Shown here one piece after another: positions 1 to 64,000 of a DNA stretch of 64,000 nucleotides (within the stretch, counting starts at the first letter, position 1; each line of letters begins with the position of its first letter). Under the pieces are notes generated by a model that was not told where the DNA came from, did not search any database, and was given only the letters and a program-made list of their open reading frames with translations. The translations under genes were made by a program, and so were the position numbers. Source of the stretch: Rhizophagus irregularis (Eukaryota; Glomeromycota; Glomeromycetes; Glomerales; Glomeraceae); assembly GCF_026210795.1 (NCBI RefSeq), contig NC_089434.1, forward strand, positions 4,030,001 through 4,094,000, given 5' to 3'.

Positions 1-450
1 GGACACAACCCATCCAAATCAAATCAGGTTTTTAAAATTAGACTTAGTACAATCTGAATCTAAACCATGTTTATAATTTATAATTATGCAATCCAATCCA
101 AATTAATTTATAATTATGGATTGTACTCAATCTAATCCAAATTAATTTATAATTATGGATTGTACTCAATCCAATCCAAATAATTTTATAATTATGGATT
201 GTACTCAATCCAATCCAAATAATTTTATAATTATGGATTGTACTCAATCCAATCCAAATAATTTTATAATTATGGATTGTACTCAATCCAATCCAAATTT
301 TATATCAGGATTTTTGATGGATTGGACTCAACCCCATCAGGTTTTTAAGATTAGACTTAATTACAAATTATAAACCTGATTTAGATTCGGATTGAATTAT
401 GGATTGGACTCAATTCAATCCAAATAACGGATTGGACTCTATCTAATCCA
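1..450. repeat. 39-bp tandem array and related degenerate copies
   Basis: Successive ATGGATTGTACTCAATCCAA starts fall at 116, 155, 194, 233 and 272, so the period is exactly 39 bp, or 13 codons. One frame is therefore open and yields a repetitive 13-residue pseudo-peptide. The flanks (1-110, 300-450) hold looser copies of the word ATTGGATTGGACTCAA, plus an inverted pair around AATCAGGTTT / AAACCTGATT. I read this as non-coding satellite or the interior of a word-repeat element whose left end lies outside the window. Confidence 0.85.
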
Positions 451-920
451 AATGAAATCTAAGACAGATTGGATTCCAAATGATGAACCAAAATTTTTGA
501 AACTATTTCAATTATTATAGGTTGACAATAGTAACTTATTTCGTTCCACTTGTTGCGCCAATAAAAAAAAATAATAATAAAAAAATCATTTTTACAATTA
601 TATGTTAAATATGAATCCATTTTTAGTGTGTCGAACAAAAAAAAAATTAGCATTCCTGATTTGTCGATCAGTTTATTCGCGGAAGAGATCGGCATTTAGG
701 GAATGCGGCGGCATCATTGATTTTTTCAATACTAACTTAATTTAGGGGCCAGAAATGACGCCATTTTATTTCAGAGTTCTCCTATTTATATAGGCTAACT
801 CCCATGATTAGAAAAAAAAAGTAAAAATTAGGAAGACACAGTAAATCTATCACCGAAATTATGGTCTCTGCCAAATAATGTATTATTGGCTGATGATGAC
901 CAAAATAGGAACGTGATTTG
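451..920. other. Intergenic, no gene recognised
   Basis: AT-rich sequence with homopolymer runs. A 78-codon minus-strand open frame at 459-695 has no recognisable domain and low-complexity composition, so it is not called. Confidence 0.5.
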
Positions 921-925
921 CGGAT

Positions 926-1064
926 CTTCTGGGCGGTTCTAGAATCTAGTCTAGTCTAAATCCGTAAAAATTTACAAAATATCTAGAACTTTCTCGATTA
1001 AAGAAATTACTAGAAAAACTTACTGTAAATTGTCTAGAACTTTCTTTATTAAAACTATAAATAT
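926..1064 (+). promoter_or_regulatory. Heat-shock-element cluster and TATA box upstream of the BAG gene
   Basis: Heat-shock elements are alternating nGAAn / nTTCn pentamers. Visible here: TTCTAGAA at 937-944; GAA-ct-TTC-tc-GAt at 986-998; GAA-at-TAC-ta-GAA at 1003-1015; GAA-ct-TTC at 1037-1044. A TATA-like TATAAATAT follows at 1056-1064, about 120 bases before the ATG. Spacing and order fit an Hsf1-driven core promoter. The motifs are seen directly; regulation by heat is inferred. Confidence 0.72.
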
Positions 1065-1180
1065 GATAAAAAATTTTTTTCTTAGTTTTAACTTGAATAC
1101 ATAAGAAAAAAAAAATTTTTTTTTTTATTCACCTTTTATTTTGTTTAGCATCAGATACTTTTCTTTTCTTTTGATAAAAG

Positions 1181-1972
1181 ATGTTTATTTACCCAAGTTT
1201 CATGTACGAGCCAAGAACTCCGCCATCATTTTACCCTCATACAAGGAATTATCCATGTTCTTATCATCATAATAATTATAGTAATCAACCTGAACCTTTT
1301 TATTATTCTACTCCGCGAAATTACTTTCCATTTGATGAAGATCAAAGAGAACAATTATTAAGGGAACAATTTTTACGCAAACAACAAGAACATGAAAGAG
1401 AACAAGAATTAGAACGATTGAAAAGTTTTTATGATCATAAAGCAAGGCAACAGAAACAACCGGAAGTATCAACGTATAACACCAATTATCAACCAAAAAA
1501 ATCGTTTAAAGTAAAAATTCAGAGTGATGAGGACGAAGCAAAAGCCAAAATCAATAAATCTCAAGCGGCTCATAAAATATATAATTTTATTAAGAATCAA
1601 TCGGCAAATAAACAAACTCGTAAAATATTAAATAAATTACATATACTTCATAGAATTGAGAATGAATTAAAGAAAATTCAAAAAACGAAGCATTTAGGAA
1701 ATTTAACATTTGATACTAAAGAAAATGGGAAACAAATTTTACCAATTTCAATCGACAATAAAAAATTCCTAGAATATGAAGATAAAATTGTTAAATCATT
1801 TGATAAATTGGATGAAATACAAAGCGAGGGTGTTGATATTATTCGTGATAGAAGGAAATTCCTTGTAAATTTTGCTCAAACGTTACTAAATGAATTGGAC
1901 ATTGAAAAAGAAAATCAATGGAAAGTATTTTCCATGCCCCTTGAAAATGAGGGAAATAAAAATAATGTTTAA
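1181..1972 (+). CDS. BAG-domain co-chaperone (263 aa), putative Hsp70 nucleotide-exchange factor
   Basis: The C-terminal half (about residues 120-245) has the layout of a BAG domain, a three-helix bundle that binds the Hsp70 ATPase lobe and promotes nucleotide exchange. Long helical segments are followed by the diagnostic last helix (FLEYEDKIVKSFDKLDEI, then VDIIRDRRKFLVNFAQTLL and LDI), with the conserved R-x-x-RK-x-LV core. The N-terminus (1-50) is rich in Pro, Tyr, His and Asn. Residues about 52-85 form a charged Gln/Glu/Arg coiled coil. No signal peptide or membrane segment is evident. The start is the first ATG downstream of the TATA box, and no intron is needed. The upstream heat-shock elements fit a co-chaperone role. 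Family assignment is from motif recognition; the exact orthologue is not known. Confidence 0.78.
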   Translation: MFIYPSFMYEPRTPPSFYPHTRNYPCSYHHNNYSNQPEPFYYSTPRNYFPFDEDQREQLLREQFLRKQQEHEREQELERLKSFYDHKARQQKQPEVSTYNTNYQPKKSFKVKIQSDEDEAKAKINKSQAAHKIYNFIKNQSANKQTRKILNKLHILHRIENELKKIQKTKHLGNLTFDTKENGKQILPISIDNKKFLEYEDKIVKSFDKLDEIQSEGVDIIRDRRKFLVNFAQTLLNELDIEKENQWKVFSMPLENEGNKNNV

Positions 1973-2384
1973 CAAAAAAATTAGAATCAGAAAAAATAGA
2001 AAATCCAAATGAAAATGTTTGATACCTTTATGAATCTTTGATTAAGACGGGCGAATAATATGATAATTTTTTTTATTATGTATATTTTTTAATTATATAT
2101 ATTTTTGTAAATTTTTTTTTCATATTTCTTCTTAATAAAAATGTAAATTTTGCTTAATATAAAGCGAATTTTTATTTTCAATTACTTCGCTTTATATCTA
2201 TACGTTTTGAAAATGTTTAATGACTATTCTTTAATATAATAAAGTTTTCGTATAAACCTTAATGAGAAAATGATTTATTATTCCAGATATTTCTCTAATT
2301 TTACATGCAATACTTTCTGCTGGCTGTTGTAAGCCAATTAGAATCATTTGCAACTTTATCCCGTGAAAAAAATATTAAATTTAT
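1973..2384. other. 3' flank of BAG gene
   Basis: AT-rich sequence with long T runs and AATAAA-like signals (around 2140 and 2240) that could serve for polyadenylation. No gene is seen. The dispersed repeat starts near its right end. Confidence 0.4.
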
Positions 2385-3315
2385 CGAGTTTTATTTCCTA
2401 ATGCTTAATTTTTTTTTCGATACAGAAAATTTTGCGCTTTATTAGAAGAACAACGAGTTCAATATTGAAATTATCTGACGATTATTAAAATTTTAGGCGA
2501 TTTTATAGATATTTTTTTTTTACGCAAGAACGAATTAATAATTGAGTGTCCTCAAGTACTTAAAGCAAAAATTTCTTTTTCTTTTTTAAAAAGATTATTA
2601 TTCTCCTTTTGTTATTAAGCTGCTTAATAAAAATAATTGAAATTTTTTTAAGAATTATCATAAAAGTTCCCTCAAAACTAAAATAATTATCCGCAGTACT
2701 ACGTAGCAATTGTATGACAATATCATGTAGTCAATATTAACTTCCTTAATTACATTATAAATACATTTTTTATTAAAATTTATTTGTTTATTTATTAAAG
2801 TGGCATATGCAAATATACAAATAAATAAATGGCATCAAAAAGTTGTAGCGTAAAATTAAAAAATTTTTTTGTTCCGCAGAAGCACATCACGTGGTTTTTA
2901 ATCTTCTACTCAAAGATATTTAATCCATATACTCTTTTTCTCCATCAATGATTAGTAACTTTTAATTTATTTTTTTACGTAGATTTAACTCAGTGAAATT
3001 TAATTGTATCAGATAATACACACATATATATGTACAGTATTGTTAATTTTTGGGCGCAGTATTATATTAAATTTACTACGGTCCAAATGACATTAAACTA
3101 TTGGTTAAACGGCTTTTCATATTAATTAATTAGGGGACTGCGGAAGATATTAATTATTTATTAAAGTGGTTTATGTAAATATACAAATAAATAAATGATA
3201 TCAAAAAGTTGTAGTGTAAAATTAAAAAAATTTTTTTGTTCCGCATAAGCACATCACGTGGTTTTTAATCTTCTACTCAAAGATATTTAATCCATATATC
3301 TTTTCCTCTATCAAT
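2385..3315. repeat. Left part of dispersed repeat, interrupted by retroelement
   Basis: This matches the array at 50957-55205 almost block for block: the gcgctttattag / taggcgattttatag segment, the atccgcagtactac segment, and the core with CATCACGTGG at about 2886 and 3253. It holds one long unit and one short unit (spacing 367 bp). The second unit breaks off at tcttttcctctatcaat (ending at 3315), and its continuation resumes at 18819. The break is therefore an insertion site rather than decay. Confidence 0.9.
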
Positions 3316-3697
3316 AAATACAAAAAAAAACTCTTTCCGATAACTCAAAATTTTCATAATTTGGCGCAGTAAAGTTTTATAACTTCACAACATTTATTTT
3401 TTTCTTTTCCGCTTAAAACCTCACACAAGTGCGGATACGTCTTTTGACGACATCATTCCATATCTTACAGTATATACATATGGTAAAGGTTTCGACCTTT
3501 AAAAGAAATATACGACCTTTTTCGAAGGGTGAAGTTTTTTTTTACACACTTTATAGTTTCAATAAATACACAAGTCACTTATTACAAAGAGTTTATTACT
3601 TTACGATATCTTATATTTTAAATTTTTCAAAATTTTATTATTTTGTGTTTTACATTATTATTACTATTAGATAATATTATTTTTACACTCTTTTATT

Positions 3698-5512
3698 ATG
3701 TCTTTATCAAAACCTTTTCATTTTCCGGTGGGAAAAAATTCTTTCTTGGTCTCTATGAAAAATTTTCACGTGACAAAACCCAAAAGATCTGGTTATAACA
3801 AGATTTATGATAGCCACCGCTCAAAAAGTTTCTTTTTTGAGCTTGCTGATCCTAACAAAAACACCAATGAAATTCATCTGAAGATCCACACTAACGATTA
3901 TACAATGGATACTACCCCAATTAGGTTTCATTCCACAAGTATACTCCCTAATCACAAATACCAAATTAGTAAAATGCTCACACACTTTTTTTCTTTACAA
4001 GAAGTTCTGCCTCGTAGAATACAAACAAAATTTTTTGATTTTATTCGTTCAAAATTATTGGATAGAATTAATATAATACGATCACGTGGTTTTAGCACTA
4101 GCGATCGTAATAGATCTACAAAAACTTTTTTCAATTTTTCTTACAAAAAATATCGCTTTCATTTCGGTATTTATATTCCTTGTATACCTGATTGTACATC
4201 TGACTCTTTATCAGATAAACCTGCTTTTCTTACACAAACTCCAAAAACTCTTCATTTGTGTCAAATTCCATCCCCTTTCATTATGTCGCATCATCGACGT
4301 GCTTGCGTGATGCATCAGAAGAAATTTTTTAGCACAGAAGTGAATCATTTCTTGCGTCCTACTCAGAATTTAAGGAATGAAATGAATAACAACAAAAGTA
4401 CACATGCTTCGAATGTGTTCAACAAATGGCTTTCGCACACAAAAAAAGAAATCTATTCAAATCGGTTAGGAATTAAATATACCACCAGTTATTACGCTAA
4501 CGGTCATCAAAATATTTTTAAGAAAAACAACAAATATCGCTATATGTACAAAAAGCGTTATAATAATTTTAGTCACAATTATAGTATCAATAATTCAACG
4601 AAAAAGAAACAAGAGGCTCGCTTTAAGCGGAATTGTACTCGTATCTACAACAAGAATAACAAATTACGAATACTAAATGATCGACAAAAACTTAGGTCGG
4701 CTGTTCGCCACAGATTTCTCACTTCAATATCGCAATATATAGATAAACCGGTCACCCATCTTCGATATTCAAACAAGAGAAGAAGTATCAAAAAATCAGA
4801 TTATAATTTTAATGTTCCATTTTTTTCTTTTAAAAAGAAAGTACCCCCTATTAGGAGAACAAATCATGTTATCTATGATTTTACTTCTAGTTATAATTAT
4901 GTACCTCGATCTCAGAAATCTTCTAGCCTCTATATTGATGATGTAGCTTCAACGACTACTTTCTGTAAAGATATCATTTATCCTCTTCCTCCTGATATGG
5001 ATCCTGTTCCTGATAATATTGATATTCCAAACGAACTTCGCCCATATATACCTGATGGACCAATATATATGTTGGATCCTTCATCAAACAAAAAGAATAA
5101 GAAAAAAGTTAAACCCCCAACATACACTTATTGCATCCCTGGATCACGTTTGTGGTTTGATTACTTACGAAAGAACATTAAAAACGGTATTTTACCCTTT
5201 CGAGACTTTAGGGTTAACACCTCTAGTCCTATTTCCACCCACCCTATTTCAGATAGTTCGTCACTTAGTGATTCTATTTCACGCAACAACAATAATTTAC
5301 AACAACACAATGACCTTTTAAATTTACAACAACACATTATTGAAAACAATAAACGTCAATGGAACGTCATCAATACACAACTTGATAATGTTATCATTCA
5401 AGATTCTCAAAACACTTCTAATCAACATTCAGTTCACAAAAAACCTAAACGAACTTATTCCAGTTACCTTGCTGACTCCCTGGATGAAGGTTTTACCTCT
5501 GCTCGATATTAA
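3698..5512 (+). CDS. 604-aa basic protein of the LINE-like element (ORF1-like, unrecognised)
   Basis: A long intact ORF with a real ATG lies wholly inside the 18-bp-flanked element and upstream of the nested LTR element. The protein is basic and rich in Asn, Ser, Tyr, Lys and His through about residue 400. A Pro-rich acidic stretch follows near residues 430-460 (PLPPDMDPVPDNIDIPNELR), then a Lys cluster and the motif YCIPGSRLWFDYLR. The C-terminus is Asn/Gln-rich and possibly coiled (about 535-570). I see no CCHC knuckle, RT motif, endonuclease motif or RRM. By position it could be an ORF1p-like RNA-binding protein, but this is inference from context only. Its integrity suggests recent activity or selection. 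Confidence 0.6.
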   Translation: MSLSKPFHFPVGKNSFLVSMKNFHVTKPKRSGYNKIYDSHRSKSFFFELADPNKNTNEIHLKIHTNDYTMDTTPIRFHSTSILPNHKYQISKMLTHFFSLQEVLPRRIQTKFFDFIRSKLLDRINIIRSRGFSTSDRNRSTKTFFNFSYKKYRFHFGIYIPCIPDCTSDSLSDKPAFLTQTPKTLHLCQIPSPFIMSHHRRACVMHQKKFFSTEVNHFLRPTQNLRNEMNNNKSTHASNVFNKWLSHTKKEIYSNRLGIKYTTSYYANGHQNIFKKNNKYRYMYKKRYNNFSHNYSINNSTKKKQEARFKRNCTRIYNKNNKLRILNDRQKLRSAVRHRFLTSISQYIDKPVTHLRYSNKRRSIKKSDYNFNVPFFSFKKKVPPIRRTNHVIYDFTSSYNYVPRSQKSSSLYIDDVASTTTFCKDIIYPLPPDMDPVPDNIDIPNELRPYIPDGPIYMLDPSSNKKNKKKVKPPTYTYCIPGSRLWFDYLRKNIKNGILPFRDFRVNTSSPISTHPISDSSSLSDSISRNNNNLQQHNDLLNLQQHIIENNKRQWNVINTQLDNVIIQDSQNTSNQHSVHKKPKRTYSSYLADSLDEGFTSARY

Positions 5513-5825
5513 TTTTTGTAATGAGCCAGGATTATCTACAGAACAACTCAAAATTAGTGTGAACCATTCCACCTCTAACAGTATTTACAGGTGGTGGCTT
5601 TTTTAGCCAAAAGAAAAATACGGATCATGAGAACACAACCTTATTTACTAAATATCAATGCGAATCCTCAATGATCGTTCGCACGTAGTTGCTTTTAATA
5701 GTCTATACTACTCTAGAACTATTGATTTTCTATATATATAATTTTTTTTTTATTTTTAGGTTCTCTCGTTACGGATGGGTCTTTAGGTTTTATTTTTTTC
5801 TTTTCCCCATTCGAAGTATTAGCGT
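5513..5825 (+). other. 3' part of LINE-like element before the LTR insertion
   Basis: No gene is recognised. Short open frames here (such as the overlapping 5340-5606 and 5689-6069) have no motif and the second crosses the LTR boundary. The sequence continues after the LTR element at 18643 (agttctagtagtttgaatag) down to the AAT-rich tail. Confidence 0.5.
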
Positions 5826-6512
5826 TGTCACCCACGTCTGCCACCCGTGGATAAACACATCTTTCTCATTTAACTTATTTCTCGTTACTTTGCTTGGTTT
5901 AGATTTTATTTTTCTTTTAACTTCTCGCTTTCTTTTCTCATATATCCGTAGTATTTATTCTCAATACTACTGCTCATTCATAATATTCCCAAAATATTAT
6001 GCTGCCTGTAATATTTATTCTTTCAAATATTACCATCTTATTTCTTATAAACTGCGAGAGTTCTCCTAACTTCTTATATTTCATACAATAAAACGAGAAT
6101 AACTCCTCTTACTTTACTTTTCTGGACTTAATAATAATATTAATTAATTCTCAAGCGTACAATGAGCATATTCAAGATAACTTTTAATAATTAATATTTA
6201 TTTTATTAAATTTGAGTCAAAACTGACTGCGGAATTCCTAACGAATCCCACCTATATTTATACATTTTTAAGAAAACTATTTCTACCACTTCTAACTTTT
6301 CTACTAATAAAAATTTAAGAACAATAAGAAAATAAAGATATATTATCATATGACTATCTTGTGACTAAACTAAACTAAACTATAAATATTATTTTATCGG
6401 TTAATTATTTATCCTTCGGCTAATTATTTATCCATCGGTTAATTATTTATCCTTGTTCTATTCGGTCTTTTATTCATCTGCTCACGTGATTATCCTGATT
6501 TCTCGGGTTACA
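5826..6512 (-). repeat. 3' LTR (element orientation) of Ty3-type element
   Basis: 687 bp, TGTCACCC..GGGTTACA in plus orientation, matching the copy at 17953-18638 over its whole length. It carries four TAATTATTTATCC-type short repeats near 6400-6450, and an A/T-rich AATAAA-containing stretch at 6090-6100. Confidence 0.95.
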
Positions 6513-6527
6513 GCTATCCCCCCAAGA
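6513..6527 (-). other. Polypurine tract
   Basis: On the minus strand, CTTGGGGGGATAGC abuts the 3' LTR start. A G-run directly inside the 3' LTR is the usual plus-strand primer site. It is interrupted by one T. Confidence 0.6.
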
Positions 6528-6542
6528 AAAATTTGAGTCCCA

Positions 6543-7730
6543 TCAAATTCTAATTATAACTTCGAAACTTGACCTGTCTATATATTCCTTCAATAATTCT
6601 CCATTTACTGGCGTTTTCTGTATTCTTCCCTCCATAGTTTTAATTTTATAAGATCCTTTAGAAATTATTTCGTGTATATAATACGGTCCTTTCCATTTTT
6701 CTTCTAGTTTTCCAGACCATTGTTTTTCTTTTGCTGCATCATAATATAGTACTTTATCCCCTATTTGAAAGTTCTTTTTCGTCTTATATTTCTTATCATG
6801 ATATTTCTTCTGTTTTTCTTGAGATTTTTCTATATTCTCTCTGGCTCGGCTTCTAATGTTCGGTAGATCTTCCATTAAACTATTAATCCTTTGTGTTATT
6901 GTAACATTTTCATCTTCCATATTTAGTAATGTCCTCATTTCCCTTCCATATATTAGATATCCTGGTTTTAACTTGGTCGAATCATTCTTCTTTGTTCTAT
7001 ATGCAAATAAGACTCCTGGTATTCTTAAATCCCAATCTTTAATGTTACTCAATTTTGCTAATGATTCACATAGTGTCTTATTGAACCTTTCTATTAATCC
7101 ATTCGTCTTCGGGTGATAAGGTGTCGAAAAATTGTGTTTTATCTGAAATTCCCTCATTAATAATTCTACTAATTTGTTATTAAAATGACTTCCCCTATCA
7201 CTTAATATCTTCTTTGGACATCCGTGTCTACATATTATATCTTCATAAATGAATCTTGCAATTTCTTTAGCATCTGCTGTTTCTAAGGCTCTAGCTTCTG
7301 GCCATTTCGTAAAATAATCCATTGCCGTAACTATGTATCTATTATTTCTTTCTGTTATTGGTAACGGTCCCACAACATCTATTCCAATCTGATAAAATGG
7401 TTCTTTAACTTTTATTACATTTAATTCGTGTTTTCCAATCGGTTTTCCTCTTCTTTGACAACTATTGCATGATTTAACATATATTTCTATATCTTGTCTC
7501 ATTCCATTCCAGTAATATTTCTCTCTAATCCTTTCATATGTTGCATCTATTCCAAAATGTCCAGATAATTCATGGTCGTGTGCAATATACATTAATCCTT
7601 CAAACTCATATTTTCTTATTACTCTCAATTCTCTATTATCCTTTATTCTATATAACAAACCATCTTTCATCCTATAGTGTTGTTTATTATCTATATTTTT
7701 AATTATCTCATTATATTTATCTTCTTCCAT
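6543..7730 (-). CDS. Integrase ORF of the Ty3-type element (395 aa)
   Basis: This protein inserts the element cDNA into the genome. In order: an N-terminal HHCC zinc module (HDHELSGHFG with His51 and His58; CNSCQ with Cys88 and Cys91); the DDE core with Asp118 (IGIDVVGP), Asp178 (ILSDRG) and Glu214 (GLIERFNKT), giving D-x35-E; and a C-terminal GPY/F-like module (KWKGPYYI..GSYKIK) near residues 345-375. No chromodomain is seen. It ends 30 bases before the LTR, just inside the polypurine tract. It is in the same reading frame as the RT ORF but is separated from it by a stop and about 140 bases, so a separate initiation, splice or recoding step is needed. Confidence 0.92.
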   Translation of the reverse strand: MEEDKYNEIIKNIDNKQHYRMKDGLLYRIKDNRELRVIRKYEFEGLMYIAHDHELSGHFGIDATYERIREKYYWNGMRQDIEIYVKSCNSCQRRGKPIGKHELNVIKVKEPFYQIGIDVVGPLPITERNNRYIVTAMDYFTKWPEARALETADAKEIARFIYEDIICRHGCPKKILSDRGSHFNNKLVELLMREFQIKHNFSTPYHPKTNGLIERFNKTLCESLAKLSNIKDWDLRIPGVLFAYRTKKNDSTKLKPGYLIYGREMRTLLNMEDENVTITQRINSLMEDLPNIRSRARENIEKSQEKQKKYHDKKYKTKKNFQIGDKVLYYDAAKEKQWSGKLEEKWKGPYYIHEIISKGSYKIKTMEGRIQKTPVNGELLKEYIDRSSFEVIIRI

Positions 7731-7869
7731 TAATTAGTATATCTTCTATTTCTTCTTCAAAAGGTAAAATAAACCTAATATTTTTATCTTCAAATAACAC
7801 GCAGTGATAATTCGTATTCCTGTGTATGATGTAAATATATATTCCTATTCCAATATTTTCAGTAGTCAT
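7717..7869 (-). CDS. 50-codon linker ORF between kinase and integrase ORFs
   Basis: It begins two bases after the RT-kinase stop (TAA-AA-ATG), in a different frame, and overlaps the integrase ATG by 14 bases. It encodes 50 residues with an Ile/Tyr-rich start and the segment CVLFEDKNIRFILPFEEEIE. No family is recognised. It could be a coupling ORF for termination-reinitiation, a remnant of an N-terminal integrase segment after a frameshift, or chance. Confidence 0.35.
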   Translation of the reverse strand: MTTENIGIGIYIYIIHRNTNYHCVLFEDKNIRFILPFEEEIEDILINGRR

Positions 7870-7871
7870 TT

Positions 7872-10193
7872 TTATTTTTCCAATAGCTTTTCTACTCGTT
7901 TATATACTTTTTTCCAACTTTTGTCATCGTTTTTAATTTTAATTCTCCTATATTTTCCTTTATTCTCATAAATATTCTGATGCTCTTTAAACATTTTCAC
8001 CATGTCCATGTATTCCTCTTCGTTCAACGTTTCATATGATGTTTTATGTCCTTCATTACTTTTCTTAGTTTCTCTTCCAATATAATTATTCCAACATTCT
8101 TTATTCTCTAAGAAAATTATTATCGCATTATCTATAATATCTTTATATTTAAATATCTCTTTCTCCATTTTATGATTCCCATATGGAGTAATATATCCTC
8201 TGTCAAAACTTTTGGTCTTTTGATAAAAGTATTCACAATATGGTGACTTATCCAGTATTATAATGTCTTCATCTGTAAATTCAACTATTCTCCTATTGAT
8301 TTCTTCTACAACTTGTTTTCTAAATAACCATTCATATTCTTTTGAAGGTTCCTCAAATCTCTTATCATCATTTCTTCTTCTTTTAAACTTATTAAATATT
8401 ATTTTTAAATCATCCTTTTCTTTTAATCGTTTAATTATATTTTCTACTATGGTGGATTTCCCTACACCATCAACCCCATCAACAATAATAATCTGTGGTT
8501 TACTCTTCCTTCCTAATTTCTTTAATAATTCTTTTTCTGTCTTTTCTTCTAAGTTCAGTAATATTGCTTCTTTATCATTAAAATATTTCATATCATCCCA
8601 TTTTCCCTTAAATCTTCTAGCGTCGAACCATTCATTTCCTGATCTAACATATCTCAGCTTTTTCTCTTTATTATTTTCCATTTTCATTATTTCTTGACTT
8701 AAGTCTCCAGGGTCCCTTTTTATAACTTTCTCTTCAAATTCTAGTCTTGATAACGCATCTGCATTCTTATTTTCTTTACCGCTTCTATGTATTACTTCAA
8801 AGTCATATTGTTGTAACTCCATTACCCATCTTGCTCTTCTTCCTGTAGGTACTTTAGCATTCATTAATCCTTTTAACGCAGCATGATCCGTTATAACCGT
8901 AAATTTTCTTCCTGCTAAGAACTTATGGAAATACTTGATCCCCCAGAATATTGCTAAACATTCTAATTCTGTTATTGCATAATTCTTTTCTGCTCCCACT
9001 AAACTTCTACTAGCATAGGCGATAACAAATTCTTTATTTTCTTCATTTTTCTGAGATAATACTGCTCCTAACCCTTCTCCTGACGCGTCTGTAATCAATA
9101 TAAACTCCTTTTCGAAATTAGGGTGATCTAATACTGGTTTTTCCATTAATCTTATTTTTAATTCTTCAAATGCTTCCTGCTGTTTCTCTGTCCATTCAAA
9201 TGGTACATCCTTTTTAACTAAGTGATATAAAGGTTTTGCTATTTTCGCAAAATTCTTTATAAATCTTCTATAATATGAGCACAATCCTAAAAATGATCTC
9301 ACTTGTGTAACAGTTTCTGGTATCTTTATTTCTTTAATCTTCTCCACTTTCTTTGCATCTGGTTTCAAACTATCTCTTCCAACTATATGTCCTAAAAATT
9401 CTATATTTCGTTCACCGAACTTACATTTCTTCAATTTCACAATCAAGTTGTTTTTCTTTAATTCGTTCAACACTTTATCGATATGTTCCACATGTTCTTC
9501 AAAATTTTTTGAATAAATCATTATATCATCTAGATATACTATTACAAATTCTCCAATATATTCTTTTAATATCTCATCCATTATCCTCTGAAATGTTCCT
9601 GGTGCATTCTTTAAACCAAATGGCATAACATTATATTCATATAATCCTTGTGAACATATAAATGCTGTCTTTTCTTTATCTTCTTCTACCATTTCTACTT
9701 GATGATACCCTGCCGCTAGATCCAAACTCGTAAACCATCTCGCTGTTCTATATTTTTCTAATAATTCGTCTATTCTTGGTAATGGGTATGCATCCGACTT
9801 AGTTATATTATTCAATTTCCTATAATCAATGCAAAATCTATAATTTCCTGTTTTCTTTCCTGCTAGTGTTACTGGAGACGCCCATGGACTCCATGACTTT
9901 CTAATTTTCCCCATTTTTAATAACTGTTCAACTTCTTTCTTTATAAACTTTCCCTTTTCCTCGGTCTCTTTATACCTCTTCTGTGCTATTGGTTCTTGAC
10001 CTTCTTTAATTTCTATTTTATGTCTAACAGTGTCTACCCTTCCTAATTTTTCTCCATCGTATTCAAATATCTCTTCATAACTTTTGATTAGCTTTATTAT
10101 ACCATCCTTTCTTTTACCTGTTACTTCTCCCAAATTTATCTTTTTATCGAACTTTTCCCATTTAGTTTCATTTTTATCATTTTCATTTATCAT
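7872..10193 (-). CDS. Reverse transcriptase-RNase H with C-terminal P-loop nucleotide-kinase domain (773 aa)
   Basis: Residues about 60-280 are the reverse transcriptase: SLDLAAGYHQ with catalytic Asp158, MPFGLKNAPGTFQ, and the YLDD box at 220-223. RNase H follows (about 335-485) with Asp369 (ITDASGEGLG), Glu409, Asp436 (ITDHAAL) and Asp479 (NADALSR). After a roughly 75-residue charged linker, residues 566-773 form a separate domain. It has IIIVDGVDGVGKST (Walker A 573-581), a strand ending ILDKSPYCEYFYQ (648-657, the place of the DR-x-x-S/Y motif of thymidylate/deoxynucleoside kinases), a second core strand IIIFLENKE, and a charged lid-like region with RETKKSNEGHKTSYETL. Its length of about 208 aa equals that of a thymidylate kinase. 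The fusion is in frame with no intervening stop. RT and RNase H are certain; P-loop kinase is strongly supported; dTMP specificity is inference. Confidence 0.9.
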   Translation of the reverse strand: MINENDKNETKWEKFDKKINLGEVTGKRKDGIIKLIKSYEEIFEYDGEKLGRVDTVRHKIEIKEGQEPIAQKRYKETEEKGKFIKKEVEQLLKMGKIRKSWSPWASPVTLAGKKTGNYRFCIDYRKLNNITKSDAYPLPRIDELLEKYRTARWFTSLDLAAGYHQVEMVEEDKEKTAFICSQGLYEYNVMPFGLKNAPGTFQRIMDEILKEYIGEFVIVYLDDIMIYSKNFEEHVEHIDKVLNELKKNNLIVKLKKCKFGERNIEFLGHIVGRDSLKPDAKKVEKIKEIKIPETVTQVRSFLGLCSYYRRFIKNFAKIAKPLYHLVKKDVPFEWTEKQQEAFEELKIRLMEKPVLDHPNFEKEFILITDASGEGLGAVLSQKNEENKEFVIAYASRSLVGAEKNYAITELECLAIFWGIKYFHKFLAGRKFTVITDHAALKGLMNAKVPTGRRARWVMELQQYDFEVIHRSGKENKNADALSRLEFEEKVIKRDPGDLSQEIMKMENNKEKKLRYVRSGNEWFDARRFKGKWDDMKYFNDKEAILLNLEEKTEKELLKKLGRKSKPQIIIVDGVDGVGKSTIVENIIKRLKEKDDLKIIFNKFKRRRNDDKRFEEPSKEYEWLFRKQVVEEINRRIVEFTDEDIIILDKSPYCEYFYQKTKSFDRGYITPYGNHKMEKEIFKYKDIIDNAIIIFLENKECWNNYIGRETKKSNEGHKTSYETLNEEEYMDMVKMFKEHQNIYENKGKYRRIKIKNDDKSWKKVYKRVEKLLEK

Positions 10194-10277
10194 TTTAAAA
10201 TTTATTTATTATTTTATTTCTTATTATTATTTCAACAATTTTACATTTTGGGACAATTTTAGCCCTTTTTATATAAT

Positions 10278-10901
10278 TCAATCCTCATTTTCACTAGATA
10301 TTTCACTATCATCAGACGAGCTTTCTTCACTGGAACTTTCACTATCTTCTTGAGACTCATTTTCTTTTACTACTTCCTTTTCTTTTATTGCTTCTTTTAC
10401 TGTATATAACTTCTTTCCTTCTTCTTGTTCATAATCAGATTCTCCTGATTCACTTTCATAGTCGGATTCTTCTGACTCTTCCACTTGTTTAATATACCAC
10501 ACTGGTATGTCTATTATTTCTTCATCATTTTCTAATTCCAATATCTTTTCTTTATAGTTGATATTTGCATTCCATTTATCCAATAAATCATTTCCTATAA
10601 TCATTTCTTTTTGCTTTGAATCTATTACATCTAATGTTACTGGTAATACTAATTCTTTATAAACTTTTATTTCTGTATTCACTTTTCCTAATGAAGCAAT
10701 CTTTCCTCCATCTGCTAATGTACACGTAATATTACTTTTTCCTTTTATTGGTATATTTAACTCTTTTCTTAATTTCTCTGTTATTACACTTATTGCTGCC
10801 CCTGAATCTATTACAACTTCGATTTCCTTATCATTTATTATAAACTGTGTTTTCATTGCCGTTGTAACTTCTTTTTCTCCACTTATTTCAGTCTTTTTCA
10901 C
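10278..10901 (-). CDS. Retropepsin-like aspartic protease domain, read in frame after Gag
   Basis: This domain processes the Gag/Pol proteins. The active-site loop is VVIDSGAAISVI (DSGA), followed by a pepsin-like flap region (LADGGKIASLGKV) and the second-half hydrophobic motif MIIGNDLLDKW. The C-terminal tail is very acidic and Ser-rich. The coordinate start is a GTG, not an ATG. The frame is continuous with Gag, separated only by the UGA at 10914-10916, so expression is most likely as a Gag-protease readthrough product. The first in-frame ATG lies about 15 codons in, just before the domain. Two in-frame stops then separate it from the RT ORF, 84 bases further on. Confidence 0.88.
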   Translation of the reverse strand: MKKTEISGEKEVTTAMKTQFIINDKEIEVVIDSGAAISVITEKLRKELNIPIKGKSNITCTLADGGKIASLGKVNTEIKVYKELVLPVTLDVIDSKQKEMIIGNDLLDKWNANINYKEKILELENDEEIIDIPVWYIKQVEESEESDYESESGESDYEQEEGKKLYTVKEAIKEKEVVKENESQEDSESSSEESSSDDSEISSENED

Positions 10902-10910
10902 CTCCGAGTG

Positions 10911-10916
10911 TAGTCA
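10911..10916 (-). other. UGA-CUA stop-codon readthrough context at the Gag/protease junction
   Basis: The Gag ORF ends GAG-TGA-CTA-CAC and the following codons continue in the same frame into the protease. UGA followed by CUA is the best-known leaky stop context, used by several RNA viruses and by cellular and fungal readthrough genes. The motif is direct sequence; its use here is inferred. Confidence 0.6.
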
Positions 10917-13900
10917 CTCTGTTTTATCTCCTTTTCTTATCATTTTCTTTATCATTCTTCCTTGTTGTTCCACAATATTAAGTAGATTTCCATAATCTAC
11001 TGGATCTTTTGATTTAACTCCTATAATTTTATCTTCTCTTGGTCTACGTTTTCCCCCTGCTTCTTTCCATCTATTTATTCCTTCCATTGTGTCATAATAT
11101 TCTCCTCTCTTTTTACTCCATTTATATCTTTTTGGGATATTCGTATTGTCTGGTCCTATTGGTCTATTATACATTGGTTGCTCATCCTCCACATATTCTT
11201 CCATCGGAACTTCTCTTCTATTTCTATATTTATGTTCTTCTTTCCCTCTTTCCTCAATCTCTTTGTCTAAATTTGGCTTTCCAAAATTTTTCCATCCTTG
11301 TTTAGGATTTATTCTATTACTTCTCCTTCTTTCTTGTACTGGGTTATCTTTTTCATACAAATCACGATTGTAGTTATACAATTGTGGATCATCATATTCA
11401 TTATTTTCATAGTCGTAATCATCATCTGATTCTTCATTTTCGTAGTCATAATCTTCTTCATGGTCTTCTATATCCATTAAATTAACTCTTCTCTCATTTC
11501 TTCTGATATTATTTCCTAATGGACATCTAGTCGCAAAATGACCTCTTCTATTACACCTAAAACAAGTTATTTCATCATAATTAATTGGTGCTCCATTATT
11601 TCTTCTCTGATTCAATTGGTTTCTATTCCCATTATTATTCAACTCCCTTTCCATATTTCGTACTTGTTTTTCCAATTTGGCAATTCTCATTTTCTCTAAT
11701 TTTTCCACTAAATCGTCCTCATAATCTTCCTTTAACGGTTTGTTAAACTTATTTTCTTGTTCATTTCTTTTATCACTGTTTTGTCTAATATCTTGAATAT
11801 TATTATTCTGAATATTATTCTGATTTAACAAACTTTGATTCATCATACTTTGTATCATCATTTGATTTCCTGTCTCTATAATTTTAGCTCTTTCAACAGC
11901 TGCATCCAACGTCGCTGGTGCTGTTTCCATTACTCTTGATATCATAACTGGATTCAGTCCCTGAATAAAATAGTTAATTTTATACATTTCTCCTAAATCA
12001 TTAACTCCTGGTGCTATTTTTCTTATTAACTTTCTGAATCTGCTTGCATATGCTCCTACTTTCTCATTCATTTCTTGTTTAATCGTTTGTAACTCTCTAA
12101 TCCATTGATTCTTTCTAACATCGCTTGCATAATGTTCCTTCAGTATTTTAGTAAAATCATTATTCCCATGGTTATGACCATTGTCCTCCCATCTTTGTAT
12201 ATCTCCTTGTTTGTTTTCATACCAATCAGCTGCTTCTCCTCGCATACATGCTGCTGCTTTTCTTATTTTATCTATTTGATTAGCTCCTTCTTGATAACCA
12301 TTTGCGCTCCAAACAACCTCAAAATCTCTAATCCACTCATATGGATCTTGATCTCCTCCATAATATAATGGTAAATCTCCTACTTTCGCTGCTCTATTCA
12401 CTGGTCCTGTCAAATTTCCAACTCTTGTTTCAACTTGATTAATTCTTCCAAATATTGTATCTGCTGGTGGAACTAAAGCATTCCAATCATTTCCTATATC
12501 ATGTCCTAATATTATATTTCCAAACGTTCTCAAATCTTCTCTGATGTGATTTCTTTCTGCCATATTCAATAATATATTCTCTTGAAATAAATCCTGTAAA
12601 TTATAATCAGATAGTTCACTTTCTGTATCAGAATTTTCAATATCAGAATCCTTAATATTTAACGAATTATTCGAATCTGAATTTTGACTTAAGCCAAAAT
12701 CTTCCGTATTTATAATATTTTCCTCATTGTTTTCAATTCTATTTTCATCAAAGTCTTCAGAATTTTCTTCCCAAATCTCATATTCTTCTGGATCTAATAT
12801 CTCTCCAATCTTTTCCGAATCATCTGAATTATCATTTTCTTCTTCACTTTCTTCAATCTCGAATTTCCTTAAGTACTCATCCAATATTCTCTTTATTTCC
12901 CTTTCTGATTCATTTTTATATTCTTGAAATTTTCTTATAAAGTCTGCACTTAATATATCAACATCTCTATATCCCATACTTATTAATCTTAATAATTCTC
13001 CATCAGAAACTTCAATTTTTAAAACTTTAATTAAGTTCCTTAGCTGTTCTAATCTTTTCTCTATTTCCGTTTCATCATCCGATTTATTCTCGTCTTCTAA
13101 ATTTTCTGGTCCTTTTTCATAACAACTTTTACATATCTTTTCTATAAATTCTTTATTGTATTCTACCGCTTCTATTGCTTCTTTCTTTAATATTATTTTA
13201 TTGCACATTGGGCATTCTATCGTATACATATAATGCCATATTCTTAACTCTTCTTCTATTCTTTCGTCATCTAATTCTTCAATAGTTTTATAAAAACTCA
13301 TAAATTCTTTAGTCTTCATTATTTCATATTCCACTCTGAAATTTATTATTCGCCTTATCTCTTCAGTATCAATTTCATAACCATTTTCTAACCAATAATT
13401 TCTGTATATTCTTTCTATATGTTCATCTCCTTCATTCGAACTTGATTCTCCTAAATCATCTGAATTTTCCAGTTCTCCTACATCACTTTGTTCTTCAACA
13501 AAACCTTTTGCTTCTACAATTTTCTTTATTATCTTATCTGTTATGTCGTCATCTATCCATGGTTTCGGGTATTTATTTCCATCCCACCATTGATATGTTA
13601 TACTTTTCTGAAACTTTCTGACTTTCTCTCTATTCTCTTCTTCTACTATATTTTCTTCTAAATGCAATATTTCCTTGAAATATCTCATTGTGCTATATCC
13701 TTTGTTTTTAATGGTTATTGGTTCTGTTTTTTCTAACCATTCCTCAAATTTTGCAAATCTCATATCTAATTCATCATCTTCTATAATATATCTATATGTT
13801 AACAATTCCCTATTTCCTAATAAATTCTCTTCTGTTTGTTCATCTAATATAAGTTCATTATCTTCATTCAGTATGTAATGTTCACATATTACTTTTATTA

Positions 13901-14297
13901 CTGATATAATTCCTATTTTTCTGTAGTCCGGTTTATTTCTATACCTTATTGATCTTACGACTACATCCAACAGTTTTTCTCCTTCTTTTCTCATTCTCTC
14001 AAATTCTTTATTTCTTTTCTTTTTACTAGATGGATAATTTTCTTCCCCATCCTTTCTTGTTAGTATTATGTATTCCATTAATTTCATATACGTATTTCTG
14101 TTATAACTCATTGCTTCTAATATTACTTTTTGAAAAATTTTCCAAAATCTTTTAAACCAATCTTCTATCTTTATTTCATCAATACCATAACATTTCAGGC
14201 ATGAAGGATCTACTTGATATTCCTTCCTCGATTCATTATGTTTTTCTATTTCATGTTTATTTTTGATCTCTTCTAATTCATCGTATATTTCAGACAT
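10914..14297 (-). CDS. Gag polyprotein with long N-terminal extension (1127 aa)
   Basis: Residues about 640-815 form a retrotransposon Gag (capsid) domain: LPLYYGGDQDPYEWIRDF, then AACMRGEAADWYENK, and a region with VGAYASRFRKLIRKIAPG and FIQGLNPVM. A CCHC zinc knuckle follows (CFRCNRRGHFATRC, Cys912, Cys915, His920, Cys925), then an Asp/Glu/Tyr-rich stretch and a basic tail. The first 578 residues are unusual for Gag: mainly acidic and helical, with a possible zinc site (CPMC..CKSC, near residues 365-398). An internal Met579 (MAERNHIRED) marks where a normal-sized Gag would begin. The extension may be a fused accessory protein. The start is the first ATG, 12 bases downstream of an in-frame open leader, so it is reasonable but not proven. 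Confidence 0.88.
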   Translation of the reverse strand: MSEIYDELEEIKNKHEIEKHNESRKEYQVDPSCLKCYGIDEIKIEDWFKRFWKIFQKVILEAMSYNRNTYMKLMEYIILTRKDGEENYPSSKKKRNKEFERMRKEGEKLLDVVVRSIRYRNKPDYRKIGIISVIKVICEHYILNEDNELILDEQTEENLLGNRELLTYRYIIEDDELDMRFAKFEEWLEKTEPITIKNKGYSTMRYFKEILHLEENIVEEENREKVRKFQKSITYQWWDGNKYPKPWIDDDITDKIIKKIVEAKGFVEEQSDVGELENSDDLGESSSNEGDEHIERIYRNYWLENGYEIDTEEIRRIINFRVEYEIMKTKEFMSFYKTIEELDDERIEEELRIWHYMYTIECPMCNKIILKKEAIEAVEYNKEFIEKICKSCYEKGPENLEDENKSDDETEIEKRLEQLRNLIKVLKIEVSDGELLRLISMGYRDVDILSADFIRKFQEYKNESEREIKRILDEYLRKFEIEESEEENDNSDDSEKIGEILDPEEYEIWEENSEDFDENRIENNEENIINTEDFGLSQNSDSNNSLNIKDSDIENSDTESELSDYNLQDLFQENILLNMAERNHIREDLRTFGNIILGHDIGNDWNALVPPADTIFGRINQVETRVGNLTGPVNRAAKVGDLPLYYGGDQDPYEWIRDFEVVWSANGYQEGANQIDKIRKAAACMRGEAADWYENKQGDIQRWEDNGHNHGNNDFTKILKEHYASDVRKNQWIRELQTIKQEMNEKVGAYASRFRKLIRKIAPGVNDLGEMYKINYFIQGLNPVMISRVMETAPATLDAAVERAKIIETGNQMMIQSMMNQSLLNQNNIQNNNIQDIRQNSDKRNEQENKFNKPLKEDYEDDLVEKLEKMRIAKLEKQVRNMERELNNNGNRNQLNQRRNNGAPINYDEITCFRCNRRGHFATRCPLGNNIRRNERRVNLMDIEDHEEDYDYENEESDDDYDYENNEYDDPQLYNYNRDLYEKDNPVQERRRSNRINPKQGWKNFGKPNLDKEIEERGKEEHKYRNRREVPMEEYVEDEQPMYNRPIGPDNTNIPKRYKWSKKRGEYYDTMEGINRWKEAGGKRRPREDKIIGVKSKDPVDYGNLLNIVEQQGRMIKKMIRKGDKTE

Positions 14298-14713
14298 CTT
14301 GATTTATTTTATTTACCTATTTACTTGCAAAATGATTTCATTTCATATTTCCCGTCTATTTATATTTTTATTCATATAGTATTTATTCGTTTATCATTTC
14401 AATCTTTATTTCTTTTATATTTTCATGTTTACAACTTTCTACTACATTTCTTTATTATATTTTATATTACATGGTATTCTATTACTTATAACTTGATATT
14501 CTTCTAACTTCATTAATTCTTAATTAGTTTAACGTCTTTCCGGACAACTATTTGTCCCTAAATTCTTATTATTTACATTTTTCCTGTATTTCCATCTTAA
14601 CCGCTTGATTTCTTCACGCTTATTATTCTTCTTATGATATTCTTTTATTCCACCTGTTATCTTCTAACGTCTTTTTGTATATTTATTTCATCCTTTAATA
14701 TTCATCTTATTCT

Positions 14714-15058
14714 TCAATTCCTATATTCTGTCTGTTCATAAATTTTCTGATTATTCCTGTATGCAGCTATTTTACATTCTCCCATTCGCAATATATTCCT
14801 ATTTTTGTGTTCACATCTTTCTTCATGTTCATTAAGATATTCCATTCTTTTTCGAAAGTATTCTTTACATAACATTTCTATTTTGTTTCTTAAACTTTCT
14901 TCGCTTTCTTCCCTGACTTCAAAATAATTAATTTCTTGTAACGTTACATTCTCTATTTTCTCGCAATATTTACATTTTACTTTACCGTCTATTCTAATAA
15001 AACCTTTTCCATTTATATTTTCAAATACCGTTGTTTCCATTTCTCGTATTTTATTCAA
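14714..15058 (-). CDS. Small accessory ORF of the Ty3-type element (about 108-114 aa)
   Basis: Unrecognised. The open frame begins at a non-ATG codon; its first ATG is codon 7 (MetGluThrThr). It has a CKYC pair at about residues 29-32 and later single Cys residues in charged helical sequence (MLCKEYF, EERCEHKN), which may bind a metal ion. It lies between the mini-Gag ORF and the main Gag ORF on the same strand. Expression from the leader would require splicing or reinitiation. Confidence 0.45.
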   Translation of the reverse strand: MNKIREMETTVFENINGKGFIRIDGKVKCKYCEKIENVTLQEINYFEVREESEESLRNKIEMLCKEYFRKRMEYLNEHEERCEHKNRNILRMGECKIAAYRNNQKIYEQTEYRN

Positions 15059-15127
15059 AATTTCTCATTTATTATTATTTTATTTTGTCATTATTCATTT
15101 CCTCCTACTTTTATAATAATTGATTAC

Positions 15128-15388
15128 TCAGTTTCTATCATCACTCGAATATTTATCAATTATTCTAAATTTTAAATTCAACCATTTAATCTCATTTTTA
15201 TCCCAATCTGCAATACACATTCCTTCATTTTCAAACCATTGTAGCGCATTTCCTAACAAATGTGTCTTTGCAATCTTAAATATTCTTTTATCATCCTTAA
15301 TTCCTATTTTCGACAAATATTTCTCAACTTGATTCGTCCATTCTTTCGGATTTTCTCCTTTTATACCATAAAATATTGGTATTTCCAT
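15128..15388 (-). CDS. Mini-Gag-like ORF (86 aa) upstream of Gag
   Basis: It has a true ATG. The sequence resembles the start of a retrotransposon Gag capsid domain: IPIFYGIKGENPKEWTNQVE, then KTHLLGNALQWFENEG and WLNLKFRIIDKYS. The main Gag shows equivalent positions (LYYGGDQDPYEWIRDF, AACMRGEAADWYENK). It stops after the first half of a capsid domain and has no zinc knuckle. Possibilities are a truncated ancestral Gag, an N-terminal capsid module, or a dominant-negative assembly inhibitor. The resemblance is seen; the role is speculative. Confidence 0.5.
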   Translation of the reverse strand: MEIPIFYGIKGENPKEWTNQVEKYLSKIGIKDDKRIFKIAKTHLLGNALQWFENEGMCIADWDKNEIKWLNLKFRIIDKYSSDDRN

Positions 15389-15519
15389 TTTAATCTCTCG
15401 TATTACTCCTTAAAATATATATACTTCATATTCTTTTCACGGTACAAATTTTGCCCTTTTTATAACTTTATTTTAAACATTTCAAGGTTCTCAGACTTTA
15501 ATCTCTATATTTTGACCTT

Positions 15520-16425
15520 TCATTCCTCTATTTCTTGTCCTCTTATAAGATCTTCCGCTATTTCTGTTATTTCTTTCTTAGTACAACTATCTACTGATGT
15601 AATATCACAATTACTTTCGAATACTCTTTTCTTTCCTATCTTATTAACTAATAAACAAACTTTTTCTGCTTTTTCCATCATTCTTTTTAATCCTTTTCTT
15701 GTTCTTACTACATCTGTTTCCAACATTTCCTTATATATCTTTTCTCGTTCCTCTTTATCTGTTCTCCTTTTTCTATTTTTCCCTTTTCGCTTATTAATTT
15801 CTTGTTCTAATCTTTCTTCAAACCTTTTTCCTAAATAATAATGTATTTCCAATAACATCTGATTATTCCTTCTCATTTTATGACATAATTGTAATAACGA
15901 TAGTCCTCCATTCTCCTTTTCTAACATTTCTTCGTCAATATCTTCCTTCTTATGTTTTAATCTAATCATTAAAACTTGGTAATTTTCTGATCTAACTATT
16001 TCTTCATTTTCTTCACTATCATCAGTTCCATTTTTCTCACTACTATTATCTTCTTCCTTTTCTCTAACCTTATCATTCTTGTCATCTATTTCCATTAATT
16101 CTGATCTTTCTTCATCAGCTATTCCATCATTATTTATTTCATCTATTACTATATTATCATTATCATTCTCATCATTTTCTATATTAAATTCTGACTCATC
16201 ATTAACATTCCTATTTCCTGAACTATTATCACTTTCTTCTATCATATCTTCATCAAGTTCAATTTTTTCTTCGTTAAATATTCTTTCAGTAACTATCTCG
16301 CATGTGACAATCCAATTCTTTAGTCTCATGTCATTTTCATCATAAAATTCCACTTCAATACAATCATTTAGTTTTTCTTCAACTTTTCTCAATTCTCCTT
16401 TCGATATTTTAATTTTTAATTTCAT
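15520..16425 (-). CDS. Acidic accessory ORF of the Ty3-type element (301 aa), unrecognised
   Basis: It has a true ATG and is the first long ORF after the 5' leader. Residues 1-60 look like a compact alpha/beta segment (MKLKIKISKGELRKVEEKL..IEVEFYDENDM). Residues about 60-155 are an Asp/Glu/Asn/Ser acidic low-complexity region. The C-terminal half is basic and helical (KRKGKNRKRRTDKEEREK), with scattered Cys. No enzyme motif is visible. It might be a chaperone-like or nucleic-acid-binding accessory protein, but I do not assign a function. Confidence 0.5.
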   Translation of the reverse strand: MKLKIKISKGELRKVEEKLNDCIEVEFYDENDMRLKNWIVTCEIVTERIFNEEKIELDEDMIEESDNSSGNRNVNDESEFNIENDENDNDNIVIDEINNDGIADEERSELMEIDDKNDKVREKEEDNSSEKNGTDDSEENEEIVRSENYQVLMIRLKHKKEDIDEEMLEKENGGLSLLQLCHKMRRNNQMLLEIHYYLGKRFEERLEQEINKRKGKNRKRRTDKEEREKIYKEMLETDVVRTRKGLKRMMEKAEKVCLLVNKIGKKRVFESNCDITSVDSCTKKEITEIAEDLIRGQEIEE

Positions 16426-17060
16426 GATTTATTATTTCTTATTTATTTATTATTTTATTAGTCAGTCGTCCCTGCCCAGGGGCAACTATATATATACTCT
16501 TAATTTGATATTTTCCTATTATTCTATTGGTTATTCATTCTTATTGTTCCATCAACCGTTCTCAGTATTTCATTAAATTCTTTATTTCTTTTATAATTCT
16601 TTATTTCTCAACTTCAATCTCCTTTTCTCTAATTATTTCTTTCGCTCTTTAATTCCTTTCTACTTTCTTTCTTAACTTTTCTCTTACTGTGCCTTGTACT
16701 ACTCACATGATCTGTATTACTCACGTGACTTGCCGCAGTATAATCTCATTTTATTCACTCACATTTGTAATTGAACTGAAGATCATAAGCCCAATTGTTC
16801 AAACACTTACCATTATACCAACAACATATAGTTGTTACATTTAAACCTTGGATTCATATTTAATTTTTATAACTCCGTTCTTACAACATCAAATATTCAA
16901 CAATACTATTTCTTTTTATTTCATACTTGATACAATTCTTTTATTATACTTCTCATAATCATTAACATCATTCTTTCTTTTATTATAGTTGGATAGCCAC
17001 AGATTTTTAAGCGATCAACTTACTAAAATTTCTGTTGACAAACGCCCCTGGTGACACAAC

Positions 17061-17105
<45 letters not shown>

Positions 17106-17931
17106 TCTCTTACTTGACCAGCAAGTTTCTTCAAAAATAAATTAATATGAGGGTTTAACACCGCTTTACCCACAACGTACAATAATAATAATGGGGGTTT
17201 CTTACAGTTTAACCCGCAACTTACAATCTAGAGGGTTTATTACAGCTTAACCCACAACTTACAATCTTATAGTGTTTTAAAGGTTCCCACATAACCACTA
17301 GTGTTTTTCTTGTAAGGTTCCCACGCAACCTCTTGGGTTTATAGTTCACCCGCAACTTTTGCATTATTTCTTTTATTAGATTTACTTTCTTACCGTGAAA
17401 TCTCAATACGGTCTTATTTTCTTTTATAGTCAATTATCGTGACTAACTTAACTCCAATAATTCTTATAGAATTATCTCCTTTTATTTCCAATAACCTATA
17501 CTAGGCTTATCTCTACCTTCATATCGAAGTATGATAGTTTCTAGGTTTGTCATTAACAACTTTTTATTTCTTATTTATCAGGCTTATACATCGTCTAGTG
17601 TATTTCTTTCATTTCATGTTAGTCCTTTTTCATACTAACATACACTTCTTGTTAGTCCTTTTTCATACTAACATATACTTCTTTCAACTTCTTATAATAA
17701 ACTTCATAATTTCCTGATAAATCTCCTAATCACAAGCAATACACGCTTTGATTATCCTTCATTACTTGTACTTCTTTTATTTCTCATTGTACACTTAATA
17801 ATTTTTTTTTTTTTTTTTTTTTTATACTCAAGTCCAGATCCTCTAGGAATACCACACAGGTACCTAACTATATGAAGATAGTCAGAATGATCATATTTCA
17901 TTTCTTTTAATCTTTATTGATCATTTCCTTT
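16426..17931 (-). other. Long 5' leader of the Ty3-type element with poly-T runs and short repeats
   Basis: About 1.5 kb without a convincing gene. It contains an uninterrupted 41-base T run (17063-17103; poly-A in the element RNA) and a 22-base T run (17802-17823). Degenerate repeats of the GGGTTTATTACAGCTTAACC type occur at about 17150-17360. Two copies of a 32-bp unit (gttagtcctttttcatacta) lie at 17618-17685, each able to form a small GTTAG/CTAAC stem. Confidence 0.6.
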
Positions 17932-17949
17932 CTCGGAAGCATTGCACCA
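17932..17949 (-). other. Candidate primer-binding site
   Basis: On the minus strand, three bases after the 5' LTR, the sequence is TGGTGCAATGCTTCCGAG. It begins with TGG, as expected for complementarity to a tRNA 3'-CCA end. I cannot name the tRNA. Confidence 0.5.
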
Positions 17950-17952
17950 AAT

Positions 17953-18638
17953 TGTCACCCACGTCTGCCACCCGTGGATAAACACATCTTTCTCATTTAA
18001 CTTATTTCTCGTTACTTTGCTTGGTTTAGATTTTATTTTTCTTTTAACTTCTCGCTTTCTTTCTCATATATCCGTAGTATTTATTCTCAATACTACTGCT
18101 CATTCATAATATTCCCAAAATATTATGCTGCCTGTAATATTTATTCTTTCAAATATTACCATCTTATTTCTTATAAACTGCGAGAGTTCTCCTAACTTCT
18201 TATATTTCATACAATAAAACGAGAATAACTCCTCTTACTTTACTTTTCTGGACTTAATAATAATATTAATTAATTCTCAAGCGTACAATGAGCATATTCA
18301 AGATAACTTTTAATAATTAATATTTATTTTATTAAATTTGAGTCAAAACTGACTGCGGAATTCCTAACGAATCCCACCTATATTTATACATTTTTAAGAA
18401 AACTATTTCTACCACTTCTAACTTTTCTACTAATAAAAATTTAAGAACAATAAGAAAATAAAGATATATTATCATATGACTATCTTGTGACTAAACTAAA
18501 CTAAACTATAAATATTATTTTATCGGTTAATTATTTATCCTTCGGCTAATTATTTATCCATCGGTTAATTATTTATCCTTGTTCTATTCGGTCTTTTATT
18601 CATCTGCTCACGTGATTATCCTGATTTCTCGGGTTACA
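17953..18638 (-). repeat. 5' LTR (element orientation) of Ty3-type element
   Basis: 686 bp and near-identical to the 5826-6512 copy; the visible difference is one T in the cgctttctttctcat stretch. The promoter of the element should lie here, transcribing leftwards. Confidence 0.95.
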
Positions 18639-18818
18639 GCGTAGTTCTAGTAGTTTGAATAGTATTGTTCGAAGGGTGGGGTCCCGTAGGGGATTAATTT
18701 CCAAAATTCTATACTAGCCTATTTGTACCATCATGTAAATGATGTTTTACTCTTATTTTGTAATAGTTTTGGGAGTACTACTCTTTTAGTAATAAAATAA
18801 AATAAATAAAATAAATAA

Positions 18819-19110
18819 ATCTTTTCCTCTATCAATGATTAATAACTTTTAATTTATTTTTTTACGTAGATTTAACTTAGTGAAATTTAATTGTATCAGA
18901 TAATACACACATATATATGTACAGTATTGTTAATTTTTGGGCGCAGTATTTTATTAAATTTACTGCGGTCTGAAATGACCTTAAATTATTGGTTAAACGG
19001 CTTTTCATATTGATTAATTAGGGGACTGCGGTCAGGAATGACGTTAAACTATAATTTCTACTTTAATGGTTATTTTACTTTATCTTTTTTATTGGTATAT
19101 TATTTTATTT
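18819..19110. repeat. Right remainder of the interrupted dispersed repeat
   Basis: It resumes the repeat core exactly where 3315 stops (18-bp overlap as target duplication). It runs through the gggcgcagtattttatt and ggggactgcggtcaggaatg landmarks found in every unit of the 51-55 kb array. Confidence 0.9.
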
Positions 19111-19750
19111 AGGATCGGGTATTAGATAACGTTAATACTCTTGAAATGATCTACTATTACGCGACGAATGGCTGAACGAATTATTAATATATGTCAAAAT
19201 AAGAAATTATCATTTTAATTGGTTTTTTCTTTGTAATTTAAAAAAAGGGAATTTAAAATTTTATTTAAATATTTTAGTTCAGATCTAATTAGAAGTTAGA
19301 CTTCAAATTTATTTTCTTACCGACTTGAATTTTTCATTTTATTATTATATTTTGATTTATTATGAAACTCGAGAATTTGTTATGAATTTTTATCAAATTT
19401 AATAAGTTCTTTGTAGCTTGTGATGGCAAACGTCGTTATGACGGGCACAAGTGCTACAGTATATAAACAAGTGAATAATAATCCACAAAGAAATTTGATT
19501 TTTCTGTTACACAATCTTTAATTTAAATTTTATTTCAGTCTTTAAAGAACCCTGAAATATACATACACTCATACAGTATAAAGGCCAGATCAAAAAAAAA
19601 ATTTATATTAGCTGTACACATTATATTATATTTATTTGTTTAATATTTTAAATAGCTAGATTGTAAGTAATATATATAACTTTTGTATTATATGTATTAA
19701 ATTTATATCTAACTAATTGTACTACAGGGTGTAAGTTATATGATATATAT
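19111..19750. other. Intergenic, no gene recognised
   Basis: AT-rich. I see no ORF with a motif, no RNA gene and no clear repeat apart from short A/T runs. Confidence 0.4.
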
Positions 19751-20312
19751 TAGGGATTGGACCCGGTTGGACTATACCCGGGTTACCCGCAGGTGAGTGG
19801 GTATCCGGGTGGTAATAATTTCCACCCGGGTGGAGGCAGGTGGAGACAGGTGGGTCAACCCGTCAGGTCAACCTGGCAGATTACCCGTCAGGTCACCTGT
19901 TTAGTCAACTGTTGTTGATTAAATTTTTTTATTGATCAATATGAATCATTTAAAAGTTCCCGTTTAGTATTAATTATTAATAAATTAGTAAAATGATGAA
20001 GTTACATTTATCTTCAAAACATGATATTCATTGTTATTTGTTAAAAGAAATAGTTTATATTGTAAAGCTTGGAGTTAATAATATTTGAAATATCATAAAT
20101 TTGTCTTTTTTTAATCATTATATAACAAAAGAAATTAATATATAATATAAATGTTTTACAAGTTTTAAAATAAATAGTAATTTTTATATGAATTACGGGT
20201 GGGTAGCGGGTGGGTTGACGGGTTGGGTTGACCTGACTTTCACCCGGGTGACCCGCGGGTCCATCTGCCAGGTGACCCGGGTAGAGATTTTTTTAGACGG
20301 GTCCAATCTCTA
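19751..20312. mobile_element. hAT-like miniature element, word ACCCG/CGGGT
   Basis: The ends are inverted: TAGGGATTGGACCCG on the left and the complement of TAGAGATTGGACCCG on the right. Both arms are packed with CGGGT / ACCCG / GGTCAACC words; the centre is plain AT-rich sequence. There is no coding capacity. No clear 8-bp target duplication is present, and the right end abuts the TLDc remnant. Confidence 0.6.
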
Positions 20313-21782
20313 CCTCCAAGAATTTCATTGGTGTCTTGCACTTTAATTATTGCTACAGTACGAGATTGATTATCACATATCTTATGAAATTGTCTAGCTG
20401 TAAATCCATTACGAGGTCCACGAAAAATTAATTTTAATTTTCAATTCATCTGTAATTTCTAATCTATCAATCCATTTTGAAATTAATTCAGCGTGTTGGT
20501 TTTTAATTATTTTGGAATCAACTATTTTTAGTTGATGGACTATAATTGCTATTCAGAAATAGTTTTAATAATTCTATATAAAACTCATTGGTAGAATTTT
20601 CCTATAAGGAAACACATTTTTCAAGAATTCTCTTGGGTTAAATTAAAGAATTTCATAAAAGGAATACATTGTTGCAAAGTATTTTTAAAGTATTAAAATC
20701 ATCATTTGAATAACATGAAGGATCCGACAAAAGCCCAGCTAGGGATTGGAACCTGTTAATGTTAACCGGTTAATTAACCGGTTAAGACGGTTAACCGGTT
20801 AAAGGATTTTGAAAATCGGTTAACCGGTTAAAACTATATTTATCATAATTCTAGTCAGATTTATATAATGCGGCCCAGAGACATGTAAATTGCGGCCATG
20901 TGTTCCTAAACTTGAAGTTTTAATGCCGAATTTTTTTCTATTTATTTATAATAATTTTAGTGATATATAGTCTTCCTATAACTAAAATCCAAAATTGGTA
21001 CAATTTGCAGTAAAAAAATTTTTTAAAATATTTTTAATATTAACCGGTTATTAACCGAGACCCTTGGTTAACCGGTTTTTAACCGGTTAAGGTTTTTTGG
21101 ACGGTTCCAATCCCTATATTGAGCAATACCTCATTTAAGTACATGCACCAAACTTGAACCTCAGTCATTTGATGATTATTAAAGCTTTTTCTGGAGTCGA
21201 AGTAAAATCAGATGAATCGAAAATTTTTTCTGGATGTTTGGATAATAACTCTGCACAAAACTTTGGAGATCCAAGAAAGTATTATGTCCAAAACTCGTCT
21301 GGTATATTAGGTTAAAATTTTGTTTCAACCAGTTTTCATTGTTTTCAATCAAAAACGATTGAATATGAGGAATTAATTCTTGAAGACTTAGTTCATTAGC
21401 GGCAATCAAGATTTTAACAATATCTAAAATATCATATTCTACTAAAGAAATTCTTCCACCATAAATATATCTAAGATATAATTAAAAAAATATTTTTACA
21501 AAAATAATGACTTTTTTATAACAATTTAGTTTGTCATTTCTTTATAATTATTTGAAAAATTTTAGATAAAATATTTGGTAATTTAATATGTGCTAAAGTT
21601 CCGTCATTTTCTTTTTATTAGTTGATAAAATTCTTCGTAAATAAGGAGAACGATAAATTAAAATGACCATGTGAGAGCGAAATGTTTTTATCGACTTCAA
21701 TTGTAATATCATAATATTCATCATCATATAAAATTTCGATTAAATTTTGTGATAATTTTGGTAAAAATTTATTCTCAGCCAT
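20313..21782 (-). pseudogene. Decayed BTB-BACK-TLDc gene
   Basis: This is co-linear with the intact gene at 42045-43641, on the same strand. Its BTB exon begins at the ATG at 21782 (residues like AENKFLPKLSQNL) but is frameshifted. The BACK segment at 21179-21409 is still open (ELSLQELIPHIQSFLIENN..NLIYQTSF). TLDc fragments (the GGYNP region and the NGFTARQFHKICDN-like region) run up to 20313 and are truncated by the miniature element at 19751-20312. A second miniature element (20740-21116) splits the BACK/TLDc linker. Multiple frameshifts and these insertions make it non-functional. Confidence 0.85.
20740..21116. mobile_element. hAT-like miniature element, word AACCGGTT
   Basis: Perfect terminal inverted repeat TAGGGATTGGAACC at both ends. 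Both arms are made of AACCGGTTAA words, giving long imperfect palindromes around an AT-rich centre. It sits inside the TLDc pseudogene. The target duplication is not clear. Confidence 0.72.
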
Positions 21783-23467
21783 TATTGTCAATGTTAAAAT
21801 AAAGAAAAGAGTATAAGAATTTTGCTTAATTTGTTTAATTTGTGGAATTGTTTTATCTGATAATAAATAAATTCATATTTATTAATAACCGATGAAATTT
21901 ACTCAAAAAAAAATCATTCTAATCGTCAAAAAGATTTTCATACTAATTCCATTAAAAATAAATATGAAATTTCGTAATTATAATATATCATAGTAACATT
22001 AAATCATTTTTTCAATAAGAGCGAGAAAATAAATTATTTTAAAGAAATATTTTATAAATAAAAGTTAATGATGAAGAATCGAAAAAACAGTCATGAAAAT
22101 ATTAATATTGTCTCAATTTAGAGAATGATCATGTGTAGATCAGACTCGGTCGCAGAAATGATTAATGTTTCCCATTTCGGTAAAGCAATACGATAAATTT
22201 AAATTAAGATTACTAAATTTGATATATTCAGTATTAAAAATCTTACATTAAATATAAACAAATAACAAATTATTGTTAAAAAATCATCTGAACTGCTTTG
22301 CAGTTCGCCTATACTTGGAAGGGTAAATTAGTAATATCACTGAATATGCTACGTCCAATCGTCCATTGTAGTTCTATTAGTATCAGATATTACAAATACA
22401 AAGTATAGTAGTTAACGTAATGAAGGCGATAAGAACGTGACTATACTTGTCCTACGTTACTAATTGATTTAAAATATCGCGAACTCGTAAGTCGTAACAA
22501 AGAATCAAAAAGAACAATCAAAATGGGTAATTACTATTATTATTCACCTTATAATCTACTTTCTGCTATTAGCTTACTTGTTATATCAATTTTTTGCAAT
22601 AAAAAAAAACGCTTCTCATCTAATTATTTCGCTAAAAATGAATTCTACTAAGCTTTTAAAAATTGAAGATTAACAACTTTATGTTTGTTCTAATTTTCCA
22701 TGTATTTTGGATTTAAATAATTTATATTTTTAACAAAAACAAGGGAACTAAAAATAATACGTAAATTGTTCCTCCCTTGTATAATTTGGGTAATTCAGAC
22801 CTACAGTACCAATCTCTTATTATTTATTATCGGTCGTCGATTTAATAATGTCTGTGCTATGAGAAATAATATCAAATTATGTAACTTAAAGCCATGATCA
22901 TTTCTATCTATATTAACCGATGAATGACTTTTTAATAAAATATTTGAGAATATTTAAAAATTCTTTTAAGTTACTCAATTTGATCTTAAATTTTTAAATG
23001 AACTGATTTAGGGGAAGGAATTCATACCAAATTTGTAATATAATTGGATAAATTTTAATGTAACTTAATTATTTAAATATTTGAACTAGCAACAAGCCCG
23101 TTGCTTCGCATCAGGATTAATGATTACCTTGAGATAAACAAAAATTTATAATATACGGATATAAAATGATAAGAAAAAATCTATTTTCGTTTCTTGATTA
23201 ACTTTGGAAAAGAACATCATTATGATGACAATATTTCCATGAACTTGGACAATGCACATTTCGTCAACTTTGAAATTCAAATAATATTCTCAAAAATGGA
23301 TATATTTGATTGAAACGGGTTACCAGCAGTTGGATATTGTTTACAGGATGAGAACTGGACGTAATCTAATCAAATGCTGTATTTAAATGTGATTAAATGA
23401 ATTAAAAATGGGTTAACACTTTTTGATGAATAATAATCATTTAGATATTCTGATAATTTTATGTATT
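21783..23467. other. Intergenic, no gene recognised
   Basis: AT-rich, no supported ORF. Small self-complementary words occur (CTGCTTTGCAG near 22305; the gcaacaagcccgttgc region near 23090). They may be relics of short interspersed repeats. Confidence 0.4.
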
Positions 23468-23629
23468 AGTTATTTACTAATCTAGTAGTATATAAATGGG
23501 TTATCATCCGAAGGATGATGGCCCATTTATATACTAAACTAGATCAGTAAATAACTTTTTTATCATCCTAGATATACTAATTGGTCCGCCAGTTTATAAC
23601 TGGCGGAAAAAATCCTAAATACCAATTAG
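23468..23629. repeat. Two adjacent large hairpins
   Basis: 23468-23556 is an 89-base near-perfect inverted repeat (AGTTATTTACT.. to ..AGTAAATAACT) with a 2-base GA loop between ATCATCC and GGATGAT. 23577-23629 is a second one (CTAATTGGT..ACCAATTAG outside, CCGCCAGT/ACTGGCGG inside). A foldback-type mobile element or a structured RNA is possible. Confidence 0.7.
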
Positions 23630-24009
23630 TAGCCAGGTGATAAAACATAATTATTAAATAAAATTTATACAATTTAAAATAATAATCAAATGAATGTTTT
23701 ATAAATAATTTTTATTAAAAAATACTAGTGCGTTGTTACAAAATTAACTTGCTTGTACATGATATTTTTTATAATTATCTTTATTTAATAATTGAAAAGT
23801 CCTATAAAAAAATAGAGAATTGAATTATTTAAATTACAAACTAAGAATCTTTTTAATACTCTAATCTTAGTGTTTAAATAATTTCAAAATAAAAATAATA
23901 AGTAGTGAAAAATGAATTTGTTATCAAGTAAATTAATTTAAAATCCATCTAAAGAGGATAAATATATTAGTGAATGAATATAATATATTATTTTAATCTT
24001 ATTAAAATA

Positions 24010-26177
24010 TTAAATTATAAACAAACCATCAGGAATTTCTTGTTTATCCTTTTTTTCTGAATGAAGATTTGGATTATTTTGTACTTCATCTATAAAAATA
24101 TGATAAGTTAGAATAATAATACTGGCCATTATTATATATAATTTATTTTACTTACCATTAATACTAATATTTGTTCGTTGCTGCATTATTTCTCTCTCAT
24201 AGTCATTTTGAACGTCGTCTATTATTTAATAAATCAAATTTAATAAAATATTCATTCTTATATTTAACGAAAATTAGAATTAAATGTTTAAGACTTTACC
24301 ATTCTCCATTTTCAATTTTTTAAATAATCTGGATGATTCTTTGCTATCATTATCTGTAATCAAGATATAAATTAGTATTTATTCATTCAAAATTCTAATA
24401 TATACTTTTAAAATTAATTGATGTACACTGATTACTTGATTTACTAAGATTACTAGCTATAATGAAAATCAATCATATAATATTTTATTTATATAAAATT
24501 CAATATTATTTTAATAAATACTTACCATTACTAGAAATACTAAAATCATATGATCTAGTGGTATAAAATGCTATTTAAAAAAAAAGATCATTAATTAAAG
24601 GATTTATACTAAAACATTATTAACTTTATATTACCTATTTGTTCTTCTATTATTATTTAATTAAAAAAAAGGTATCGTTAATTATAATGTTAAAGAAAAA
24701 AGAATCAAATAGTTAATAAACATTAAAAAGCATACCTTCCGTTGCATTTTTTGGTTCATGTAGATTTTCAAAATTATGAATTTTACTTGTAAATATTTTA
24801 CTACTCATTATATTATTTGGTTTTTTACCTACTTTTATTATTGATAGAGGTAGTTCATCAGGTTTATTTCGATAATATGTCATAATTTCATTCATCTTAT
24901 CACGAAGTGTATTAATATCAGGCCTTTTTAATGGATTAGCATCCCAACATTGCTCAATTAGATTTTTATATTTGGAAGGAATTTCTGATATAATTTTTGG
25001 TCTTATACCATCAATGATATTGATTGCAAAAATACAATCATGTTCATAATTCATAAATGGAGGTTGCCCAAATGAAATTTCCCACATAAGAATTGCAATA
25101 CTATAAATATCAGATTTAAAAGTATATCCTTTTCCATTAATAACTTCAGGAGCTATGTAAGGAAGATTTCCATATATACTTGTTGATGGTTTGTCTGCAG
25201 GGCCACAAAATCCAAGATCACTAATAAACCAATGACTATTAAACTGTGAATATAATATATTTCCAGAATGCAAATCTCTATGAATTGAATTCTCTTTATG
25301 AACATAATAAAGTGCATTGATTATTTCAAAAGTAATTCTAATTCTTTCATTCCATGTAAGTTGATTATGATTTTGTTGTAAATATTCTCTTAAATTCAAA
25401 TCAAGCTTATACATTACAAGTAAATAATTTCCACTTGATGGATTTTGTGTTAAACCATAACATTGAACGACATCTGCCCATTTATTACTTATAGTTAAAT
25501 GTGATTTAGCCTTGAATTTAAAATTTAATTGTTAATAATATTATTTATTTTTTTTAAAGTTCTTTAAATATTTTTAACTTACAAACCTCTTCAAACCAAC
25601 TTTGACTTGCATTTTCAACATTTTTTAATTCTTTAAGTATTATAGCAAGAGTTCCATGTCTTATTAATTGTCGCTCTTTAGAATCCCATTCTTCATATCC
25701 ACCATTAATCCAATCTGCTGTATAAATCTCTGAGAATCCACCTTTTGTCAGATATTTAATATTTTCTAAATTATTAAATGGGATCCATTCAATAATAACA
25801 TCTGGTCTAAGTGTTTCCATTTGACAATTTATTATTAAATTATCAATAACATTATTTCCAGAAGTCCAATTTGAAAAATTAGATTTTAAATAATTTCGAA
25901 CACAAAATTCACAATATAATGTAGCTAAACATTTTTGGTTACAATTTTCACAAACTCTTCTTGTCCCATCATTATAAATAATTTTAGCTCGGTCATAATT
26001 TTTATTATTTGATTTTATTGCTTCCGTTTTTTCTTCTTCTGTAAGAGAATTATCAGCAAGAATTGTTTGTTGCATAAATTCATGTTGTTCATGGAAGCTA
26101 TTGTGAACATTATAATCAATTAATGCAAATGCTCTACTAATTGCTGCACGTATTAATTCTTTCCGAATATTGGACAT
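24010..26177 (-). CDS. TKL-type protein kinase, 8 exons, 546 aa
   Basis: Proposed exons: 26177-25587, 25510-24736, 24646-24635, 24570-24526, 24456-24436, 24353-24300, 24218-24156, 24089-24010. The lengths sum to 1641 bases, or whole codons. The N-terminal leader has a Cys-rich patch (CENCNQKC..CEFC) and NWTSGN, the signature leader of the expanded mycorrhizal-fungal kinase family. The kinase domain follows: GGFSEIY loop, Lys in LAIILKEL, catalytic HRDLHSGNIL, DLG in place of DFG (ISDLGF), APEVI, SDIYSIAILMWE. Key residues are kept, so it is likely active on Ser/Thr or Tyr. The tail is charged and encoded by six tiny exons, one only 12 nt. The ATG at 26177 is preferred because the open frame upstream of it is poly-T/F sequence. 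Confidence 0.85.
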
Positions 26178-27055
26178 TTTTGTAAAAGAAAAAAAAAATA
26201 TTTTTAAGTTGCAAAAAAAAAATAAAGTTTTCATAGACGGTTAAACAAATAAGTTGTGCAACCACCAAAATTTTATGTCATGTGCTGTATTGTAAACAAA
26301 ATAATGATCATCTGATCATACAATATAGACAAAAAATCCGACATTGCCAGCAAACATATATGATGTAAAAACTACAAAGGTACAAATGACGTTAAGTTTA
26401 AGCTTTTGTAGACTAGAATTATTTATTGCAAATTTAATTTTGATGTTCTTGGAAAAAAACCTATTTTATCAAATCATCATAGAATTCAAATGTGAAACAC
26501 CTCTAAATTCATAGTAAAATAAAATTTTAATTGCCATATTTGTGATGGCGATTGTCTATGTTATCAATAAATTTCAATGGTAATAAAAAAATATTAAATA
26601 TCAATAATGGGTTAATTTTCTTAACTTTTTAATATTATTTATTTTAGTTATTGCTTGGGATTTTTTTATTGGCAATTGATGTTTAATGAACCAAATTTGA
26701 AGTTTCGAATGAAAAGGCGAAATCAAAAATTCAATTTTGATTGTAAAGTGTTATTTGCATATTTCGATATTATAATAAAGTAAAATATTTTTCAGACAAA
26801 ATTCATTACCTTTTTCGTAACATAATGAGCTTATAAAAATTAAAAATTAACCATATTTAGATAATTTCTCTACACAATAAAACTTTTTTTAAAAAAAAAT
26901 TCAGAGATCATTTCTTAATAATTTTTTATTGCAGGAAAAAAAAATTATTGTAGTTGGAGACTAAAGTCAATAAATGTTTAAGAGTACAAGACATTACATA
27001 CTATCCATTTTTTAGATATAGCTGGAATTCTGGATGACATTATTGATGACTATAT
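26178..27055. other. Intergenic upstream of the kinase gene
   Basis: AT-rich with no supported ORF; the promoter of the kinase gene presumably lies at its left end. Confidence 0.4.
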
Positions 27056-27063
27056 CTATTTGG

Positions 27064-27542
27064 TAGAGTTTGGAACCGGTTCTATTTTCGAACCGAATTT
27101 AAAACGGGTGCAACCGGTTCGATCCGTTTCAAACCGATTTCGCAAAACCCGATTGAAACCGAATAACCGAATCGTATATATTTGATAATTCCGGCCAGAA
27201 TTAAATGTGATCGGCATAAATCTGGCCAAGTTATAATTCCGGCCGGAATTACAACCCTTGTGTAACACAATACGAAATTTTGTGGGACACAATTATCTGT
27301 AATAAAATTTTGTGTAACATAACTTACCCGGTGGCTAAACTATTTAGCCGTGGTCACGTGATTTTAATTCGTAATTCGGGCCAGCACTATAAAGTTTCAA
27401 TATCAAACCGGGTTGGAAATCCGGTTGCACCCGTTTTAAACGCAAACCGGTTTCAGAATATGAATTCGGGTCAAACCGAATTGTCAAAAAATCGGTTGGA
27501 ACCGATTTTTAAACCGGTTGGTGCAACCGGTTCCAAACTCTA
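27064..27542. mobile_element. hAT-like miniature element with perfect 8-bp target duplication, word AACCG(GTT)
   Basis: Terminal inverted repeats TAGAGTTTGGAACCGGTT at both ends (479 bp). They are flanked by CTATTTGG at 27056-27063 and again at 27543-27550. An 8-bp duplication is characteristic of hAT transposases. Arms are full of AACCG/CGGTT words. The short open frames inside are artefacts of the repeats. Confidence 0.88.
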
Positions 27543-27550
27543 CTATTTGG

Positions 27551-28050
27551 TGATCGACTCTATAAAATGATCCATCGTTTTTTATTCACTTTTTAATGCA
27601 AAAAAAAAACATTTACTAGGACTTCCTAAGAATTTAGGCCATTAGAAAATTTTACTCACCATTTGCATAAAATTCTTGAAGAATAAAGATTTAAAATCCT
27701 GAAGTTGATGGTACAATAACCATTTCGGGATTTTGTAATTTTATATTACGAAGATTATGAAGTGCCAAGGAATTAACATTTCGGGATTACGATTTTTTGG
27801 GATTATGATATTTTGAACATGCTTTTTATGTCAGATTGTGCTACATTTGAGTGGAGATATACAAAAGAAATATTAACTATAATATATATTTTGATATTTT
27901 TATAAGAAAGTGTAATAATTACAACTTGAAATAATTAAAGTGTAGCTTCAAGAATCAAGGCTTTTAAAGATGTACAAATTGTCAATGTTTCCATAAAATT
28001 AGTGAAAACCTCTAACTATTCTACCCTTTCTTTTCTCGATATCCAGATCC
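27551..28050. other. Intergenic, no gene recognised
   Basis: AT-rich. A short direct repeat of the type catttcgggatt occurs near 27720-27795. Confidence 0.4.
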
Positions 28051-28340
28051 TAGTGATGGCCATGCTCAAATGACTGGTCACGTGCCATTTGGGTCATTTC
28101 AGCATTAAATGACAAATGACCTAGCCATTTAAAATTACATCATAATTCTGGCCAAAGTTATCTAGTTATCTATGTAATTTCATTGTTTCAAGGATAAAAT
28201 TATATTACGTGATAATATGAATTTGTAATTCCGGTCGGCATCATAAATTTGGTCAATTAATTCTAAATGACTCAAATGACAAATGACCCGAATGACTAGG
28301 TTCGGTCATTTCAAAATGGTCAAATGACCTCCATCACTGA
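28051..28340. mobile_element. hAT-like miniature element, word AAATGAC/GTCATTT
   Basis: The ends are inverted (TAGTGATGG at left, complement of TCAGTGATGG at right). Both arms consist of AAATGAC words in both orientations. No target duplication was found. Confidence 0.55.
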
Positions 28341-28597
28341 CGCAATGTGATACAAAATGTCCATAATTCTGATTGGCACAACAAAAATCTTAATTAGTTT
28401 AAAATCTTTACTATTCTCACATGATATTATAATGTAACCACAAATAGTAATAATAAGATCCATATGATTTTTTTTGTTTGTAATACAGTATTGAACGTAG
28501 AAGCAAATGTTTTACTTTTTTAAAAAAAAAAAATTCCAAAACTCTTACCTTTTCATTTTTTAAAATTAAACCTAAATTTTTCAATAATATTAACAAA

Positions 28598-30052
28598 ATG
28601 CCTCAACTTCTCGCTGATTGTCTTGATGAAGTTATTGAATATTTAAATGATGATAAATATAGTTTACATTCATGTTTATTAGTTAATCGCCTTTGGTGTC
28701 GAGTTACCGTGGGAATTTTATGGAGAGATTGCAATAATTATAGTATTTCGGATTATAGAACTTTAATTAATTGTCTTCCAGATGAGTCCAAAAAAAATTT
28801 AAAAGAAAATGGAATTATTATTTCTACCTCACATCCAATTTTCAATTATGCAATATTTTGTAAAGTTTTATCAATTAGTAAAGTTCATGAAAAAATTATT
28901 CACCTTCTTGAAAATCAATATAATCTTTTACTTGAAGATCTTATCAATTATACACACGTAACAGTACAAGAAATATGTAAAATGTATATGAATCAGACCT
29001 CTTTAAAAGTTTTAGAATACGTTCAATATTCTGATGTAACTTATGATATTTATCCTAGTCCAAGAGATTTCTTAAAAAATCTTACAGAATTAACTTTTAG
29101 TTCAAATATTTCACCTGAACTTCTTATTAATTTGACTCAAACATGTCACAATTTATTCCTTTTAGATGTAGTAATTATTTATCATGTTCCAAAGGAATTA
29201 GTTGATTTAATTACCATTCAGAAAAATTTAAAATGTTTTGGTATGATGATACATGATGGACCGAAAGATGAAATCAATTCAATTCCATTATTAACGATGG
29301 AACTTCCTAAAACTTTAACCAGATTTGTTGTTGTTGGAGGGAATTATAAAATTTCATTGTCATTTCTAGTAAATTTTACAAATTTACAAGAACTTGAAAT
29401 ATCATTTGATTTTAGTGAATGTATTGAGAGTTTTGAAAAGTTACAAGATGCTATTTTCCCACAATTACAAATTTTAATAATTAAATATTCATGTCCAAGA
29501 ATGGAGTTTTTAATAAAATTTTTAAAAAATAACGGAAAAAATTTAAAAAAAATTCACATAGATGTCGATGATTGTGAAAGTGGAATTAGTGAGGATAGTG
29601 ATGTAGATAGTATTAATTCCTTGAACTTAACTATTGCTAAATATTGTCCAAACATCAGAAAACTTTCTACTGGATTTAGTGATAAAGCATTGGAAACGTT
29701 AAAAATATTATTTAATAATTGTCAATACTTAGAAAGTATTAAAATTTGGTGCGGAGATAGATTTTTGAACGAAAAGGAAGCATTGGAGACGGTTTTGAAA
29801 TATTCAAAAAATATTTATGAAATAATTTTACAATATCAGTTTGACTTAAAATTTGAATTATTTCCAAGTGAATTAGAGTCCTTTTTTATAGATTGGAAAA
29901 AACGTATACCACAAAAACCACTTTCTTTTGTGATCATTGATAGTGCATTTTGTAAAAATAGATTAGATAAAAATGTTGAAAATATGAAAATTATTGAAAC
30001 GTATACCAAATTAGGTGTTGTTAAGAATTTTGAAATTGGTGATTATTCGTGA
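28598..30052 (+). CDS. F-box protein (484 aa)
   Basis: Substrate adaptors of SCF ubiquitin ligases carry an N-terminal F-box that binds Skp1. Here residues 1-45 (PQLLADCLDEVIEYLNDD, HSCLLVNRLWCRV, ILWRD) follow the fungal F-box pattern, including the LVNR-x-WC core. The rest is a run of Leu/Ile/Phe-rich units like degenerate leucine-rich repeats (LTELTFSSNI, LQELEISFDF, PQLQILIIKY), probably the substrate-binding solenoid. It is a single exon starting at a clean ATG. A related gene lies at 57798-59354. The substrate is unknown. Confidence 0.85.
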   Translation: MPQLLADCLDEVIEYLNDDKYSLHSCLLVNRLWCRVTVGILWRDCNNYSISDYRTLINCLPDESKKNLKENGIIISTSHPIFNYAIFCKVLSISKVHEKIIHLLENQYNLLLEDLINYTHVTVQEICKMYMNQTSLKVLEYVQYSDVTYDIYPSPRDFLKNLTELTFSSNISPELLINLTQTCHNLFLLDVVIIYHVPKELVDLITIQKNLKCFGMMIHDGPKDEINSIPLLTMELPKTLTRFVVVGGNYKISLSFLVNFTNLQELEISFDFSECIESFEKLQDAIFPQLQILIIKYSCPRMEFLIKFLKNNGKNLKKIHIDVDDCESGISEDSDVDSINSLNLTIAKYCPNIRKLSTGFSDKALETLKILFNNCQYLESIKIWCGDRFLNEKEALETVLKYSKNIYEIILQYQFDLKFELFPSELESFFIDWKKRIPQKPLSFVIIDSAFCKNRLDKNVENMKIIETYTKLGVVKNFEIGDYS

Positions 30053-31664
30053 ATTATGGATTTATTAATTTATTCTGACTTATACATGTATTTTTTTTTT
30101 GTAAATCTAAGGAACTTTCTTTTTTATTATTACATATTTTAAATCTTATCTATATATATTTTTAGTAATATATAAGAACATTTTTATATATTAAAAAAAC
30201 TTTAAAAAAATATAAAAAAAATGTAAAAAATATAAAATAAAAAAAAAATAAAGGATTTATATTTTATGAAAAATATTTCTTTTGTTTCGTGTGTCTAATG
30301 GATCAAACATAGCTTTTTTGTATTTTATATCTCAATACGTGTAAGTCAGCACTTTTTTAGTATATCCGTGTTTAGATCTGATTAACCACATTAAAAACTC
30401 GTCACACCACTTATGACGCTTACTTCTGTGATATCACTCATCTTTACTTACAAAACCTACCACGAATAACCCTTATTTTCTATATACTATCACTTTATAC
30501 ATGACACATAATCATACCAAGGTTTGAAAAAAGCGTTTTGCATTCTGAAAACTGATTATCTTAAAATTTTCATCCAGTATTTATTTATATTTTTACAGGG
30601 ATTAAACACCAGGGTTAAATATGGGTAAATCTGGGGGAAATTGATCAATTCAAGTTTTATTCCAAATTTTATCCCAGATAAATCTGGAGTTTAGCCCTAG
30701 ACTTTTAATCAGAACGGTAATTCATAGTTAAAAAAGCATTGTTTTCGCATCAATCGTATTTTCATATAATCTACAGATCAATTTCCCGTCTTCATTTTTT
30801 ATTAATGAGATTTTTTATAAAATTAATGTATGACATTAATTAATTTAACAAAAAAATATATATATTTATATTTATATTAGAGTAACTTTCAATTTCTCAT
30901 TTATTTAAAACAATGCTTCCAAAAATCAAATAAAAGCTGGGTATAAAAGTCATAGCAAGGAATCATCAAGAAATTTCCAAAATAGTATTAGATGTATTAA
31001 TGAACGAAACATCAGGTTATTTATAATTCCAACATTGATAAATGCGACAACGAGTACATTAAACGGATATGACACTATTATACAATGAAATATATGATAT
31101 ACATTACATATATAGTATGGTATTATTTGCTACCTATAATCAAAAAAATTAAAAATTTCTTATCTTAATATTTGTCACGTATTCTCTTGCATAATGAATA
31201 AATGTAATGTTAAAGCATTTTCTTAGAATATTTTATAAATATTTCACTTTCAATACTGCTCTTATTATTCTTTCGACCATAGTATATCGGTAATTTTTTG
31301 TTCTAATTAATATAGTAATGAATTTATTGTTCAATTACAAACTGATATTACTCAAAATAAACTTATATGTTACACGTTTACTTTATAATCAATAATGTTA
31401 TTAATTACTATTATGTAAATATATAATCCTAATTATAAACCCAAAAGATAAAGTTAAAAAAATATTTCAAATAATATAATTATGTATTCAATCTATTATT
31501 TCACATTCTAATTATCAGATTTTAAAAGATCTTGATCTAAAATGTAAATAAGTATATCAAATAAATAAATTATAGAAGTTTGTTTAAGATGAAAATTATT
31601 AAATACCTGAATCTAGCACGTCGGTAAAGGCAAATTATTAGTATCTAATAAATTAAAATTAATA
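30053..31664. other. Intergenic, no gene recognised
   Basis: It contains A-rich and T-rich runs (about 30190-30260) and a weak inverted pair of TTTATCCCAGATAAATCTGG type near 30600-30700. No supported ORF. Confidence 0.4.
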
Positions 31665-32362
31665 TCAATTTTTAGCTAATTCTGTTTGATTTTCTTTACT
31701 ATTTATGTACGCACTAAGTTCATTCATCCATTTATAAAATATTTTTGAAAGATCCATTGCATTTGGTTTATCTAAAACAATTTTTAATTAAAACCAGAAT
31801 TAATTGAGGTACTTTAATATTAAAATTTGGCCTCAAACCTTCACAAATATTTAATGCTAAATATTGAGCAGCATTATCATAATACGGAGGAAATCCTGAG
31901 ATTATCCTAAACATAATTATACCAAAACTATAGATGTCAGAAGATTGGGTATAAATTTGACCTCTTAAAATTCCAGGAGCTACATAAGGTAAAATACCAT
32001 ACACATTATCTTCTAATTCTTCATAATTTACTGGTTTACAAGAACTCATACCAGCTATACAAATCACACTATTAAAACATACTATATTTCCAATATGTAA
32101 TTCTCGGTGAATTAATCCTTTTATGAGAATTCTCTTAAGTCCAGATTCTGTATTTTGTAAAACATTAAATTTACGTTTCCACTTCAAATCAAAAAGCATG
32201 TTTGTTATATGATTTTTCCCTTAAATAATTTTGTAAATTTCTTCGAACAGCATATGCCATAACAATAATATAATTTTTTGTACTTGTATCTTGGCATATT
32301 CCATAACATCTCACAGTATGATGGGATGGTTTATCTTCAAATATTTTAATATATGATGTAAT
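31665..32362 (-). pseudogene. TKL-kinase pseudogene (C-terminal exon only)
   Basis: The remnant starts at the same splice-acceptor position (TTAG|ATTACATC) as the third exon of the kinase gene at 33777-35943. It reads RCYGICQDTSTKNYIIVM, then hits a TGA and a frameshift. The open part (31768-32199) has lost all three catalytic signatures: HRD has become HRE (HRELHIGNIV), DFG has become AGM, and APE has become APG. The end matches a kinase C-lobe and charged tail. No N-lobe exons are visible upstream, so it is a partial or decayed copy. Confidence 0.85.
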
Positions 32363-33776
32363 CTAACTGAAATTATTAATTTTCATCATTATTAACCAGG
32401 AAAAGAAAATTTATGACAAAAATGAAATCAGTAGAGGAAATCTATCGAGCTCAATTTATTATTATATAAATCAATTATATAGAACGATTAAACTATTGTA
32501 AATCATATTAGGAAAATTTATTTGTAAGTACAGAATAATTATTCAAGTATGATAGAGTAATATATTTTAAGGAATTTCTTTTTAGAATATCAAAATAGTA
32601 AATCATTATTGGTAAATATGAAATAACGTCATTGATTACATTTGATTATTCTATCAAAACTCTACAAGTATTATTTTCAATGATCAATACATATCAATAA
32701 AATCGGAAATATAATTTATAAATGTTTTTCCATTATAGCAGATGCTTTTATATGCAAAATTCTTGATATAAACGAACTTTGTGTTCATATTGTTACAAAT
32801 AATCGTACGTGTTTAAAACAATTCTTATAAATATTATAATAACAATTTTCTGAGAGAGAAGATGATTAGAGAATTGGCAATTTATTTTGTGTAGAACATA
32901 GAATCAATTATTCCTATTGCTATCATGTACGGTACATTATGACACTAGTATCCAAAATAATCCAATGCAATGTTCTTAATTTTCATATCCACCGAATTTA
33001 GCTGTTATATATACACATATATTATATATACTGTACATATATAATGATACTTTTCCTCTGATAATTGTGAAAGATTAGGATTTATATTACGAAATAAAAA
33101 TCAATTAGGTAATTGCTGAAATTAAAAAGTGAAAAAAAATAACGTGTTTGCTTATTAAAGTTTATATAATTTGATAGAATATCATGTGATTAATCGTAAT
33201 TCGAAAAAAAAAATGAATTTTAGTTAACTTGGTCTAAACTACCTTAGGAATTTAAAAAAAACTATTTTAAAACATAGCCTATTATTTAGGAACTTTAGAT
33301 AATGTACTACGGTTATTTGATTAAAACATCCGACTTAATAGTTGTATATTAATAATTAATTACGAAATTATTGAATATTTGAATCCATTAAACTATAATG
33401 TGTGTAATATTGCATCAAAATTTCCATTGTCAGTTATATTAAAAATCACATTTAGACATTTAGTATAAAATTGCTTTTTTATCCTTTTAAATTTAACTAT
33501 TAAAGTTAAATTAAATTCATCAATTATTTAAACCCTTTAGGACAAATTAAACAAAAACGATTTATTACGCATAAAATGATATAATCAAATGTTAAAATCG
33601 TTATTTATATAATTTATATAGAATATTCTTAAATATAAAATCCAATAAATCTATATGTAAATATAAAAACTAAGATAAAAATTTATAAAGTATAACAAAT
33701 AAATAGAACTTCAATAATTTCAATACATAAACTATCTGACTTCAACTTTCGCATGAAAAAGAAACTTCATTCAATA
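32363..33776. other. Intergenic, no gene recognised
   Basis: Very AT-rich; no open frame with a motif. I looked for the missing first exons of the kinase pseudogene (CxxC, NWTSGN, GGFG) and did not see them. Confidence 0.45.
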
Positions 33777-35943
33777 TTATTGTTCATCATCTTGACAAAT
33801 TTCATTTAGTTCTATAAAAAAATAATAAATTAGATATAGAATATTAATAAAATTACAAATAATAATAACTTACCTAATTCACTTAATTGAACATCTAAGC
33901 ATTCTGAAACTGTATATTATGTATTTATAGTATTTAAATGTTAATAAATTTAAATAAAATAAATTATTATAATAATAAAGGGAATACTTACTTGGATTTG
34001 CTGATGTTGATTGAGCAGTAGAATTAGAGTCTATTAAAAATAAAAATAACATTAATAATGTAAATTGGATTATATAATAAAAAAAAATTAAATTTAATTA
34101 CCTGAACTGAATTGAAAAAATGATAAATCTGAAGAATTTACTGGTTTTGGAAGATTTTTGAAATTTAAAAGTCTACTAGTATAAATTGCTTGTGGATGCG
34201 TTTTGAAGCTTTTGGATTTATCTTCATTTGATCTGTTTTTGAATTTTTCTTTTCTAATTTTATCACATTCTTTTATTTGAAAATATATTTCACTATTTTG
34301 ATTATTGTCACCATCTTCACTATCTTCATTATCTTCATCTTCAACATCTTCAACATCTTCAACATCTTCAACATCTTTAACATCTTCACCATCTTTAGCA
34401 TTTTCACCATCTTTACCATCTTCACCATTTCCACCATCTTCACTATCTTCGCCATCTTCATCATCTTTAACATCTTTAACATCTTCACTATCTCCACCAT
34501 CTTTACCATCTTCACCATTTCCACCATCTTCACTATCTTCGCCATCTTCATCATCTTCACTATCTTCACTATCTTCACTATATTCAATATCTTTAGTACC
34601 TTTAATTTCATTATTCCATTCATTTAGTGTTTGATACAACTCTTTAGTGATTGGTCTATTTTTTATTTCAGCATCCCAACATTTTATTATCAAATCTGCA
34701 AGTAACTTTGGTACATCTTTAGAAATTGTTGGTCTAAATCCCTTACATATTTTAATAGATAAAAATTCATCATGAGGAATATCATTAAAAGGAATTTCTT
34801 CAGAAAGAAATTCGTTCATTATTATTCCAAATGAGTAAATATCTGCTGCTTTTGTATATTGTTGTCCACGTAAAACTTCTGGTGCCATATATGGTAATAC
34901 TCCATAAATTCCTTCTTCCTTAACTGTTTGCTTTATATTTGCTGGTTGACACATTCCTAAATCACTTATAAATGGATTATAATTAAATAATATATTGCCT
35001 GAATGAAAATCTCTGTGAACTTTTTCAGCATTATGAATATCCAAAAGTCCTTTTGCAATTTGTTGTAATTGATCAATTTTTAATTTATAATCGATATAAT
35101 TTTCAGATTTATTTAAATAATTTCTCAAATTTCCATCATTAATATATCGTATAACCATCATATACTCTTTATTATTTGGATCTTGAGTAATTCCAAAACA
35201 TTGAACAACATTATTAAGATAAATCTGAAGATGAGATTTAATCTAATTATTATCAAAAAGGAAAAATTTTATTAATAAATAAATGCAAATAACAAACTTT
35301 ATATATAAGACAAAGTAAGTTTAAATTACCTCATTTAAAAAATCTGAACATATATTAGAAGAATTATTCAAACTTTTCAATGCATATTTTTCATTTTGCT
35401 CTCTATACCATTTTTGATTCTCAATATCCCAATATTCAATATTTCCCTCAGGCCATTCTGCTGAATAAATCTTACCAAAGCCACCTTCTGCAATATAAGT
35501 GATATTTTGAAATTTTTCAAAAGGTATCCATTCAAGATATTTCATATAATATACAGCATTAAGTTGTGATTGCTGTATAAATTCATCAATAACTTTATTT
35601 CCACTAGTCCAATTTTTAAAGTTATCTTTAAATCTTTTAGCATTACAAGATTGACACCATTCTACTCCTGTGCCAGGTTCTTTACATTCTCCACATATTC
35701 CATACGCTTGTTTTCTTTTTTCTAAATCTCCTATATAAATTACTCTTTCATCTACATTTTCTGATTCAATAGTTGAATCAGTAGCAGGAATTGTAACATG
35801 GAGCTTTTAATAGACAAAAAATTATTAATATTTTTAATTACAAAAATATAATAAAATAATTATAATTATTAAAAATATTAAATTGCTATTACCTGATATT
35901 TACTATTATAATACTTCCATAAATTTTTGGGGGTTTCATCCAT
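33777..35943 (-). CDS. TKL-type protein kinase with acidic repeat tail, 6 exons, 591 aa
   Basis: Proposed exons: 35943-35893, 35803-35330, 35242-34102, 34030-33992, 33909-33874, 33811-33777. The lengths sum to 1776 bases, or whole codons. The leader has CGEC..CQSC and NWTSGNKVIDEFIQQSQL. The kinase domain has GGFGKIYSAEW, Lys in YALKSL, HRDFHSGNIL, ISDLGMC (DLG variant), APEVLRGQ and SDIYS-equivalent ADIYSFG, so it is probably active. Between the C-lobe (ends near CWDAEIKNRP) and the tail sits an expanded acidic tract of about 95 residues made of EDS/EDG/KDG/VED triplets, encoded by a 9-bp-type repeat (34305-34590). The tail exons resemble those of the kinase at 24010-26177 in size and phase. 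Confidence 0.88.
34305..34590 (-). repeat. Coding 9-bp minisatellite (acidic tract in kinase)
   Basis: Repeated gaagatggt-type units on the minus strand encode Glu-Asp-Gly/Ser/Val triplets. All frames stay open across it. A 48-residue-scale block (EDGEDSEDGGNGEDGKDG) appears twice, so larger duplication has also occurred. Confidence 0.85.
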
Positions 35944-38162
35944 ATTAATTGAGCTGTGGATCATAATTTTAATTTTAGTTATATAAATAAATAACTACGT
36001 TACTCAAAAATAATTTCAGAATTATTATGGGCAAAAGAAAAAAATTATGATTTGAACGAAGTTCCGCACTTATTTGTATTACTATTTGTACTACTATTGT
36101 AACAAAATTACTATTTTTGTAACAAAGAAAATTCGTAAGCAGCAGCTGATCATCATGAAAAATTCCGAAATGGTTAAAATGAAAAATGCGAAGTAAAATT
36201 ATTTTCGGTAATGTAGATCATATAATTTTTTTCCTGTATTTTCAAAAAAAATAAAATAGCAATAAAAAAATCATAGCCAAATTATATATCAGAAATAAAT
36301 TAGTTTGGAATAAAAATTTTAATTAATATAATGAAAATCAAGGTGGATACAGATTATAGTTCGCATATAAGCTTTTTTTATCTTTACGTAGGAAATAAAT
36401 AAAAATATTGTATGATTGGCTTAAATGAACCTTGTCAAGGACTGTAATAATTACAAAAGGCAAAATTTTGTGTAGTAAATATGGTAAATGAAAGTCATGT
36501 AAGGTATTTCATAATATTATCCGTATAGAGAAGATAATATATGATCAAACATTGAATGATCGAAAATTTTATTGTATATACGTAAAGTATATACGTAAAT
36601 CAATAATGATCTTGAAAAGTTTATTATGCAATTTTAAATTGAGTAAATTTTAAAACAAAAAGAAAATTTATTTATCTTTTATCTTAAATGATATTTATTT
36701 AATTATGTATTAAGAGTATTAAGAGATACATTTTTTGAATTGAGACCATATCTTCCTAATCTTTGATGAGGCGTAAAAAAATTAAGAATGAATAAAGTGT
36801 GAAAATTGAGGTCAAGTAGTAATAACAAATCTATTTCTACGATAAAATATTAATAAATGTTTTTAGAAAGGATAATCTAACGGACAACAGGTTTCATGAA
36901 GATAAATACATCGTATTTTGAATATTGTATTTTATAGAGAATTTTTCAAAATTAAAATTAATGCAAAAGAATGTCAAATACTTCACACAGAAGGAATGAT
37001 TTGAGAACATAAAGAGCAATAATTGGAAAGATCAGGATTCAGAAACATATGAAGTAATGTTCAAAAGTGAGAAATTCAGTTGGTTTGATAGATGTATGTT
37101 TTAAATTTATTTACAAAATTACATTTCTATTAACTCATATCAAGCATAAAACTATAGTTTATGACATAATTGAGTCACTTTATAGATGAATTCATAATAG
37201 TAATGCAAATTCATCGAGATTTTACACAGGAAATATTTTATATTCACAATATCATAATTCCTAGTATATAGTGATTTTGGATTTCGTGACCTGCTGCTAA
37301 AATTATATGAATTATATGCGATTTTTCTTATGAAACACTTGTCCAAGATTTTAATTAATATTGGTGCGTCAGGTAGCTAAATACATGTTTAGTATCAGTT
37401 CTAATTTATTTTTTTTATAGGTCTTAGAAGAATAGGTAAGTAACATTATTCGATAAAAGATCATTACTTTTAATTTGAATGATGAGTTACAATGATTATA
37501 ATTTATGGAGAAAGAAATTATTTAAATTTTTTTATACAAGTTCAACATTTGTCTCGATTTATTTAGATATCTGATTATCATAATTTGTATAGTCTCTTTT
37601 TATATACGTACAAAAAGATCAAATGTATCAAGAGTATTAGAGTAGTATTAGCAGTTTTTAGATTAATATATACATTAGCTTTATATTTAAGCAATTAATA
37701 AGTATAACAATTTGAATCTTTATTTATAAAAATTCTTTACTTTTAATATTTCATACGCTTGTTCACTTTTATCTTATAAATACAATACATACATACATAA
37801 TTATGGATTTAGGAACATTTTTTTGATAGAAAATTTTAGAAAATTAAAAAAAAATTTAAAATACTGTAAATCCAAAATTGATATCCGCATAGGTCAATGG
37901 ATAGTGATTGTTATTATAATTATATTTTATATTTTTATAAATATCTAATAAGAAACATGTATTAGTTGATTTGATCTAATAAGTAGGTTTGATTTAGTTA
38001 ATCTGAATAATTTTGAACAGAAATTTAAAAATTCTAATAAAGAAATTTTCAAAAATTCAATAAGTGACGTTTGATTATGGATCGACAATTTGCATAACTA
38101 GCTAGTATAAATTCAATTAAATTAAATATTTTTTTTTTTTTCCTTAAACATTTTAATTTAAA
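35944..38162. other. Intergenic between divergent kinase and BTB-TLDc genes
   Basis: 2.2 kb, AT-rich. It should contain the promoters of the leftward kinase gene and the rightward BTB-TLDc gene. No other gene is supported; a 64-codon minus frame at 37152-37346 has no motif. Confidence 0.45.
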
Positions 38163-39658
38163 ATGATGTCTTCAAAATTTTTGGCAGAATTATCAAGTGA
38201 TTATGAAAAACTTTTTGAAACAGAATTAGGATATGATGTTATCATTTATGCTGGAGAGGAGTCAAACATTAAAGAAATTTATGCTCACTCAAATATTTTA
38301 TGTATCAGGTCTCAATATTTTCGTTCTGCATTTTCTAATGAATGGGTTGAGAAAAAAGATGGAAAATTTATTTTAAGGAAACCAAATATTTCTCCTCGTC
38401 TATTTAATATCATTCTCAGGTAATGTATAAATATTAACAATGAAAATTTTATTTGTACTTTAATAATTAACACTATATATTTTGTTAATAATAATTTATT
38501 AGATTTATTTATTGTGGAAATATTGAATTGAAAAATTTACAAGGTCCTGAAATATTGCAACTTTTGATAGCAGTGGATGAACTTAATATTCAACAATTGA
38601 TTTCTTATATTCAAGAATATTTAATTGAACATCAAACCGAATTTTTGCATCAAAATCCAACTGGTATTCTTGAAATTATTTATCAATATGAAACATTTAC
38701 GGATTTATGGAATTTTTGTCTTGAAAAAATTTGTGAAGAACCTAAAATTTTATTTAATTCAGATAAATTTATTGAATTAAAGGCTCCATTATTAGAAATG
38801 TTGATTAAACGAGATGATTTAAATATGAAGGAAATTGAGATTTGGGAAGGTTTATTGAAATGGTGCTTTGCTCAACAAAATATGTTAAATGATCCAACCA
38901 AATGGAGTAAAGATGATGCTATAAAAATTGAGAGATCATTACACAGATTTATTCCTTTAATTAGATTCTATGATATTAACCCTGCAGATTTCTTTTATAA
39001 AGTTTATTGTTATAAAGAAATATTGCCTCAAGATTTAATTCATAATCTTTTAGAATTTCATATAGTCCCTAATATAAAACCTAAAACTAATGTAGCACCT
39101 TCAAGAAAGCCAAACTTAAAATTTAAACTTGATTCAACCTTAATTGAATCAAATCATATCCCACTGTTTGCTTCATGGATTGATAGAAAAGATTCTTATA
39201 AAAAAAATGATATTCCTTATGAATTTAAGTTATTATATTGTTCAAGTAGAGATGGATTTGATGCTGCATCATTTCATAGAAATTGTGACAATAAAGGAGC
39301 TACTATTTGGATAGCAAAAATTCAAGGTACAACAAAATTAATTGGAGGTTATAATCCAATTGATTGGAGTGGAGATGGTTGGAGAAGCACTACAGATAGT
39401 TTTTTATTTAATATTACAGATGAAAAAAATGTTTCTACTGCAAAATTAGGTTATGTTAATAATAACAATGCAAATTATGCTATTTATTGCATGAGCGATC
39501 GAGGACCACACATGGGTAATTTCTATTGTAAAGGTAACGACAATTGGACATTTTATCGTTCGGGTATTAATGATGCTAATTTTGCTTATCCTAAAGTAGG
39601 AATTCCAGAAAGTTTTAAGGTGGAAAAATATGAAGTATTTCAAGTAATTAAAAAATAA
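38163..39658 (+). CDS. BTB-BACK-TLDc protein, 2 exons, 470 aa
   Basis: Exons 38163-38419 and 38503-39658 join through an 83-nt GT..AG intron (1413 bases, whole codons). The join completes ILR-FIYCGNIEL, a typical end of the BTB fold. BTB: residues about 20-100 (YDVIIYAGEE, AHSNILCIRSQYFRSAF). BACK-like helices: about 105-235 (LLIAVDELNIQQLISYIQ, WEGLLKWCFAQ). TLDc: about 300-470 (FKLLYCSSRDGFDAASFHRN, GGYNPIDW, DSFLFNI). BTB-BACK proteins often serve as Cul3 adaptors; TLDc domains are linked to oxidative-stress responses and V-ATPase binding in animals and yeast. The role here is inferred. The ATG at 38166 is an equally possible start. Confidence 0.9.
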
Positions 39659-42044
39659 TTACTAAATACATCTCCATTTTTTTTATTAAATCTTTACAAA
39701 ATAAAATTCAATTATTTATATATCAGAAGGGTTATTTGATATGAATTTATGTTAAAAAATTTTTCTACGGTGGTAATTATTAGAAAAGAGCTTAATTTTT
39801 GATTTTTACAATACTACTAGAATTTTTTTTTAAAAAAAAAAATTTCGTTTACATAAGAAAATTAATGTATGTAAAAAAATAAAAAGTATTAACTGTAATT
39901 CATGTGATTCCTCTCAGAATTTTCTTTATTTCGTGATTAAATATTTATCATAAAAGATGAAGAAATTATATTAAAAAAATTATTAGATAAAGTGGTAAAA
40001 TTCATCTATTTTTGAAATATGATCTTACTTGTCACTTTTAAGTCGTATACGGCATTTTTTTGTTTAACCCATTTTTCTTTCATTCTTCAAATCGTTTTGG
40101 TATTGCGTGTTGATAATTACTATTATCGATTTCTTTGTGGTTGGCTGACAGCTGACTAGTTTGGTTTGAAACGGGATTGTCTATTTGAAGTTTTGCTCCA
40201 GATCATCGGGTTTTGCGGCATAAATTATTTCAATCATTGATAATTAATAAACGTTCGTACTGCGTTAAAAAATTAATAAAAAATAAATATGTTCAATATG
40301 TTTCATTTACTATAATTAATTAATCATAATCTTGTAATTTATTTTCGTCTTTTTTTTGATTTTCTTCTTTTCTTTCCTTTCCAAATATCTTATAAATTTT
40401 ACTTTGTCTTTAATAAAATAAAAATTTCGGTTTAATAAGAAATATACCAAAAAAAAAAAAATAATAAAAATTTAAAAAATTTTTGGTTCAAAAAGCTGGA
40501 AAAAAAATAAGAAAATAAACTAAAAAAATATTTCTGTTCAAAAGATCGAAAAAGTAAATAAAATAAAAAAAGAAATTTCTGTTTAAAAACTTTTTTTTTT
40601 TTAAACTGAAAAAAATAAAACATTAAAATATTTAAAATATCATTATAATACACTGAATCAAAATTCGTTGCTCCATAGATCGTTGACAGTCTAGCAGTCC
40701 TATACAACAAAAATGATGATTCCCACAAAAAAAAAACATTCAAATCAACCGCAGTCAGCTAAACCGTGAACCCCTTTAATGCGTATGCTACTCTCTCCCT
40801 AAATATAAAAATCACCTACCATTAGGAGAAATTCAAATTACGAAGATCTCATTGCGATGTGATATGTCTCAGATAATTTTAATTCACAAGTTCTTAGTCA
40901 ATTCTCTATGTAGCAAGAAATAAATTTTTAAATTTGTTATTTTAGCATATTAAAAGAAGTAATTTAACATTTGTCATGAAACTTTTCAAATTGGAAATTT
41001 TATAATGATGCCGATTATCAAAGTTTTTAATGTCAAACTTATTTACAAAAATGTGATTTGATCGAGTAAGAATTATATTAACTTCGATTATCGATTTGAT
41101 ACATTTGAACAATCAATGATTAATCAATTCAATCATGATGCCTCAATTCACTAATCGTTGATACATACTTAAAAAATTTATCATTATAATAAAAAAGAGT
41201 ACACAATTAATCAATAAAAAAAAATGTGACATAATTTATTGCAAAAAAAAGTATTTATTAAAATGTTTATTCGATTTAGGTGGGAAAATCAAATTTGTGT
41301 ACGTCTGTCTGTACAATTGTAGTTATTTGCGACATAATCATAACGAATCTAAACAAAATCATTATGAACTAGTTTAAAGGAAGCACACCGAGAAAGCTAG
41401 TGAGAAATTATTCTGAAAGAGATGAAGAGATGATTACTTCGTCTGTGATCGTACATTTACAATGTGAAGCAACTTTTGGAGTCTACTATTTTTTTTTTAT
41501 AGAATTTTCGAGAAATTAATTAACGTCACGAACAGACAAGCATAACTTATTATGGTTAATTTATTTCTGTCATCGCATGTCTCAATGATTCCCATTTTAT
41601 TTTATTCAGCAGAATCATTTGTTAATTTAGACCGTAGAAACTTATAACGAAAAACTGGTCTGAAGGCACTAATATAAACATTTAAAACGAATTCATGTAT
41701 ATGAAATATTTTCCAATAATATCATGACTAGATATGTATTGCGCGAATAGGATGAATATTTTGCATAGGCAAAAAAAGGAAAGACCTATATGATTGTTCT
41801 AAGTATCATCATATTGTATAACTTTTATGATACTAATATACTATTTCATTTTGCATAATATCAATTTTAATTTTTTAATAATAATAATAATAAATCAGAT
41901 TGGATCGAAATTTCATCTTTAAAAATAATAATAATAATAATAATAATAATAATCACCATGCCAATAATTTATAGGAATGATGAAAACAAAAAAAAAACAA
42001 TAGTTTTGATAATGGAATTAAAAATAAAATATGTACTAAAAATT
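39659..42044. other. Intergenic between convergent BTB-TLDc genes, with ATT microsatellite
   Basis: 2.4 kb, AT-rich, long A/T runs (about 40440-40620). A trinucleotide (AAT)n tract occurs at about 41876-41953, broken in the middle. A 103-codon Phe-rich minus frame at 40432-40743 is an artefact of poly-A. No gene is supported. Confidence 0.5.
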
Positions 42045-43641
42045 TCAAGATAAATTACAATTTGAGTCCTCCTTAGGCTCATTTCCTGTCACAATTTCCT
42101 TAGGCTCATTTCCTTTCATAATTTCCTTAGGCTCATTTCCTTCCGTAATTTGAAATATCTCATATTCTTCTACGTTAAATCTACCATTAATTTTTCTAAT
42201 CGATTTTTCATAACGTAATGGATTAAACGTCGTATTTCCACATTTGTTTCCATACAAAACAAGATCATGACTAAATCCTAGACTGCGGCTAGCGTAATTA
42301 AATATAGCAAATTCTTCATCCTTTACTCGGCTTAAAATATAATCTTCAATATTTTCCTTATTCCTAAACGAAAATATAAAACTATCCTTAGTAATACCAA
42401 AACTACAATCAGTTTTCCATGTGATCGGATTATATCCTCCAAGAATTTCATTACTATCTTCCACTTTAATAATTGATATAGTATGAGATTTATTATCACA
42501 AATTTTATGGAATATACTAGGTGAGAATCCATCACGAGATCCACGAAGTATTAATTTGAATTCATATGGATTACTTATCTCGTCCGTAATTTCTAATTTA
42601 TCAATCCATTTAGAGATTAATTCAGTATGTTGGATTGTGATGATTTTTGAATCCATATTTTTTGAACTAATTTCTTTAGTTATCACTGGTTCTGGCTTAT
42701 TATCTGGTTGATTTATAAAGTGTTTGATTAAATTTTCACGTAAGTCTTTTGGTAAAACCTTCTTATAAGGATAAACGTTGTTCAAAAATTGTTTATGGCT
42801 TAAATTAAAGAATTTAATAAAAGAAGTACATTGTTGTAAAGTATCCCTTAGAGTGTTAAGATCATTTTTTGAGTAGTTTGAAGGATCTGAAGGAAGTTCT
42901 GGATTTTGAGCAATACCCCATTTTAGTACATGTTCCCAAACTTGAATAACATTCTTTTGAAAATTTTTATGTTGAATAAGAGAAATCACACAACTTTCTG
43001 AAAGCGAGGTAAAATCGTTTGAATTAAAAAATTTTTCTGGTTCATTAAATATCAATGCTTTACAAAAATCTTGTAATTTCAAGAAAGAATAATTCTCAAA
43101 ACTTGTTTTATATATCAAATTAAAATTTTGTTCCATCCATTTTTTTTTATTTTTGATCAAAAATAATTGTAAATGAGTGATTAATTCTTGAAGTCCAAGT
43201 TCACTGGAAGCAATTAAAATTTTAATAATATCCGAAGTATCATATCCTTTTAAAAAAAGGCTTCCTCCATAGATATATCTAAAATTAAAATATTTGAATA
43301 ATTCTGTAAGTACGTACGTAAATATAGGGTTTTTTTAAATAAAAGAATTGTTATAATTTATTATTTCATTTCTCTCACCTTAAGATCGTTTGAAAAATTT
43401 CCGGTGAAATATTTGGTAATTTAATATGTGTTAAACTTCCATCATTATTATTTCTACTAACGCTAGTTGATAAGATTCTTCGCAAATAAGGGGAACGATA
43501 ATTTAAAATGACCATATGAGCTCGAAAAATTTTTACATAAGGATCATTACCAACTTCAATTGTTATATCATAAAATTCATTATCCTCTAAAATTTCAAGT
43601 AAATTTTGTGATAGTTTTGGTAAAAATTTATTATTGTTCAT
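42045..43641 (-). CDS. BTB-BACK-TLDc protein, 2 exons, 498 aa, with repeated tail
   Basis: Exons 43641-43379 and 43278-42045 join through a 100-nt intron (1497 bases, whole codons), completing ILR-YIYGGS. The BTB exon reads KFLPKLSQNLLEILEDN, then YDITIEVGNDP and LNYRSPYLRRIL. BACK follows (ELGLQELITHLQLFLIKN, WEHVLKWGIAQ), then TLDc (FKLILRGSRDGFSPSIFHKI, GGYNPITW, DSFIFSF). The last 30 residues are three copies of GNEPKE-x-(x) encoded by a 30-bp tandem repeat (about 42060-42145). That tail is absent from the other copy, so it is probably a recent expansion. The ATG at 43641 is chosen because the frame upstream lacks one. The decayed paralogue is at 20313-21782. Confidence 0.9.
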
Positions 43642-44859
43642 TATAGTCGTATTTCGTTTTTTTTCAAGAAATGAAAGAAATTTTGTCCTAGTTGGTTGAA
43701 TGACCGACCTTATATATCTTGTACGGAAAATCCTTCGGCCCGAAATACCGAAACACCGAAACACCGACTCAAGGTTGATCACGTGATTATTGATGTCGCG
43801 CTTATCTTCAAAATATTTAACGTATCTTTAATGCTTAGACCATTAGACACTTACAAGACTATCACGAAGTATATTACGGTTATGTATAAAAGATTTATAT
43901 AACTACATTATTCCTAAAATCCATTTATTAAGAAAAATTTTAGAATACTATTTCTTTTTTTTTTTTACGACGTGGCAACCGTGGCGTGGTAATATCTATA
44001 AATTTGAGATATTAAGTTTACCATTAAATCAATTTTATAAATTTTTGATTCATACATTCAACATTGCTAACTATTTTTGAGATTCCATAAAACTGGATGC
44101 TATTTGCATGATAATCAACTCCAAGTTGCATTTTTAACTTAATATATTTTAAAATGCAGTATAATATTAGCAAGTATATATATTATATGGTGCCACCACT
44201 CTGTGATGGAGCTTTGAATCCGACGGATCGAGTGACCCGACAGGTTGACCCGAAATATTCGGGTCGGGTCAGTGTCAGCCGGTTACCCGACCCGTTGACC
44301 AAACATACATTTGGGTCAATGCTTATTCGCACGAATTTCTCTTAAAAAGTTTAATAAAAAACGTTACGAACACGTTTTTTTGATAAATGTTTTAATTAAA
44401 AAAACGTTTCTCAACTTTTTTTTTAAAATTTTTTTTTAATAATTTGAATATAAAGAGTTTTGGCATTTTTTATATATAAAATGCAAAACCATTTTTCTTA
44501 TTAACTTTTGGGTCGGGTCACCCGACCGTGATATTCGGTCGGGTCATCAAATTCATGACCCACCTCGGGTTTGATCAAGTCAATTACCTGACCCGACCCG
44601 TTCGGTGTGGCTTTTGAGGCTTTTAACTTTGATCCGGCTTTGATTTGTTTACTATGCGACAAAGATATTATAAATAATATTGTAAACAACTTTTAACTTG
44701 TTTATTATGCAAAACAAAAAAGTTTACAAGTTTGTGGCATTTTGTGGCATTTGTGGTTGTGGACATAAAACAATTAATAAGAGAATTTGTTAAATTCAGA
44801 GATAAATCACTTCTTCGCATAAAATTTATCTTGTTTGATCAATCATTACGAAAGATAAA
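43642..44859. other. Intergenic with a GGGTCGGGT/ACCCGACCC word-repeat block
   Basis: 44195-44630 has two arms full of GGTCGGGTCACCCGAC-type words around an AT-rich centre, the same architecture as the miniature elements elsewhere. Its left edge contains TGTGATGGAG, similar to the end of the 28051-28340 element. I could not find a matching right terminus. No gene is supported. Confidence 0.5.
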
Positions 44860-46067
44860 ATGCAATATAAACAATATAGACTTCAAATTCTTGTAAATGG
44901 CATGCCTTTGGAAGAATGTTGGGAACCTTTGGATAGTAATGATAATAAACTTTCCAGTTACACTCGAGATAACATCACTAATTTAAAATATGAAAGGTAT
45001 TTGATTTTACTTTTTTTATAATATTATCATTATAGATACTAAAAAAATGCTTTGTTATTATCGTAAAAAGTGAATCGATTCATTACGCAGCAGTCAATGT
45101 AGATCATGGTACTCGTTTCTCCGTACGTTTCTCGGCTGAAGATGCGACAAAAGATGAACCAATAAAGGCTTATCTCTCAGTTGATGGAAATTGGGATTTT
45201 ACGTATTATCAGCTTTATAATGAAAAATTTTGTAGAGCAAATGGGTTTTGGAATAAAGATAGAAACAAAAAATATTATTTCAAATTTATTCAAACAACAA
45301 GTTCATCATCATCAGATACTAACAACAGCATCACCAATGTTAACGAAGAAACCAATGCCGACATTGAAGAAACCAATATTGATAGCAAAAAAGCCAATAT
45401 TGACAGCAAAGAAAATGAAACCAACAAAGAAACTAATGTTAACAGCAATGAAACAAATATTAAGGAAAAAGGACCAAATGATAATAGATTTTCTTTAATG
45501 AAATCTAGTGGTCCCGGATGCGTTTCAGTGTATTTTTATCGTGCTAAATGGGTAAATCAACAGTGTAAAGTTCCAAATTTTATTATTAATAAAACATCAA
45601 ATGCTGAAGATATAAGTTTATATACTGGATTTGATGAAGAATTTGATGACCAAAATTTTATACAAAATGGTGTTGTTAATTTACGAAGAATATCCAAAAA
45701 TCCAATTGCCGAGTTACATATTCATTATAGGGATATTTCGTATCTCACAGATCGAGGATTTATCTTCCCTAATTTGAATACTCCAAAGAGTGATTTAATT
45801 CGAGAGGATTATTTTGAAAATATTACTACTAATAAAGAGAATAGATTAATTAAATATGTAAAGCCAACAATAATTATCACTAGTCACTTCGATCAAACTG
45901 GACTAATTGACAGAGAAGAAAGCAACTTAATTAAGAAAGAGAGGTCAGATAAAGTGTTTTTGACTGTAGAAAAATCAAACAAACGATCTTTTGATCCTGA
46001 TGAAGAGGAGTCAATTAATAAACGAGTAAAGTATGATGTTACTGAGGGGAAATTAACGAAAATGTAA
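44860..46067 (+). CDS. Two-exon gene, possible DUF7918-type domain (377 aa)
   Basis: Exon 1 (44860-44996) and exon 2 (45071-46067) join via a 74-nt intron; 1134 bases, whole codons. The protein starts QYKQYRLQILVNGMPLEE and then SIHYAAVNVDHGTRFSVRFS, with YLSVDGNWDF and later SSGPGCVSVYFYRAKW. This beta-rich layout (short strand, GxxLEE, VDG, then a GxxxVxxYRxxW strand) resembles the uncharacterised fungal DUF7918 family, from memory. An Asn/Glu/Thr low-complexity insert (about residues 120-190, ETN and NIDSK words) interrupts the domain. The C-terminus has two basic clusters (NKRSFDP, NKRVKYD) that could act as a nuclear signal. Function unknown. Confidence 0.7.
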
Positions 46068-46541
46068 TTATTATTGAAGAATCTGATGATAGAAATATTT
46101 TAATGTCCAATGCTTTTTTAATCAATGTGATGCAACATTTATGCAACATTTAACTTCTTCTTCATCACTAACAGTGATAAGATTAAAGTGTCTAATCTTG
46201 TTTATGACATAAATAAATTTGATTATGCAATAATATTTATTTAACTAATAGCTAATATCAATACAAATTAAATAATTTTCAAAAAAAAAATATACTAAAC
46301 GCTTCAAAACTTATGGTATTATATAACAGCTGTTCTATTAGAACTAGAGTACTTCAAAATTGGGACGCCTTTTAAAAGAAATACAGTACGCAAATCAAAA
46401 TTAAAAGTTTATTCATTTCTTTGTTGATATGTTTGTACGTTAATTCCTATTCTATTCACTGTTATTCATAAATTATCAATTCACTTTCCCCTTTATATTA
46501 TATTTATTAGAGATAAACGCATGAGTGATTTTGAATAGAGT
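46068..46541. other. 3' flank, no gene recognised
   Basis: AT-rich sequence after the DUF7918-like gene. No motif-bearing ORF. Confidence 0.4.
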
Positions 46542-46681
46542 ATTGCTAAATCTCACCGCTAGTGATTGTCACCTTACGATAGAATTTTAGACCGAATTAA
46601 AAATGTCATGAAACTCCGCCCATTAATATTATTTTGCTAATGCTGGTACGGTGAAAATCACCTGCGGTGAGATTTAGCAAT
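46542..46681. mobile_element. 140-bp MITE-like inverted-repeat element
   Basis: Long terminal inverted repeats (about 38 bases with few mismatches): ATTGCTAAATCTCACCGC at the left and its complement at the right, continuing through GTGATT and TCACC. No coding capacity. A target duplication was not found. Confidence 0.7.
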
Positions 46682-49600
46682 GCCCTTTTAAATAATCTAT
46701 TTTTTCAAATTAAAACCTTAATTTAATAATCAAAATTTTATATTATTTGAAAGGAAATTTACTAGAATCCAGAATCTGGAAGAGTTATTGCAGATTTCCA
46801 ATCACAGTCTGACTTTAAATTTACTACCATCTAAATTAATGATCATTCTCGTTGATAATCCATACATAATCGAGCCAAAATTGCCAAAATTATAATTGAA
46901 AAGTTGGTTTATCTTCAAATATATTATACGTTGCAAGTAAATTTCTTTTGATCAAAATAGGGCACTTACTCCATTGTTTCTTTCTTACAAATAGTTTTCA
47001 CGTAGTTTCTCCTATTTCCATTCTTTATGAAACCACAGTTATATAAGAGTAAAGTTTTGGAGGTTTTCTGACTACATCAACTTTTGTATAAACGTCAAGA
47101 TGCATATCATGTAAATGTCAGGTGATTGATATTTTTGTTTAGGAATATGATCGGAAACCTGATTTAAATCCAATGCTAAAGAAGTATCAGTTTACCGATG
47201 TTTGTCCAGAATCTAAACATTAATTTGCAACAGGAATGATCATCAGGCTATTATAATGGTACAATCTATGAAGAATCAGTGAAGAATCAGGATTGTGATT
47301 CTTCAATATATTATCATTCAACCAGTGATTTACTTGCGTAGGAAAGGATGGTTTATAGATTAATTATATTAATATAGCTTAGTTTTTTTTTTACTATATG
47401 TAATGTTTTGCTATATAATGTACTGCAGTTAAAAAAAAACATTTAACCTGAAATATCAGATTATTCAGATAGTTTTGATTTATTTTACTTTTTAGCCTAC
47501 TTCCATTGATGTTTTCATATACTAATTAATACATAAGGCTAAACTTTAGTAAATTTCATTAGAGCATTAAAGTTTTAGTTCTTTAATATTGATACGCTAA
47601 TACACTTTCCTTGTCTTTAACTAAGTCTTTTAAAAATATTAAAAAAGAATGATCATATTAAAAAACCTAATTTAAAGATCTTATAAAACTGACCAATATG
47701 ACTAACAAGAAGGATGCAAAAAAGAAAAAATTGATAAGTAGCAACTGCTGCTAAAAAGCCTAAACATGTAAATAAGACTGATGATAATTGATAAATATAA
47801 AGTTCTAGTAGTTTTATAGAAAATAAGTAGTATCATATAAAATTGGTAATTTATATATCTTTGCATAAAATGAATGGCTATCCTCATACATGACTACCTT
47901 ATGTCATTATGATGCATTTTTTTGTTTGCATTCATGGATTCTTCTAACTTGTTTGGCTTTTCCCTTCAGTAAATTCTGCATTGAGTTTATTATATTTGTA
48001 ACTATACCAAAGTTCTTCTTTTACACTACCATGAGGGTAAATGACTTTGTTACTTGAGACCTTTGAAGTCATTTGGTTACCCATTGCTTCTAAATGTTGT
48101 TCATCATTTGCAAAAGAAGGATTACTGGTTTTTATAGTTGCCCTTTGACTTCTCAACCCGGTAATGAAGTCTTCTTTACTTAAAAGTTTGTTTTGGTCTT
48201 CCATTTCCAAATTCTTCAGTCATTCAGAATCATAAATTGCCTTCATAAGATCCTTTTTATTGTTAAAATAGATCAATATATATTTTGTTTTGTTCGCTCT
48301 AACAACTTTTGCAAAGTTTTTCCATATTTCTCTATATAATCATAGATAATCATGTGGTCAGGATTTTAAATTAGTTTGATAACGCAGATACAGTATTTGG
48401 ATAAATTCAATATCCGTTTATCCCGATTAATTAACGGATTGATATGACACATTATTGTACACTCTTCAGATAAATGATCTTCCGTTGGAATTGAAAAATC
48501 GTTGTTGTAAATATTTTTGTACCTTATTTGCTTCTGGTAAATTATTAAAGATATTTTCCAATCCTTCAAAATTAGATCTTTCTATATCTTCTGTAGAACC
48601 CATATCATTTATTATTCACATCCTCACTTGTAAAAGAATGTCAGTTTTAAACCAACAAATCCGAATACCATGATGTAGAAATATAATTAATAGCCTCTTT
48701 AATATTTAACTTCAGTTATTCCTAAAATAAGAAAAAGAAATTACTTGGAAAATCTCACAAATTTTAGGTGTTAAATGTAAATTAAAAATCAAATTTAACT
48801 TTTCACAACATTTCTCCTATCTTTAACTCGCACCAAATGTCACAGGAATACTTGTATGAACGATTTTACAATTTTTTGCGCTAATCGATCACGTTATAAA
48901 TGACGTTAATTGCCGAATCAAATTCTCGCTTATACTTGGACTTAAAGCATCCATATGCTGAAGATGAGCCGTTCCCTATAAAAAATTTTTATCCGAATAT
49001 TTCCATTATTTCTCCGTGTCTTCCGTAAAAATTCCGTGAAAATGATACATTCACGGATATCCGTATTAGCGAGATGAAAATTTCCATGATTTAAGGCTAT
49101 AAATTCCATTAAAATGATACATTCACGGAAAAAACATGGAAAGATAAAACACGGATCAGATTTTTTACAGGGGTTATATTAGGAGGAAAAGAAATAAGCT
49201 TAATATTGGTAAGTTTAATATCAGGATTTTCTTTGTTAATTTTTTTTTTGTTTGGTTGGGTTGCTTTCTCTACGTCTTTTTTTTGCTTTGAAGCTGAATG
49301 GATGATTTAGGTACCACTTCTTCGCTAATATCATCATCTACCTCTTCTCCTCTTCTTCAGGATCATCAGCTTTCATCAAGTATTTTTAGACCACCCTGCG
49401 TTATCACATTATCAATAGTGTAAAACCAGGTTGAAGTCGCCTGACGTTATCCAGTCGGCACAGTAAGTTATAAGAAGTACTGATTTGTTTAACATTTTAA
49501 GACAACGTGGATTAGGTAATTTTCCAATCACTAAAGGTTCGGAGCTTTCATGAAATGTTTTAAATATTTTTAATGTTTTATTAGAGGGGGGTATCAAATG

Positions 49601-50956
49601 TTTTTTTAATAGAATTTTTTTTAAAAGAATTAATGAAACTATTTAATATAAATAAAGTTTTTTTTTGGTTTTTTTAACGAAAAACAATATTATTTTATTT
49701 TTATTTATTTATTTTTTTATTTTTTTTTAAAAAAAAAAGATGTTGTTCTATACTTTTAAAAAAAAAGATTGTCAATATTTTTTTTAAAAAAAAGGATGAC
49801 GATATTTTTGTTTAAAGAAAAGTGACAAAATATTCTAAAAAAAAATAAAAAAATGATGAAAATATTCTTATTAAGATAAGAAAAAAAAACGATTTTTTAT
49901 ACAAAAAGGTGACGAAGCAAACTATTATTTTTTTAAAAAAAAATGAAAATAACAATTTTTCTCGTCCGGATATCCGGATACTTTATCCGTACTAAAAGTT
50001 GATTTGGTTCCATTAAGAAAAATAAGTCTGTTTCATTCGTTTTATAAATATGATCTTCTATGATATACTGACCATTTCCCTTTTTGGATTTGATAATATT
50101 ATTTCCTTAGTTTTTTGGAACTATAATTCGGGACAGCACTATAAACTCAGCCCGAATTAAGCATGAATCCAAAACCCATAATTCATCTGATGTCCTTAGA
50201 TCCGTGATGGATATCCGGATAGATAAAATTAATTATGGATCAGATTAATGGATCACCACGTACTTAACGGACGCATGGCAATAGAAAGCCATACAAGCTA
50301 CAAGATTAAGATATTATTGGTGGTATGTGAATCACGCAATATTTATTAGAAATTATGTAACGCCACTTCTACAATGTATTCACCAGTTATGTTATTTAAA
50401 ATTATATATCATATAATGCAAAATTTTGACTGCAAGCCTTCGCGGCTTATGCTAAGGATCAGCTGATTGCTCAACACCACAAAAAAATCTAATCAGAAAT
50501 TTTAATTAAAAATTTTGTTAAATAGAAAATATAAAGGAAAAATTTACAGTAATTCACTTTAAATAATAAACTATTATTTTATAATAATGATCAATCATCT
50601 TTCATAAAAATCATGTAAACTTTAGTTCACATTTAATAAAAGAATGTAGGAAATTCACATCTTTAAATTATTGCAAACAGCTGATTAATTAATTAACAAT
50701 TGTTGGTAATTCGTCTTCTTATATTAATAATAATGCAGTAATATTTAAATCATGACTAACTATCCCTGTATATTCCATCTTTTTTTCGTAAAAGCTCATA
50801 TCCTCGAAATTAATAACCTTTTATTACGGAATTTATCAAATTACATTTTCCATGAATGGATGTCCGCGAAAGGCTCATTTTTACGGAATTTTTACAGAAA
50901 TAACGGATAAATATTTTATAGAGTATAACGAAAAAATACGGTAACATCGACTACTT
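46682..50956. other. Gene-poor stretch with degenerate repeats
   Basis: About 4.3 kb without a supported gene. An 88-codon minus frame (47944-48210) and others lack motifs. 49000-49150 contains repeated words aaaatgatacattcacgga (twice) of the ATTCCGTGAA type. 49660-49950 is a degenerate minisatellite of roughly 35-45 bp units (TTTTAAAAAAAA then GATGACGATATTTT). 49975-50230 holds several ATATCCGGAT palindromic words. Confidence 0.5.
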
Positions 50957-53900
50957 CGACTACTTAAAGCAAAAATTTCTTTTATTATTATTTTTCTATT
51001 TTTAAAAGATTATCATTCTCTTTTTTTGTTATTAAGCTTATTAATAAAAATAATTGAAAATTTTTTAAGAATTATCATAAAAGTTCCCTTAATTTAAATA
51101 TATTTATAATGATTATCCGCAGTACTACATAGCATTATCATGTAGTCAATATTAACTTCCTTAGTTATATTATAAATACATTGTTTATTAAAATTTATTA
51201 ATTTATTTATTAAAGTGGCTTATGCAAATATACAAATGAATGAATGGCATCAAAAAGTTGTAGCGTAAAATTAAAAAAAAAATTTTGTTCCGCAGAAGCA
51301 CATCACGTGGTTTTTAATCTTCTACTCAAAGATATTTAATCCATATACTCTTTTCCTCTATCAATGATTAATAACTTTTAATTTATTTTTTTACGTAGAT
51401 TTAACTAAGTGAAATTTAATTGTATCAGATAATGCATATATATATATGTACAGTATTGTTAATTTTTGGGCGCAGTATTATATTAAATTTACTGCGGTCC
51501 AAATGACCCTAAACTATTGGTTAAACGGCTTGTCATATTAATTAATTAGGGGACTGCAGAAAATATTAATTTATTTATTAAAGTGGCTTATGCAAATATA
51601 CAAATAAATAAATGACATCAAAAAGTTGTAGTGTAAAATTAAAAAATTTTTGTTCCGCAGAAGCACATCACGTGGTTTTTAATCTTCTACTCAAAGATAT
51701 TTAATCCATATACTCTTTTCCCCTATCAATGATTAATAACTTTTAATTTATTTTTTTACGTAGATTTAACTTAGTGAAATTTAATTGTATCAGATAATGC
51801 ATATATATATATATACAGTATTGTTAATTTTTGGGCGTAGTATTATATTAAATTTACTGCGGTCCAAAATGACCTTTAAACTATTGGTTAAACGGCTTTT
51901 CATATTAATTAATTAGGGGACCGCGGTCAGGAATGATCATTTCTACTTTATTGGTTATTTTACTTTATCTTTTTTATTGGCAAATTATTTTATTCTGGGA
52001 TCGAGTATACGTTTTGATCTAATATTTTGATATTTGTACAAGAAAACATAATATTTTCGATTTTCATATGTTTTATTTCCTAATACTTAATTGTTTTTCA
52101 ATACAGAAATTTTTGCGCTTTATTAGAGTTCATCATTGAAATTATCTGACGATTATTAATATTTTAGGCGATTTTATAGATTTTTTTTTACGTAAGAACG
52201 AATTAATAATTGGGTGTCCTCAAGTATTTAAAGCAAAATGTCTTTTATTATTATTTTCTATTTTTAAAAAGATTATCATTCTCTTTTTTGTTATTAAGCT
52301 TCTTGATACAAATATTTGAAAATTTTTTAAGAATTGTCATACAATTTAAATATATTTATAATGGTTATCCGCAGTACTACATAGCATTATCATGTAGTCA
52401 ATATTAGTAACTTCCTTAGTTATATTATAAATACATTTTTTATTAAAATTTATTAATTTATTTATTAAAGTGGCTTATGCAAATATACAAATGAATGAAT
52501 GGCATAAAAAAGTTGTAGCGTAAAATTAAAAAAATTTTTTGTTCCGCAGAAGCACATCACGTGGTTTTTAATCTTCTACTCAAAGATATTTAATCCATAT
52601 ACTCTTTTCCTCTATCAATGATTAATAACTTTTATTTAATTTTTTTACATAGATTTAACTTAGTGAAATTTAATTGTATCAGATAATGCATATATATATA
52701 TGTATAGTATTGTTAATTTTTGGGCGCAGTATTATATTAAATTTACTGCGGTCCAAAATGACATTAAACTATTGGTTAAACGGCTTTTCATATTAATTAA
52801 TTAGGGGACAGCGGTCAGGAATGACGTTAAACTATCATTTCTACTTTATTGGTATTTTACTTTATCTTTTTTATTGGTAAATTTTTTGTTCGGGATCGAA
52901 AAATTTTCGATATTCATATGTTTTATTACCTAATGCTTAATTATTTTTCGATACAGAAATTTTTGCGCTTTATTAGAGTTCAAAATTGAAATTATCTGAC
53001 GATTATTATTAATATTTTAGGCGATTTTATAGATTTTTTTTTACGCAAGAACGAATTAATAATTGGGTGTCCTCAAGTACTTAAAGCAAAAATTTCTTTT
53101 ATTATTATTTTTCTATTTTTAAAAGGATTATCATTCTCTTTTTTTGTTATTAAGCTGCTTAATAAAAATAATTGAAAATTTTTTAAAAATTATCATAAAA
53201 GTTCCTTCAATTTAAATATATTTATAATGATTATCCGCAGTGATACATAGCATCGTATGGCAATATCATGTAGTCAATATTAACTTCCTTAGTTATATTA
53301 TAAATACATTTTTTGTTAAATTTATTGATTTATTTATTAAAGTGGCTTATGCAAATACCCAAATAAATGAATGGCATCAAAAAGTTGTAGTGTAAAATTA
53401 AAAAAATTTTTTTGTTCCGCAGAAGCACATCACGTGGTTTTAATCTTCTATACAAAGATATTTAATCCATATACTCTTTTCCTCTATCAATGATTAATAA
53501 CTTTTAATTTATTTTTTTTGCATAGATTTAACTTAGTGAAATTTAATTGTATAAGATAATACATATATATGTGTGTACAGTATTGTTAATTTTGGGCGCA
53601 GTATTAGCCCTATAAAAACGAAATGTGTTAAATTTGTTGTTCATGTGTAATAAATGTCTAAAAAAGCACCATTTTGTTTAATTTTCGTTTTTTTGTAATA
53701 AGACATAAATCGGACAAAATGGTGCTTTTTTTAGACACTTATTACACACGAACAACAAATTTAACACATTTTGTTTTTATAGGGTATATTAAATTTACTG
53801 CGGTCCAAAATGACCTTAAACTATTGGTTAAACGGCTTTTCATATCTGATATTGATTAATTAGGAGACTGTGGTAAATACATTCAAAAATTGATTTTATT

Positions 53901-55205
53901 AAAACCTAGTATTAATTTATTTATTAAAGTGGGCTTATGCAAATGTACAAATAAATGAATGGATGGCATCAAAAAGTTGTAGCGTAAAATTAAAAAAAAA
54001 TTTTTGTTCCGCAGAAGCACATCACGTGGTTTTTCATCATCTATACAAAGATATTTAATCCATATACTCTTTTCCTCTATCAATGATTAATAACTTTTAA
54101 TTTATTTTTTTACATAGTAGATTTAACTTAGTGAAATTTAATTGTATCAGATAATACATGCATATATATATATACTGTATGTACAGTATTGTTAAATTTT
54201 GAGCGCAGTATTATATTAAATTTACTGCCGTCCAAAATGACCTTAAACTATTGGTTAAACGGTTTTTCATATTGATTAATTAGGGGACTGACGTTAAACT
54301 ATTATTTCTACTTCATTGGGTATTTTACTTTATTTTTTTATTGGTAAATTATTTTATTAGAGGATCGAATATACAGTACATTTTGATCTAATATTTTGAT
54401 ATTTATTATTTTGCGATACAGAAATTTTTGCGCTTTATTAGAGTTCAAAATTGAAATTATCTGACGATTATATTTTAGGCGATTTTATAGATTTTTTTTT
54501 TACGCAAGAACGAAATTAATAATTGAGTGTCCTCAAGTAGTACTTAAAGCAAGATTTCTTTTATTATTATACATTCTATTTTTAAAAAGATTATCATTCT
54601 CTTTTTTTGTTATAAGCTTCATAATAAAAATAATTGAAAATTTTTTAAGAATTATCATAAAAGTTCCCCTTAATTTAAATATATTTATAATGATTATCCG
54701 CAGTACTACATAACATTGTATGTCAATATCATGTAGTCAATGTTAACTTCCTTAGTTATATTATAAATACATTTTTTATTAAAATTTATTAATTTATTTA
54801 TTAAAGTGGCTTATGCAAATATACAAATAAATGAATAACATCAAAAAGTTGTAGCGTAAAATTAAAAAATTTTTTTGTTCCGCAGAAGCACATCACGTGG
54901 TTTTTTATTTTCTACTCAAAGATATTTAATCAATATACTCTTTTCCTCTATCAATGATTAATAACTTTTAATTTATTTTTTTACGTAGATTTAACTTAGT
55001 GAAATTTAATTGTATCAGATAATACATATATATATATGTACAGTATTGTTAATTTTTGGGCGCAGTATTATATTAAATTTACTGCTGTCCAAAATGACCT
55101 TAAACCATTGGTTAAAACGGCTTTTCATAGTGATTTTGTTCGGGATTTACGATTTTCATATGTTTTATTTCCTAATGCTTAATTTTTTTCGATACAGAAA
55201 CTATT
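50957..55205. repeat. Array of dispersed repeat in long and short units
   Basis: Anchoring on the CACGTG of CATCACGTGGTTTTTAATC gives positions 51304, 51669, 52558, 53431, 54023 and 54894. Spacings are 365, 889, 873, 592 and 871 bp. Short units contain only the core (from gtggcttatgcaaatatac to ggggactgcgg). Long units add a roughly 500-bp block with gcgctttattag, ggcgattttatag and tccgcagtactac. The 592 spacing holds a MITE (178 bp). The same units occur at 2385-3315 and 18819-19110. No ORF is conserved between units, so this is a satellite-like or non-autonomous repeat family. Confidence 0.9.
53607..53784. mobile_element. 178-bp hairpin MITE with TA target duplication
   Basis: Inverted repeats of about 70 bases (CCCTATAAAAACGAAATGTG outward) cover nearly the whole element, with a short loop around 53677-53712. 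It is flanked by TA at 53605-53606 and 53785-53786. Neighbouring units read gcagtatTAtattaaatt at the same place, which is the empty site. TA duplication points to a Tc1/mariner-type transposase supplied elsewhere. Confidence 0.9.
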
Positions 55206-57797
55206 GCAGAATAACGAGTTCAAAATTGCTGGATATTCCTCCGTGCTTTATATAAAAAATATTGTCCAAACACTGTTCGGTTTTTTGTTCAGAAAATCGA
55301 CCTCGTTCCGAACATTTACTTGACATTTATTTGACATTCATGTACGTTTTTTATGTGGTTAAAAATTCTCAATCTCCGCATCTTGTATTAAATTGTAACA
55401 AATATTGTATAATAGCGTGCGAGTGTCCGGAAAATTGACCCCATTCCGAATATTTATCTGTCAAAAATTTTTTATAAGGTATATATATACGCAAAATAAT
55501 GACAATAACTATGCATAACAGATAAACTTTCTTGTTATAGAGCCAGCATGGTACGCACAGTGGTAGCGGTACGCTACTATATTTTGGAAATTTTATCAGC
55601 TATACCGATAATAATACAGTACAAGTTATATGTATAACAAGTATGGTACGGTATGTTGTTTTGAATTATATGAAGAAATTCAATTAATTTATAACTTTTA
55701 TTATTAATAACGAGCACGTATGAAATGTGTGACAATTTTAGATGGTCATCAGCATGACATGGAAATTATGGTTGGTTGATCACCTGGTGACAAATAACTT
55801 TAAATGAATCTTGACCGACCAATAAAAAATGATAAAACTTTTTTTTTTTTATTTTTTAATCACTTAAATCAAATGCTATCACAATACACTAAATTATTGG
55901 AAACATTGCAATTTTAAAGAATTTTTATTAAAAATATTGAAACAAATTATATTATTATTAACATTAATGAATGAAATTACGCATCTAGCTTGCAAGTGTA
56001 ACATTTTTTAAAATAACTGTTTATTCATTTATAAAATATTTATAAATATAAACTACTATATAAAAGAAATTAAATCTCTCGATGAGATCATCCGCCGCAA
56101 CTTGTACCTTAAATAAGAACAAATTTTAAATTAAATATATACCGTAATTTCGGATATAATTTAAGCTATTAAGTAAATTAAGTTGTTTACTATGGTTTTC
56201 GGATATAATTTAAGCTATTAAGTAAATTAAGTTGTTTACTATGGAAGATAATTTCGGATTTCGGATTTCGGATTTCAGCTTTACTGCCATCTATAATCAT
56301 AATCATAATAATAAAAGATGCGATTTAAATATGAAAGTAATATAATTGATACATAATAGCTATACTAAAACAACTAATAATGATAATAATGAACAGTCTA
56401 TTAAAAAAAATGATATCCAATAAATATATTAAAATTGGGCATCAAATTTATGAAACACGGAGAACTGAACTAAGAGAACTAAAATAAACAACAAATATTT
56501 TATTTATGATGGTCCCTATTCTAAAAATTGAAAGAAATAATAATTCGTCCAAGTGTATTGTTATGTTAATATTTAATTCTGGAACGCCAACATGCATTGG
56601 AATTTCCAATCCAAATATAATACTATACATATATATATATATTTTTAGTTAATAGTATATTATCCATTTAGGTAAAATTTTGAAAGTTCTCATGACACTT
56701 TTGTATATAGAAACTCATTGTGAGATCATACGACAGGTCTCTTTTATATGTTTCACATGTTTATCCAAAGAAGTTTATAATATATTTTTAATAAAAAATT
56801 TTTAATTGGTTTCATTATTCCATTCCATTTACAGGTTCATTATCCATAAGAAATGCATATAATATTATTTTATAAACCAGATTGTTCTGTTTACATTCTT
56901 TTTGCGATTCTTTATTAGCTTTTACTACGCCCTGTATATCTAAGATCTGCAAACTTTAAAAATTGCTATTGTGTTATACTTTTGGTCAATCATTTCATTT
57001 TTTTTATTGGAATTTACAATACTGTCAGTATATCTAGTGTATCACAAAAACATTCAAAACAATGAAACCACCAAAGGATTCGGCTTGCAACACAATTTCT
57101 TTCTTACAAAAATCATTTATGAACGTCGGTGTTACCATTCCATATCGATTTTAGGGGTGTTTCAGATTTTCTTTTTTAGCTCTTCTATTCTAATAGACGC
57201 AGTTAAGTTGTGATATCAGTGTATGAAATATTGTTACCCTACTTTTTATTAATTAAATGATTTTACAACATAATTCTATACATAAAAAAGCAATGAACAA
57301 TTTTTTGGTTTACTTACAATTTATTAATAATTTTAGGAAATGTGTTACATTTTCGGAAATGCCGACGCATATTGGCGTTTCGGAATTGATCATATTGATG
57401 CCGTCTTTTATTTTTTTTTCAAAAAAAAAAATAATAAGTCAAACCAAATTAAGCATGGTATTCAAAAAAGGGGTTAAAATTTTTTTAAAAAGAAATTTGG
57501 AAAACTAATTATTCATGATCCAAAAACCTCCAAATATTTTATTCTAAATATTCGATTAATAAAAAGTTCTTTGTAAATACGGAATATTAATATATATTAT
57601 ATTTTAATGTCAATTTGCTATAATTGGCACTCTTATATATAAAACATGTTACACGCAATTAATTGGCATGAATCGACATATCCGGAATAGTTCATTTCGA
57701 AAATAGATATATATATACCTTGTTCAGCATGATGATAAAAAAAAATTCGATACTTTCCCTTCTCACTTCTCACCCCCTTCTCACTCTTAATTATAAT
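55206..57797. other. Intergenic with 49-bp tandem duplication
   Basis: 2.6 kb, no supported gene. At 56149-56246 a 49-bp unit (TTCGGATATAATTTAAGC start) occurs twice in tandem, followed by three TTTCGGA heptamers to about 56275. Phe-rich short frames (56971-57213, 57257-57508) have no motif. The right end should hold the promoter of the F-box gene. Confidence 0.5.
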
Positions 57798-59354
57798 ATG
57801 TCATGTTCAAAAATACTTTCAGGAGATTTACCTGAATTAACCTACGAAATTATAAAATATTTTCGAGATGATTACTCAACTTTACATTCATGCATTTTAG
57901 TTAATAGATCATGGTGTCGTTTAGCGATTCCATTATTATGGGAAAACCCATTTTCAATTTGTGCCGAAAATTATAATTTTGTTGAAATTTACATTCATAA
58001 TTTAAACGATGATTTGAAGATAAAACTAAATGAATGTAAAATTATTGATAATAATTCATTACATTTGAATACACTGTTCAATTATCCTAGTTTTTTAAAA
58101 TATTTGAATATATACAATTTTGTTCACTCCGTTAACGAATGGTTTAAAGCTAATACAAAACATGAAGATCAATTATGTTCAGTATTTGATTTTATTAGTA
58201 TGTCACTGTTCGGGATATTTATTGAAAATGAAGTAAATTTACATACTCTTGAAATTGAGGTCCAGAGTAGTTATGACACATATATTGATAATATTGTTGA
58301 ATTTATTTTAAAAAATCCAAACTTCATTCTCAATATTAGAAATTTAAAACTTTATATTTTACTTAATTATGATAACGAACATTCTTCAGATCGTATATTA
58401 CAAATAGTTAATTTGCATCAAAATCTTAAAAAAATTATTTTAAATAATGATTATTTATCTTTATTACGATCATTATTGCTATCAAAAGATTATAATTGTT
58501 CAAATACCTTAAATACAATTGTATTCTATGAAATCGATTTTAATTTTTTAAACTATGAAATATTTGAACAATTAAATGTTTTAGAATCTATTCATATCAT
58601 TTATTGTTCTTTGAGTAATAATTTTTTTCATCAAATTATTAATTTATCTAAACAATTTAAATTAAAATCTTTATTTATAAGAGAGATACCACAAATTGAT
58701 TCAATAGAATTATTATTACAAACATCTGGACATTATTTAAGAAATTTCGGGTATAATTTTGGATTTTACCGTCATATAAATATATCATTAAGAAATCAAT
58801 TATTAGAATTAATTACAAAATATTGTAAAAATATTAAATATCTTTATTTAAGCCATGGTGATGACATGAATATTTATCCATTATTCAATTTTATTGAAAA
58901 TATGAAACAAAGTCTTGATTATCTTACGATCGATATATCAAGTTTTACTTATCATCCTTTGAAGCGTTATTATAGTGAAGCTAGTCAAATTATTTTACAA
59001 AATTTAGGACAAGTTCTTCCTCCTAAATTAGAATATTTATGTTTAGATCTTTTTTATGTTGAATCAAATGATTTCGAAGTATTTCTAAAAAATTCTCAAG
59101 ATACTTTTATTAATAAATTATTAATTCGCAAGATTAACAGTCAAGATATCTTACCCTATATAAAAGAATACTATATCATGAAAAATAAAAGGGTTAAGTA
59201 TCTATCTATTTATGATCTTTCCTCGGTTGGTAGTAAAAGAGATATTGACCTATTTTCATTAAAAGATGAAGTGAAGGAATTTGGGTTGTATAATATTAAA
59301 GTACAAAGTTACAATAGTTCAGTGATTTATGATCATATGAGAGTAATTGATTAA
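57798..59354 (+). CDS. F-box protein (518 aa)
   Basis: The F-box occupies residues about 8-50 (SGDLPELTYEIIKYFRDD, HSCILVNRSWCRLAIPLLWEN), matching the gene at 28598 in the LHSC-LVNR-WCR core. The C-terminal 430 residues are Leu/Ile/Asn-rich degenerate leucine-rich repeats. The ATG at 57798 (SerCysSerLysIle) is preferred because it places the F-box at the N-terminus as in the paralogue; the frame is open further upstream with an ATG at 57729. Likely role: Skp1-binding adaptor of an SCF ubiquitin ligase, substrate unknown. Single exon. Confidence 0.85.
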   Translation: MSCSKILSGDLPELTYEIIKYFRDDYSTLHSCILVNRSWCRLAIPLLWENPFSICAENYNFVEIYIHNLNDDLKIKLNECKIIDNNSLHLNTLFNYPSFLKYLNIYNFVHSVNEWFKANTKHEDQLCSVFDFISMSLFGIFIENEVNLHTLEIEVQSSYDTYIDNIVEFILKNPNFILNIRNLKLYILLNYDNEHSSDRILQIVNLHQNLKKIILNNDYLSLLRSLLLSKDYNCSNTLNTIVFYEIDFNFLNYEIFEQLNVLESIHIIYCSLSNNFFHQIINLSKQFKLKSLFIREIPQIDSIELLLQTSGHYLRNFGYNFGFYRHINISLRNQLLELITKYCKNIKYLYLSHGDDMNIYPLFNFIENMKQSLDYLTIDISSFTYHPLKRYYSEASQIILQNLGQVLPPKLEYLCLDLFYVESNDFEVFLKNSQDTFINKLLIRKINSQDILPYIKEYYIMKNKRVKYLSIYDLSSVGSKRDIDLFSLKDEVKEFGLYNIKVQSYNSSVIYDHMRVID

Positions 59355-60792
59355 TTATTATTTAGTAACAAGTAAATAAGATTCAAGTTACTTTTTCCAA
59401 AATTATGACTCAAATAGTATTTAACTGGGTTAACCGATTTTTGAGATGCCCTAAATAGACATTAAATATCGCTAATTTAAATATTAATTTTTAAAAATCG
59501 GATAATTTAAAGAAAATTAAACATCTTTTCTTTTTTATTTTCAAATTAAATGTTTTATATTTCATTTTTACTAATATTCTATTATTATGCGTGATAAGTT
59601 TTTTGTTTATGTAATGATTTTATATAATAAACGTTGAGTAAAATAGAAAAAATCATTTTAAAGACGATGAAAATTCAAGCTAATGGATTTGTTTGTACAG
59701 TACATGTATTGCTTATGGTGTATATCTCATCCTCAAATAAGAAATTTTGTTGTTTCAGAAAAATTGATATAAAATGAATCATTTAAAATCCAGACATAAT
59801 ATACGTACTAATAAACGTGATCGTGAATAAAATTTGTGTCTCCAAAAAAAAAGGCAAATCAAAAATAGTTGAAACAAAAAAATGGTTAGAGATTTTGTTA
59901 TTTGCATCATTTTTTATTAAAATAAATTTCTCTCTTTTTCAAGTAAAATTTTCAATATTTTCTTTCATAAAATCAATTTCTTATATTTATTATTTGTATT
60001 AAAAAAAGAATCTTACACTATTAATGTTAAATTTTTATTAGCATAAATCAACTTTACTAGTAAACAAACATTTTATACTATTGATATTTAACTAAAAAAT
60101 ACATAATTGGCAAACTCAAATAACAAAATTGTTGTTATTTTAAGGAACATTTTATTGAAAGAAATATAGAATGTATAGTATCCAGTTAACAATTCAAATA
60201 TTGAATTCTTCGTAGCGGACATCGATCATTTATTTAATTTTATTCATATCGTATAATATAAATGCCGTTATTAAAAAATTCTACATAATAATATACGCTC
60301 AAATTTTACAAATAATTTGATTTCAGCTTTGATTTGCTATAAATTAGATTTTATTAGAATCAGATTGTTACATTTGTGCAAAGTTTTAAGTTTCGTCCAT
60401 GCATATTCATTTTCGCCTATCAATTTTTGTCTGATGATTGACAAAAATGAATGAATTATCACACACAAATAATGTATTATAACAATATTAAAAACTAAGT
60501 TAGTAAGGGCAGTGACATATATTAGCTAAGCCAGAAGGCTTTAATGATCCAAGCAATTAAACTTATTAAAAAATACTAATATTATTTATGGATGAATTCA
60601 TGTTTTAATATTATCAAATGTTTGATTAATTATTATTATTTTAAAGAGAATAATTTTATTAATTTGATAGTAAGAATCGGCGCTTACGTGGTACTGCAGC
60701 AGTAAGCGCGTCTCCCTAATTTGTGAGTTCCCAATCCGAAAAGACAAAAAAAAATAAAAACAGAAGAACGGGAGATTGGTGCTCACCATAGT
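59355..60792. other. Intergenic, no gene recognised
   Basis: AT-rich. Near 60670-60700 is a small hairpin (GCGCTTAC..GTAAGCGC) in a locally more GC-rich patch that leads into the target site of the next element. It could be part of a short interspersed element; I could not fold it as a tRNA. Confidence 0.4.
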
Positions 60793-60800
60793 ACCATAAG

Positions 60801-61230
60801 AGGACCCCGGATAATTATAATTGAGGTCATATCTTACTATGTTTTAAACTTTATTTTTCTTTTAACATGTAATTTTATTAAGTTAATATTATTTTTTACC
60901 ATAGAAAAAAATGTTTCTTTTGAAGAGAAGAATCTTTTGATACCAAAATCTTGTAAATCTACTGATTAGAATTTGAGATAAGTATCGTTACACAGGCAAA
61001 ATTTGGCAAAAAAATATACGCTTTTTCACTATCGGTATACATAGAAATATACAAAAAAATAAAAATTACTATTATTAAATATTACTTTTTAAGTAACAAA
61101 ATTATAGATAATAGGAGGGCAATTATTATTACAAAGTTTTGTATCTATAGCTTTAAAAGTAAGTTCAGGATGACAAGGGTAAATTTTTAGCATAGAAGAT
61201 ATGACCTTAATTATAATTGTCCGGGGTCCT
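60801..61230. mobile_element. 430-bp hAT-like non-autonomous element with 8-bp target duplication
   Basis: Terminal inverted repeats of about 36 bases: AGGACCCCGGATAATTATAA at the left, with the complement of AGGACCCCGGACAATTATAA at the right, extending through AGGTCATATCTT. Identical ACCATAAG flanks lie at 60793-60800 and 61231-61238. The 8-bp duplication suggests a hAT or P-type transposase. The interior is non-coding. Confidence 0.9.
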
Positions 61231-61238
61231 ACCATAAG

Positions 61239-61589
61239 AGCCCGAGTTTCTGATCCTAAGGATGAAAAAAAAAAAAATTTTTTTGAAATGAAGCAAATTA
61301 GCGTTTACATTTCACCAAAGTTTTTGTCGAATCTGATCCAAGGTTTCTTTAAAAAAAAAAAAATTTTTTTTGTCATATTTCTGATCAACATATATAGAAA
61401 CAAGGGGTATAAATGCCGAAATAGAAATGATATCTTTTATAACTAAAATTGAAAAATGTCTTTGTACTGATGATGTAGTGGAAACTTGTGATTGAATACT
61501 GTTTCAAAGTAAATACGTATTACTTATCCCCTGCCATTTACACAATAGCAAGTGTTTTATAGTATATCGTGAGTATAATATGGTATATT
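61239..61589. other. Intergenic, no gene recognised
   Basis: The right side of the target locus of the hAT-like element, then AT-rich sequence with two A9-12/T6-8 runs. No supported ORF. Confidence 0.4.
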
Positions 61590-62055
61590 TAGAGATGGGC
61601 ATGTTATATAACAATATAAAATAACACAATGTTATATAACATATATAACATATATAACAGTTATATAACATAAATAACAATGTGTAACAAATATAATACT
61701 GGCCAAAAAAATTGTATAGTGACTATAATTCTAGCCAAAATTATATTAAAAAATTTCTGATGTGATCGACGAAATAATTTCCTTTTTTGATTCTTGTGTA
61801 ACAACTGGCAAAGATTTTCTCAATTTTTATTGGGAGACAAAATTTCCTTTTTTGGATTTTTGTGTAACGTCACGTGATATGTGCCGAAATTAGAACTTAA
61901 TTCCGGCTAACTTAAATTAATTTTGGCCAATTTTGTTATATAATGTTATATAATGTTATATATGTTATATATGTTATATAACTAATATCAAAAAATGTTA
62001 TATATATGTTATATATGTTATAAATGTTATATAACGTGTTATATGCCCATCTCTA
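61590..62055. mobile_element. hAT-like miniature element, word GTTATATAAC
   Basis: Termini TAGAGATGGGCAT in inverted orientation (61590 and ending at 62055). Both arms are strings of GTTATATAAC / ATATAACAT words with a plain AT-rich centre. No clear 8-bp target duplication was found. It directly abuts the 5' end of the retroelement that follows. Confidence 0.7.
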
Positions 62056-62128
62056 GGGAAAAAAAAACTCTCTCCTGCATAAATCGATTTTCATAAGAAT
62101 CCGCAGCAAAATAAAATTTACTAGAAAT

Positions 62129-62586
62129 ATGGGTATAACACCGTCAAGAGAAGACTTCGTAGCCCTAGAAGGATACGCAAAAAAAGCGAAGAAGAGCGCA
62201 GAGCAATAATACAAAACGCGGGAATGGAAATAACCGATAACGACAAAGAGATAGCACAATTTTTGGGTTCAGAAGACGAAATACTAGGTTGTTTTATTAG
62301 GGGAATAATCACGATATGCTTAAGACACTTTAACAACCAAAGAACAAAAGAATTTAACGAATACATAGAAGATTACAAGACAGCAACAAACGATATGATA
62401 CAACAAAAAACTGTAGAAATGAACAAATGGGCCCGACTAAAAGAAGAACAATGGAACATCAAAGAAGAATATTATTTCAAAAATACATCGATAAAAGCGC
62501 ACCAAATACAAACCGAACTAGGAGCGGTAGATAACGAAGACAGGATAAGGATAGAAAAACAGGAAAAAAGAGAAAATTATGAATGA
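62129..62586 (+). pseudogene. Small first ORF of the retroelement, split by an A7-tract frame change
   Basis: An ATG at 62129 opens MGITPSREDFVALEGYAKK and would end soon after at a TAA. From an A7 run (62179-62185) another frame carries on through KKSEEERRAIIQNAG and Met62224 to a stop at 62584-62586 (about 135 residues, charged and helical, e.g. RTKEFNEYIEDYKTATNDM). The two halves look like one protein broken by one base in the A run, either a mutation, a sequencing error or slippage. No family is recognised. Confidence 0.5.
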
Positions 62587-64000
62587 ATGTAGAAAGATAA
62601 CTATGAACAACCTCGACGAGGACAGCGACAAAGACGAAGAGATAATTCAACATACGTGGGAAATAGAAAGCAACACACCCAGTGAAGAATCATGGGACGA
62701 AGGGAAAATGAACCAAAAATACCACGTTTACAACAATGCATCACACCAGACAAATGAAAACACCAATAATACTTCGAGAATGCAGGTCGAGAATAAAAAT
62801 AGAAATTTTACAAAATCAAGAGACCAATCATTAACAATGGCGATCACTGCCGATCACAACATGGAAGAAAAACCTAATAAAAGTAAAGAGTCCGTGCATC
62901 AACCAAAATCAGAAAAAGATCTGAAATATTTCGCAGGACTTTTTACAGTCCAAATAAGGGATAGACAAACTGACCAATCGATAATAGAATATCTCAACAC
63001 CAATAAAATTTTAGAATATCACGTGAACACACTAGGTAGAACTACTCATCACGGCAACGAATACACGTACTTAGGCTTTTTCACAGAAGCAGCGAAAAAC
63101 GATTTTATAAACGACGGAAGAATATTGGGAACGATAGGAAAATTCAGAGATCTAGAATGGTTAAATAAATTGAACAAAACAATCATCATATCAGCAACCG
63201 GAATAGACGGAGAAAACACAGATATCAACGAAGTTATCCAAGCAATAGAAGACAAATTAGGTAAACTCAAAAACGTAACACAAAAAACAGGAAATGGAAA
63301 ATGGATAAGTATGAAACTAGAAATGGACATTAAATGTACAGAGGACGAACTATTTAACACCTGGGGAGTCCTAGTCAAAAACAAAATGATAAAAATCGAA
63401 CCAATGAATTACAAACATCATATAACCAAACAACGAGGAAGAATTATGGCGGAAATACTCGATATACTTAACGAAATCGACGAAACAACATTCTCAAAAA
63501 TACTTAAAACTACCAACGCAAGATATTGGTTCAAAACTAACAACAGGATGAAAGGAACATACAACATGAAGATATACTTCAACAACGATGAAGACAGAAA
63601 ACAAGCAATTAACAAAAAAATCAAAATCGACGGAAAGATTTTTACTTGGTTTTTTCGGACTGGACCGGGAAGACAGAATAATTTTCGTAATGAAAGAAGA
63701 AATGATAATGGATTTGGCAAACGATTTCAACAAGAAATGTACGATGGAAGAAAGACTGGAAGATCCAGATGCAATATATGCAAAAGGAATAACCACATCA
63801 CAGACGAATGTTATTTCAACAATAGAAACAGAACACATGAAAACAGAAGAAACTGGAACGACAACTGGAATGAAACATATAGACATAGAAAAGGTAGATA
63901 CGACAATGAAGGAAAGTTCAGATATGACACGCAACAACAACAATTCAGTGATCACGACGACAACAGATACAACGCCTACACCAACAGAGGAAAACAAATA
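62579..64000 (+). CDS. ORF1/Gag-like nucleic-acid-binding protein with CCHC knuckle (partial, at least 474 aa)
   Basis: The ORF is open from ATG 62579 to the end of the window. Its start overlaps the stop of the preceding ORF by 8 bases (ATGAATGA), a geometry that suits coupled reinitiation. Residues 1-120 are acidic and polar. About 125-185 (FAGLFTVQIRDRQTDQS, then YTYLGFFTEAAKNDFI) and about 240-360 (WISMKLEMDIK, then GTYNMKIYFNNDEDRKQAI) look like two RRM-type folds. A basic linker precedes the zinc knuckle CNICKRNNHITDEC (Cys398, Cys401, His406, Cys411). The C-terminus is Asn/Arg/Gln-rich. RRM-plus-CCHC is the layout of many LINE ORF1 proteins. Domain calls other than the knuckle are tentative. 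Confidence 0.75.
   Translation, partial: MNECRKITMNNLDEDSDKDEEIIQHTWEIESNTPSEESWDEGKMNQKYHVYNNASHQTNENTNNTSRMQVENKNRNFTKSRDQSLTMAITADHNMEEKPNKSKESVHQPKSEKDLKYFAGLFTVQIRDRQTDQSIIEYLNTNKILEYHVNTLGRTTHHGNEYTYLGFFTEAAKNDFINDGRILGTIGKFRDLEWLNKLNKTIIISATGIDGENTDINEVIQAIEDKLGKLKNVTQKTGNGKWISMKLEMDIKCTEDELFNTWGVLVKNKMIKIEPMNYKHHITKQRGRIMAEILDILNEIDETTFSKILKTTNARYWFKTNNRMKGTYNMKIYFNNDEDRKQAINKKIKIDGKIFTWFFRTGPGRQNNFRNERRNDNGFGKRFQQEMYDGRKTGRSRCNICKRNNHITDECYFNNRNRTHENRRNWNDNWNETYRHRKGRYDNEGKFRYDTQQQQFSDHDDNRYNAYTNRGKQI

Follow-up and report, generated by a model that had tools for sequence, protein, structure and literature searches.

The window, which is the whole 64,000-nucleotide stretch of Rhizophagus irregularis DNA analysed here, contains a Ty3 LTR retrotransposon whose Pol includes, judged by its sequence, a divergent thymidylate-kinase-like domain. 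This domain is under purifying selection as strong as that acting on the reverse transcriptase (RT). The explanation we favor is that in a Ty3 group of the Glomeraceae a thymidylate-kinase-like enzyme forms part of Pol, where it sits after RNase H and before integrase, and that this module would act as a deoxynucleoside monophosphate (dNMP) kinase aiding reverse transcription. Taken with the full mechanism described below, this reading seems to us somewhat better than an even chance.

Structure of the element and its Pol frames

The element covers 12.8 kb (5826-18638, minus strand), as delimited by its LTRs, target-site duplication, and ORF content. Alignment of the LTR pair placed the 3′ LTR at 5826..6512 and the 5′ LTR at 17953..18638 (both minus strand); they have TG..CA ends and differ by no mismatch and a single 1-base gap in 690 aligned columns. 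A 4-bp target-site duplication, GCGT, flanks both element ends (5822..5825 and 18639-18642), and the element is young. The order of gag, protease, RT, RNase H, and integrase, the LTRs, and the short target duplication are those of a Ty3 (gypsy) element. All genes of the element named in the following are located on the minus strand. The gag ORF (10914..14297), in which Pfam identified a Ty3 capsid and a zinc knuckle, shares its frame with the aspartic protease (10278..10913) immediately 3′ of the gag stop. The ORF list and Pfam place a 773-aa ORF, which is open throughout, at 7872..10193. Integrase is encoded separately at 6543..7730, in an ORF that has its own Met, an H2C2 zinc finger, and the core. 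In the 773-aa ORF, Pfam detected RVT_1 and RT_RNaseH and, C-terminal of both, Thymidylate_kin. According to the profiles, the kinase-like domain comprises residues about 562-773 (7875..8510); the preceding linker to RNase H (8511..8723) was recognized by its dN/dS and by outgroup matches reaching into it. An uninterrupted in-frame domain within an element with near-identical LTRs, as described in the original prediction, was thus found. A putative tRNA primer-binding site (TGGTGCAATGCTTCCGAG, about 17930-17951, minus strand) adjoins the 5′ LTR, and two more ORFs (14714-15058 and 15520-16425, minus strand) lie between gag and the 5′ LTR. A 604-aa ORF (3698-5512, plus strand) is located beside the element.

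At least 150 kinase matches were found in the same genome (146.7 Mb, 32 contigs; 151 reported, 150 listed), which makes a chance occurrence of the domain untenable and removes the concern that other copies might lack it. The aligned stretch is free of in-frame stops in 133 of the 150 matches listed and contains at least one in the other 17; among all the rows, at least five pairs represent parts of a single copy each, and some rows are fragments. Identity separates the matches into four main groups, A (77-100%), B (about 67%), C (about 60%), and D (about 58%), plus fragments. In A-C, the kinase forms the end of the RT-RNase H ORF, with frames of about 777, 779, and 706 codons in the A, B, and C elements read, whereas in D the RT-RNase H frame has 493 codons and the kinase opens a frame of its own that continues into integrase; of the four D elements compared, three have 600 codons in this frame and one has 615. 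The fusion to RT that had been claimed for the domain consequently applies to lineages A-C and does not extend to D, where the kinase shares its ORF with integrase. In all ten elements compared, the kinase is positioned between RNase H and integrase. Protein searches yielded 37, 106, and 125 homologues in overlapping sets, the last among 8000 scored candidates; the named sources are R. irregularis, R. clarus, R. diaphanus, and Glomus cerebriforme, of which R. irregularis and G. cerebriforme belong to the Glomeraceae.

The signals between the Pol frames were compared in ten elements (that of the window, L031-L038, and L045) among 16, which comprised the window's element and 15 stretches of 10 kb. 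Gag and protease occupy one frame across a single TGA, and TGA-CTA-CA is present in 10 of the 10 elements, which represent four lineages. UGA-CUA is a readthrough context, and TGA-CTACA is a candidate for a conserved readthrough signal; in the window, the gag stop TGA followed by CTA is located at 10911..10916 (minus strand). Between protease and RT, the frame changes in nine of the ten elements; the window element crosses several stops in one frame. In the nine elements of lineages B-D (L031-L038 and L045), the protease frame overlaps that of RT by 1-7 bases, and TCTTGG follows just downstream. The integrase begins near its own Met in the six A-C elements. If the ORFs are made separately, the D kinase would not be attached to RT.

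Relationship of the domain to thymidylate kinases

The profile phrog_761 ("thymidylate kinase") matched the window domain over residues 8-221 of 224 (E 3.4e-12) as well as all 14 homologues of set A1 (best 2.2e-15) and 17 of 17 of set A2, although the match is shorter in some members and PHROGs have no curated cut-off. E. coli Tmk matches the same phrog_761 stretch with an E of 7.3e-38. Thymidylate_kin (PF02223) matches 14/14 of A1 at E ≤ 0.01, and its cut-off of 27 bits is passed by homologue P0059 (32.5 bits, 1-180/185) and, over the first half only, by P0009 (30.2 bits) and P0043 (28.9 bits); the window copy itself stays below it (22.2-22.6 bits). The dTMP kinase model TIGR00041 likewise matches all 14 A1 members at E ≤ 0.01 (best 5.3e-7), and the window copy reaches 20.7 against a cut-off of 83.25. 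TIGR00041 is outscored by the unnamed NCBIfam family PRK08233 (14/14 of A1, best 4.2e-9), and the NCBIfam models FtsY and guanylate kinase match 13/14 and 12/14 of A1, respectively; the window copy remains under every NCBIfam cut-off among the matches listed. Scanned alone, the window domain passes the cut-offs of NB-ARC (24.4, cut-off 23.5) and CobW (21.4, cut-off 20.7), in both cases over a short stretch around the P-loop (42 and 49 residues, respectively), and both drop below their cut-offs when the whole ORF is scanned. The AAA_28 cut-off is passed over nearly full length in homologues P0060 and P0155. Among solved structures searched by sequence, most matches were to the P-loop of FtsY/SRP, and yeast thymidylate kinase was found with an E of 0.02-0.03. 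Defence-system models matched only P-loop-containing parts, or the NUDIX part of P0128. Some metagenomic homologues had already been labelled "thymidylate kinase" by the source pipelines. The assignment to a thymidylate-kinase-like family made in the original prediction is partly supported: phrog_761 and the homologues that match PF02223 favor it, the window copy lies below the PF02223 cut-off, and the short NB-ARC and CobW passes leave a less likely assignment to another P-loop family. The NB-ARC/CobW, PRK08233, FtsY, guanylate kinase, and AAA_28 matches were all counted against the preferred explanation.

The alignment with nine thymidylate kinases (hhalign; 95.6% for A2 and 96.1% for A1) begins at the P-loop, ends at the YQ of DR..AYQ, and leaves the C-terminal half uncovered. 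The Walker A motif and the DK segment in the place of the DR motif, both read earlier from the sequence, are present as described, the former (GVDGVGKST; GVDGVGKS at 8454..8477, minus strand) in what we take to be the thymidylate kinase form of the P-loop. Among the 42 fetched loci covering this motif (GxDGxGK(S/T)), the Lys and the Ser or Thr are kept in 42 and the last Gly in 41. DKSPYCEYFYQ (8220..8252, minus strand) was aligned with DR..S..AYQ in both hhalign runs, and its D, K, S, Y, and Q are each conserved in 44 of 44 fetched loci; these are mostly best-scoring loci and amount to 42 different copies, because L031 and L032 contain the same ones as L024 and L025, and the decayed L043 was left out. 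The Arg of the DR motif, invariant in nine of nine thymidylate kinases, is Lys in all 44 loci, preceded by Asp in each, and the PGG motif, equally invariant in the nine, is absent, with FN.FKRRR instead in most members. Arg625 (domain R76; 8319..8321, minus strand), which is Arg in 42 of 43 loci and a stop in one, may correspond to Arg78 of E. coli Tmk, its invariant base-site Arg; Arg78 pairs with R76 in one hhalign run and with R86 in the other. An Arg-Glu pair kept in 44/44 loci (8070..8075, minus strand) may belong to the lid region.

The element kinase thus resembles the thymidylate kinase family (PF02223, E. coli Tmk, and the phage enzymes of phrog_761) in its P-loop form, in the Asp and the Y-Q of DR..AYQ, in domain length, and in the phrog_761 match over nearly the whole window domain. 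It differs in DK for DR, in the missing PGG, and in its location within a retrotransposon Pol. The replacement of the Arg by Lys, the absence of PGG, and the window scores below PF02223 and TIGR00041 weaken the thymidylate kinase reading.

Of the other enzymatic readings, a dNK-like deoxynucleoside salvage kinase, which would produce dNMPs from nucleosides and not dNDPs from dNMPs, is the strongest, albeit unlikely. DKSPYSE resembles the dNK motif ERS-x-YS-D/E, and the outgroup proteins P0146, P0148, and P0152 match dNK (PF01712) nearly over full length with 25.1-25.2 bits. These values lie just below the cut-off of 27, and the matches listed are all to outgroup proteins, with at most 25.2 bits; PF01712 is absent among the 13 families found for the window copy (E ≤ 0.01) and, for A1, among the 25 families listed out of 35, whereas PF02223 matches all 14 A1 members. 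The P-loop is also of the thymidylate kinase form. A little less probable again is a polynucleotide kinase-like activity on nucleic-acid ends (cDNA or tRNA primer), or a use of ATP for steering RT or integrase. Such a role would suit a kinase that shares its ORF with RT in A-C and, in D, with integrase; several ATPase models also give matches by way of the P-loop, and phrog_505 (polynucleotide kinase) matches the outgroup proteins P0128 (2.6e-4) and P0134 (0.0047). Against it, phrog_505 is absent among the 16 families of the 14 A1 Ty3 copies (E ≤ 0.01), and the kinase position shifts between RT and integrase, which indicates that the kinase has no fixed partner.

Exchange between lineages and origin of the kinase

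The RT and kinase trees conflict over lineage B; the kinase tree has long outgroup branches and was used only for this conflict. Lineage B (L022) and L015 share 99.0% nucleotide identity in RT-RNase H and 89.0% in integrase, but 72.3% in the kinase. The opposite was found for L022 and L033, with 72.9% in RT-RNase H, 66.1% in integrase, and 85.8% in the kinase. In 100-base windows, L022 and L015 are 97-100% identical from 101 to about 1600, just before Walker A, 59-82% through the kinase, and 84-97% from 2701 on (integrase); L022 and L033 are 84-91% identical over the kinase only. With 99% identity in RT and 72% in the kinase, the kinase alone therefore appears to have been exchanged between the element lineages, as a cassette. 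The identity of the donor lineage is inferred; in this comparison, A3 is represented by the single copy L015, whose RT contains one stop, and B by many near-identical copies.

In the related lineage E (L057 and L056), whose RT is 67% identical to that of the window element, RNase H leads directly to integrase and the kinase is missing. Another 12 loci are like E in identity and frame length and have no kinase within 20 kb among the matches listed; this rests on a comparison of two match listings, in which the alignment of each of the thirteen kinase-free candidate rows contains at least one stop. The RT tree is compatible with a basal position of E or with a loss of the kinase in E. Both this kinase-free relative and the disagreement between the hhalign runs on the base-site Arg were counted against the preferred explanation.

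The nearest outgroup found consists of metagenomic NUDIX-kinase proteins, 345-391 aa long, in which an N-terminal NUDIX domain precedes a kinase sharing 34-41% identity with that of the elements; the fusion is present in P0124, P0128, P0134, P0146, P0147, P0149-P0151, P0156, and P0157. The NUDIX domain shows a weak similarity (E 0.0023) to the nucleotide diphosphatase NUDT15. Besides this identity, these proteins share with the element kinase the DK(S/T)PY.E motif and a similar linker, but they possess the NUDIX domain and lack RT and integrase. In most A and B rows, the matches of P0124 and P0149 start within the linker, 20-26 residues ahead of the kinase; in most C and D rows they start at the kinase itself (earlier in a few D rows). 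The last 20-26 residues of the window element's linker resemble the NUDIX-kinase linker. The element kinase may descend from a kinase of this type, with or without NUDIX. No confirmed relative of phage, virus, or prokaryote origin was found in IMG/VR, GTDB genomes, or a phage collection, each searched with few patterns or single queries, so that a distant source is possible. The host thymidylate kinase was considered as a source and found no support: its exons (G000:C13:3242213-3242981; FEGCDKAGKST and VDRYAYSGVSY) encode a canonical enzyme, of a different type by motif comparison. A second host thymidylate-kinase-like gene (L046, G000:C24:3288271-3288729) has a degenerate P-loop, EGCEDTNTT, and is possibly a non-catalytic paralogue.

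Selection on the kinase and its proposed role

Selection was analyzed by Nei-Gojobori dN/dS in 15 family A loci (L001 and L003-L016; L002 was excluded because its kinase is identical to that of L001), using pairs with dS of 0.1-1.2, which are not independent and of which those with dS above about 1 are near saturation. The median dN/dS was 0.092 for the kinase (70 of 105 pairs, range 0.044-0.160), 0.077 for RT-RNase H (97/105, 0.030-0.261), and 0.135 for integrase (101/105, 0.070-0.266). For linker residues 491-532, it was 0.48 (83 pairs of at least 25 codons, with a dS limit of 1.5). Single pairs outside this set gave 0.12 (B-C), 0.12 (A2-A3), and 0.13 (within D) for the kinase; the A-C pair gave 0.23, and the A-D pair was saturated. 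Given that the kinase has a dN/dS like that of RT and integrase and the linker beside it one of 0.48, the kinase is not carried along neutrally. Neutral decay, which had been named as an outcome that would speak against the domain, is contradicted by the kinase median of 0.09, and the functional maintenance assumed in the original prediction is upheld by purifying selection in many copies and by homologues in several species.

An improbable alternative is that the kinase counters a dNTP-lowering host defence or provides a metabolic signal, instead of a simple supply; cassette exchange between lineages would fit such a changing pressure, but the substitution pattern is one of constraint. A functionless passenger kept by hitch-hiking can practically be dismissed, since the existence of lineage E without the kinase and the stops in 17 of the 150 matches listed are opposed by the low dN/dS in A (0.09) and elsewhere (0.12-0.13) relative to the linker and by D, K, S, Y, Q, R, and E positions kept in 44/44 loci.

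In the preferred explanation, the domain would be an active dNMP kinase, with dTMP as the first guess for its substrate. It would enter the particle with Pol, joined to RT in A-C and to integrase in D, and produce dNDPs, which the host NDP kinase would turn into dNTPs. The cDNA would be made where or when the host dNTP supply is low, as in non-S-phase coenocytic hyphae and spores. The supply of dTTP to an AT-rich element, suggested in the original prediction, is a conjectural purpose. Counted against the preferred explanation is that dTMP kinase is usually not limiting for dNTP supply. Retroelements are generally taken to live on host dNTPs, with the exception of dUTPases, whose effect is limited to cleaning the pool. 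If Pol contains a conserved nucleotide kinase that can be swapped, a retrotransposon would be able to produce some of its substrate itself. The exchange also shows that one enzyme of Pol can pass as a cassette from one retrotransposon lineage to another; kinase-bearing Ty3 elements would offer a simple test of whether dNTP supply limits retrotransposition in coenocytic fungi. We propose only tentatively, at slightly less than even odds, that this is the first known retroelement nucleotide kinase, that the cassette came from a NUDIX-kinase lineage outside the host, and that dNDPs made in or near the particle free reverse transcription from S phase.

A nucleotide kinase in an LTR retrotransposon was not found in the open-licence PMC literature, and an earlier report elsewhere is possible. 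In fungal Ty3 elements, dUTPases are described at the N-terminus or C-terminus of Pol or between protease and RT (PMC2864245), and bdelloid rotifer retrotransposons also contain dUTPase (PMC5408684). These elements resemble the kinase-bearing ones in having captured an enzyme of nucleotide metabolism in Pol at varying positions; the enzyme is another one, and in the ten elements compared here the kinase follows RNase H and precedes integrase. The dUTPase in fungal Ty3 Pol (PMC2864245) and the NUDIX fusion of the outgroup were counted in favor of the preferred explanation. Other retrotransposons have captured cytosine methyltransferases (PMC5890265), likewise a cellular-type enzyme in the coding region, but theirs are host-derived and serve DNA methylation, whereas the host thymidylate kinase is no evident source here. 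A study of transposable elements in R. irregularis lists Gypsy among the recently expanded and expressed elements, and its main text nowhere mentions "thymidylate" (PMC8647823).

Several kinase copies were observed in other contexts. At L044 (2757-5609), part of gag is fused to the kinase in a single frame of 951 codons that lacks protease and RT; it is probably a kinase-retaining internal deletion derivative. P0051, P0053, P0062, and L048 form a group of about 252-267 aa with the kinase starting at its own Met in a protein without RT, and L048 (1279-2065) is itself a decayed copy behind a coiled-coil-like ORF. The kinase of L041 (3918-6744) is divided into two parts; the stretch between them, which has a 560-codon frame in the opposite orientation, is probably a later insertion.
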